A DNA stretch of 41,054 nucleotides from Acidobacteriota bacterium (GTDB lineage Bacteria; Acidobacteriota; Blastocatellia; Pyrinomonadales; Pyrinomonadaceae), in NCBI GenBank assembly GCA_003223975.1, contig QHXS01000047.1, positions 1-41,054 on the forward strand, written 5' to 3'. Each line of letters begins with the position of its first letter. The first letter of the stretch is position 1. Of this stretch, positions 1-41,054 are shown in pieces. The notes under the pieces are model-generated. The model worked only from the letters and a program-made list of their open reading frames with translations, was not told where the DNA came from and made no database searches. The position numbers and the translations under genes are program-made.

Positions 1-363
1 GAATGGTTTAAAGCCAAAACGCCGGTCGGCGACGGGGCTTTTCGGCGGCTTGCGCGCAAAGTGGAACCCGATCTTTTATATCGGGTCGCCAAAGCAGATT
101 CGTTGGGGCGGAATCCCGGTTGGCTGCCGAAAGAGAAGTGGTTCGACTCGACAGCACAGGAATGGTTCATTGAAAAAGTGCGTGCGCTGCAGGTAGAAAA
201 AAAAGCTCCTGAGCCGATATTGATGGGGAGACATCTGATCGAACTTGGATTCGAGCCTGGACCTCAATTCAAAAAGATCCTCGATGAAGCGTACGAACTG
301 CAGCTCGACAACAAGCTTTCTAATGTTGAGGACGCAAAAAAATTTGCGGACGAACGGCGATAG
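1..363 (+). CDS. cca: CCA-adding enzyme (tRNA nucleotidyltransferase), 3' part
   Basis: The reading frame is already open at base 1, so the N-terminal catalytic head is missing from this window. The 120 visible residues end at the TAG at 361-363. They match the C-terminal body of bacterial tRNA nucleotidyltransferase/poly(A) polymerase-family proteins: an R-L-A-R-K helix, then the tail signature with GRHLIELGFEPGPQF followed by an ILDEAYELQLD helix. That tail is the 'G-x-L-x-x-G-x-x-P-G-P-x-x-x-x-x-L' pattern of the family. Such enzymes add or repair the 3'-CCA of tRNA in the cytoplasm. A terminator-like hairpin follows at 396-420. Whether this protein also carries an HD domain cannot be seen here. 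Confidence 0.8.
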   Translation, partial: EWFKAKTPVGDGAFRRLARKVEPDLLYRVAKADSLGRNPGWLPKEKWFDSTAQEWFIEKVRALQVEKKAPEPILMGRHLIELGFEPGPQFKKILDEAYELQLDNKLSNVEDAKKFADERR

Positions 364-395
364 GAATCACACACGCCGTTCGCCGCTAAATGTTG

Positions 396-420
396 CGGAA
401 AAGCCTTCCGTTTTCTTTTC
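396..420 (+). terminator. Rho-independent terminator after cca
   Basis: CGGAA at 396-400 pairs with TTCCG at 406-410 across a 5-nt loop, followed directly by TTTTCTTTTC. The stem is short but the U-tract is good, and it sits 33 bp after the cca stop and before the convergent delta-60 gene. Confidence 0.55.
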
Positions 421-439
421 AGCAACTAAATTGCATTGC

Positions 440-2149
440 CTACTCAGAGCAGGCCGGAGTTAGCTTGCCGTTATTGTAATCGTCCAGGATCGTCGCGATA
501 TCGGTCAATGAATGACCAACCGATGACGAAGATGTTATCGAATATGGTAATGCTCCGTTGTATCCAGCCAGAATTGCATCGGCCTGTAAGATATAGCTTT
601 GCGCCGGACCCGCCTCTGAACCGTTTGCAATATTCAACTTAGCCGCGATCAATTGATAACCGACGATAACGCTCGCATTGCCTTTGGTTGATGTCTTCAA
701 TAGAGCAAGCAGTTCTGCCTTCGTATATTGCCTGCTTCCAAGCATCAGCGTGTTCACGGGCCACTGCTCTGGATGATTCTTCCAATACCCCTGCCCGCGC
801 GGGCAGCTCTTCGGTCCGGGCGGCTCGACGCACCCGCCGTTGCTGTAACGCGCCAAGGCAAAATCGCCGTCACCGGTTTCAAGCGGCCAGGTGTAACCCG
901 CTGCCACTATTTTGCAGTTCGCATCGATCGCAACGGCTTCCGCATGATCGACCGATCCAAAGTCGGTATTTATAAGTCCACCACTGCCAAATGACGGATC
1001 GAGAATGCCTCCCATATCATATCGAGCGAGCCCGAAATCGACGTATCGTTCCACGTCCGATATGTCTGGGTTTATCCATCCCGCAACAACGATCTTTCCG
1101 TCGGCCTGGATCACAACATCATTTGCATAATCCAGTGCCGAAAAGAAATCAGTCGTTGTTTTGCCCCCGTTGCCGAAGCCTGCGTCAGGCTGGCCGTTGG
1201 CATTTAATCGTGCGACGCCAAAGTCCGACGTCAGAACTGAATCCGCTCCTGCTCCGCCGACGACCACGATCTTACCGTCCGCTTGGATGGCGCTGCCGGT
1301 ACCTTCATCGTGACCGAAAAAGCTGATCGTTGCTTTGCCGCCGTTTCCAAATGTCGGATCGGGTGCTCCTGTTGCTGTGAATCGAGCAACTGCGAAATCC
1401 GATTCCGTGTTTATGCTCCAAGCCGTTCCGGCGGCAACGAACTTGCCATCCGTTTGAATCGAAAGCGAATTTAAATTATCGGTGTACGAGAAAAAGTCGA
1501 GCGTCACTTTACCGAGTGTTCCAAACGAAACATCTGGATTACCGGCTTGATCGATTCGAAGAAGGGCGAAATCGATATCGCCCGTTGTCTGGGTCACTGA
1601 ACCGCCCACGACGATCATCCCGTTACCTTGAATAACGACCGAGGATGCATGGTCCGCAAAGCCGAAGAAGTCGAATGTTGCTTTGCCCCCGGAACCGAAC
1701 GATCCGTCCAGATCTCCATTCGACTGAAGTCTGATGACGCCGAAATCCGGGTTTTGCCCAAACGGTCCGACGCCGCCGACCAATACTATCTTTCCGTCGG
1801 CTTGGATAGCCACATCAACCTTTGTTGAATAAAAACTAAAGACATCAACTAAAAGAACGCGGCCGTTGCTACCAAACGTAGGATCGGGACCGCCATCCGG
1901 CTTGAACCGAGCAACAGCGAGTACTTGATAGAAATTGTCGGGTTCGTTACCGAAGCCTGCCGCAACGATCTTTCCGTCCGACTGAATTGCGATCGACGTG
2001 GCTGCATCGAATCCCAAATTTGTAAATCCCAGCGTCGCTTTACCCGCCGTGCCGAACGTGGGATCCAATTGTCCGTCGCCGCCGAATGCCGAAGCAGCAA
2101 ACGCTGAAAGCGCGAAAATAAATGTATAGATAGAAAAGGTCTTTTTCAT
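440..2149 (-). CDS. Secreted delta-60 repeat beta-propeller-like protein with C-terminal GYWKNHP domain
   Basis: The 569-residue protein begins with a clear Sec signal peptide (MKK, hydrophobic stretch, cleavage near residue 23). About seven tandem repeats of roughly 58 residues follow (about 24-445). Each has the form DPxFGxxGK-T-DFF, then V-IQxDGKIVVAG, then FALARxxxxG, which is the 'uncharacterized delta-60 repeat' family. Seven such units would suit a seven-bladed propeller, but that is inference. The last 120 residues are a different domain starting CPRGQGYWKNHPEQWP, with a YTKAELLALL segment and a DDYNNGK tail. This domain is common on secreted proteins of Acidobacteriota and neighbours and has no assigned function. 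GAGGAG lies about 12 nt upstream of the ATG. The role is unknown; it is probably a cell-surface or extracellular protein. Confidence 0.8.
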   Translation of the reverse strand: MKKTFSIYTFIFALSAFAASAFGGDGQLDPTFGTAGKATLGFTNLGFDAATSIAIQSDGKIVAAGFGNEPDNFYQVLAVARFKPDGGPDPTFGSNGRVLLVDVFSFYSTKVDVAIQADGKIVLVGGVGPFGQNPDFGVIRLQSNGDLDGSFGSGGKATFDFFGFADHASSVVIQGNGMIVVGGSVTQTTGDIDFALLRIDQAGNPDVSFGTLGKVTLDFFSYTDNLNSLSIQTDGKFVAAGTAWSINTESDFAVARFTATGAPDPTFGNGGKATISFFGHDEGTGSAIQADGKIVVVGGAGADSVLTSDFGVARLNANGQPDAGFGNGGKTTTDFFSALDYANDVVIQADGKIVVAGWINPDISDVERYVDFGLARYDMGGILDPSFGSGGLINTDFGSVDHAEAVAIDANCKIVAAGYTWPLETGDGDFALARYSNGGCVEPPGPKSCPRGQGYWKNHPEQWPVNTLMLGSRQYTKAELLALLKTSTKGNASVIVGYQLIAAKLNIANGSEAGPAQSYILQADAILAGYNGALPYSITSSSSVGHSLTDIATILDDYNNGKLTPACSE

Positions 2150-2226
2150 TGCGAACCAAACTCCTCGAGATGATCTGCTCGTTCATAGAGCTTAAGTACG
2201 AGCTTGCGAGCATTTTTCACCCGCCT

Positions 2227-2271
2227 AAGAAGAAATACGCCACCCGCGTGGATGGCGTTGAATGCGGGTGG
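2227..2271 (-). terminator. Terminator of the M23-type gene
   Basis: On the minus strand CCACCCGC (2271-2264) pairs perfectly with GCGGGTGG (2247-2240) over a 16-nt loop. It is followed by the pyrimidine-rich tail GTATTTCTTCTT. It lies 16 bp after the stop of the gene ending at 2287 and upstream of the delta-60 gene. Confidence 0.5.
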
Positions 2272-2286
2272 GAGTGCGAGTTCGTT

Positions 2287-2700
2287 CTATTTTGGCTGCC
2301 ATGAATCCATGAACGGCGTCGGGTCGACGATGTTGCCGCGGCGTTTGTACGGCAGATTGCCCGGCTGAAGGAATTGGCCCGACTCGGTTCCATCGTACAT
2401 TTCCAAGTGAAGCTGCGTTCCTCCCGGCTGCTTACCCACTTTCGCGATCAGTTCGCCCATTTCGACGAAATCGCCGACGCGTTTCATCGGCGGTACAATG
2501 ACGGACGTTCCGTATTTATCAAAACCGCCGGCAGCTTCGACGACGACACCATCACCGACCGCAAATACGTCCGCTCCGACGTTTGCTGCCAGATCTACGC
2601 CGCCGTGCTTTCGGCCATCATTTCGTGGTGCTCCGAACCTGCATGAATAATTCGATTTGTATGAATCAACCTTCACCTTCAATGGGAATATCCTAGCCAT
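2287..2700 (-). CDS. Small M23 (LytM)-type zinc peptidase-like protein
   Basis: The 137-residue protein has the LytM/M23 beta-sheet pattern: HGGVDL (His32 and Asp36 as zinc ligands), then A-D-V-F-A-V-G-D-G-V-V-V, then a biotinyl-like stretch with G-D-F-V-E-M-G-E-L-I, and finally GTQLHLEMYDG. The last motif normally reads H-x-H. Here the second His (His98) is present, but the first, usually catalytic, is Gln96. Activity may therefore be altered or absent, although M23 relatives with LHxEMY motifs do exist. No signal peptide or membrane segment is visible, which is odd for a cell-wall hydrolase. I chose the ATG at 2700 over an in-frame TTG at 2712, because GGAGG at 2709-2705 is a proper ribosome binding site for it and would otherwise be coding. 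The gene lies downstream of one copy of the 16-bp palindrome shared with the two-component genes. Confidence 0.75.
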   Translation of the reverse strand: MARIFPLKVKVDSYKSNYSCRFGAPRNDGRKHGGVDLAANVGADVFAVGDGVVVEAAGGFDKYGTSVIVPPMKRVGDFVEMGELIAKVGKQPGGTQLHLEMYDGTESGQFLQPGNLPYKRRGNIVDPTPFMDSWQPK

Positions 2701-2774
2701 CAGCGCCTCCAAGAATTAATAGTTATTTATTTCTAGCCTGTCGAAATGCGGATCGTTGTTTCGACGACGTGGAG

Positions 2775-2818
2775 AGTCTATCGCCGGGCGCACTCTCGCA
2801 AACCACCCATATGGTTAG
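2775..2818 (-). promoter_or_regulatory. Operator/promoter A (palindrome plus -10), upstream of the M23-type gene
   Basis: Minus strand: CTAACCATATGGGTGG (2818-2803), 22 bp, then TAGACT (2780-2775). The same layout occurs before the response regulator and sensor genes. The predicted start near 2768 gives a leader of about 68 nt before the ATG at 2700. The region also holds an inverted repeat, GAGAGT (2772-2777) with ACTCTC (2792-2797). No U-run follows it, so it is not a convincing terminator for the upstream gene. Confidence 0.5.
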
Positions 2819-2842
2819 GCTCGTGAATTCTTTTCGAAAGAA

Positions 2843-3535
2843 TTAAACGATGCGGTTTTGAAGCGCTTTTGCGACGGCTTCGCTCTTGGAATGAACCTGA
2901 AGCTTTTCGTAGATATGCCGCATGTGGAATTTGATGGTGTTGTAACTGACGCGGAGCTCGGCTGCAGCGGTCGTGTAATTATGCCCCTCGACAAGCAACT
3001 TAAGTAAACGCGTTTCGTGCGGAGTCAGGTCGTAGTCGACCTTTTCGGGCGGCCGAACCTCGCGGAACAGCTTTATCACGCGCGAAGCGACTTCCGGCGA
3101 CATAGGAGCACCGCCCGAAACCGCTTCCCGGATATTCTCGAGCAACTTCGCCGGCGACGTTCGTTTTAGCAGATATCCGGTTGCGCCGGCACAAATGGCG
3201 TCGAATATGCGTTCGTCGTCGTCGTAAACCGTGATCATCAAAACGGTCATCGACGGATACAGCTCTTTCAGAATGCGAATGCCTTCGATACCGTCCATAC
3301 CAGGCAGGCCAATGTCGCTCAACAAAACGTCCGGAACATTGCCCTTTATCTTCGGGATGGCGTCCTCCATCGACCGGTAATTTCCGGTCAATGTGAAGCC
3401 CTCCGTAAAATTGATCAGCGTAGACAGGCCTTCGCGGATATCGCGCATGTCTTCCACGATCGCAGTTTTTATATCGCCGTTTGTTTCCGGACGTTCCATT
3501 TCGGAGGACCTGTGAGGATCAACTACTTCATACAT
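2843..3535 (-). CDS. NarL/FixJ-type response regulator
   Basis: The 230-residue protein has a receiver domain (about 22-140). Acidic residues sit in IVEDM, the phospho-acceptor is Asp74 in LLSDIGLPGMDG, and a Lys lies in LLKRTSPAKL. A LuxR-type helix-turn-helix follows (about 163-228), with LTPHETRLLKLLVEGH and the recognition helix around VSYNTIKFHMRHIYEKLQV. It should bind DNA as a dimer when phosphorylated by the adjacent histidine kinase, whose gene ends 79 bp upstream in the same direction. An alternative start is the ATG encoding Met13, but neither start has a strong ribosome binding site. The gene has its own candidate operator/promoter at 3566-3609. Regulators of this class bind inverted repeats, so the repeated palindrome around these genes is its obvious candidate target. 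Confidence 0.9.
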   Translation of the reverse strand: MYEVVDPHRSSEMERPETNGDIKTAIVEDMRDIREGLSTLINFTEGFTLTGNYRSMEDAIPKIKGNVPDVLLSDIGLPGMDGIEGIRILKELYPSMTVLMITVYDDDERIFDAICAGATGYLLKRTSPAKLLENIREAVSGGAPMSPEVASRVIKLFREVRPPEKVDYDLTPHETRLLKLLVEGHNYTTAAAELRVSYNTIKFHMRHIYEKLQVHSKSEAVAKALQNRIV

Positions 3536-3565
3536 TGGTAAGACCGCCCTTTGCTCGATATCGCA

Positions 3566-3609
3566 ATCATATCTTGCCGACGGCGATCAAAAACCACCCG
3601 TTTGGGTAG
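3566..3609 (-). promoter_or_regulatory. Operator/promoter B, upstream of the response regulator
   Basis: Minus strand: CTACCCAAACGGGTGG (3609-3594), exactly 22 bp, then TATGAT (3571-3566), a good -10. There is no good -35, so the palindrome abuts where one would be, as expected for an activator-dependent promoter. The predicted leader is about 24 nt. Confidence 0.55.
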
Positions 3610-3614
3610 CCGAT

Positions 3615-6600
3615 TCAAACAGTCGAGCCTTCAACTAGCGGGAGCGAAAGTGAAACCGTCGTACCGGTACCTTCTTCGGAAATGATCAAGAGCCTGCCGC
3701 CAAGCTGCTCGACCCGTTTTCGCATTCCGCCGATACCGTGGCCGCCACTGGACGGCCGCGGATTCTCTGGGTCGAAACCGATGCCGTTGTCTGAAATCCG
3801 GAAGGCGACTTCGTTGTTGTCGACAGCAAGCTCGATCCTGACCCTCGTCGCTCGCGCATGCTTGACGATATTGTTCACCGTTTCCTTAAAGATCAGAAAG
3901 ACCTCACGTCGGATGTTAGAAGTTACCACAGTGTCGCCTTCATTTTCGGGTGCAAGGAAACGAAACTCCAGCCCTTTCGCAGTAAGAACATCGGCCGCAA
4001 ACCGCCGCATACGCTGGACCAGATCACTAAAATGGTCTTTCTCGGGATTGATCGACCAGACGATGTCGCTCATTGTGCCGACGAGTTCGTTCGAAACGTC
4101 CGTGATCTTTTCAAGCGGCTCGGAAGCACCGTTGCCTCGCACTTTCGCTTGGGCGACCTCGCTCAAAATAGCGATCTGCGTTAGGCTCGCGCCGATGTCA
4201 TCATGCAGGTCGGTCGCAATGCGGGCCCGAACGCCCTCCAGCTCGGCGAGCCGCTCCTCACGCGACCTTCTGAGCTTTTGCTCAGCGATCTTCGCCTCAC
4301 GAAGCGCTACATTGATCTCGCGCAGGCTTGCAGTTCGATATTGGAATACGAACGCAGTGATGCCCGCAACCGCGAGTGCTGTCAGCAAAAGGAACCATGT
4401 TCGCTGCCAGATCGGCGGCACGATCTTAAATGTTACGGTCGCAGGGACATCACTCACCGCACCTTCGGAATTCACGGCTCGCACAATGAATTTATACGAC
4501 TCCGGCTTTAGATTAGCGAAAGTCACGGTCGTCGCTTCGGTCGGTGCAGTCCAATCCTGGTCCGCACCTTCAAGTTTGTACTGATAACGAAGAGATTCGC
4601 CGGCCCGAAAATCCAGGCCAAGATATTCGATTTGAAAATTATTGTCGGTGTAGTCGAGCTCGCCCCGGTCGATAGCGACGCTTCCGATGTTTGCCACGGC
4701 CTGCGGCGTCCCGGATATGCGCAGTCCGCCAATAAGGACCTTGGGCGGTGAAGATCGTTCGTCCGGCAAAGGCGTTAGACGTGAGATGCCGTCGTTGGTC
4801 GCAAACCAAAGATCGCCGTTCTTATCGCAATGGGAATCGACCACGAAATCCGATGCTAGTCCGTCGGAAACGGAATAATGCTTTACAAAACCGGTGTCCG
4901 GTGTGTACCGATCGATGCCGCGCGCGGTGCCAAGGTAAAGTCGCCCGAATCGGTCTTCCGTAAGAGTTCGGATATTGTTGCTGACTGTCCCGAGGTCGAA
5001 TTTCACTTTCTTGACCGCTGGCTTTGCGGCGCTTGGATCATCAACCTCAAACAGACCTTCGATCGACGAACCGATCCAAAGCCGGCCTTTTCGATCGATC
5101 AGAAGGTCCGCAACGTTTCCGCTGGTCGGATAGCCATCTTCTTTTGTGAGCTCTTGGAATTTCGTGCCGTCGAATCGCACCATTCCGCCCTCGTAAAAGC
5201 CGATCCACAAATTGCCGAATGCATCTTCTGCAAACGACGTCGCCGATCTTGCGTCGGGAAAGCCGTCTGCCGACGTAAAAAGTGTGAACTTATCTTCGCC
5301 CTTTTTCAGCCGTGCAAGCCCAAAATCTTCCGAAGCTGTGCCTCGCGTCGAAACCCATAAGTCGCCGCTTTTGTCCTCGTATATCTGGAAGATCGCATTT
5401 GATTTGAAGCCCTGATCTTTACCATATACAGCTGCGGCTACTCGGTCCTTGAGGCTGGCAATGTCACGCCCGTTCGGAAAACGGTAAAGGCCCTTGTTCG
5501 TCAACATCCAGAGGTCGCCCGAACGCGAAAGGAAGCCGAAACGCGAAGTCCAAAGATATGATTCGTCGCGGCTCATCTGCGGCCTGGCCGTTTGAAATTT
5601 CTTGCCGTCAAACGACGTCCAGTTGTAGTCCAGCTGCGCGAAGTACATCATGCCGTCGTCGGCTTCGTTGATCGCAAAGAATCTCGAAGTTGGCAGCCCG
5701 TCTTCCTTGCCATAAGTAACAAAACCGCTGCGGTTGATCCGCGCAAGCGACGTATGCCCGCCGATCCAAAGATTGCCGGCGGCATCTTCCTCCAATCGTG
5801 CCATCACGCTCGGCAGACCCTCGGCATCCGTAAAACGATGCACGGAATTTTCGCTGAACTGAAAGAGCGTGTTTTCTCCCGTCATCCAAATGTCGCCGTC
5901 CGAGGTTTGCAAGAGTCTTTTCGACGGCCATTTATTGATGGAATCAGGATCGACATATTCAAAGATCTCGCCGGTCTTTTTCGGGAATGCGATCTCGGAA
6001 CCGGGAACCACGTCGATCTTGGCAGACGGCGCAAAGTCGCGGACGATCAACCTTTCCGGCCCCGCGAATGCGCTAACCGGTTCGGGCCTCATGATCGCAA
6101 GGTTCGCACCGCGTGAGATCCAGATGCGTCCGCTCTTATCGGCAAGCATTGCAGTCGCGCCGCCGGTTATGTATTTGTCATGCGGATAAAATACGACTCG
6201 CTCGTCAGGAAGCCGGCGAATGATTCCCCAACTCGTGTTCAGCCAAAGGCAATCGTCATTGGTCTCCGCCATATCAAATACGACAAAGGTCAAATGCGGA
6301 TTTTCCGGCAGCCCGAGTTCTACTTTTTCAAAGTCGATCTTGCCGTCGCGGATAACTTTCTTAAACAAACCGGCGGAACCGATATACATGTCACCGTTAC
6401 GGTCTTCTACGATCTGGCCGCGCCACTCGGTTACCCGTTCGGCATTAAGATATGGCGAATCGCCGTGCGGCTCAGCTAATGCCTGCGGGTCGAAATGATA
6501 AACGCCGGTCGTAGCATTGACCCAATATGTGCCGTCCCGCGACTCGAAGATATTCTCGATCCCCGGCGGCGAATCGACATCGCCAATGCGGTATGTAACA

Positions 6601-6833
6601 AATTTCGCGCCATCGAACCGGGAAAGCCCGTCGCGCGTACAAAACCACATGAATCCGCGCGAGTCGCGATACAGGTAGTCGACAAATCCGCTCCCCAGGC
6701 CATCGGCGGAAGTATAAAGTCTTACGGGCAAACGCTCCGCAAAAACCGCGAGCGCGCAGAGCAACAGGGTCGCCAAAGTACAAAGCGTAAGAACGACTCG
6801 CCGAATCCCGGAATTTATTGTTTTTGGGCGCAT
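3615..6833 (-). CDS. Hybrid-length beta-propeller sensor histidine kinase (ligand_sensor/Reg_prop, Y_Y_Y, HisKA_3, HATPase)
   Basis: The 1072-residue protein starts with MRPKT, a signal anchor (about 10-30) and AER. A long periplasmic region follows with many Reg_prop repeats of the type D-x-x-G-x-x-W-I/F-G-T/S (for example DSRGFMWFCTRDGLSRF, DRFGRLYLGTARGIDRY), which are predicted to form beta-propellers. Next come a Y_Y_Y domain (YKLEGADQDW, then LKPESYKF), one transmembrane helix (about 815-840, WQRTWFLLLTALAV) and a cytoplasmic kinase. The HisKA_3 box has ATDLHDDIGASLTQ with the phospho-acceptor His877. The HATPase has NNIVKHA, SDNGIGFD and GHGIGGM. The architecture is that of one-piece periplasmic-sensing NarX/DesK-class kinases with BT-style propeller sensors. 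The ligand is unknown. I preferred Met36 of the longer frame (ATG at 6833), because the preceding 35 codons run into the rpoD terminator and the palindrome. It is the cognate kinase of the downstream response regulator. Confidence 0.88.
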   Translation of the reverse strand: MRPKTINSGIRRVVLTLCTLATLLLCALAVFAERLPVRLYTSADGLGSGFVDYLYRDSRGFMWFCTRDGLSRFDGAKFVTYRIGDVDSPPGIENIFESRDGTYWVNATTGVYHFDPQALAEPHGDSPYLNAERVTEWRGQIVEDRNGDMYIGSAGLFKKVIRDGKIDFEKVELGLPENPHLTFVVFDMAETNDDCLWLNTSWGIIRRLPDERVVFYPHDKYITGGATAMLADKSGRIWISRGANLAIMRPEPVSAFAGPERLIVRDFAPSAKIDVVPGSEIAFPKKTGEIFEYVDPDSINKWPSKRLLQTSDGDIWMTGENTLFQFSENSVHRFTDAEGLPSVMARLEEDAAGNLWIGGHTSLARINRSGFVTYGKEDGLPTSRFFAINEADDGMMYFAQLDYNWTSFDGKKFQTARPQMSRDESYLWTSRFGFLSRSGDLWMLTNKGLYRFPNGRDIASLKDRVAAAVYGKDQGFKSNAIFQIYEDKSGDLWVSTRGTASEDFGLARLKKGEDKFTLFTSADGFPDARSATSFAEDAFGNLWIGFYEGGMVRFDGTKFQELTKEDGYPTSGNVADLLIDRKGRLWIGSSIEGLFEVDDPSAAKPAVKKVKFDLGTVSNNIRTLTEDRFGRLYLGTARGIDRYTPDTGFVKHYSVSDGLASDFVVDSHCDKNGDLWFATNDGISRLTPLPDERSSPPKVLIGGLRISGTPQAVANIGSVAIDRGELDYTDNNFQIEYLGLDFRAGESLRYQYKLEGADQDWTAPTEATTVTFANLKPESYKFIVRAVNSEGAVSDVPATVTFKIVPPIWQRTWFLLLTALAVAGITAFVFQYRTASLREINVALREAKIAEQKLRRSREERLAELEGVRARIATDLHDDIGASLTQIAILSEVAQAKVRGNGASEPLEKITDVSNELVGTMSDIVWSINPEKDHFSDLVQRMRRFAADVLTAKGLEFRFLAPENEGDTVVTSNIRREVFLIFKETVNNIVKHARATRVRIELAVDNNEVAFRISDNGIGFDPENPRPSSGGHGIGGMRKRVEQLGGRLLIISEEGTGTTVSLSLPLVEGSTV

Positions 6834-6838
6834 CAAAA

Positions 6839-6854
6839 GAATGCAGAAGCATTC
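6839..6854. repeat. Perfect 16-bp hairpin just upstream of the sensor start
   Basis: GAATGC (6839-6844) pairs with GCATTC (6849-6854) around a 4-nt loop. It ends 5 bp before the sensor ATG and overlaps the -10 region of promoter C. It could be a second operator half or a hairpin masking the start. No clear ribosome binding site is visible for this gene. Confidence 0.4.
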
Positions 6855-6894
6855 TACACCCGAATCGCCCGCCCGCAATCGCCCATGTGGGTAG
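6851..6894 (-). promoter_or_regulatory. Operator/promoter C, upstream of the sensor kinase
   Basis: Minus strand: CTACCCACATGGGCGA (6894-6879), exactly 22 bp, then TAGAAT (6856-6851). A -35-like TTGCGG (6878-6873) directly abuts the palindrome with a 16-bp spacer. It lies immediately beyond the rpoD terminator, so the sensor gene has its own promoter. The predicted leader is only about 11 nt. Confidence 0.55.
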
Positions 6895-6895
6895 T

Positions 6896-6931
6896 AAAGA
6901 AAAAGGCGGCCGCCGAGATCCGGCAACCGCC
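6896..6931 (-). terminator. Terminator of the dnaG-rpoD operon
   Basis: On the minus strand GGCGGTTGCCG (6931-6921) pairs with CGGCGGCCGCC (6915-6905) over a 5-nt loop. Nine bonds are Watson-Crick and two are G-U. TTTTTCTTT follows. It is 24 bp past the rpoD stop and is a textbook rho-independent terminator. Confidence 0.8.
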
Positions 6932-6954
6932 CATCCAATCCAATGTTTTCGAAT

Positions 6955-8688
6955 TTACTGCTTACCTTCGAGGAACGCTTTCAGACGCCGCGAACGCGAC
7001 GGATGACGCAGCTTTCTAAGAGCCTTCGCCTCGATCTGGCGAATACGTTCACGCGTAACGGCAAAATGCTGGCCAACCTCTTCAAGCGTGTGTTCCGAGC
7101 CCGTATTGCCAAGCCCGAAACGCATTTTGATCACCTTTTCTTCACGAGGAGTAAGAGTAGCGAGCACTTCATCGGTGATCTCACGCAGATTTGAGAAAGT
7201 CACCGATTCGGCAGGATTCAGGATCGAGCGATCCTCGATGAAATCGCCGAGATGCGAATCTTCCTCTTCGCCGATCGGCGTTTCCAGCGATATGGGTTCC
7301 TGCGCGATCTTCAAAACCTTTCGCACTTTCGAAACCGGAATGTCCATCCGCTTTGCGATCTCTTCGCTCGATGGCTCGCGGCCAAGTTCCTGCACCAGCA
7401 AACGCGAAGTGCGGATGAGCTTGTTGATCGTTTCGATCATGTGCACCGGAATACGGATCGTCCTTGCCTGGTCGGCGATGGCACGCGTGATCGCCTGCCG
7501 GATCCACCACGTTGCGTAGGTCGAGAATTTATATCCTCGACGCCATTCGAACTTATCTACCGCCTTCATCAAACCAATATTGCCTTCCTGGATCAGGTCG
7601 AGGAACTGCAAACCGCGGTTTGTGTACTTTTTCGCGATCGAGACTACAAGTCGAAGGTTTGCCTCGACCAGTTCGCGTTTCGCCTTGTTCGTTTCGAATT
7701 CGCCAATGCTGATCGTCTTATAACAGCGTCGAACTTCGATGGTCGGCAGGTGATAGCGTTCTTCGATATCGGCAAGTATCGCCTTTTGTTCGCGAAGTTT
7801 CCCCTGCAACTCACGCCGCTCGGGCCCTGCACCTTTTTTGGTGATCTTATCATTCAAACGCTTGACCGAGCGGTCCGTCTTTGCGATCTCGTCGTCGATC
7901 TTTCGGATCGCGGCGATCAGGCGTTGGTTAGAACGCTCCGTCAGGTTCAGGTTTTTGATCTCATGGGCGATCTCCAACCGCTGCCTGGCAGTGTCACGTC
8001 TTAACCTCAACAGTTTCTTTGGACGTTTCTTATCCTTTGCTGCGATCTCTTCTTTTTTCAGTGCGGCCCACGTCTTGAGCATCGCGGTATAGTTTTGCCG
8101 AATATTCCCGATGCCCTCGAGCGTCCATCGCATATATTCTTCGGCCTTGTCCTCTTCCAGCGAGATTTCGGCCTGCTCGGAAAACTGCACGGTCTCGCGG
8201 ATGCTGACCATGCCTTCTTCGAGCTCTTCGCCCAAGCGAAGAAGCCTTTCGATGGCGATCGGTGAACGCGATATCGCTTTATGTGTTTTGATCTGGCCAC
8301 GCTCGATGCGTTTTGCGATCGAGACCTCGCCCTCACGGGTCAACAGCGGCACAACGCCCATTTCGCGAAGATAAAGCCGCACAGGGTCATTTGATTTGTC
8401 GAGCGCACCGGCAGAAAGGTCTAGGTCCAGGTCTTCTTCATCGGCCGGCTCCGCCTCTTCGTCGTCGAGCACGATCGTGGTCTCCGCACGCTCAAGCAGA
8501 GCGGCGTCGTTTTCCGCAACCGGGATGTTGGCACCCTCAAGACGTTCGAGCACATCCTCAAGGTCGTCAGGCGACATCATGTTTTCCGGTATTTCGCGGT
8601 GTAATTCGTCTAAGCTTAGGAATTTCTTGCGTTTACCCAAGGCCAAAAGTCGGTCCATCAGGTCTTCTTTTTCGTCGTAATCAGGCAT
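6955..8688 (-). CDS. rpoD: RNA polymerase primary sigma factor (sigma-70)
   Basis: The 577-residue protein has an acidic region 1.1 and a region 1.2 segment, [17 protein letters not shown] non-conserved insert follows, and then a full region 2 ([44 protein letters not shown]), which binds core enzyme and melts the -10. Region 3 is next ([18 protein letters not shown]), and region 4 carries the -35-recognising helix in [20 protein letters not shown]. This is the housekeeping sigma factor. It is the last gene of a run that includes dnaG, the same dnaG-rpoD pairing as the macromolecular synthesis operon of many bacteria. No rpsU lies beside it here; a mutS2-containing run precedes it instead. 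Confidence 0.96.
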
Positions 8689-8697
8689 AAATTAGCA

Positions 8698-8731
8698 AAC
8701 GGTTTGGATGAAATATCCATCCCAAACCGTT
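8698..8731 (-). promoter_or_regulatory. Strong hairpin in the dnaG-rpoD spacer
   Basis: On the minus strand AACGGTTTGGGATG (8731-8718) pairs with CATCCAAACCGTT (8710-8698), 13 bp with one bulged G and a 7-nt loop. It ends 9 bp before the rpoD ATG. No U-run follows, so it is unlikely to terminate. It could be an RNA-processing or stability element, as known between dnaG and rpoD in Escherichia coli, or it could control rpoD translation. Confidence 0.55.
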
Positions 8732-8803
8732 GTTCTCGATAATACTAGTAACGTTTTGCAGCTATGAATTGTTCCCTTTGAGCGTCTTGCATTTAAACGA
8801 GAA

Positions 8804-8832
8804 AGTATATCAGGTTTGGGCGATTTTATTAA
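8804..8832 (-). promoter_or_regulatory. Possible internal promoter for rpoD
   Basis: Minus strand: TTAATA (8832-8827), 17 bp, then TATACT (8809-8804), overlapping the dnaG stop codon and about 115 bp before rpoD. The -10 is good and the -35 is poor. Separate promoters for rpoD are known in other bacteria, but this one is only a pattern match. Confidence 0.3.
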
Positions 8833-10657
8833 GGAGCGAATGGTGCATTTTCGAAAGGTCGAGGTGTTCGGCCACAATATGCGAAATCCGGGCGTTGTCG
8901 CCGGTCTGTTCGGCCTCAATAAGCTCGCGGCTTAGGTCGTGGAGGCGGTTCTGGATAGCCATCGAACGCAGCGTAAAAATGCAGTTTTCGGCATCGTGAA
9001 AAACGTCGTCGATAACGTCGCCGGCACTACGTTTTGGCTCGGACATCATCAAAAGCGGCACGAGGTCGCCAAAATACTCGTCGCCGCCGACCAGGTTCAA
9101 AAGCCGCTCGACCGTCGGCTCAAGCTTTTGCTGTTGGAGTTCGTACAAGGCGGCAAAGATCGGCGCGGTCGCCAGCGTTTCGTAATCGGTTTCTTCGAGC
9201 AGGCCGAGAACCTGATCGCGAAGCTCGGTATCGGGAAGTATTAACTCGAGCAAGTGTTGCTCGGCAACCGTCATTTTCGCCTGCGTGGCTCGACGGACTT
9301 GTTTCTGCACAAACGCAGGTTCTGACTGATGTCCGTTTTTCACCGTGAGCCAAAGCTCGCGCTTGAGCCCTGCGTCCTCGACGCGATAGAAGTTCATTGC
9401 CTGGTCGAAGCTTTCGCGTTTCTGGATCGAGTTCTTGATCGCAGCCAAGATCGGCATCGCCTCTTCTATCGCCTCGGCCTTTTGTTTCGGATTTGCAAGG
9501 CTTCGTCCCTTTAGCGAAGCGTCGAGCATGAAATTCAGAAACGTCGCCGCACGGCCGCGAGCCTCGTTGTAACCGTCGGTTCCATTCGCTCGCACGAAAT
9601 CGTCAGGGTCCTGGCCGTCGGGCAGCACGAGAACTTTGATCTCAAAATCCTGCGGCAGAAGATGCTCGATGGCGCGTTTCGCCGCTTTGATGCCAGCATC
9701 ATCGCCATCGTAATTGATGACAACCTTTTTCGTGAACCGGCTTAAGAGCTTCGACTGCTCTGGTGTGAACGCAGTACCGAGGCTCGCCGCGACGTTCGTG
9801 ATGCCGAACTGATACAACGCGATCAGGTCAAGATAGCCTTCGACCAGGATCGCGAACTTCTTTTGCCGAAGAGCGTCCTTCGATTGGAACAGCCCGTAAA
9901 GATGCTGGCCTTTTATGTAGGCTGGGGTCTCGGGTGAATTCAAGTATTTCGGCTGGTCGTCGCCCATCGCGCGTGCGCCAAAGGCGACCGGGTTCCCATT
10001 CACGTCCAAAACCGGAAACATTATCCGACCGCGAAAACGGTCGTAGAGAGAATTGCGGTCTTCGTTAAGCGTAACAAGGCCCGATTGCTCGATCAGCTTT
10101 TCGTCCGCGCCCTTTTCTGTCAAGTGATTCAGAAGTGCATCCCACGAATCAGGCGAAAAGCCGATGTGGAATTGCTTTTGGATCTCGTCCGAAATGCCTC
10201 GTTGTTCAAGATATTTGCGGACTTCTTTTGCTTTCTTATCTTTCGACTGCAGCTCGTTTTCCCAAAATTCAAGGGCGATCTTGTTCAGCTCGATTACCTG
10301 TTCGGAAAGCTGTTTTCTTTCTTCTTTTCGCTGCTTGTTCTGCTGATATTGGCCGTCATCGATCGGTTCGGGCAGCGGCACGCCGTTCATTTCCGCGACT
10401 CGTTGCACGGCCTCGGGGAAATTCAGCCCTTCCATCTCCATCAAAAACGTGAACGCGTTGCCGCCCTTTCCGCACCCAAAGCATTTGTAAAACCCCTTCG
10501 CCGGGTTCACAGAAAAAGAAGGCGTCTTTTCCTGATGAAACGGACAGCACGCCATCCAGTTCGCGCCCTTTTTCTTCAACGGCGCATACGGCTCGATGAT
10601 CCGCACCAGATCAGCCCGGTCTTTCAAGTCATCAATAAAATATTGGTCGTAAAGCAC
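8810..10657 (-). CDS. dnaG: DNA primase
   Basis: The 615-residue protein has an N-terminal CHC2 zinc finger with Cys38, His41, Cys59 and Cys62 (CPFH and CFGCGKGG). The RNA polymerase/TOPRIM core follows, with FRGRIMFPV, ILVEGYLDLIAL and VINYDGDDAGIKAAKRA holding the metal-binding acidic residues. A C-terminal helical region that usually contacts the replicative helicase ends the protein. It makes RNA primers at the replication fork. The start is GTG at 10657. It overlaps by one base (TAGTG) the stop of the small gene upstream, so the two are probably translationally coupled. rpoD follows after a 121-bp spacer. Confidence 0.96.
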   Translation of the reverse strand: MLYDQYFIDDLKDRADLVRIIEPYAPLKKKGANWMACCPFHQEKTPSFSVNPAKGFYKCFGCGKGGNAFTFLMEMEGLNFPEAVQRVAEMNGVPLPEPIDDGQYQQNKQRKEERKQLSEQVIELNKIALEFWENELQSKDKKAKEVRKYLEQRGISDEIQKQFHIGFSPDSWDALLNHLTEKGADEKLIEQSGLVTLNEDRNSLYDRFRGRIMFPVLDVNGNPVAFGARAMGDDQPKYLNSPETPAYIKGQHLYGLFQSKDALRQKKFAILVEGYLDLIALYQFGITNVAASLGTAFTPEQSKLLSRFTKKVVINYDGDDAGIKAAKRAIEHLLPQDFEIKVLVLPDGQDPDDFVRANGTDGYNEARGRAATFLNFMLDASLKGRSLANPKQKAEAIEEAMPILAAIKNSIQKRESFDQAMNFYRVEDAGLKRELWLTVKNGHQSEPAFVQKQVRRATQAKMTVAEQHLLELILPDTELRDQVLGLLEETDYETLATAPIFAALYELQQQKLEPTVERLLNLVGGDEYFGDLVPLLMMSEPKRSAGDVIDDVFHDAENCIFTLRSMAIQNRLHDLSRELIEAEQTGDNARISHIVAEHLDLSKMHHSLLNKIAQT

Positions 10658-10806
10658 TATTTCTTTTTAGCTGGTACAAACCAAAATTCCCCGTACGTCA
10701 ATCCTTCGTCGCTCTTTGCGTAGAAGACCTTTATCCGGTTACGCGGAATTTTCGCATCCCTAACTAGCGTTTCCAACCATTGGACGGCAAAGGTCTTCCA
10801 ACCCAT
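10657..10806 (-). CDS. Small 49-residue protein coupled to dnaG, unknown function
   Basis: An uninterrupted frame runs from ATG 10806 to TAG 10657. The product starts MGWKTFAVQWLETLVRDA, has a central IPRNRIKVFYAKSDEG and ends EFWFVPAKKK. It is rich in Trp, Lys and Arg, with no signal peptide or membrane segment. It fills the whole gap between its neighbours: it starts 7 bp after the upstream stop with GGAG about 10 nt before the ATG, and its stop overlaps the dnaG start by one base. That packing and the ribosome binding site argue that it is a real gene. I do not recognise the family; the ending could also suit a basic nucleic-acid-binding or adaptor peptide, but that is only inference. Confidence 0.6.
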   Translation of the reverse strand: MGWKTFAVQWLETLVRDAKIPRNRIKVFYAKSDEGLTYGEFWFVPAKKK

Positions 10807-10813
10807 CGAATTT

Positions 10814-11344
10814 CTATCTCCGCGACGTACGAACAAAATGCGCTTTTGAACCAGGATTGTTCATGATCAGCTCACCAAACTTTCTTGGGACAAATATCGG
10901 ACATATTTGATTTTCATCTTCGTATCCAAAGACAAACGGCTTTCTAAGGTCGAGTTTCGGTTCGTACCATTGTGTCGCTTCGGCGTTTGGGAAGTTTGCT
11001 CCAGGTGGTAGCCTCCAAAACTGCGTTTCAAGGGAGCCGTTCGGCTTGCCGAGATACAGTTTTAGGCGATCTTCGATCTGTGCAGACTCAAAACGACTAA
11101 GCACGAATTTCGTGCGGCTTTTAGCCGTCGGATCGCGATCCTCCGGGAATGTGACAACGATCGCTTGATCGTTCGGAAAAGTGCCGAACCCCTGAACGAA
11201 AACGTCTAATCTAGCTAACAGATCTTCACACGGTATACGACCAAACTCATCAACCAAAACCGCTTTCGGGGGTTCCTGGCCGGGAGCCCCTACGCCGAAT
11301 GCCAGGAGCAGGATCGCGATCAAATAAATTCTGGGCAGGTTCAT
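10814..11344 (-). CDS. Secreted protein of unknown function
   Basis: The 176-residue protein has a signal peptide (MNLPRIYLIAILLLAF, cleavage near residue 22). The mature part starts with an AVLVDEFGRIPCEDLLARLD segment. From memory, this type of segment recurs in small secreted proteins of Blastocatellia, but I cannot verify that here. Further on there are an R-T-K-F-V-L-S-R-F segment and a QWYEPKLDLRKPFVFGYED segment, and two Cys (in IPCEDL and NQICPIF) that could pair in the periplasm. No enzyme motif is visible. It sits between mutS2 (51-bp gap) and the small gene coupled to dnaG, on the same strand, so it is probably co-transcribed with replication genes without an obvious functional link. 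Confidence 0.6.
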   Translation of the reverse strand: MNLPRIYLIAILLLAFGVGAPGQEPPKAVLVDEFGRIPCEDLLARLDVFVQGFGTFPNDQAIVVTFPEDRDPTAKSRTKFVLSRFESAQIEDRLKLYLGKPNGSLETQFWRLPPGANFPNAEATQWYEPKLDLRKPFVFGYEDENQICPIFVPRKFGELIMNNPGSKAHFVRTSRR

Positions 11345-11395
11345 TAATATCGTACGACATGCTATTAGCTCGTCGATGAAGACTAACAGTCTGTT

Positions 11396-13816
11396 CTACA
11401 GTTTGATTTCCGCAATTGTAGCGCCGTTGCCGCCTTGGTTGTCGGGGGCAAAGGCGAAGCGTTCGACGAGGTCGTGATTTTTCAGGAAATGATGAACGTA
11501 ATTTTTGAGCGCTCCGGTGCCGAAGCCGTGGATGATCCGCACGCGCTGCAGAGATGCCATGTACGCTTCGTCGATAAAACGGTCGAGTTCGTACTCGGCC
11601 TCGGCGGTCGTCTGGCCGATGAGGTTAAGTTCGGCGGCGACGTCGGGCGAGTCGATGGGTTTCGAGATCGATCTCCGGGAGGACACCCTCCCTATCGGTC
11701 GGGTTTCCGACTGTGCTGGGCGCAAGTTTTCTACTTTCTCGCGAAGTCGCATGTTGCCCACGAGAACTTCGGCGGTATCGCCGTCGAGCTTTTCGATCGT
11801 ACCGGTCGTGCCGAAACTCGTGACGACTCTTGAACCTATCGAGAGAACCACCCCGTCCGCCGAGGCGGCGTCCACCCCTCCTTCGTAAGGAGGGGAGCCG
11901 TGTGCTGATGCGCCGACTTTGGACATTGGACTTTGGGCCTTGGACACAAGGGCCCGGTTCATTTCCGCCTTTCTCGCTGATCGTTCTTTGTCGAGTTTAT
12001 TCTTGAGCGCTTTGTCTTCGAGGCCCGCAATAAATGCCTTTGATTGGCGTTCAAAAGATTCGACGGTTTCAGCGAGGGTTTGCTCGAACTCTTTTTGCCG
12101 GGCCTTTTCCTTTTTGACCGCCTCGACCTCAAGCCCGGCGTATTTCATTGCTGTGGCCTCTCGTTCCTCTTCGAGTGCGATGCGAAGGTCCTCGGCCTGT
12201 TTGGTTTCAGTCTGTAGTTTCAGCAAATATGCTTCGGCGTCCTGAGCAGAAATGTCCAGATTTTGTCGTGCGAATTCGATCACTTCGGGCAAAATGCCGA
12301 AACGGCTCGCGATCTGGATACCAGACGAAGCGCCGGCTAAACCAAGTAACAACTTATAGGTCGGCTGGAGCGTTTTTTCGTCGAACTCGACGGAGGCGTT
12401 GATCACGTTCTCATCATTCGCCGCATATATTTTAAGGCCGCGATAATGCGTCGACGCCATCACTTGCGCGCCGCAATTTCGGCGGAAATGATCGACGATC
12501 GCGACGCCAAGAGCCGAGCCTTCCTCCGGGTCGGTACCTGTTCCCGCCTCGTCCAGCAAAACGAGCGAAGGTGCCACGCATTCGCGCATCATCGCGGCGA
12601 TAGTGGACATGTGAGACGAGAACGTCGAAAGATTTGCAGCAAGCGACTGATGATCGCCGATATCTGCCAGGATCGATCGATAAAAGGGAACTCGCGCACT
12701 TTTCGCGGGAACCGGCAATCCGGATATCGCCATCAAGCTGAGCAATCCAGCTGTTTTAAGAACGACCGTCTTTCCTCCGGCATTGGCTCCGGAGATGATC
12801 ATGACTGAGTACTCCAATGTGAGTTTGAACGAATTCGGTACGACGCGGTCGATAACAAACTGGCCCCCCGCTGACGCAGGCGGTTCTGACAAGAGCGGAT
12901 GTCGGGCGTCTTCAAGCTCGAGCGTGCCGCTGTCGGAAATATCCGGCACGACGCAGGCGAATTTGCGGGCGAATTCGACTTTCGCCTTTATGAAATCGAG
13001 CTCCGCGACCGCTTCGACGGCCGCCTCGATGGCCGGAAGCTGTTCGCGAAGCTCTTCGGTCAAGGCGAACAAAATTCGGGCGACCTCGCGTTCTTCTTTG
13101 CCTTTAAGATTTTGGATCTCGTTGTTCGCCTCGATCGCTTCCAGCGGCTCGACGAAAACGGTCTGGCCGCTTGATGAAAAACCGTGTGCAACGCCGGTAA
13201 CCTTGCCGCGAAAGTCGGCTTTGACGGGGATCACGAACCGGTCGTTGCGGACCGTTACAAGCTCGTCCTGGATCGCGTCTCCGGCGGACCGCATTATCGA
13301 CTCAAGTGATTTTGTCAGACGCGCGCGTTGGCTGCTGATCTCGCGTCGGATCTTCGAAAGTTCGGGCGATGCCGAATCGTCGATCTCGCCGCTCGGCAAT
13401 AATTTCTTATTGATATTTTCGAGCGTGGCTAGCAGCGATGGCGGAATGTTCTCGACCTTCTGCCAAAGTATCGGCGCGGTTTCCTTTTCCGTCTGTATAG
13501 ACGCGCGCGCAAACAACGCCTGGCTACAGACCCGCGATACCTCGAGCAGTAGCGTCGGTTCCAGAGTGGCGTTCTTTATTTTAAGAATGGCAACAGCATC
13601 TGACGGGTCCTCAAGTCCACTGAACGACCATGAAACCTGCTTTTCCTGGTTCAGTACGATCGTTTCCGAAATCGCGGCGAGATCGGTTTCGAGTCCGTTT
13701 CGGTTGGTTTTTGGCCGCAAATCGCTAAACCGCGCCTCACCCATCGGCGTTTGCGCGTTACGGCTTACAAGCTCGAGGAGCTTTGCGAATTCCAATGTTT
13801 CCAACGAAAAACTCAT
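11396..13816 (-). CDS. mutS2: MutS2 ATPase/Smr-domain protein
   Basis: The 806-residue protein starts with the MutS2 core (SLETLEFAKLLELV). The clamp and lever regions carry the FVEPLEAIEANNEIQNLKG signature. The ABC-type ATPase has Walker A ISGANAGGKTVVLKT and Walker B/signature LLDEAGTGTDPEEGSALG. A coiled coil (about 520-630) and a small KOW-like beta domain (about 657-700) follow. A C-terminal Smr nuclease domain (about 725-806) has DLxG-type NLIGQT, a HGFGTGAL motif and the closing NGATIAEIKL. MutS2 acts on branched DNA and on stalled or collided ribosomes. It is longer than the usual 780 or so residues because of two repeat-derived insertions flanking the KOW-like domain. Its ATG overlaps the stop of the upstream DCC gene (ATGA). 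Confidence 0.94.
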   Translation of the reverse strand: MSFSLETLEFAKLLELVSRNAQTPMGEARFSDLRPKTNRNGLETDLAAISETIVLNQEKQVSWSFSGLEDPSDAVAILKIKNATLEPTLLLEVSRVCSQALFARASIQTEKETAPILWQKVENIPPSLLATLENINKKLLPSGEIDDSASPELSKIRREISSQRARLTKSLESIMRSAGDAIQDELVTVRNDRFVIPVKADFRGKVTGVAHGFSSSGQTVFVEPLEAIEANNEIQNLKGKEEREVARILFALTEELREQLPAIEAAVEAVAELDFIKAKVEFARKFACVVPDISDSGTLELEDARHPLLSEPPASAGGQFVIDRVVPNSFKLTLEYSVMIISGANAGGKTVVLKTAGLLSLMAISGLPVPAKSARVPFYRSILADIGDHQSLAANLSTFSSHMSTIAAMMRECVAPSLVLLDEAGTGTDPEEGSALGVAIVDHFRRNCGAQVMASTHYRGLKIYAANDENVINASVEFDEKTLQPTYKLLLGLAGASSGIQIASRFGILPEVIEFARQNLDISAQDAEAYLLKLQTETKQAEDLRIALEEEREATAMKYAGLEVEAVKKEKARQKEFEQTLAETVESFERQSKAFIAGLEDKALKNKLDKERSARKAEMNRALVSKAQSPMSKVGASAHGSPPYEGGVDAASADGVVLSIGSRVVTSFGTTGTIEKLDGDTAEVLVGNMRLREKVENLRPAQSETRPIGRVSSRRSISKPIDSPDVAAELNLIGQTTAEAEYELDRFIDEAYMASLQRVRIIHGFGTGALKNYVHHFLKNHDLVERFAFAPDNQGGNGATIAEIKL
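11676..11713. repeat. Double-hairpin palindromic repeat inside mutS2 (second copy type)
   Basis: GGGAGG (11677-11682) pairs with CCTCCC (11687-11692), and GTCGG (11698-11702) pairs with CCGAC (11707-11711). Read on the minus strand it encodes the Arg/Ser-rich linker RPIGRVSSRRS between the KOW-like and Smr domains. Two adjacent GC-rich hairpins with no domain content suggest an inserted repetitive extragenic-palindrome-like element. Confidence 0.5.
11847..11899. repeat. Double-hairpin palindromic repeat inside mutS2 (first copy type)
   Basis: CCCCTCCTT (11875-11883) pairs perfectly with AAGGAGGGG (11887-11895) over 3 nt, next to CCGCC (11857-11861) paired with GGCGG (11864-11868). It is translated in frame as GSPPYEGGVDAASADG. 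That peptide is the typical product of a palindromic element seen in intergenic DNA of several uncultured lineages. It sits exactly between the coiled coil and the KOW-like domain. Confidence 0.6.
11918..11947. repeat. Short tandem TTGGAC-type repeat inside mutS2
   Basis: Four imperfect copies of a 7-8 bp unit (TTTGGACA, TTGGACT, TTTGGGCC, TTGGACA) run head to tail beside the palindromic element. They encode the low-complexity SKAQSPMSKV. Together with the element at 11847-11899 this makes about 100 bp of extra, in-frame, repeat-like sequence. Confidence 0.5.
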
Positions 13817-14205
13817 AAAAACCGTTCTCGCACGTCCGGCGTCGGGATCATGCAGGCGTCCTGCCGGCCGAAAAGTTTGTAGCGATATTTAGCAAACAGT
13901 TTGTACGCAACGTCGCGGATCGGCCGAGGCACTATCATGACCGCGTAAAAAATAGGCCACGGTCGGTCCAGACGCCTTGCGATCTTTAATGCGGCGGTCG
14001 AGTGGACGTAGGCATGGTCATCCTCTACCAATACTATCGAATCCGTTTTTGCTGGATCGATCCCATGCTTCACCGTTAACTGTTCGCCGATTTCAGACTG
14101 CAATGGCGCAAACTTGAAATAACCGGCCTTATCGCGGGCAATGACGAAATTGACCGCGCCATTACAAAAGTTGCACACGCCGTCAAAAAGGACCGTTGCC
14201 ACCAT
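13813..14205 (-). CDS. DCC family thiol-disulfide oxidoreductase (DUF393)
   Basis: The 130-residue protein shows the DUF393 signature LFDGVCNFCNGAVNFVIARD at its N-terminus. This contains a CxxC pair (Cys-Asn-Phe-Cys) in a thioredoxin-like fold. It continues with FAPLQSEIGEQL, a SIVLVEDD strand, and the late W-P-I-F-Y and YRYKLFGR segments that close the family domain. No signal peptide is seen, so it should be cytoplasmic. Such proteins are predicted redox enzymes with no settled substrate. Its TGA overlaps the mutS2 ATG (ATGA), giving translational coupling, and it is the first gene of the minus-strand run that ends with rpoD. A 121-bp spacer separates it from the divergent amidohydrolase operon and must hold both promoters. 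Confidence 0.88.
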   Translation of the reverse strand: MVATVLFDGVCNFCNGAVNFVIARDKAGYFKFAPLQSEIGEQLTVKHGIDPAKTDSIVLVEDDHAYVHSTAALKIARRLDRPWPIFYAVMIVPRPIRDVAYKLFAKYRYKLFGRQDACMIPTPDVRERFL

Positions 14206-14326
14206 AAGAAAATCTTATCTCAAATGGTGCAAAGATGCGTATTCGCTTTGCATTTGGAAACTTTTCGATTATTCTCACCGTAAGCAACCATCACTTGTTG
14301 TTCAAACAATTCAAATTGAAATTGAT

Positions 14327-16021
14327 ATGAAACTAAAGCTCTTTCTGTACGCTTTTGCGGCAATGAGTTTGTTTGGCGCGTTGGCAAACGGCCAATCGCT
14401 CGCCATTACGAACGCCCGTATCGTCACGGTTTCCGGCTCGGTCATCGAAAAGGGAACGGTTGTCGTCCGTGACGGGCTGATCCTGACAATCGGCGCCGAT
14501 GCAAAAACTCCTGCGGACGCGCAAGTCATTGACGCGACCGGATTGACCGTTTATCCAGGTTTCATCGATGCGCTTTCGAGCGCCGGTCTGCAGGCGAGGA
14601 CGACTACTCCAGCTCCCGGTGGGCAAGGCGGCGGCCAGCAAGCGGCCCAACAGGCGGCCGCACAAGCGGCGCCTTCAAATTCGAATTACGGCTTCGGCAT
14701 CAGACCGGAAGTTTCCGCTGTCGACGACCTTCGAGGCGGCGACACACAATTCGACGCGATTCGAAATGCGGGATTCACCTCAGCGGTGACAGTTGGACGA
14801 ACGGGGATTTTCAATGGCCGTTCGGCGATTATCAATCTCGCCGGTGACAGTGTTTCGGCGATGCTGATCAAAGAGCCATATGCAGAACATATTTCATTCA
14901 CCACGGTTGCAGGCTATCCCGGCTCTTTGTTGGGGACGTTTTCCGCTCTACGCCAAATGCTGCTGGATGCAAGACGGCTGGAGGACTGGCAAAAGGCATA
15001 TGCAGCAAACCCAAAAGGAATGAAGCGGCCGGACGACGACAAATCGCTTGAGGCCTTGATCCCGCTTCTTAACCGCGAAATGCCGGTCGTATTCAATGCG
15101 AATACCGAAAACGAGATCGTACGGGCGCTCGATCTGGCGAAGGAATTCAACCTGAAGGCGATCATCGCCGGCGGTCAGGAAGCAGGTAAAGTCGCCGAAC
15201 GTTTAAAATCGCAAAACGTGCCGGTACTGCTGTCGTTGAATTTTCCGAAACGAACCGCAGCGGCAAACCCGGAGGCGGATCCTGAAAATCTTTCGACATT
15301 GCGATTTCGAGCGGAGGTTCCAAAGACAGCAGCCCGGCTTTCGCAGGCCGGGGTAAAATTCGCCTTTCAATCCGGCGGCTTGACCGCCATGAATGATTTC
15401 TTCGTGAATGCTGGAAAATCTGTTGAGAACGGACTTACGAAAGACGCGGCTATCCGCGCGATGACGCTTTCATCTGCCGAGATCCTTGACGTCAGCGACA
15501 GGCTCGGATCGATAGAAACCGGCAAGATCGCGAATCTCACCATCGTGAAAAATGACGTGTTTGCGACCGATCGATTTGTACCATATACCGTGGTTGACGG
15601 AAAACTTTTCGAGCAGAAGGAACCGGTTCGAGCTCCCGTCGGCGGCCGTGGCCCAGGCGGCCAACGTGGTGGCGGAGCAAATCCGGGCGCGGCGGCACCG
15701 GCAGCTGCAATGCCGGCCGTGGCGAACGTCGCCGGTACCTATAACATTACGATCGATGTGCCCGGTCAAGTAGTTTCAGGCACTTTAGTTTTGACACAGC
15801 AGGGCGATGTGATCAACGGCACAATGACGACTCAACTCGGTGTTACACAGATCCGAAACGGACGTGCATTTCCAGACGGATTTGCTTTCGCCGCAGCGGT
15901 CGAGTTTGGCGGCGCAACCATCGATATCGCGGTCAAAGCGACGGTCACCGGAAACATTTTGAACGGCACGATCGACTCGCCGCAAGGCGCTGTCCCGATC
16001 ACTGGCACAAAGCTTCCATAG
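14327..16021 (+). CDS. Secreted amidohydrolase-fold protein lacking metal ligands
   Basis: The frame is open from 14141, but I start at the ATG at 14327. It begins a good signal peptide (MKLKLFLYAFAAMSLFGALA, cleaved after NGQ), and the upstream part overlaps the divergent DCC gene. The product is 564 residues. The amidohydrolase composite domain is plain (ITNARIVTVSGSVIEKGTVVV, then AQVIDATGLTVYPGFIDA). However, the HxH that should follow PGFIDA is replaced by LSS, and no His-rich strand ends are seen. A Gln/Ala/Gly-rich linker (about 90-120) and a Gly-rich segment near 430 flank variable regions. The last 90 or so residues form an extra beta domain starting GTYNITIDVPGQ. It is the first of three tandem paralogues. 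Catalysis by the usual binuclear centre looks impossible, so a binding or partner role is inferred. Confidence 0.8.
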   Translation: MKLKLFLYAFAAMSLFGALANGQSLAITNARIVTVSGSVIEKGTVVVRDGLILTIGADAKTPADAQVIDATGLTVYPGFIDALSSAGLQARTTTPAPGGQGGGQQAAQQAAAQAAPSNSNYGFGIRPEVSAVDDLRGGDTQFDAIRNAGFTSAVTVGRTGIFNGRSAIINLAGDSVSAMLIKEPYAEHISFTTVAGYPGSLLGTFSALRQMLLDARRLEDWQKAYAANPKGMKRPDDDKSLEALIPLLNREMPVVFNANTENEIVRALDLAKEFNLKAIIAGGQEAGKVAERLKSQNVPVLLSLNFPKRTAAANPEADPENLSTLRFRAEVPKTAARLSQAGVKFAFQSGGLTAMNDFFVNAGKSVENGLTKDAAIRAMTLSSAEILDVSDRLGSIETGKIANLTIVKNDVFATDRFVPYTVVDGKLFEQKEPVRAPVGGRGPGGQRGGGANPGAAAPAAAMPAVANVAGTYNITIDVPGQVVSGTLVLTQQGDVINGTMTTQLGVTQIRNGRAFPDGFAFAAAVEFGGATIDIAVKATVTGNILNGTIDSPQGAVPITGTKLP

Positions 16022-16041
16022 GTTTGAAAGGAAATAATCGT

Positions 16042-17436
16042 ATGAAACGAATTCTAAATCTCACGGTTACTGCAAGTCTCGTCATTGCGTTCGGCGTTAT
16101 TGCCAAAGCACAGTCCGGCGGCAATGTTTTGATAAAAAATGCGACCGTTATGACGGCGGCAAAAGGTACGCTCGAAAATACGGACATTCTCGTCACGAAC
16201 GGCAAGATCGCAAAGATCGGCAAAAATATTGCCGCTCCGGCTAACGCCAAGGTGATCGACGCCACGGGTAAATATGTTTCACCCGGCATAATCGACGCGC
16301 ACTCGCATTCGATGCTCGACGCCATCAATGAAGGTTCACTGGCAGTGACATCGATGGTGCGAACGCGCGACGTTATCGACCCGAAAGACGTTGCGATCTA
16401 TCGCGCGCTCGCGGGCGGGGTTACTTCTGCGCTGCTGCTTCATGGTTCTGCAAACCCGATCGGCGGGCAAAGCACGACGGTGAAATTCAAATGGGGCCGA
16501 CCGGCAGACGAATTTCCGATCGAAGGCGCGCCGCCGGGGATCAAATTCGCACTCGGCGAAAACGTCAAGCGTTCAAATTTCACCCCTCAGGCTGGGCAGA
16601 CGCCGCGATACCCGCGTACCCGCATGGGTACGATGGAAGTTCTCCGCGACGCGTTCCGTCGTGCAAAGGATTACAAACAGTCCTTAGACGATTTCAAAGC
16701 CGGCAAAACTAAAGTTCCGCCGCGCCGCGATCTCGAACTTGAACCGCTTGTCGAGGTCCTCGAAGGCAAACGTCTCGTTCACTGCCACGGCTATCGCTCG
16801 GACGAACACCTCAATTTGATGTTGCTCGCGGACGAATTCGGTTTCCGGATCGCGACGCTTCAACATGCACTTGAGGCGTACAAGATCGCTCCAGAGGTCG
16901 CCAAACGCGGGACTGGGGCATCGATCTTCGCCGATAGCTGGAGCTATAAGCTCGAGGCTTACGATTCGATCCCTTATAACGGATACATCCTTTGGAAAAA
17001 TGGCGTGCTGGTTTCGATCAATTCGGATTCCGACGAACGTATGCGCCGGCTTAATCTTGATGCCGCGAAAATGGAAAAGTACGGCGGTGTTCCCGAGGAA
17101 GAAGCGCTGAAAATGATCACGCTCAATCCCGCGAAGCAACTCGGGATCGACAAAAGGACCGGTTCGATCGAGCAGGGAAAGGATGGCGATATCCTGATCT
17201 GGAATGTGCATCCGTTTAGCCCGTATTCGCACGTCGAAATGACGCTGATCGAAGGTGATGTTTATTTCGATCGCGCAAAGGACATTGCGAATCGTGAAGT
17301 ACTAGCGAAGGAACGCGAGGCGCTCGAAAAGCTTGATATGAATAAGGCTCCGGGCGCCGGCGGCACCCCGCCGCGTATCCCCGCTGAGCGTCGCATCGCT
17401 GATCGTGATGAGGCGGACAGGGGGGACAACCGATGA
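16042..17436 (+). CDS. Secreted metal-dependent amidohydrolase
   Basis: The 464-residue protein starts at the ATG at 16042, preceded by AAGGAA, not at an upstream TTG. It has a signal peptide (MKRILNLTVTASLVIAFGVIAKA). The metal-binding set of the imidazolonepropionase-like amidohydrolases is intact: HxH in SPGIIDAHSHS (His87, His89), a His in LVHCHGY, a His in TLQHALEAY, and the catalytic Asp region SINSDSDERMRR. The C-terminal composite sheet shows GSIEQGKDGDILIWN. It should hydrolyse an amide or cyclic amide bond in the periplasm, perhaps on a peptide-like substrate. The substrate cannot be read from sequence. It lies 20 bp after the first paralogue and overlaps the third by ATGA, so all three are one operon. 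It is the only one of the trio with a complete active site. Confidence 0.88.
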   Translation: MKRILNLTVTASLVIAFGVIAKAQSGGNVLIKNATVMTAAKGTLENTDILVTNGKIAKIGKNIAAPANAKVIDATGKYVSPGIIDAHSHSMLDAINEGSLAVTSMVRTRDVIDPKDVAIYRALAGGVTSALLLHGSANPIGGQSTTVKFKWGRPADEFPIEGAPPGIKFALGENVKRSNFTPQAGQTPRYPRTRMGTMEVLRDAFRRAKDYKQSLDDFKAGKTKVPPRRDLELEPLVEVLEGKRLVHCHGYRSDEHLNLMLLADEFGFRIATLQHALEAYKIAPEVAKRGTGASIFADSWSYKLEAYDSIPYNGYILWKNGVLVSINSDSDERMRRLNLDAAKMEKYGGVPEEEALKMITLNPAKQLGIDKRTGSIEQGKDGDILIWNVHPFSPYSHVEMTLIEGDVYFDRAKDIANREVLAKEREALEKLDMNKAPGAGGTPPRIPAERRIADRDEADRGDNR

Positions 17437-18836
17437 GATTTCAGAGTTCAGATTTTAGATTTCAGGTCGATATGAAAAAAAGGTTTATTCCCCTGACCGT
17501 TGCAATTCTGGTTGCGGCCAATTTTGCGTTCTCACAAAATGACGGAGCAGAACAAAACAAAACCGGACGAGCGGGCACGTTTGCGATCATCAATGCACGC
17601 ATTGTCACCGTGTCGGGCGCGGTTATCGAGAATGGCAATGTGATCATCCAGAACGGCAAGATCGCGGCAGTAGGCGCCGGTGCTTCGGTTCCTAGCGGCG
17701 CGGAAAAGATCGACGGAAAGGGCCTGACGGTGTTTCCAGGAATGATCGATGCCGGGACAAATCTCGGCCTGACGGAGATCGGACAAGGCCTAAACGCATC
17801 TGTCGATACCGCCGAAGTCGGAAATATAAACGCGAACGCTAAAGCCTTCACGGGCGTTAATCCGCACTCGGCGCACGTAAACGTGACGCGCGTTAACGGC
17901 ATAACGACCGTCGTTTCAAGTCCGACCGGTGGGCTTATCTCCGGCCAGGCGACCTTGATCAATCTTGTGGGTTCGACTCAGGCTGAGATGGCCATCGAGC
18001 CGCTCGCCGGCCTGGTGGTCAACTTTCCGCGTATCGCCCAATTCGGCGGGTTTGGCGGCGGCGGCGGTTTTGGGGGCCAAGGCCTGCAGATCGATTTCAA
18101 CGAAGCGATCAAACGCCGCGATACGCAGATCGACGAACTTAGGAAGGCGTTCAAAAGTGCCGAGAATTATGGCCGGGCGATGGACGCTTATGCAAAGGAC
18201 AAGACGCTGCCGGCGGTACTGACCGACCTAAAGTTCGAAGCGATGGTGCCGTACGTCCGCGGAGAAAAGGTGATCTTCTTTACCGCAGAACGCGAGCGTG
18301 ATATTCGCGCGGTCGCGAAATTTGTTGCCGAAATGAAGGTCAAAGGGATCATCGTCGGCGGGCAGGAAGCATGGAAAGCGGCAGACGAACTTAAGAAGAA
18401 CAACATCGCCGTTATCTATACCAACATTTATTCTTTGCCGGTTCGTGAAGACGATCCTTACGACAGCCTTTATGAGGCACCTTCGAAAATGCAGCAGGCA
18501 GGGATTAAATACTGCATCTCGACAGGCGAAGCTGGTCCGGAAGTTCGCGATCTGCCGTATCACGCGGGTCTTGCAAGCTCATTCGGACTCTCGAAGGAAG
18601 ACGCTCTTAAATCTGTCACATTATATCCGGCACAGATCCTCGGGGTGGCCGATAAACTCGGTTCGATCGAGGTTGGCAAGATGGCGAATGTCGTTGTGAC
18701 AGACGGCGATATGCTCGACCCAAGAACGAACGTTAAGTATTTGTTCATCGAGGGTCGCATGCTGCCGTTAACGAGCCGCCACACCGAGCTGTTCGACAGC
18801 TTCAAGGACCGCAAATCGAGCGATATTTTGCCGTAG
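17433..18836 (+). CDS. Secreted amidohydrolase-fold protein lacking metal ligands, with repeat-derived leader
   Basis: The ATG at 17433 overlaps the previous stop (ATGA) and has AGGGGGG 8 nt upstream, the best start signal. Yet the natural signal peptide begins at the second Met (ATG 17472, MKKRFIPLTVAILVAANFAF). The 13 residues before it are encoded by a short tandem repeat. The 467-residue product has the amidohydrolase frame (IINARIVTVSGAVIENGNVII, LTVFPGMIDAGTNLG). The HxH after PGMIDA is lost (GTN), and other metal ligands are not recognisable. A Gly/Phe-rich loop lies near residues 205-215. The C-terminal sheet GSIEVGKMANVVVTDG is intact. It is a close relative of the first gene of the operon and probably works with the intact second one, for example as a pseudoenzyme subunit; that is inference. 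Confidence 0.8.
   Translation: MRFQSSDFRFQVDMKKRFIPLTVAILVAANFAFSQNDGAEQNKTGRAGTFAIINARIVTVSGAVIENGNVIIQNGKIAAVGAGASVPSGAEKIDGKGLTVFPGMIDAGTNLGLTEIGQGLNASVDTAEVGNINANAKAFTGVNPHSAHVNVTRVNGITTVVSSPTGGLISGQATLINLVGSTQAEMAIEPLAGLVVNFPRIAQFGGFGGGGGFGGQGLQIDFNEAIKRRDTQIDELRKAFKSAENYGRAMDAYAKDKTLPAVLTDLKFEAMVPYVRGEKVIFFTAERERDIRAVAKFVAEMKVKGIIVGGQEAWKAADELKKNNIAVIYTNIYSLPVREDDPYDSLYEAPSKMQQAGIKYCISTGEAGPEVRDLPYHAGLASSFGLSKEDALKSVTLYPAQILGVADKLGSIEVGKMANVVVTDGDMLDPRTNVKYLFIEGRMLPLTSRHTELFDSFKDRKSSDILP
17437..17466. repeat. TTCAGA-type short tandem repeat at a gene start
   Basis: Imperfect 7-8 bp units (TTTCAGA, GTTCAGA, TTTTAGA, TTTCAGG) run in tandem between the ATG at 17433 and the signal-peptide ATG at 17472. 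They are translated as RFQSSDFRFQ. This word is typical of dispersed intergenic filler repeats rather than of secreted proteins. Confidence 0.5.
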
Positions 18837-18861
18837 GGATCGATCATCGATAAAACAAAAG

Positions 18862-18888
18862 GGACGGCGTGAATGCCGTCCTCTTTTT
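18862..18888 (+). terminator. Terminator between the amidohydrolase operon and msrB (bidirectional)
   Basis: GGACGGC (18862-18868) pairs perfectly with GCCGTCC (18875-18881) over a 6-nt loop and is followed by TCTTTTTATT. On the other strand the tail is CTTTTGTTTT, so it can also end the convergent msrB transcript. Confidence 0.85.
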
Positions 18889-19360
18889 ATTCGGTCTTTT
18901 GCGGGATCTCTTCGCCGTCTTGAAAGAACTCCAGCGACGCGGAATTTAGACAGTATCGGTTGCCTGTTGGCGGCGGGCCGTCGGGGAAAACATGTCCCTG
19001 GTGGCTGCCGCAACGCGCGCAGCGTATCTCGACGCGCCGCATTCCGTAGCTGACGTCTTCGATCTCCCTCAGATGATCTTTGTCGAATGGCGTGTAAAAT
19101 GATGGCCAGCCGGTGCCGGAATTGAACTTGTGTTTCGACGAAAACAGCGGCAGGCCGCACAGCCTGCACGCGTAAGTCCCGTCCATTTTGTTATCAAGCA
19201 GCGTTCCGCAAAATGGCGCCTCGGTTCCGTGGTTCAGCAGTATGCGGCGTTCTTCATCATTCAGATCCTCTGCAAGCCGCTCGATATCTTCTTGCGAAAG
19301 GGGTGTGACATTGTAACCCGCATCCGAGATCCGTTCCTCTTTCATCTTCGATATTTCCAT
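18887..19360 (-). CDS. msrB: Peptide-methionine (R)-S-oxide reductase
   Basis: The 157-residue protein reduces R-methionine sulfoxide in proteins, probably in the cytoplasm since no signal peptide is present. It carries all family marks: two zinc-binding pairs (CRLCG and CARCG), the substrate-binding FNSGTGWPSF and the SHQGHVFPDGP stretch, and the catalytic Cys in RYCLNSASLEF. I chose the ATG at 19360. An in-frame TTG at 19390 would add ten residues without a better ribosome binding site, and the Met five codons further in is also possible. It is a single gene, convergent with the amidohydrolase operon and divergent from the zincin-like gene. Confidence 0.94.
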   Translation of the reverse strand: MEISKMKEERISDAGYNVTPLSQEDIERLAEDLNDEERRILLNHGTEAPFCGTLLDNKMDGTYACRLCGLPLFSSKHKFNSGTGWPSFYTPFDKDHLREIEDVSYGMRRVEIRCARCGSHQGHVFPDGPPPTGNRYCLNSASLEFFQDGEEIPQKTE

Positions 19361-19497
19361 TTCTATCTCTTGTCCTGCGGCGGCGTCCAAATCCGTCTTA
19401 TTGCTTGACGGAAAAGATTTCGTCGCACGGTCGCTATTTTAATAAAACTATCACATTGCCGCCGTGATTTTGAATTTATACAGGAGATCAAAAAGCA

Positions 19498-20016
19498 ATG
19501 GCTGAACCAGATATACCTTGGATGCCCAAGATCAGGGATACAAAAATATTAACGATCCGCAATGATGCCGATGTCGGACTTTGGTCCGGGCTCGTCACCG
19601 CCGCGGTGCCGATCTTTAACGATAAGATCATGAAAGCACTGAAATACAACATCGTCACTGAAGGCAAAGCGAACGTCATAGTAAAGGTCGCAGGCGCCGG
19701 AAAGGATGATCCGAAATTAGGAGCAACCGCGACACACGGCGTAGCTCGTCGTTGGAAAGGAAATCAAGGGATCGAAGAAGCTGAGATCTATCTGCCGGCA
19801 ACACCATGGCAGAGCCATCGGAACGTCCTGCAGATGATATTGATGCATGAAATGGCTCACGCAGCAGGGCTTGAGGAACACGCGAGCGACGGCGTTTTTA
19901 TGACGCTTCCGAACGTTGACCAAAACGGCAACATTTCGGCCACGAAGGGCGGAAGGAAGATGCCGGCGTTCTTCTTCACCAACAAAACGATAACGCGGAT
20001 GCGGGCAATTTGGTAA
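19498..20016 (+). CDS. Zincin-like putative metalloprotease
   Basis: The 172-residue protein is preceded by AGGAG 11 nt before the ATG. It has no signal peptide. The first half looks like the N-terminal sheet of a matrixin-like fold (RDTKILTIRNDADVGLW, then an EIYLPATPW edge-strand segment). The second half has ILMHEMAHAAGLEEH at about residues 118-132. That is HExxHxxG followed by EEH, so the third histidine falls one residue later than in classical metzincins (HExxHxxGxxH), and a Glu occupies the usual position. A Met in DGVFMTLPN could be the Met-turn. The fold and a single zinc site are likely; true protease activity is unproven. It is a solitary gene between msrB and the antiporter. Confidence 0.65.
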   Translation: MAEPDIPWMPKIRDTKILTIRNDADVGLWSGLVTAAVPIFNDKIMKALKYNIVTEGKANVIVKVAGAGKDDPKLGATATHGVARRWKGNQGIEEAEIYLPATPWQSHRNVLQMILMHEMAHAAGLEEHASDGVFMTLPNVDQNGNISATKGGRKMPAFFFTNKTITRMRAIW

Positions 20017-20026
20017 GGCCAACGAA

Positions 20027-21082
20027 TTAGCCCCACCAGAAAGCAGATGCGATGATGCAGTAAAGGCCGATTAGCGCGAGTCCTTCTAACCAGATGGACT
20101 CGCCGTCGTAAATGATAAATGCACTTACGATAACGGCCAATAAGAGTACGGCGACAAGCATCGGCGTAAGTACGAAGGTTAAAATAGCGCCGCCGAGTAT
20201 ATACGAAAGCAAAACGAGGATCGGAAACAAACCAAGCGCGATCTGTAGGGAACTATTCAGAATGACGCTTACCGCGTAATCGGCCTGGTTTTTCCATGCG
20301 AGTTGAACGCCGACCAGATTCTCGATCGCATTGCCGGCAACGGCAACTACCACAAGCCCTGCGAACGTCTCTGAGATCCCGAGCGTCGCCATCGCGGGCT
20401 GAAGCGCTTCGACGAACCAGTCCGAGACGAATGCGGCGCCCACCGCTGTCCCTGTCAAAACGGCTACTGTCAGGCCCATTTGCCACTCAGCATGGCTCGA
20501 TTCCTCGTCGTGCAGCACGACCGACGGATCGCCCTTGACCGAAAAATAAATATTTGCGGCAAGAAGAATTATCAAGATTATTGCCAGGAAAATATCGAGC
20601 GAGAGGATATGGCTTTCCGCCGGTGTATGCAGTTCTTTTGCAAGTGTCGGAACGACCAGCACTGCAGAAGCAAGCAGCATTAACGCCACGATCATTTTCG
20701 GCGGTTCGGAGTTAAATCTCTGCGTGCCGTTCTTGAGGCCTCCCAGTAGAAGCGCGAGGCCAAGAACTAAAACCGAATTTCCAAGTATCGAGCCGATCAA
20801 CGCCGCCTGAACGACATGGTCGAGGCCGGCCCGCAATGCAAAAATACAAACGAACAACTCGGGCAGATTGCCAAGCGCGGACTGCAAAACGCCCGTAGCC
20901 CCGGGACCAAGGCGGCTGCCGAGCTGCTCGGTCGCGTCGCCGACCATAACTGCAAGCAGCGCGAGAGCTCCAGCGGTTACTACGAAACTGACTACAGGGT
21001 TGGCTCCGGCAAAGTGCAGGACGCCGGATGCTGCGGTAAACATAGCGGCGAGCCCGAGGATGATCTTCTCGCGTTTTTCCAT
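20027..21082 (-). CDS. Ca2+/cation:H+ antiporter (CaCA family, Cax type)
   Basis: The 351-residue inner-membrane protein has about 11 hydrophobic helices in two inverted halves. Each half carries the CaCA alpha-repeat signature: VGDATEQLG with ALGNLPELFV in the first, and VVAVAGNAIENLVGVQLAWK in the second. The acidic Glu in each GNxxE segment coordinates the cation. An acidic loop (HDEESSHAEW) separates the halves, as is usual in Cax exchangers. It exports Ca2+ in exchange for protons. Its ATG overlaps the lpxD stop by one base (TAATG), so it is translated with lpxD, although no functional link is obvious. Confidence 0.9.
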   Translation of the reverse strand: MEKREKIILGLAAMFTAASGVLHFAGANPVVSFVVTAGALALLAVMVGDATEQLGSRLGPGATGVLQSALGNLPELFVCIFALRAGLDHVVQAALIGSILGNSVLVLGLALLLGGLKNGTQRFNSEPPKMIVALMLLASAVLVVPTLAKELHTPAESHILSLDIFLAIILIILLAANIYFSVKGDPSVVLHDEESSHAEWQMGLTVAVLTGTAVGAAFVSDWFVEALQPAMATLGISETFAGLVVVAVAGNAIENLVGVQLAWKNQADYAVSVILNSSLQIALGLFPILVLLSYILGGAILTFVLTPMLVAVLLLAVIVSAFIIYDGESIWLEGLALIGLYCIIASAFWWG

Positions 21083-22110
21083 TATTTTTCCTCTCTACCG
21101 AGAACACGCTTTTCCAACTCGCGTAGCCGTTTTGCAAACTCGCCCAAACGCCTAAAGGCAGACGTAGAGCGTAGCCACTCGCGGTTATCGAAACCGGGAA
21201 TGCCCGATATTACCTTACCCGACTCGACGTCGTGGCTCGTTGCCGATTTCGCCGTTACGACCGCGTCGTCGCCAATCTTCAAGTGACCAGCGATCCCGAC
21301 TTGTCCGGCCAGAACGACTCGTTTACCGATGACCGAGCTTCCTGCCAGCCCTGTTTGGGCGCAGATCAAGGCGTCCTCGTCTATGGTGCAAGAGTGGCCG
21401 ATCTGCACAAGATTGTCGATCTTTGCGCCCCGCTTGATACGGGTTTCACCGACAGATGCACGGTCGATCACGGTGTTCGCCCCGATCTCGACGTCGTCCT
21501 CGATCACGACCCTGCCGACCTGCGGGATTTTCAGCCAATGTCGGTCTTCATCCTTCGCATATCCGAAACCGTCGCAGCCGATCGTCGCGTTGTTATAAAT
21601 GATGCAGTTTTTACCGACCTGGGTATTTTCTCTTATAGAAACGCCGGAATGGATCAGTGTATTCTCGCCGATCTGGACGTCTTCATATATCGTCACGTTC
21701 GGCATGATCCGGACGCCGGAAGCGATCTTTGTTCTTGCACCTATAACGACGTTCGCCCGAATGTCGACATTGAGAGCGACGTCTGCCGAATCAGCGAGAG
21801 CTGCGCTGGGATGGACGTCTGCTTCAAATTCCGGCTTCGGGTGAAACAACCGTAAAGTTCGCGTATACGCAAGATACGGATCTTTTGTGCGAAGCACAGC
21901 GAGATCAGACCTTTTGATCGTGTCCTTTTCATTCAGGAATATTGCGGACGCTTTGGTTTCTTTGATCCGCGGAGTGTATTTAGGGTTTGCGAGAAATGTT
22001 ATATCGCCGGGCGCGGCAATATCCAGTCCCGCACCGCCTGTGATCTCAAGTTCCGGCGAGCCCGATCCAATGGTTGAATTCGTCTGTTCCGCCAGTTCGG
22101 AAAGCTTCAT
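21082..22110 (-). CDS. lpxD: UDP-3-O-acylglucosamine N-acyltransferase
   Basis: The 342-residue protein catalyses the third step of lipid A synthesis, adding the N-linked acyl chain to UDP-3-O-acylglucosamine. It has the N-terminal uridine-binding domain (about 1-98, with GDITFLANPKY). A left-handed beta-helix of hexapeptide repeats (VVIGA, IGENTLI, IGHSCTI and so on) follows, with a C-terminal helix ending EKRVLG. The catalytic base is His239 in NLVQIGHS, the same number as in the Escherichia coli enzyme. The family motif IGCDGFGYAKD is complete. It shows that the organism makes lipid A. It is the first gene of a two-gene run with the antiporter. Confidence 0.95.
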   Translation of the reverse strand: MKLSELAEQTNSTIGSGSPELEITGGAGLDIAAPGDITFLANPKYTPRIKETKASAIFLNEKDTIKRSDLAVLRTKDPYLAYTRTLRLFHPKPEFEADVHPSAALADSADVALNVDIRANVVIGARTKIASGVRIMPNVTIYEDVQIGENTLIHSGVSIRENTQVGKNCIIYNNATIGCDGFGYAKDEDRHWLKIPQVGRVVIEDDVEIGANTVIDRASVGETRIKRGAKIDNLVQIGHSCTIDEDALICAQTGLAGSSVIGKRVVLAGQVGIAGHLKIGDDAVVTAKSATSHDVESGKVISGIPGFDNREWLRSTSAFRRLGEFAKRLRELEKRVLGREEK

Positions 22111-22249
22111 AAAGAATGACCTTGAAAATAATGCGTGTGATATGCAACACTAGTTTTAGCAAACAAAATTTCCCCAGCAAAGTTTCCAGCCCCGTTTGTT
22201 GTCCACTCTCCCGTGTCCAGCCAAAATACGCACAAGGAGCATCGGAAAA

Positions 22250-22861
22250 ATGAACGAAGTTGTCCCCGGTCAAACATTTAAGAAATCTACAGTCGACGAT
22301 TATCTTGCTTCGGAACGTCAAAGCGGCGCGAAGAACGAGTTTGTTAACGGAAAGGTCATCGGCCGCTCGGGTTCAAATCGATGGCATAACCTTATTGTCT
22401 CGAATGTGGCTATCGGTATCGGCAGCCGTCTTCATGGCCATAAATGCGAGATCTATATTGCGAATATTCGCGTTAAACTTGAAAACAATTCGATTTGTTA
22501 CCCGGACGTTGCCATTGTCAACGGCGAACCAGGCTTTACAGACAATCGCCTCGACCTTTTGCTCAATCCCACCGTTATTGTCGAGGTTACATCAAACGAT
22601 ATGCATGCCTCGGCAAAAACCACGAAGCTTGAAAGTTTTCTTGCTATGAGCAGCATCAAGGAGTGCATGATGATCCGGGAAGACGAGATGCGCATCGAGC
22701 ACTACTCAAAGCAGAACCCGAAACAATGGCTCTATAAGATATATAACGAGCGCGACGACGTCATTTCGCTCGATTCGATCAATTGCAAGATCTCGCTGCA
22801 GGAGATCTATTCGCAGGTCAAGCTTCGACATACTGAGTTTAGTTCGAAAGCCGTAAACTAG
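22250..22861 (+). CDS. Uma2-family (DUF820) restriction-endonuclease-fold protein
   Basis: The 203-residue protein starts at the ATG at 22250, 10 nt after AAGGAG; the open frame further upstream is not used. It has the DUF820/Uma2 core: TVDDYLASERQSGAKNEFVNG, an N-terminal ISNVAIGIG-type helix, CYPDVAIVNGEP with the first catalytic Asp, and LNPTVIVEVTS with the Glu of the PD-(D/E)xK-like site, then LESFLAMSSIKECMMI. Members are abundant in cyanobacteria and other environmental bacteria, often as solitary genes of unknown role with transposon-like spread. It stands alone here, divergent from lpxD. Its TAG stop overlaps, on the other strand, the stop of a possible small ORF. Confidence 0.85.
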   Translation: MNEVVPGQTFKKSTVDDYLASERQSGAKNEFVNGKVIGRSGSNRWHNLIVSNVAIGIGSRLHGHKCEIYIANIRVKLENNSICYPDVAIVNGEPGFTDNRLDLLLNPTVIVEVTSNDMHASAKTTKLESFLAMSSIKECMMIREDEMRIEHYSKQNPKQWLYKIYNERDDVISLDSINCKISLQEIYSQVKLRHTEFSSKAVN

Positions 22862-22959
22862 ACCGGTTCACGGCCGTTCATCGCTTTGTACTTCCAGGGT
22901 GATTTGGCCATAGCTGCGCCGTCCGATATTTCGTGCTTCTCACTAAGGCTCGGCGACAC
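22858..22959 (-). CDS. Possible 33-residue small ORF after priA
   Basis: A frame reads GTG at 22959, then SPSLSEKHEISDGA, then an internal Met with AKSPWKYKAMNGREPV, and stops at 22858. The composition is protein-like, and it occupies most of the 120-bp gap between priA and the Uma2 stop. The start is a GTG with only AGG upstream, and no family is recognised. The codons before GTG (LDWTAG) also look protein-like, but an in-frame stop lies just upstream. It could be a remnant of a longer gene. Confidence 0.25.
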   Translation of the reverse strand: MSPSLSEKHEISDGAAMAKSPWKYKAMNGREPV

Positions 22960-22981
22960 GCCTGCGGTCCAGTCGAGAACG

Positions 22982-25231
22982 TCACATAAGGTTCACCGGA
23001 TCGATCTCGACCTGGATTATTCGGCGGTCGCAACCTCGAGCCTCGGCTTCAGCAAGCGCCGTATCGATCATTGTCCTAAGGGCGCGTCGATTTTCGCATT
23101 TGATGATGATCTGCTGACGATATTGGTTCTTTATCCGCGAGATAGATGCCTGCGCCGGGCCGAGGATACGCGAAACCTTGTCGCCATTGGCACGATCGAG
23201 CGAATCACGAAGAATGCGGGCATTTTTCAACGCGTATTCCAGGTCACGATGCACGAGCATGAACGACGCGAGCACAAAATACGGCGGATAGCCGAGTCGA
23301 TGGCGATACTTCATCTCTTCGGTGTAAAAGCCGTCGAAATCCTGATTCACGGCATGACGTAAGGCGTAATGCTCCGGGTAATAAGTTTGGATCAGCACCG
23401 ATCCCGGCAAACTGCCCCTGCCGGCACGCCCCGCAACCTGCGTTAACAGCTGAAACGTTCGCTCCGCGGCACGAAAGTCAGGCAAGCCGAGGCCGGTATC
23501 GACAGAAACAACGCCCACCAGCGTGACGTTATGAAAATCGTGGCCTTTAGCGATCATTTGCGTGCCCAAAAGCAGGTCGATCTCGCCACGGTCGAATGCA
23601 TTGAGCGTTTTCGCAAGATCGCCTTTTCGCTTCATCGAGTCGCGGTCAACGCGTGCGATCTTCAGGCTGGGAAAATGTTTGCGTAAAACCTCCTCGACCT
23701 GTTCGGTGCCCTGACCGACGAAGTACAGGAATTCGCTTTCGCAAAACGGACATGCCGACGGAGTTTGGACAGAATAGTTGCAGTAGTGGCAAATGAGGTG
23801 ACCGTCTCGGCGGTGATATGTCAGCGTAATGTCGCAGTTTTTGCATCGAAGGCTTTCACCGCACGATCGACAAAGAACGAACGTCGAAAAGCCGCGCCGG
23901 TTCAGCAACACCATCGACTGCTCGCCTTTAGCGTGAGTTTCTTGAATCGCTTTAAGAAGCTGAGGCGAAAGGACGACGTCTTTGCCGGTCCGTTTGAAGA
24001 CGTCGCGCATGTCGATCAACTCGGCTTTCGCCATCGGCCGGTCGCCGATTCGGTCCGGAAGCCGCAGGTAGTGATATTTTCCCGAATGCGCGTTATCGAA
24101 TGTTTCTAGCGATGGCGTTGCCGAGCCGAGCACGATGACTGCGCTAGCTTTACGGGCTCGCATCACCGCGACATCGCGGCCATGATAGTAGGGCATTTCG
24201 TTCTGCCTGTACGAAGTATCGTGTTCTTCGTCGACGATGAGGAGGCCGAGATCGCCGAGCGGTGCAAAAACTGCGGAACGCGTTCCGATCACAACGCGGG
24301 CCTCGCCATTGCGAATGCGGCGCCATTCGTCATAGCGTTCGCCCGTGGAAAGGTTGGAATGGAGGATCGCCACCTCGTCGCCAAAAACCGCGAGAAGCCG
24401 TTTTGAGAAAACCGGCGTTAATGCGATCTCCGGAACGAGCATTATCGAGGATCTTCCATTAAACAAAGCGGCCTGCATTGCTCGCATGTAAACTTCGGTC
24501 TTGCCGCTGCCCGTAACGCCGTGAAGTAGGAAAGCGGAATATTCACCGGTTTTCCCTGCTTCGACGATCTCGGCCAACGCCGCGGTTTGCGGCTCGGTAA
24601 GTTTGATGGCATCGACGACTTCATTGCGGCTCTTTGACAACGGATCTCGCCGCACTTCCTGGATCGAGATCTCGAGAACGCCGCGCTTTACAAGAGTATT
24701 GATCGGGGATGCGCCAACCGACGCTCTTTCCAAAAGGTCGGTGAAAAGCATTTCGCCACCGGAGCTCTTGAGATGTTCGATAATGCGTTCCTGCTGGTCC
24801 GTAAGCTTCAACCCGGGATCGACATTGGTAATAAGACGAACGGACTTACGGCGTTTCGGACGCACGCGATTTGACGAGCTGATGCCTGCAGGAAGAGAAG
24901 CCTTGAGCATTTCGCCCCAAGAAGTTGCGTAATAATCGGCCGCCCAGCGGGTTAGTTCGAGTATTTCGTCAGAGACAAGCGGATCTTCGTCAAGCAACTG
25001 GCTTATGTCCTTGATGTCGCTGTCGCGAAGTTGGGAAGCGGGATCGATATCGCCGCGAAACCCAGCAATATATCCTGTAATATTTCGTTTGCCGAATGAA
25101 ACTTCGACACGTGAGCCGATGCGAGCGATGTCGCTTAATCCTGCGGGAAGCCGATATGTGAAGAGCTTTTGCAGCGGAACGGGAAGCGCGACTTCGATAT
25201 ATCGTTTATCTTTTAGGACGGGTTGAGGCAT
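22982..25231 (-). CDS. priA: Primosomal protein N' (replication restart helicase)
   Basis: The 749-residue protein restarts collapsed forks by recognising branched DNA and loading the helicase. The 3'-DNA-binding domain is at the N-terminus (VALPVPLQKLFTYRLP). Helicase core motifs are LLHGVTGSGKTEVYM (Walker A), LLIVDEEHDTSYRQ (Walker B, DEEH), VLGSATPS (motif III), and motif V/VI segments GTQMIAKGHDF and TQVAGRAGRG. A Cys-rich zinc domain inserted between the helicase lobes has CRSCGESLRCKNCD and CHYCNYSVQTPSACPFC. The length is typical. The promoter must lie in the 70-bp gap shared with the divergent gene at 25302. Confidence 0.95.
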   Translation of the reverse strand: MPQPVLKDKRYIEVALPVPLQKLFTYRLPAGLSDIARIGSRVEVSFGKRNITGYIAGFRGDIDPASQLRDSDIKDISQLLDEDPLVSDEILELTRWAADYYATSWGEMLKASLPAGISSSNRVRPKRRKSVRLITNVDPGLKLTDQQERIIEHLKSSGGEMLFTDLLERASVGASPINTLVKRGVLEISIQEVRRDPLSKSRNEVVDAIKLTEPQTAALAEIVEAGKTGEYSAFLLHGVTGSGKTEVYMRAMQAALFNGRSSIMLVPEIALTPVFSKRLLAVFGDEVAILHSNLSTGERYDEWRRIRNGEARVVIGTRSAVFAPLGDLGLLIVDEEHDTSYRQNEMPYYHGRDVAVMRARKASAVIVLGSATPSLETFDNAHSGKYHYLRLPDRIGDRPMAKAELIDMRDVFKRTGKDVVLSPQLLKAIQETHAKGEQSMVLLNRRGFSTFVLCRSCGESLRCKNCDITLTYHRRDGHLICHYCNYSVQTPSACPFCESEFLYFVGQGTEQVEEVLRKHFPSLKIARVDRDSMKRKGDLAKTLNAFDRGEIDLLLGTQMIAKGHDFHNVTLVGVVSVDTGLGLPDFRAAERTFQLLTQVAGRAGRGSLPGSVLIQTYYPEHYALRHAVNQDFDGFYTEEMKYRHRLGYPPYFVLASFMLVHRDLEYALKNARILRDSLDRANGDKVSRILGPAQASISRIKNQYRQQIIIKCENRRALRTMIDTALAEAEARGCDRRIIQVEIDPVNLM

Positions 25232-25301
25232 TTCGAGCGGTCTGCCGAAATGATAACCTATTGAAACTTTTTACTGAAAATGTCATCTAATCCTTAACTA
25301 T

Positions 25302-25811
25302 ATGGACGCATTCCTGAACGAAACCGAAAAGAAGAAAACGAATTATAAAGGGTATATTTTGGGCGCGGTCGTTGGTCTGATCGCGATGGCCGGGATTATT
25401 TTCATAGCCGCACGGCGGCCCTCCATGGAAGAGCAGGCGGCCGCAGTGCTCGAAGGGGCTTTTACGGAGGGCTCGCCTGAATTCGATGCGATCACGAAGG
25501 ATATTATTATCTCGACCACCGACAAGACGATCGAAGGTCAGAATGCTTTTGGCTCGATATCGATGTTCATTGTTGGGAAAGTGAAGAACAAAGGAAACAA
25601 GCTTATTGATGGGCTCGAAGTGAATGTCGCAGTGATCGATCAGTTCAATACGCCGATAAAGGAGAAGCGGGTTTTGGTCGTTCCGACACAGCAAGCGCAG
25701 CTTGGGCCCGGCGAAACGATACCGATAACGCTGAGCATCGAAGGATTCAAGAAAAGCGATGATCGCGCAAATATTCGCTGGAAAGTAACGGCAATCAGGA
25801 TACCCACCTAA
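25302..25811 (+). CDS. Membrane-anchored protein with a single periplasmic beta domain, unknown function
   Basis: The 169-residue protein has a short Lys-rich N-terminus, one transmembrane helix (about 17-37, GYILGAVVGLIAMAGIIFIA) and an exported domain. That domain contains GKVKNKGNKLIDGLEVNVAV and a late LGPGETIPITLSIEGF. The strand pattern 'V-K-N-x-G-x-x-x-x-x-x-V' followed by 'L-x-P-G-E' is that of FxLYD/DUF3426-like immunoglobulin-type domains found on small membrane proteins. No catalytic residues are visible. The gene is divergent from priA. Its last 4 bp overlap the end of the convergent ABC ATPase gene, so it is probably expressed alone. Confidence 0.6.
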   Translation: MDAFLNETEKKKTNYKGYILGAVVGLIAMAGIIFIAARRPSMEEQAAAVLEGAFTEGSPEFDAITKDIIISTTDKTIEGQNAFGSISMFIVGKVKNKGNKLIDGLEVNVAVIDQFNTPIKEKRVLVVPTQQAQLGPGETIPITLSIEGFKKSDDRANIRWKVTAIRIPT

Positions 25812-26746
25812 TCGGTCTTGGTTTGAGCGACGAAAAGGTCTTCGAGCGATCGGCGTATCGGATTGATCGAGATCAGCGAACCGCCGGCATCGCGGGCCGC
25901 GCGCAAAATGCCTTCGATGTCCGAATCGCGATTAGCTATGACCAGCGTATCGCCGGATCGCTGTTCGATCTCAGTTGCATTTGGGATCGATATGCGTAGT
26001 TTCGCCGCATCGGCACCCGCGACGACGATCTCAAATCTGGGTTGGTCGTTCGACTCGGCTAGAAGATCGTGAAGCTTTCCCGCGGCGGCAAGTTTTCCGC
26101 GGCTGAGGATCGCGACCTCATCACAAAGTGCTTCGGCGTCGGAAAGAATATGCGTCGACATGAAAACGGCCGTGCCTTTGGATGGCAGTTCGGCGATGAG
26201 CTCACGGATCTCGCGGCGGCCGATCGGGTCGAGGCCGCTCATGGGTTCGTCTAGAAAGACGATCCTCGGTTCGTTTATCAACGACTGCGCGAGGCCAACA
26301 CGCTGGAGCATTCCCTTTGAGAATTTCCGAAGCTGTTTTTTCCAATCGCGTTCTTCGAGACCGACTTTGGTTAAGAGTTCGCCGGTCTTGGCTTTTCGTT
26401 TTGACGCGTCCAGATCGAAAAGTCGGCCGAAGTAGTCGAAGAGTTCGACGGGTGTTAAATAGTCGTAGAAATACGGATTTTCTGGACAATATCCGATCTG
26501 TCGATGCATCGAGACGCTGTCGATCGGCTGGCCAAGTATCGATGCGGAACCTTCGGTCGGGTACAAAAGACGCATCAGAAGTTTGATCGTGGTGGTCTTG
26601 CCCGCACCGTTTCCGCCAAGGAAACCAAAGATCTGACCTTCGCTAACTGAAAGGCTAAGGCCGTCTAACGCCCGCACTTTTTTCTTTTTCCAAAAGCCGG
26701 TCTCGTAGTCTTTTGAGAGATTTTCGACGCTAACGATATGTTCCAT
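25808..26746 (-). CDS. ABC transporter ATP-binding protein (PilH-like context)
   Basis: The 312-residue protein is the nucleotide-binding subunit of an ABC-2-type exporter. It has Walker A GGNGAGKTTTIKLL, a Q-loop QIGYCPENP, the signature FSKGMLQRVGLAQ, Walker B RIVFLDEPMSG and the switch His in MSTHILSD. A C-terminal extension (about 215-312) is typical of DRA/NodI-like subunits. The matching permease is encoded in the same operon two genes upstream (29326-30126). Its start lies 17 bp inside the end of the membrane protein gene before it, so it is translationally coupled. In Myxococcus a PilH ATPase and PilI permease sit beside pilA; the position here, downstream of pilS-pilR-pilA, suggests the same role. 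Confidence 0.9.
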   Translation of the reverse strand: MEHIVSVENLSKDYETGFWKKKKVRALDGLSLSVSEGQIFGFLGGNGAGKTTTIKLLMRLLYPTEGSASILGQPIDSVSMHRQIGYCPENPYFYDYLTPVELFDYFGRLFDLDASKRKAKTGELLTKVGLEERDWKKQLRKFSKGMLQRVGLAQSLINEPRIVFLDEPMSGLDPIGRREIRELIAELPSKGTAVFMSTHILSDAEALCDEVAILSRGKLAAAGKLHDLLAESNDQPRFEIVVAGADAAKLRISIPNATEIEQRSGDTLVIANRDSDIEGILRAARDAGGSLISINPIRRSLEDLFVAQTKTD

Positions 26747-28391
26747 ACGATTTTACTTTACACGTGTAGAGGAAGATCAAAATACCGATCACTAGGAACC
26801 AGCCGATCGTTGAAACCCAAATCGAAACTCTGACGAGAGTTGGTTCGACAAAGTTGAGTTCAACGTGAACGCGCTGGTTCGGGATCTGCAAAAGGATGAC
26901 ACCGTCATCGGAAACGTCTGTTGCAACAGGTTCGCCGTCGATGCTCGCGAGCCAATGCGGATAATAAAATGTCGATATCGAAACCAGACCTGCAGCGCCC
27001 TCATCGACGGAAAAGCTGCGTTTTGTGGGAAGCCATTCGTCAAGGGTGGCGTTTCGCCCAGACGCATCAATCTTTTCTTTTCTGGAGAATGCTGCGCGGT
27101 TTGCCCATTCAGGCCACCAGCCTTCAAAGGTTTCCGCTTCAGAAAGCCTCCTGGCTCGTTCGGCGAATTCCTGACGGGAAGTGAAATGGGGAGCTCTGAC
27201 AACAAACGCTGAAAGAAAGACAAACGGCAAGATCCCCGCCGCCAGCGCAAACGCTGTCGCGTCAATATTTGCACCCCGAGTGCGACGGACGATTGCAACC
27301 GACCCCGCCCCTACAACAACGGCGGCAGTCAAAGTCGCAATATGTAGCCATCGCCAGGGAAACTGAACCTTTTGCAAAAGCGAGAGGTTATTCCATATCA
27401 AATACGAGATCGGAGTTGCAAAGAAGACCGCTGTTGCTAATGGAATGACCAACTGCAAGCCGTAATTTTTCCATTGATCGGTTTTGCGTAGTGCAAATAT
27501 CGATGGAATGCAGATCAATATCGTCGCTGCGAAAATAAGGTCACCAAACCAGAGCGATTGTCCATCGTTCAAGAAATCGGTAAATGTTCGGCTTGAGAAT
27601 AGAAAGTTCTCGTTATATGACCATATGTTCGCGAAATATTTCGGTTGCGAATGTTTCACGATTTGCATTTCGGTTATCATGCGAACCCAATAAAACGAGC
27701 TGAGCAGCAAACTGACGATAACCGAGACACCAAGTCTTACGTAAGTCGCGAGGGACGAGAGTCGGATCATCGCAACTGCATATAAAGCCAAAGCGATCGA
27801 ACCGATTATGGTGATAGGCAAATGCGTGGAGATCAAAAAAGCATAGGAGATCGAAAGAAAGAGAATGTTGTGCAAATTACTATCGCGAATTACTCTCGTT
27901 AAAAAAAGAAAGCAAAAAGGTAAGATCGCACCGGCCGCGAATTCGGCAAACAGAAAATTATTGTAGATCTCGTTGAGATGAAAGGGTGCGAATGTGTAAA
28001 TTGCTGCCGCTGTCAACGACGAATTGTGATCAAAGAACTCGCGTGACCAGAGAAAGACACCGAAGCCGCCGATCAGGAAGATCAGAAAGAAGACAGCGAT
28101 ACCGGCGGTGTACCAATCGCCGACAGCGAAATAGGCGATCGCCAATGCGTAATACGATAACGGAGGATAAACACGTAACCCGACGTCGCCAAAGCCGTGA
28201 TTTGCGTTTCCGGCGAAATGCGGAAACCATTCGCCCGCGCGGATCGCATCTACAACGTGCTGCGCAAATTCATGATGCTGCACCGCGTCATTGCCACCGG
28301 GAATTCCACGGATCAACATCGGAGCCACGGCCAATATCGCAAATAGCAACAGCCAACAAACTTGCCTTGATGCCAGATTGGTCAGATTCAT
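26730..28391 (-). CDS. Multispan membrane protein, PTPS-related/GT-C glycosyltransferase-like
   Basis: The 553-residue protein has about 11-12 hydrophobic helices. The first exported loop carries PGGNDAVQHHEFAQHVV, with Asp35 at the place where GT-C glycosyltransferases keep their catalytic Asp, followed by RVYPPLSYYA. This layout is that of the '6-pyruvoyl-tetrahydropterin synthase-related' membrane family (Pfam PTPS_related) and YfhO-like proteins, believed to be lipid-linked sugar transferases. A C-terminal exported domain (about 410-530) contains FYYPHWLASIDGEPV, a short Ig-like segment also seen in that family. It sits between the TPR gene (5-bp gap) and the ABC ATPase (17-bp overlap). 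In this context it may supply or modify a glycan for the pilus, which is inference. Confidence 0.7.
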   Translation of the reverse strand: MNLTNLASRQVCWLLLFAILAVAPMLIRGIPGGNDAVQHHEFAQHVVDAIRAGEWFPHFAGNANHGFGDVGLRVYPPLSYYALAIAYFAVGDWYTAGIAVFFLIFLIGGFGVFLWSREFFDHNSSLTAAAIYTFAPFHLNEIYNNFLFAEFAAGAILPFCFLFLTRVIRDSNLHNILFLSISYAFLISTHLPITIIGSIALALYAVAMIRLSSLATYVRLGVSVIVSLLLSSFYWVRMITEMQIVKHSQPKYFANIWSYNENFLFSSRTFTDFLNDGQSLWFGDLIFAATILICIPSIFALRKTDQWKNYGLQLVIPLATAVFFATPISYLIWNNLSLLQKVQFPWRWLHIATLTAAVVVGAGSVAIVRRTRGANIDATAFALAAGILPFVFLSAFVVRAPHFTSRQEFAERARRLSEAETFEGWWPEWANRAAFSRKEKIDASGRNATLDEWLPTKRSFSVDEGAAGLVSISTFYYPHWLASIDGEPVATDVSDDGVILLQIPNQRVHVELNFVEPTLVRVSIWVSTIGWFLVIGILIFLYTCKVKSYGTYR

Positions 28392-28396
28392 CGAAA

Positions 28397-29329
28397 CTAG
28401 AACTTCGGTATCTTGGAATTGATGCCATCAACAGTCGCCGCGCAAGTGTTTCTGTCGAGGAAATATGGAATGCCGGTTGGATCCACCAACTGTCGGTCTG
28501 CGCTAACACGAAAGTCGCGGCCGCCGGGCAATTTTGAATTCATGAGCCGGGGCAGAATTGGAGCTAACGAACTTGGACACGGCGAACCGTCCGCGATCAC
28601 AGTTTTAAGGACTGCATTGATAGCGTCCAACTCATCGAGAGAGTCGAGCTGCATCAGCCGCAATTCGGCATTTTGCCTGCCTTGCCGATCATCTGATTCG
28701 TTAAGCATTTGCGTATAGATCTGTCTGGCAGTGTCTCGGCTGCCACCTCGCGTACGCATCGCCGCGGACATTTGTTTGAGAAACGGGGGCGATCCGGCGA
28801 TCTTCGAGCCCTCGTCGTATATGTCTGCCGCTTTTTGAAATTCGTTTGCTCGCCAATAAATGTATCCGAGGTAATGATAAAGCCGCCAGGATCCCGGATT
28901 AGCCTGAATACCCTTTTCTGTAAGGGCTATCGCCTGGTCGCGGTCGATAGCGGGAAGCAAAACTGCACCGTACGTATATGCGGCAATAAATCTCGGATCG
29001 AGGTCGGTTGCATTGTCGAGCAAAGGATATAATAGGCGTGGATTCAGCGGCCGCAGGTTTTCGATATTGATGTTTGAAAGATCGTTCTTGACCAGCTTAT
29101 CGCCTATATACTGAAGCGAACGTATCCAGTACCAATCGGCGATCAAGCCGTCGGACCCAAGGGCGAATCCTTTTAGTTTTTTGCCTTGCAATTCGAGGTC
29201 GGCATCCTCGTAACCTTCTGACAAGACGACACGGTTCGCTGACGCTTCTTGACTAACGAGTACAAGCGCGGTTACGGCGACGATAATAACCGCAAGGTGC
29301 ATCCAAAATTGCCGAAAGAACGTCGTCAT
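28397..29329 (-). CDS. Membrane-anchored TPR protein in the pilus/ABC operon
   Basis: The 310-residue protein has an N-terminal transmembrane anchor (about 12-28, LAVIIVAVTALVLVS). An exported region follows with GLIADWYWIRSLQYIGD and DNATDLDPRFIAAYTYGA. TPR-like helical pairs come next (DQAIALTEKGIQANPGSWRL, YHYLGYIYWRANEFQKAADIYDEG, then DTARQIYTQML). Two Cys near the end (CPSSL and NTCAAT) could pair outside the membrane. Its ATG overlaps the permease stop by ATGA, so it is tightly coupled to the ABC permease. Position, anchor and size fit a PilG-like accessory of the ABC module, but I cannot confirm homology. It probably scaffolds a periplasmic complex. Confidence 0.6.
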   Translation of the reverse strand: MTTFFRQFWMHLAVIIVAVTALVLVSQEASANRVVLSEGYEDADLELQGKKLKGFALGSDGLIADWYWIRSLQYIGDKLVKNDLSNINIENLRPLNPRLLYPLLDNATDLDPRFIAAYTYGAVLLPAIDRDQAIALTEKGIQANPGSWRLYHYLGYIYWRANEFQKAADIYDEGSKIAGSPPFLKQMSAAMRTRGGSRDTARQIYTQMLNESDDRQGRQNAELRLMQLDSLDELDAINAVLKTVIADGSPCPSSLAPILPRLMNSKLPGGRDFRVSADRQLVDPTGIPYFLDRNTCAATVDGINSKIPKF

Positions 29330-30126
29330 TTGAAGTTGCGCCGGCTGAAAATGATAATTGCGATCGTTAACAGGACGACACAGTAAAAGGTCGAATACAA
29401 AACTGCGTATCCGAGCATCGACGCAGTCGGTACGAGTTCGTTCGCGGCCTCGGTTCGGAAGCTGAAAAGTGCCAAGTTGGGCAACAGGAAATAGACGGTC
29501 TCTAAGAAAAGTGAAGCCATTCGGGAACTTAATCCGGACGCCAGGTCACGGAGTGACGAACTCAAATGTCCGATGATGAATACGAAGAAAGTGAGTAGAG
29601 CGGACAGCGCGGGCGTAGAGAACGACGAAAACATGATCGCCACGGCTGTCGTGATCATTAGTTCGAAAAAGATCAGGAAGATCGCGGGCCAGATCGAAAG
29701 GGCTAAAGAAGAGTTGTTGACATAGATCAACGCGAGCGAAACGCCGAGACCCATCACGAACGTATTCACCAAGAGTGTCAAACAAAGCCCGAGAAATTTT
29801 CCGGTGACGAATTCACCGCGGCCTACGGGCTTGGAAAATATGTTGAATACCGTCCTTTTCTCGATCTCTTTCGAAACGAGCCCGACACCGACAAAAATCG
29901 CAATAAACGTGCCGAATATCAGGAGTGCGTTTAGGCCGATATTAACGATCGTTCGCGCCTCTTGCCCGTTGGTCAACTCGCCGAGCAATATCGCACAAGC
30001 CACAATAAGAAGCACGAATACGACCAGGTTATAAAGAACGCGGTCCCGTATCGCCTCGCGAAAGGTGTTGCCGGCGATCGCTAAAACTCTTTTGAACGGA
30101 TTTCCGGCGGAAAGCGGTTCGGTCAT
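29326..30126 (-). CDS. ABC-2 type transporter permease
   Basis: The 266-residue protein has six hydrophobic helices in the NosY/ABC-2 pattern. The N-terminus NTFREAIRDRVLYNLVVFVLL is the family hallmark, followed by EIEKRTVFNIFSKPVGRGEFVTGKFLGL (the EKR-T-x-x-x-x-L/P-V-x-R coupling segment). It should form a dimer with the ATPase encoded at 25808-26746. Its stop overlaps the start of the TPR gene (ATGA). A 98-bp gap separates it from the ligase-like gene upstream. The transported molecule is unknown. In Myxococcus the equivalent PilI is needed for pilus export, so pilus biogenesis is the first guess. Confidence 0.85.
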   Translation of the reverse strand: MTEPLSAGNPFKRVLAIAGNTFREAIRDRVLYNLVVFVLLIVACAILLGELTNGQEARTIVNIGLNALLIFGTFIAIFVGVGLVSKEIEKRTVFNIFSKPVGRGEFVTGKFLGLCLTLLVNTFVMGLGVSLALIYVNNSSLALSIWPAIFLIFFELMITTAVAIMFSSFSTPALSALLTFFVFIIGHLSSSLRDLASGLSSRMASLFLETVYFLLPNLALFSFRTEAANELVPTASMLGYAVLYSTFYCVVLLTIAIIIFSRRNFK

Positions 30127-30224
30127 TTTCTCAGGTTTAGAATTGAAATTGGGATGGCAGAATTTGCCTTGATGATTTTATCACAAGGTGATGCGCCACT
30201 TCGCAAAAAAGGATGATCGACTTG

Positions 30225-32183
30225 TCAGTCGACGCGTACTTTTTCGTCATTATAGAAGTAGATGGCGTCCTGCGGCCGCAGTTCGGGAGGAGCGGAATAA
30301 TACGAAGGATCGCTTGTTGCCTTCAAATGTGCGTTCAATATTCCATCTTTTATCACTGAATACCAGCCATTCGTTTGCTGCAAATTGTATGATCGGCCGA
30401 TAGCGAGTTGCCGCATTGCTTCTTCCATTTGTCCCTGCTTTTCGAGAACGATCGCAAGCCGCGCCCTAATGAACGTCGATCTGGGAAAAATGGAGGCGGC
30501 TTCACGCAAAGTTGCCTCGGCTGAGCACAGATCGCCCGTCATTTCCTGCGCGTTCGCCATATATGAATAGATAAGGGAAATACCGTATCCGCCGTCGATC
30601 GATCTTCGAAAATGGGGCACCGCCGAAGGCCACTGTTTTTCGCGAACCAAAGACCCAGCGGCCGCGAGCTCCGCGCCGGGATTGTCTTGATCTAGTTTGC
30701 TTGCGGATTCAAAAAACGCAAGAGCTGTTTCTAGATCCGTTGAACGCTCGCCAATCAGCAATGTGTATTGGCTCGCCGCTTTCGTTACCGAAAATATCAA
30801 TAGCATTACAGGCATGAGGATCGTTATGGTTCGGAGTCCAAATGCAATGTAAATTCTTGAACCATTCAGCGTCGAAAACCTGCCGCGACGTCCTTTCAGA
30901 TATGAAGTCGCCAGGCCGAGCAACATGAAAAAAACAATACCGTTTTGGAACGCTCGAAACGAAAACGACGAGAAAAGGGAACTGGCGCAGAATGCGATCA
31001 CGCCGGCGATCGCGGCATAAAATATGGGTGACAGATGAAGGCTTCGTTGCCAAATTTCCCTTGCGAACATTGCCAACGCCGCGACCACCATCATTGTGAA
31101 TATCAGGATACCGAACAGGCCTAATTCGGCCGCGATCTGAATCAATTCATTGTGGGCTCGTTCGAAAACGTAGTCCTCGCCGATCGCGGAGTCCGGATCG
31201 TTGGGGTTTTGGGCGGCTAATTCTTCTCGCGCCTGGTTGAAAGCCAAACCAAAGTTGTCTCCGCCAACTCCCAAGATCAGATTCGTACCGATCATCTTAC
31301 GGGCAACCTTCCACGTGTAGATGCGCATGTCCGACGTCGAAGGACCAGATTCATGCTTACCGGAAATATAGTCTGTAGTCGAAGGTATCGCGGTTAATTG
31401 CGAAAAGCCCGTTTGAAACGCGACGGTCAACACAAGCCAACAAGCTCCCATGCAAGCGACTCGGATCCGGTGATCCGGTCGGAAAAGCGCGACGAAAATG
31501 AAAAACGCCATAATCCCGACTGTCCCGGCAATAAAGGCTCCTTTCGATAGCGAAAGCATAACGCCGATCCAGGCAGCCGAAGCAACTGCAAGAACACCAA
31601 CGAACTTCAACTTTGTTTTAGAAAATAACCCCACCGCAAACAATAGCGGCGCGATCGTGATGAGCAGTTCTGCAAATTTCGCATATCGGATCCTGAGCGT
31701 ACCTTCCTGAACGGTAAAGTCCTGCATCGTGGCAAAATCGAATACTGCTAGTATTCCGAGAAAAATTGCCACACATGCAAATAGCCGGATAATTTGGGAA
31801 CGGCCACCGCCGATTTTCGCGAAAACACAGGTAAGTACGAATACAAGAATGTAGTTTCCCCAAACGAAAGTATGGTGAAGAGCCGAACTCCACGAACCGG
31901 CCCATAAACACGAAACGAGACTCCAAGCGACAAACGAGCCGAAACCAAATAGCAGCCCCCGAACTTCAAGGCTTCCAATGAAACGCCCAAAATTGAGTTC
32001 AAAGTTTATCTGGCGCGATCCGAAGATCACAACAGCAACTATAAAAGCGGCGAAAAACAACTCGACGCGCCAAGGGATCGATGAAACATTTATCGGCCGG
32101 GGGAACGAGAAAAGAGGCGAGATCAATATGAGCGCGAGCAAGAATATCGCGGAGTTCCTGGAGGCGGAGCTGGGGCTGGACAT
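30225..32183 (-). CDS. O-antigen ligase/Wzy_C-family membrane protein with C-terminal TPRs, possible pilin O-oligosaccharyltransferase
   Basis: The 652-residue protein has about 12 transmembrane helices. A large exported loop (about 270-325) carries the Wzy_C signature ERAHNELIQIAAELGLFG. At least two TPR units follow in the last 170 residues (DLETALAFFESASKLDQ, SLIYSYMANAQEMTGDLCSAEATLREA, ARLAIVLEKQGQMEEAMRQL). Wzy_C proteins are O-antigen ligases (WaaL), polymerases or protein O-oligosaccharyltransferases (PglL, TfpO). In Pseudomonas tfpO lies directly after pilA, exactly as this gene does, and the pilin here is rich in Ser and Thr. Pilin glycosylation is therefore a good hypothesis, although WaaL-type LPS ligation is equally allowed by the motifs. 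A perfect TATAAT lies 47 bp upstream. Confidence 0.75.
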   Translation of the reverse strand: MSSPSSASRNSAIFLLALILISPLFSFPRPINVSSIPWRVELFFAAFIVAVVIFGSRQINFELNFGRFIGSLEVRGLLFGFGSFVAWSLVSCLWAGSWSSALHHTFVWGNYILVFVLTCVFAKIGGGRSQIIRLFACVAIFLGILAVFDFATMQDFTVQEGTLRIRYAKFAELLITIAPLLFAVGLFSKTKLKFVGVLAVASAAWIGVMLSLSKGAFIAGTVGIMAFFIFVALFRPDHRIRVACMGACWLVLTVAFQTGFSQLTAIPSTTDYISGKHESGPSTSDMRIYTWKVARKMIGTNLILGVGGDNFGLAFNQAREELAAQNPNDPDSAIGEDYVFERAHNELIQIAAELGLFGILIFTMMVVAALAMFAREIWQRSLHLSPIFYAAIAGVIAFCASSLFSSFSFRAFQNGIVFFMLLGLATSYLKGRRGRFSTLNGSRIYIAFGLRTITILMPVMLLIFSVTKAASQYTLLIGERSTDLETALAFFESASKLDQDNPGAELAAAGSLVREKQWPSAVPHFRRSIDGGYGISLIYSYMANAQEMTGDLCSAEATLREAASIFPRSTFIRARLAIVLEKQGQMEEAMRQLAIGRSYNLQQTNGWYSVIKDGILNAHLKATSDPSYYSAPPELRPQDAIYFYNDEKVRVD

Positions 32184-32230
32184 ATGGACTGAATCGAAGC
32201 TTTGGAATCGGAGCCGGACGGCCCGTAATT

Positions 32231-32236
32231 ATTATA
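32231..32236 (-). promoter_or_regulatory. -10 element upstream of the ligase-like gene
   Basis: TATAAT on the minus strand, 47 bp before the ATG at 32183 and just beyond the pilA terminator. No convincing -35 lies 16-18 bp upstream, where the sequence is the terminator stem. The ligase operon may thus have its own weak promoter in addition to readthrough from pilA. Confidence 0.35.
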
Positions 32237-32240
32237 TCCG

Positions 32241-32281
32241 AATAAAAGTAAAAAGGGCGGGGAACTTTGCGTTCCTCGCCC
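32241..32281 (-). terminator. Terminator after pilA
   Basis: On the minus strand GGGCGAGGAAC (32281-32271) pairs with GTTCCCCGCCC (32265-32255) with one mismatch and a 5-nt loop. TTTTTACTTTT follows. It begins 23 bp past the pilin stop. A partial terminator here would give much more pilin mRNA than ligase mRNA. Confidence 0.8.
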
Positions 32282-32303
32282 AGTCCAAACTATCTGAGTT
32301 CTA

Positions 32304-32807
32304 TTAGTTAGCCAATGGCGTACCAAGACCAACTGCGTCAGCATCAGCAAAGTGAGCCGTAAGAGCGACGTCGGCCATGATGACACCAGCCGTCGCGATA
32401 CCGAAACGTCGTGTTCCGGTCTGCGTCAAACCAGAGGTCGAGGTCGGAAGAGCTGAGAAGTAGAATGTCGCAGGCGTTGTAGCAGAAGCTGCCGTGCGGC
32501 CGCCTTGAAATTCGTAGTTGCTCTTTGTCTTGCTGCCGAGAACATTGTCGACCAGGTTCACACCCGAAAGAACTGTTCCCCAGTCTGCTGTATTGTTGCC
32601 AGCTGCACCAGCAAACTGACCGTTACCGGAAGTCGCCGAATACGTCATCTGTGCTCCATGCAACGTGCGCAGGGAGGAAATAGCTGAACCTTCGTTTGCC
32701 GAGCGGCGTGCCGCCAGCAGGTTCGGGATAGCGATCGCAGCGATGATACCGATGATAACAACGACGATCAAAAGTTCGATAAGTGAGAAACCTTTCTGAT
32801 TTTTCAT
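32304..32807 (-). CDS. pilA: Type IV pilin (PilA)
   Basis: The 167-residue prepilin starts at the ATG at 32807, giving the short leader MKNQKG. The prepilin peptidase cleaves before Phe7 (KG/FSLIELL), and Glu5 of the mature protein (Glu11) is present for assembly. The following hydrophobic helix (about 7-35) and ARRSANEGSAISSLRT are classic. The globular part is rich in Ser, Thr, Ala and Gly and has no Cys, so there is no disulfide loop. The upstream open frame (27 codons) is an artefact overlapping the promoter. Expression is expected to be sigma-54 dependent: a -24/-12 match lies at 32877-32893, and genes for PilR and PilS lie directly upstream. A strong terminator follows. Confidence 0.93.
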   Translation of the reverse strand: MKNQKGFSLIELLIVVVIIGIIAAIAIPNLLAARRSANEGSAISSLRTLHGAQMTYSATSGNGQFAGAAGNNTADWGTVLSGVNLVDNVLGSKTKSNYEFQGGRTAASATTPATFYFSALPTSTSGLTQTGTRRFGIATAGVIMADVALTAHFADADAVGLGTPLAN

Positions 32808-32876
32808 TTCTAGTTCACAATCTCCTAAAGTTTTGAGTGAAAGACGAAATCTACTTTTCCCAGACACCCTTTCATT

Positions 32877-32893
32877 ATCAAGACCCATGCCAA
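32877..32893 (-). promoter_or_regulatory. Sigma-54 (-24/-12) promoter of pilA
   Basis: Minus strand TTGGCATGGGTCTTGAT matches the RpoN consensus YTGGCACGRNNNTTGCW at 11 of its 13 or so specified bases. GG sits 10 bp from a GA in place of the usual GC. The predicted transcription start is near 32867, with a leader of about 60 nt to the pilA ATG. Confidence 0.6.
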
Positions 32894-33033
32894 AGAAGGC
32901 TTCGGATCGATCGTATCGTGTAAGTTATGCAATTGAAGGGGTTATGGAAAAGGTGGAAACGTCAATTTCGGGATGACGGCTAATTAAGGAGGTCCTACAC
33001 TTGCCGTAATAACAGATTGTGGCAGAAGTTGCT

Positions 33034-33058
33034 GACAATAATATGTCTAAAACGACAT
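33034..33058. promoter_or_regulatory. Candidate PilR enhancer sites upstream of pilA
   Basis: GACA (33034), TGTC (33044) and GACA (33054) occur at exact 10-bp steps, one helical turn. The last two form an inverted repeat, ATGTC-N6-GACAT (33043-33058). Pseudomonas PilR recognises TGTC-containing sites upstream of the pilA sigma-54 promoter. Here they lie about 165-190 bp before the predicted start, a normal enhancer distance. Confidence 0.45.
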
Positions 33059-33108
33059 CTAGGTAAGGGATAATCCCGAAGTGGGCATTGCGTGATGATG
33101 CTAGTAGT

Positions 33109-34506
33109 TTAACCGTCGCCGTTCCGCATTTTCGCGGAGAGGGTTCGAATATTGTGCTTATCCAGCAGATGTCGAAGCGAACGAACCTGCATCTGAAGCA
33201 GATCAGCCGCTTTCGTTTGGTTTCCGGATGTTTTCCTTAACGCTTCAACAACGTAGGTCTTTTCCAGATTGTCCAGATGGGCGGTCAGGTTCAACCCATC
33301 GTCCGGAAGGTCAAATTCGGCATTTATTCGCTCCGGATTGTAACTCGTAACATGATCCGGTAGACGCTCAGGCTGAATTTCATCGCCACGTTCCAAGGCG
33401 ACGGCACGTTCGATCGTATGCTCGAGCTCCCGTACATTGCCGCCCCACATGTAGTTTTCCAGAAGTTGCATAGCCTTCGGAGAAATGCCTAAGCGTCTCC
33501 CGCCCTGTTCGCAGAATTTGTTCACGAAATGGTATGCCAAGTCCGAAATATCTTCCGGACGTTCGCGAAGAGAAGGAAGATTTATCGGTATGACCGAGAT
33601 TCTGTAGAAAAGGTCCTCGCGAAAAGTACCGTCATTCGTCATCTGTTTCAGATCTCTGTTCGTTGCAGCTATTACGCGAGTGTCCACTGGAATCTCATCA
33701 TGGGCACCAACGGGCCGGACCTTGCGCTCCTGGAGAGAACGTAAGAGCTTTACCTGCATGGCGGGAGACATCTCGCCGATCTCATCCAGGAAAATGGTGC
33801 CCTTATTCGATGCTTCGAAAAGTCCTTTACGATTCGCATTCGCACCCGTGAACGAACCTTTCACATACCCGAATAGCTCCGACTCAAGCAGCGTTTCCGT
33901 AAAAGCGCCGCAATTGATCGAAATGAACGGCTTTTCGGCACGCGGACTAAGATCGTGAATGGCTCGTGCGACGAGCTCTTTCCCGGTGCCGCTTTCACCG
34001 TTGATCAAAACAGTCGATTGAACCTCGGCAACAGTCTCGATCATTTGAAAGATCGCCTGCATTTTTGCCGAACTCCCGACAATATTTTTTACGCTGCCGC
34101 GTTCTCGTTGAGCACGCTTGAATGCACGGTTCTCATCAATTAGAGCCTGCTTTTCAAGGGTCTTTTTGACTATAAGTTTGAGTTCTTCAACGTCGAAGGG
34201 TTTTTGAATGAAATCGTCAGCTCCGAGCTTAAATGCTTCGCGCGCCGTTTCGACCGACGCAAACGCTGTCATCAGGATCACGCCAAGTTCAGGCTGGGTT
34301 TCGCGTAGGGCCTGCAACATCTCGATGCCATCCATATCCGGCATTTTGACGTCGGAAATAACGACGTCGGCGGGCTCCGCCTGCAGTATTTCCAGGGCCT
34401 CTCGCCCGTTCATAGCCGTACGGATAGTATGTCCGTCGCCCTCAAAGACAAGGTTCAAAAGTTGCCGGTAACTTTGTTCGTCGTCGACGATAAGTATGTT
34501 TGACAT
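33109..34506 (-). CDS. pilR: Sigma-54-dependent response regulator (PilR/NtrC family)
   Basis: The 465-residue protein activates RpoN promoters. Its receiver domain (about 1-120) has Asp8/Asp9 (IVDDE), the phospho-acceptor Asp52 (VVISDVKMPDMDG) and Lys in FIQKPFD. The AAA+ domain (about 142-375) has Walker A GESGTGKELVARAIH, the sigma-54-contact loop GSFTGANA (a Ser variant of GAFTGA), Walker B KGTIFLDEIGEM and the arginine-finger region FREDLFYRISV. A Fis-type helix-turn-helix ends the protein (NQTKAADLLQMQVRSLRHLL). Its place between pilS and pilA, and the promoter type before pilA, support the PilR name. The 84-bp spacer after pilS suggests co-transcription with the kinase. Confidence 0.92.
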   Translation of the reverse strand: MSNILIVDDEQSYRQLLNLVFEGDGHTIRTAMNGREALEILQAEPADVVISDVKMPDMDGIEMLQALRETQPELGVILMTAFASVETAREAFKLGADDFIQKPFDVEELKLIVKKTLEKQALIDENRAFKRAQRERGSVKNIVGSSAKMQAIFQMIETVAEVQSTVLINGESGTGKELVARAIHDLSPRAEKPFISINCGAFTETLLESELFGYVKGSFTGANANRKGLFEASNKGTIFLDEIGEMSPAMQVKLLRSLQERKVRPVGAHDEIPVDTRVIAATNRDLKQMTNDGTFREDLFYRISVIPINLPSLRERPEDISDLAYHFVNKFCEQGGRRLGISPKAMQLLENYMWGGNVRELEHTIERAVALERGDEIQPERLPDHVTSYNPERINAEFDLPDDGLNLTAHLDNLEKTYVVEALRKTSGNQTKAADLLQMQVRSLRHLLDKHNIRTLSAKMRNGDG

Positions 34507-34590
34507 TTCGGGTTAAAAATTTGCAGAGGGCGCGACCAGAAGGTGCTTTTTGGGCCGCAATTAGATTTTCGCAGAATTAAAGGTTTTTAT

Positions 34591-36354
34591 TCAAGAAGAA
34601 ACTTTGTCATCCGCGCTTCCGACGTTCAAAAAGGTCTTTATCGGAGCGTTCGGACTCTCCGATTCGTGTATATCCCCGTTCCGATCGCTTTGCAAAGGTT
34701 TCGAATCGGCCGGAAGCTCGATCGTAATCACCGTGCCTTCTCCTTCGGCGCTTCGTACGCGGATCACCCCTTTATGATCTCGGACAATTTGGTAGACGAT
34801 CGAGAGTCCAAGCCCGGTCCCGCCGGTGGTTGAGTTGGAAAAAGGCTCGAAAAGCTGTTCCACCTGTTCAGGGGGCATTCCAGCCCCCGTGTCGGAAAAC
34901 GTGACCTGAATACGCTTGTTGGCTGATTTTTCCAAGCCAATCACGAATTTACCGCCGTCGGGCATCGCATTTATCGAATTGCGCGCAAGGTTCCAAAATA
35001 TTTGTTTTAGCTGCGTAACATCACCAAGGATCATTATCGGACAGTCTGGAAGTTCAAGAATGATCTCATGCTTGTCAGAAACATCTGGACTGTGGCGGAT
35101 GAGTTTCGCGGTTTCGCGTATCGCTTCACAGATATCGGTTTCGACAAAATTCCCGGCTTTTGGCCTCGCATAGGTCAGAAAGTTACTGATTATGTTATTC
35201 AGCCGGTCTGATTCTCGCATGATTATCTGCATCAGTTCCGCATGGACCGATTCTTTCGGCGTGCTCGATTCCAGTACCTGGATCGCCCCGCGCATTGCAC
35301 CCAACGGATTTCGGATCTCATGCGCGAGCCCTGCTCCTACACGCCCAACGGCAGCAAGGCGATCTTTTCGACGAACATTCTCTTCCATCGAGCGAATCTC
35401 GGTAAGATCCTGAAATGTGACTATCAAGCCGGAAGTTTCATTTGTTTCCGAGAACAGCAGCGAAACACTGTACCCGATATGGACCGCAAAACCCTGCGGC
35501 GTTACCAGATCGGCCTCGAACCTCGGCGGCTGATCCGGATCATGAACTTCGCCAAATGCCAGGTCGACCGACTCGGTGATGTCGCCGAACAGATCATGGA
35601 TCGAGGAGCCGATCATTTGGTCGGAAGAAAATCCGGTTATCTCTGACGCGGCGGCGTTGAAAGTGTATATCTTGCCGTCGAGGTCGGTTGTTATCAAACC
35701 AGAGCGTATCGACTCGATGATACGTTCATGCAGCATGCGAAGATTCGCGAGACTTTTAGTTGCCTCCTCGAGCAGTTCTCCCGAGGACCTTCGTTCGGCC
35801 AGGCGCGCAGAAAGTAACCCGACTATTAGGAATGCCACTACATTGAAGCTTACGACCTGTACTATCTTGGCGGCAGGTTGATTCGTAATTCCACCGGAAA
35901 TGAGTCCAGCTGCGCTGGTAAGTGCCAGAGCCCCGAACAATCCTACGCAGATGAACGACATGATCAGGGTCGCAAAGGGCTTCAGAAATATGCTCGAAAC
36001 GCTTATTAGAACGATATAGAGCGTTATGTAGGGCGAAGAAAGATCGTCAGTTCTCCAAATAAGCCACGTGATCAAAAGTGCATCGATAAGAAACTGAGTC
36101 CAAATTTGCCATGTCAGGTTTTGGCTTAGCCGCAGTAAAAAGAAATATACGATCGTGAACCCGACGGCTATGATGAAAACTAATGCCAGCCCCTGTGGAA
36201 AGCGCTCGAATGAAAGCTCCATCCGCCCGCTGTACCAAAACCACGTCGTGATAAGCAGGAGGAAAACGACGATCAGCCGCCCGATGATAAGCGTCTGGAC
36301 GCTTTGCACCCATGAGAAATTTGCAGTTATCGGGTTTTGTTTTAAACTCGACAT
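34591..36354 (-). CDS. pilS: PilS-type membrane sensor histidine kinase
   Basis: The 587-residue protein starts at the ATG at 36354; an in-frame TTG 15 bp upstream is less likely. Six transmembrane helices fill the first 185 residues, as in PilS, which senses pilin in the membrane. A short coiled coil leads to a PAS domain (about 205-320, GLITTDLDGKIYTFNAAASEITG). Next is the HisKA box RVGAGLAHEIRNPLG with phospho-acceptor His345, then the HATPase with NLARNSINAMPDGG, FSDTGAGMPPEQ and TGGTGLGLSIVYQIV. It should phosphorylate PilR. Only 29 bp separate it from the divergent cupin gene, so the two promoters overlap each other's coding starts. Confidence 0.92.
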   Translation of the reverse strand: MSSLKQNPITANFSWVQSVQTLIIGRLIVVFLLLITTWFWYSGRMELSFERFPQGLALVFIIAVGFTIVYFFLLRLSQNLTWQIWTQFLIDALLITWLIWRTDDLSSPYITLYIVLISVSSIFLKPFATLIMSFICVGLFGALALTSAAGLISGGITNQPAAKIVQVVSFNVVAFLIVGLLSARLAERRSSGELLEEATKSLANLRMLHERIIESIRSGLITTDLDGKIYTFNAAASEITGFSSDQMIGSSIHDLFGDITESVDLAFGEVHDPDQPPRFEADLVTPQGFAVHIGYSVSLLFSETNETSGLIVTFQDLTEIRSMEENVRRKDRLAAVGRVGAGLAHEIRNPLGAMRGAIQVLESSTPKESVHAELMQIIMRESDRLNNIISNFLTYARPKAGNFVETDICEAIRETAKLIRHSPDVSDKHEIILELPDCPIMILGDVTQLKQIFWNLARNSINAMPDGGKFVIGLEKSANKRIQVTFSDTGAGMPPEQVEQLFEPFSNSTTGGTGLGLSIVYQIVRDHKGVIRVRSAEGEGTVITIELPADSKPLQSDRNGDIHESESPNAPIKTFLNVGSADDKVSS

Positions 36355-36383
36355 TACTGAAAACAGCAATTAACTAAAGACTT

Positions 36384-36752
36384 ATGGAACTGAAAGATGA
36401 GATCGGGACGACTGAAGAACGCCCGTGGGGAAATTTTACCATTCTTGACGAGGGAAGCGGTTATAAAGTTAAGCGCATCGAGGTTTTTCCCGGGAAGCGG
36501 CTCAGTTATCAAAGGCATTCGAAACGTGCTGAACATTGGTTTGTGGTCGCCGGAACGGCAAAGGCGACATTAAACGACGAAGAGTTTATATTATCGAGCG
36601 GCGAAAAGATCGACATCCGAATTGGTGACGCACACCGTGTCGAAAACCCGCACGAATCGGAAATCTGCATCTTCATCGAAGTACAAACGGGCACGTATTT
36701 TGGCGAGGATGACATCGTCCGGCTCGACGATGACTTTGGCCGTGTGGCTTAG
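36384..36752 (+). CDS. Stand-alone phosphomannose isomerase type II cupin
   Basis: The 122-residue protein equals the C-terminal cupin of bifunctional ManC/AlgA enzymes. It has RPWGNFTILDEGSGYKVKRI, then PGKRLSYQRHSKRAEHWFVV with the metal-binding Gln/His cluster, then GTAKATLND and the second half IDIRIGDAHRVENP. It should interconvert mannose-6-phosphate and fructose-6-phosphate, feeding GDP-mannose and related sugars, in the cytoplasm. The guanylyltransferase half of the usual fusion is absent here and may be encoded elsewhere. It is divergent from pilS and convergent with gmhB, whose stop is 4 bp away. Together with the next three genes it makes a small sugar/LPS cluster. Confidence 0.88.
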   Translation: MELKDEIGTTEERPWGNFTILDEGSGYKVKRIEVFPGKRLSYQRHSKRAEHWFVVAGTAKATLNDEEFILSSGEKIDIRIGDAHRVENPHESEICIFIEVQTGTYFGEDDIVRLDDDFGRVA

Positions 36753-36756
36753 AAAA

Positions 36757-37302
36757 TCAGTTTTGGAACGAGACTATCTGTTGCGCCGCATCGAATAGGT
36801 TTTCGGCGATTATTTCCGGCTTTTGTCGCAATAGTTTCTCATGTTCCACGCCATATCCGGTCTTAACGAGCGCGGTGCGAATGCCGGCCGCTTCGCCAGT
36901 CTCGACGTCAAGGGTCTTATCCCCGATCATCCACGAATTTTCAAAGTCCACACCAAAAGTTTGATCGGCATCGCGGATCATTTGCAGTCGCGGTTTGCGG
37001 CATTCGCATCCCGCGTCTGGCAGGTGAGGGCAAAAATAGAAACCGTCGATAGTATTACCTAAAGCCACCTGCATTTCCCGGTGTATCGTGTGCATCGCTT
37101 CCTCGTCGTAAATTCCACGGCCAATTCCGGACTGATTCGTAAGTACTATTAATCGAAATCCTGAAGACTTCAACAGTTCGACCGCTTGCTTTGTAAAATG
37201 GAAAAGTTTCAGGTCCTCGATGCGCGACAGAAAATTCACTTCTTCGATCATCGTACCGTCGCGGTCGAGAAAGACGGTTTTTTGCTTACGCACGCTTTTC
37301 AT
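36757..37302 (-). CDS. gmhB: D-glycero-D-manno-heptose 1,7-bisphosphate 7-phosphatase
   Basis: The 181-residue protein belongs to the HAD-IIIA histidinol-phosphatase-like family. The catalytic Asp13 and Asp15 are in VFLDRDGTM, followed by LTNQSGIGRG and the loop-zinc site CPHLPDAGCECRKP. The closing motif is WMIGDKTLDVETGEAAG, with the metal-binding Asp. It removes the 7-phosphate during ADP-heptose synthesis for the LPS core. Its start lies 17 bp inside the end of the heptosyltransferase gene, so it is translationally coupled to it. Confidence 0.92.
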   Translation of the reverse strand: MKSVRKQKTVFLDRDGTMIEEVNFLSRIEDLKLFHFTKQAVELLKSSGFRLIVLTNQSGIGRGIYDEEAMHTIHREMQVALGNTIDGFYFCPHLPDAGCECRKPRLQMIRDADQTFGVDFENSWMIGDKTLDVETGEAAGIRTALVKTGYGVEHEKLLRQKPEIIAENLFDAAQQIVSFQN

Positions 37303-38326
37303 TCAACATCCCGAGAATTTTGGCATAGACAGTATCCGGCGATATCCGCGTCATGCACCGATGGTCGATCGGACACGTGCGAAGCATACACGGCGAGCAT
37401 TCAACCTCTTCGCGAACCACAGAAGCGTTTGGAGCGAAAGGACGCGTCACAACCTCATTTGTCGGTCCAAAGATCACCAGCGTTTTCGTACCAACGGTGG
37501 CCGCTAGATGAGCAAGCCCCATATCGTTTGACGCGAATAGATCGATCTCGGCAAGTATCGCCGACGCCGCGGCGAGATCGGTATTGCCAGTCAAATCGAT
37601 GATATCGGAGTTTGCAAGTGCAGCTACCCGGGCCGAGATCTCGACTTCCTCTTTTGCTCCCAACAGTAAAACATTTGCACCGCTCGAAACGATCAGATCG
37701 GCAAGACTGGCAAATTTTTCCTCGCCCCAACGTTTTGCTGTTGAGTTGGTCGATCCAACGCCAAACCCGATCGTGGGTTTCGCGGAATCCAGGCCTGCTT
37801 CCACGAGCGTTTTTCGAGCCTTCACGCGCCGACTTTCAGAAACTGCGAGTTGTCGATCCGATGGAATCGCATCAAACGAAATTGCGCTATCGGTTCGCTT
37901 CGCGAGTTCTTCGATCAGCTTCAGGTAATAGAACACCTGGTGCCTTTCATTTTGCCACGAAGGCGGTTTGATCGGGTCCGTAAGCAAAATGCCGCGGCCC
38001 TCGCGGCTATAGCCGATCCGTTGGTTTATTCCTGCTAAACGAACCACCGCCGCAGATCGAAATGAATTCGTAAATAGTAATGCAAGATCGTACTTACCCT
38101 GTGCCACGCGTCTTGATTCGCGGATAGTATCTCGCAATCCCGAACCCTCATTTTCGATCGTCAATATACGGTCGATTTGATCAAACTCCTGAAAAACGCC
38201 CAAAGCCCACGGCTTTGTGTACAAAGTGATGTTCGCTTGCGGATATAAGCTGCGCAATGCTCGCAGTGCCGGAATGGTCATAACCGCGTCGCCGATCCAA
38301 TTTGCACCGCGAACTAATATCTTCAT
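37286..38326 (-). CDS. waaF: ADP-heptose:LPS heptosyltransferase II (GT9)
   Basis: The 346-residue protein has the GT9 N-terminus MKILVRGANWIGDAVMTIPAL and FTNSFRSAAVVRLAGINQRIGY. The donor-binding half contains GFGVGSTNSTAKRWGEEKFASL, then FASNDMGLAHLAATVGTKTLVIFGPT, and a Cys-rich ECSPCMLRTCPIDHRCM tail typical of WaaF. It adds the second heptose to the inner core of LPS at the cytoplasmic face. It lies 9 bp after the epimerase gene and overlaps gmhB, so the three form an LPS-heptose operon. Confidence 0.9.
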   Translation of the reverse strand: MKILVRGANWIGDAVMTIPALRALRSLYPQANITLYTKPWALGVFQEFDQIDRILTIENEGSGLRDTIRESRRVAQGKYDLALLFTNSFRSAAVVRLAGINQRIGYSREGRGILLTDPIKPPSWQNERHQVFYYLKLIEELAKRTDSAISFDAIPSDRQLAVSESRRVKARKTLVEAGLDSAKPTIGFGVGSTNSTAKRWGEEKFASLADLIVSSGANVLLLGAKEEVEISARVAALANSDIIDLTGNTDLAAASAILAEIDLFASNDMGLAHLAATVGTKTLVIFGPTNEVVTRPFAPNASVVREEVECSPCMLRTCPIDHRCMTRISPDTVYAKILGMLNEKRA

Positions 38327-38335
38327 GCGTCGGTA

Positions 38336-39202
38336 CTATATTTCCGATGAAGGACCTCGTTGGAAAAGGGTCCTCAAGCCTTCATCGAGGCTCATGTTCG
38401 GCATCCATCCTAACTCCTGCGAGACTCTGTTAAGCGAGGAAACATACCTGAACGGAATCGGGTCCGGTAGGGGATTCTTATCATCAATCACAGCTTGTAG
38501 TCCGGAAACCGTTTCCATCTTCTCGATCAATCGGTTCAATGTGAGAGCATTCGCGGTCCCGCCGCCAAGGTTGTACAACCCATGCCGAATCATCGAATTG
38601 GCAAACTCATCGCAAGCCGACGCGAGGTCGCGGACATGCAAATGATCGCGAACGGGCAAACCGTTTCCAGGCAATCGTATGCGCCCGCCCCTGTTTATTG
38701 CGTCGGCCAGCGAGCCCACAAATCCAGGCGTGTTCCCATCGCTCGGAGGTGCGTAAACATTTGAAAGCCGAAAAATGCACGAACGGAAGCCGTTTTGCCC
38801 GGCGTAGTATTCTACATAGCGCTCCGCGATCAATTTCGACCATTCGAGCACGGATTGGCCGGCATAGAGAGTTGGGCATTCTTCGGGCACTTCGGCATAA
38901 TTATCCGCGAAGCGTCCGTAAACATCTTTCGTCGATGCAAAGATGAACGCAGCGTCCTTCCGCATATTTTTCAAAATGTTGATTGTTCCTTCGACATTTA
39001 TTAGAAAAACTTCTTCCGACGCTTCGGGCGACTTGTCGAGGCATGCGGCGAGATGGATCACAAGATCGTATTCCGACGCAATCGCCGCATCTTCCATGCT
39101 GAGAATATTCGCTCCATCACGGCGCGACAGGTTGTCGGCGTGGAAATGCCGCCGCAAATGCGTACCGAGATAGCCGCTTCCGCCTGTTACCAAAACTTTC
39201 AT
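38336..39202 (-). CDS. NAD-dependent epimerase/dehydratase (SDR) with an unusual active site
   Basis: The 288-residue protein has the Rossmann fingerprint VTGGSGYLGTHL, an NAD-contacting DLVIHLAA strand, a serine-containing FIFASTKDVYG strand and the substrate-side RLSNVYAPPSDGNTPGFV. In extended SDRs the catalytic pair is YxxxK. Here the Lys is Lys123 in LEWSKLIAERY, but the residue four before it is Leu119, and the nearest Tyr (Tyr113) is ten residues away. Either another Tyr serves or the protein has lost redox catalysis. Overall it resembles nucleotide-sugar epimerases of the GalE/RmlD group. It is the first gene of the run with waaF and gmhB, so a sugar for the LPS core or O-chain is likely. 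Confidence 0.8.
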   Translation of the reverse strand: MKVLVTGGSGYLGTHLRRHFHADNLSRRDGANILSMEDAAIASEYDLVIHLAACLDKSPEASEEVFLINVEGTINILKNMRKDAAFIFASTKDVYGRFADNYAEVPEECPTLYAGQSVLEWSKLIAERYVEYYAGQNGFRSCIFRLSNVYAPPSDGNTPGFVGSLADAINRGGRIRLPGNGLPVRDHLHVRDLASACDEFANSMIRHGLYNLGGGTANALTLNRLIEKMETVSGLQAVIDDKNPLPDPIPFRYVSSLNRVSQELGWMPNMSLDEGLRTLFQRGPSSEI

Positions 39203-39303
39203 CTCAGAATATTGCTAGACACCTTTGACCTTAAGCCGATAAGATTTTACAGGGCAGTCAATTAAAACCAAACCTCACTTTCCTCAGGTTCGCTCGCCGC
39301 GAA

Positions 39304-41054
39304 ATGCAAGACCAGATAGAAGCACGAAGCACAAAGTCGAAAATGCCGCCGAAAGGCTGGCTCGCGGCACGGCGTCGAGCCGCTTATCAGGCTCCGCCGA
39401 AGTCCCGTTTCCGCCGAATACTGGGAGCTGTTTTCAATAAATGGACATTGTCGGCCGTCTTCGTGATCCTTCTCGGTGGAATACTGATCTTTACTTATTT
39501 TTGGTTTCTTTATTCCGACGAGATCGACCGCCGATTGCTCAGCGGCGAAGTATTTACACCATCGGCTGGTATTTATAGTGCACCAAAAAATATTAAGACA
39601 GGAGATCAAACCAACACGGCTGGATTGATCGATTACCTGAAGTCAGCCGGATACATTGAAAAGAATAACCGTGCAGATGCATCCCGAAGCCGTTTCTCGA
39701 TCCAGAACGGTAGCCTTTTGATCGAGCCTGGGGCCACAGCGTCTATCGACGGGAAAAAAGTTTTCAACGCGCTTTCGATTTCGTTTGACAAGGGTGGCGA
39801 CACGATCGCAAAGATCCGAAATCTCGATCTCAACAAAGACGAACCAAAAGCACGCCTTGAACCCCGGATCCTTAGCTCGCTCGCTGCCGAGGGCGACGGC
39901 CGGAGGAAAACGGTGAATTTCGACGACCTCCCGCCTTTGCTGGTCAAGGCGATAACCGTTACCGAAGACCGCGCGTTCTTCGAACATTTCGGCGTCAATT
40001 TCCGTGGCATCGCTCGCGCCCTGTGGAGGCGTTACGAAGAAGACGCTGACACACCGCTTTCCAATCAAGGCGGTTCGTCCATTACCCAACAACTCGTAAA
40101 AAATCTCTTGCTCTCGAACGATCCGACATACGAACGTAAGGCCAAGGAAGCGCTCATGTCGGTCATTCTTGAGACCCGGCTTACCAAGAAAGAGATCTTC
40201 ACGCTGTATGCGAACCAGATCTATCTCGGGCAGCAAACCGGCGTCGCAATCTACGGCGTCGGCGAAGCCATCGCCGGGATCATCCGCAGCCCGAATCGTT
40301 ACAACCCGTTCAAGAACACGGAAAAGGTCGAAGAGCGCCGTAACCAGGTGCTCGAATCGATGCTTGAAGCGGGCGAGATCAGCGGCTCTCAATACGAGCA
40401 GGCACGTTCGATAAAGCTCGAGCTGAAAAAAGCCGCCAACCGGCATGACCAGCAGGGAATGCCTTACTTCACACAATACGTTGTTGACCAGCTGCCTGAG
40501 ATCGTGACCGATCCCGAAGCGTTGCAGCACATGCGTGTTTACACGTCGATCGATCCTGATCTTCAGCGCATCGCGTACGAGACCGTGAGCAAGCGTCTTG
40601 AAAAACTCGACGGCTACTTCAAAAAGAAAACGAAGGGCACGCTCAATGCTGCATTGGTCGCGATGCGTCCGAAGACTGGTGAGATCGTGGCGATGGTCGG
40701 CGGCCGGGATTACCTCACGAACCAATTCAACCGCGCGACTTCTGCGATGCGCCAACCGGGTTCGGTGTTCAAGCCTTTCGTCTATGCGACCGCGATCAAT
40801 TCGGCTTACGACCCGTCGTCGCGCGTCCTGACTGCCGCGACGATATTCAAAGACGAAAAGAAAATATTTACCTTCGGCAATGACACATATGCGCCGAACA
40901 ATTACGGCGATACGTTTTCGAACAAAGAGATCACGCTTCGCGATGCGCTCGTAAAAAGTAAAAACACCATTACGGTCGACATCGGGATGCAAATGAACAT
41001 CGGCAAAGTGATGAACCTCGCCGCCAAAGCCGGAATGCCGAGAGTTGAAAAAGC
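39304..41054 (+). CDS. Class A penicillin-binding protein (PBP1-type), 5' part
   Basis: The frame is open to the last base, giving 583 visible residues. A Lys/Arg-rich cytoplasmic tail (about 1-46) leads to one transmembrane helix (about 47-70). A PBP1b-like linker domain comes next (about 85-200, SGEVFTPSAGIY, then IDGKKVFNAL). The GT51 transglycosylase (about 205-390) has catalytic Glu221 in VTEDRAFFEHFGVNFRG, then QGGSSITQQLVKN and ANQIYLGQQTGVAIYGVGEA. The transpeptidase begins with VAMRPKTGEIVAMVGG, and the active-site SxxK is Ser487-Lys490 in QPGSVFKPF. SxN and KTG motifs lie beyond the window. It polymerises and cross-links peptidoglycan. The start is the first ATG after an in-frame stop; a second Met 13 codons later is possible. 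Its promoter must lie in the 101-bp gap with the divergent epimerase gene. Confidence 0.93.
   Translation, partial: MQDQIEARSTKSKMPPKGWLAARRRAAYQAPPKSRFRRILGAVFNKWTLSAVFVILLGGILIFTYFWFLYSDEIDRRLLSGEVFTPSAGIYSAPKNIKTGDQTNTAGLIDYLKSAGYIEKNNRADASRSRFSIQNGSLLIEPGATASIDGKKVFNALSISFDKGGDTIAKIRNLDLNKDEPKARLEPRILSSLAAEGDGRRKTVNFDDLPPLLVKAITVTEDRAFFEHFGVNFRGIARALWRRYEEDADTPLSNQGGSSITQQLVKNLLLSNDPTYERKAKEALMSVILETRLTKKEIFTLYANQIYLGQQTGVAIYGVGEAIAGIIRSPNRYNPFKNTEKVEERRNQVLESMLEAGEISGSQYEQARSIKLELKKAANRHDQQGMPYFTQYVVDQLPEIVTDPEALQHMRVYTSIDPDLQRIAYETVSKRLEKLDGYFKKKTKGTLNAALVAMRPKTGEIVAMVGGRDYLTNQFNRATSAMRQPGSVFKPFVYATAINSAYDPSSRVLTAATIFKDEKKIFTFGNDTYAPNNYGDTFSNKEITLRDALVKSKNTITVDIGMQMNIGKVMNLAAKAGMPRVEK

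Follow-up and report, generated by a model that had tools for sequence, protein, structure and literature searches.

Enzymes that combine one active chain with one dead sister chain are already known. The closest precedents for the locus considered here are two. In Pseudomonas aeruginosa, a pseudo-dihydroorotase is inactive, yet its partner ATCase requires it for activity (PMC7053772). AibH1H2 is a two-gene enzyme in which AibH2 is catalytic and has been likened to a hydroxylase that was repurposed within the amidohydrolase superfamily; a structural role is ascribed to AibH1, yet it binds Mn (PMC12141560; PMC10401708).

How does the present locus compare? It carries three amidohydrolase-fold genes, termed A, B and C, of which only B has retained the metal ligands. 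Like the Pseudomonas system, the trio places an apparently inactive amidohydrolase-superfamily chain beside an active partner (PMC7053772). However, in that account the active partner of the pseudo-dihydroorotase is a transcarbamoylase of another fold, whereas the partners in the trio are sister amidohydrolases; the trio also has two apparently dead chains, and all of its chains are predicted to be exported. The transcarbamoylase that marks an ATCase/pseudo-dihydroorotase complex is absent, the partner genes of the trio being amidohydrolases. AibH1H2, likened here by its description only, differs in that it comprises two genes and carries out a hydroxylation, and in that AibH1 has kept the ability to bind Mn. 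In the literature searched, which took in few subscription journals and no preprints, no such dead amidohydrolase subunit and no such trio was found described.

The trio lies at positions 14327-18836 of the window, i.e. the whole stretch of 41,054 nucleotides from an Acidobacteriota bacterium that was analysed. The three genes are co-directional, on the forward strand, and each begins with a signal-peptide-type N-terminus. Gene A (14327..16021) encodes a putative exported pseudo-amidohydrolase of 564 aa with a C-terminal beta domain, gene B (16042..17436) a putative exported metal-dependent amidohydrolase, the only one of the three with metal ligands, and gene C (17433..18836) a putative exported pseudo-amidohydrolase of 467 aa; the assignments draw on Pfam Amidohydro_1 matches, together with orthologues for A and C and the ligands for B. 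The ATG of B at 16042 is preceded by GGAAAT, and the listed open reading frame opens at TTG 16024. Queries made with B began at 16039, three bases early and thus one residue longer, and the residue numbers of B used here are counted from 16039. C has an alternative start, an ATG at 17472, just ahead of its signal peptide. The original prediction had the genes joined by ATGA coupling and provided with separate signal peptides. The coupling holds for B and C, where the stop of B overlaps the start of C as ATGA, but not for A and B, which are 20 bases apart; the signal peptides are borne out by a hydrophobic stretch of the right type at the N-terminus of each of the three. The extra beta domain ascribed to A (15701..16018, + strand) is also present as a C-terminal extension. 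It had no Pfam family at E<=5, but its counterpart in L080, a homologue from Pontibacter ruber in which A and B are fused, is predicted to form eight beta strands (residues 436-525). Downstream, a terminator-like hairpin with a T-run (18861..18882, + strand) lies 3' of C, as a consensus match only.

All three proteins pass the curated Pfam Amidohydro_1 cut-off of 25 bits (A 39.2, B 62.3, C 42.3). No named NCBIfam equivalog (NagA, HutI, dihydroorotase, prolidase, hydantoinase and others) scored over its own cut-off among the 25 best of the 58, 78 and 58 families listed for A, B and C, respectively, and the best equivalog score of B was 72.5 bits vs. a cut-off of 371. The nearest solved structure for all three is 3ooq, a Thermotoga maritima amidohydrolase of unassigned function (E 1.1e-21 for A, 1.3e-67 for B and 2.1e-27 for C). 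It has the ligands and K169 in common with B but is a single active protein; the comparison with it is by sequence and structure alone.

Does the arrangement occur elsewhere, as the original prediction demanded? A search with B gave 178 confirmed loci, and the best 80 were taken. These best 80 of 178 come from Acidobacteriota, Gemmatimonadota, Bacteroidota, Armatimonadota and one KSB1 genome, and the order A-B-C on one strand is found in 80/80, as far as the contigs reach. An A orthologue is present in 76 and a C orthologue in 79 of these 80 loci, all five absences being at contig ends. Split frames occur in two loci (C of L032, B of L042); elsewhere the frames are open. Among 30 relatives, 24 have all three genes and five have none, so that co-occurrence is all-or-none with one exception, a 75%-complete, fragmented genome (G016) where A and C are present as fragments. 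Judged from these comparisons, the arrangement is real, old and widespread. For 26 of the 80 loci a Mantel test gave r of 0.92-0.95, a correlation that shows joint inheritance of A, B and C, not binding.

A broader count points to an asymmetry between the two partners. Of 149 acidobacterial genomes, 64 have B; the same 64 have C, and 51 of them have A. In the other 13, inspection of the regions showed that A is not beside B and C. A match to A that coincided with the C gene itself was not scored as A (G035, G051, G054, G091, G098, G134, G145, G160 and G162). Outside the 64, C-like matches are found in G020, where the match is a paralogue (C', see below), and in G134, where C is beside a B that is cut by the contig end; A occurs alone in G105 only, where the contig breaks off. 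B and C are thus a firm pair, and A is a frequent but not universal companion. The picture of two pseudoenzymes flanking one active enzyme stands as regards ligands and gene order, but A is dispensable in one lineage (13/64 genomes).

The loss of the metal site from A and C can be read directly in the sequence. At the HxH position, A has LSS (14573..14581), B has HSH (16300..16308; ligands H88 and H90) and C has GTN (17754..17762), all on the + strand, exactly as first noted. B also keeps the remaining His and Asp ligands, H250 (16786..16788) and H276 (16864..16866) and the catalytic/metal aspartate D330 (17026..17028), as well as K169 (16543..16545), a candidate bridging (carboxylated) lysine whose role is suggested by the superfamily and which is also found in 3ooq. 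The superfamily active-site pattern HxH, (K), H, H, D is thus present in B and absent from A and C. In a joint alignment of the loci (best 80 of 178), the five core ligands and K169 are kept in 80/80 B sequences. In the same set, 71 of 77 A sequences keep none of the five and six keep one (five A rows gapped at the HxH columns were scored as not kept); of 79 C sequences, 58 keep none, 15 one and six two. The residues that are best conserved in B, i.e. H88, H90, K169, H250, H276, D330, W301 and D299, are absent in both A and C. Could A or C have an alternative metal site, which would count against the original prediction? No conserved His or Cys column was found in 77 A or 79 C sequences, the commonest His column having His in 44/77 A and 52/79 C; a site made of carboxylates alone is conceivable in C. 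Nor is ligand loss a genome-wide habit, since HxH is retained in 10/10 other amidohydrolase frames read from the same genome.

A and C nevertheless have conserved residues of their own, as seen in separate family alignments from which stretches of <330 residues were left out (C of L032, B of L042, C of L066 and the loci truncated by a contig end). In C, the polar residues E115, D125, E128 and R153 are invariant in 79/79 and R372 is present in 74/79; in A, R209, Q210, D214 and R266 are conserved in 76-77 of 77. Values of dN/dS are 0.04-0.12 (window vs. six relatives, in comparisons with finite dS, with dS near or past saturation), and by this measure the pseudo-subunits A and C are under purifying selection.

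Fusions are frequent and of several kinds. Among 109 B rows there are 33 A-B fusions, 14 B-C fusions and one A-B-C fusion. In the best 80 of the 178 loci, A and B share one open frame in 30 (29 from Bacteroidota plus KSB1) and B and C share one in the Armatimonadota locus L073; acidobacterial genome stretches add 13 more B-C and three more A-B frames. The triple fusion, also from an acidobacterial genome stretch, is a single frame of 1377 residues (L138:519-4652, - strand) with A-, B- and C-like domains and HxH in the middle one only. One genome (G030) carries both kinds, A-B with C and A with B-C (L144, L145), and in L139 and L140 the order is B-C, then A. On a quick tree of the 109 B rows with some long branches, the fusion state has changed at least eight times. 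The export signals follow the fusions: signal-type N-termini are seen in 64/71 A, 43/45 B and 77/77 C when unfused, and inside fused chains a signal-type stretch occurs in 0/30 B and 0/1 C. That fusion has happened repeatedly, and in different arrangements, is the strongest argument for one functional body; from the A-B, B-C and A-B-C fusions it is very likely that the three proteins act together as a unit.

The natural A-B fusion L080 (1008 residues) was modelled with A and B rows aligned on their own halves. A pLDDT of 89.7 and a pTM of 0.87 were obtained, and the model suggests that the A and B halves pack in a defined way. The model of a B-C fusion had a pTM of 0.59 and is uninformative on B-C packing, because in the alignment every C row had been placed on the half that corresponds to B. 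In a fold look-up of the L080 model the match list was filled by the B half, with 3ooq at Z 45.3 and an rmsd of 1.9 over 367 residues. Next, with Z about 23, come the folds of isoaspartyl dipeptidase and of prolidase-like enzymes; isoaspartyl dipeptidase (Z 23.3, rmsd 3.4 over 294 residues) is tied with many other amidohydrolases.

How did the dead sisters originate? In a 94-row tree built from 26 of the 80 loci, A, B, C and the paralogues B' and C' form one clade each (SH-aLRT 99-100), and 3ooq joins B. A branch with support of 98 splits the ligand-bearing B, B' and 3ooq from the ligand-poor A, C and C'. Were the tree to be rooted on this branch, a single loss of the metal site would have preceded the division of the pseudo line. 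B' and C' constitute a second pair (L025-L030), in which B' has all ligands and is followed by C'; C' retains only the first His of HxH in 6/6. Each of the five relatives that lack the trio has this B'/C' pair.

Further active and pseudo pairs are found in L134-L137. Over 34 further loci, 35/35 complete active domains have 6/6 ligand letters, and in the 52 partner domains between 0 and 3 of the six are left. Those with three are found in L127, L128, L134, L135 and L137, so that some pseudo-domains are less worn than the A and C of the window. L127 and L128 are C partners in two A-less genomes. These two partners (L127:1175-3163 and L128:1952-3766, both - strand) read RHHRHD at the ligand columns, with His or Asp at 4/6; from these letters, a different metal site is possible there. 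A tandem array of three active and pseudo amidohydrolase pairs, the third pair being one open frame, is present in L120:1173-8870 (+ strand). The pairs in the wider family, together with the 13/64 genomes that have only B and C, suggest that an active and a pseudo chain (B and C) may be the basic unit of the family.

What, then, might the trio be? We consider it probable, from the sequence evidence taken together, that A, B and C together make up a single exported, heteromeric metal hydrolase in which B is the only subunit to catalyse and A and C are non-catalytic partners. The three would be made from one operon, each be exported by a signal peptide of its own, and join up in the periplasm; we infer this location, the mutual binding of the chains and the inactivity of A and C. 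B alone would bind metal, through HxH, H, H, D and probably the carboxylated lysine K169. Hydrolysis by a metal-activated water is the established mechanism in the amidohydrolase superfamily, and B would probably hydrolyse an amide or ester in this way. A and C would descend from the same enzyme family, with the metal site gone, and have been kept as non-catalytic partners that stabilize B or shape or gate its active site, A being a second pseudo-subunit added to the B and C pair. As to the class of substrate, a small amide or peptide is a guess by analogy; the peptide-like character is weakly hinted at by the isoaspartyl dipeptidase and prolidase-like folds that come next after 3ooq.

Several other roles for A and C have to be weighed against that of subunits. 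Loss of the metal ligands would fit tandem duplicates that are decaying, pseudogene-like, and functionless, but this is extremely improbable: frames are open in all but two loci, dN/dS is about 0.1, and A and C are kept in five phyla with residues invariant across their clades. Selection, conservation and phylum breadth rule decay out. Purifying selection on A and C would also fit two enzymes in their own right, each with a site that is free of metal or built from carboxylates only; the operon would then encode a short stepwise pathway whose members are joined or not. C has an invariant polar set that differs from that of B, A has its conserved R209, Q210, D214 and R266, and many of these residues, placed by sequence position, would be in loops at the barrel mouth. 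However, the residues that B conserves most are lost in both, and amidohydrolases are not known to function once the metal site is gone; we regard this explanation as unlikely. A and C might also be binding proteins or chaperones, not stable subunits, that capture substrate or assist the folding, export or metallation of B. Strict co-occurrence and signal peptides of their own are in keeping with such a role, as is a beta domain of A that is optional, but repeated covalent fusion in three arrangements fixes a 1:1:1 ratio, unlike the situation with most chaperones, and renders this role distinctly unlikely.

The hetero-oligomeric complex put forward in the original prediction is supported as the best reading of these genes, with two changes: the basic unit may be a pair, and A is not always present. 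It has points against it. Fusions and operons would also fit a pathway without binding, A is missing from 13/64 of the genomes with B and C, the invariant polar residues of C fit a pocket with a separate function, and some C partners (L127, L128) keep up to 3/6 ligand letters. A wider idea can be offered tentatively, as possible but doubtful. Exported hydrolases might exist widely as obligate assemblies of active and pseudo chains, in which one or two dead sisters of a metal-bearing chain complete or gate the active site; the pair would have arisen once and become trios, further pairs and single-chain fusions in several phyla, and the pseudo-subunits might offer another binding site by which substrate is sensed or positioned.

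The literature searched yielded no account of three sister amidohydrolases, two of them apparently dead, that occur as separate genes, as partial fusions and, once, as a single chain. Free chains, paired fusions, the triple fusion and the reduced pair provide natural constructs for the question of why cells keep dead copies. In public annotation the trio genes are presumably each called 'amidohydrolase family protein', and such names would have annotators count three enzymes where probably one exists.

Gene neighbours were compared across phyla, and none recurs from one phylum to another; the recurrent ones follow lineage synteny, and gene context therefore gives no clue to the substrate. In the window, genes for a DCC1-like thiol-disulfide oxidoreductase (13813-14205, - strand) and an MsrB-type (SelR) protein (18887-19390, - strand) lie on either side of the trio, and both recur next to it in Acidobacteriota. 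A gene for a Uma2-family putative endonuclease (22196-22861, + strand) also accompanies the trio at nine further loci from Acidobacteriota. In Bacteroidota, a DUF3810 gene is found near the trio in 16 loci (L106:2727-4220, + strand, and 15 others); in 15 of these 16 it lies directly upstream of the A-B fusion on the same strand, and its product displays, by eye, an HExxH-like motif.
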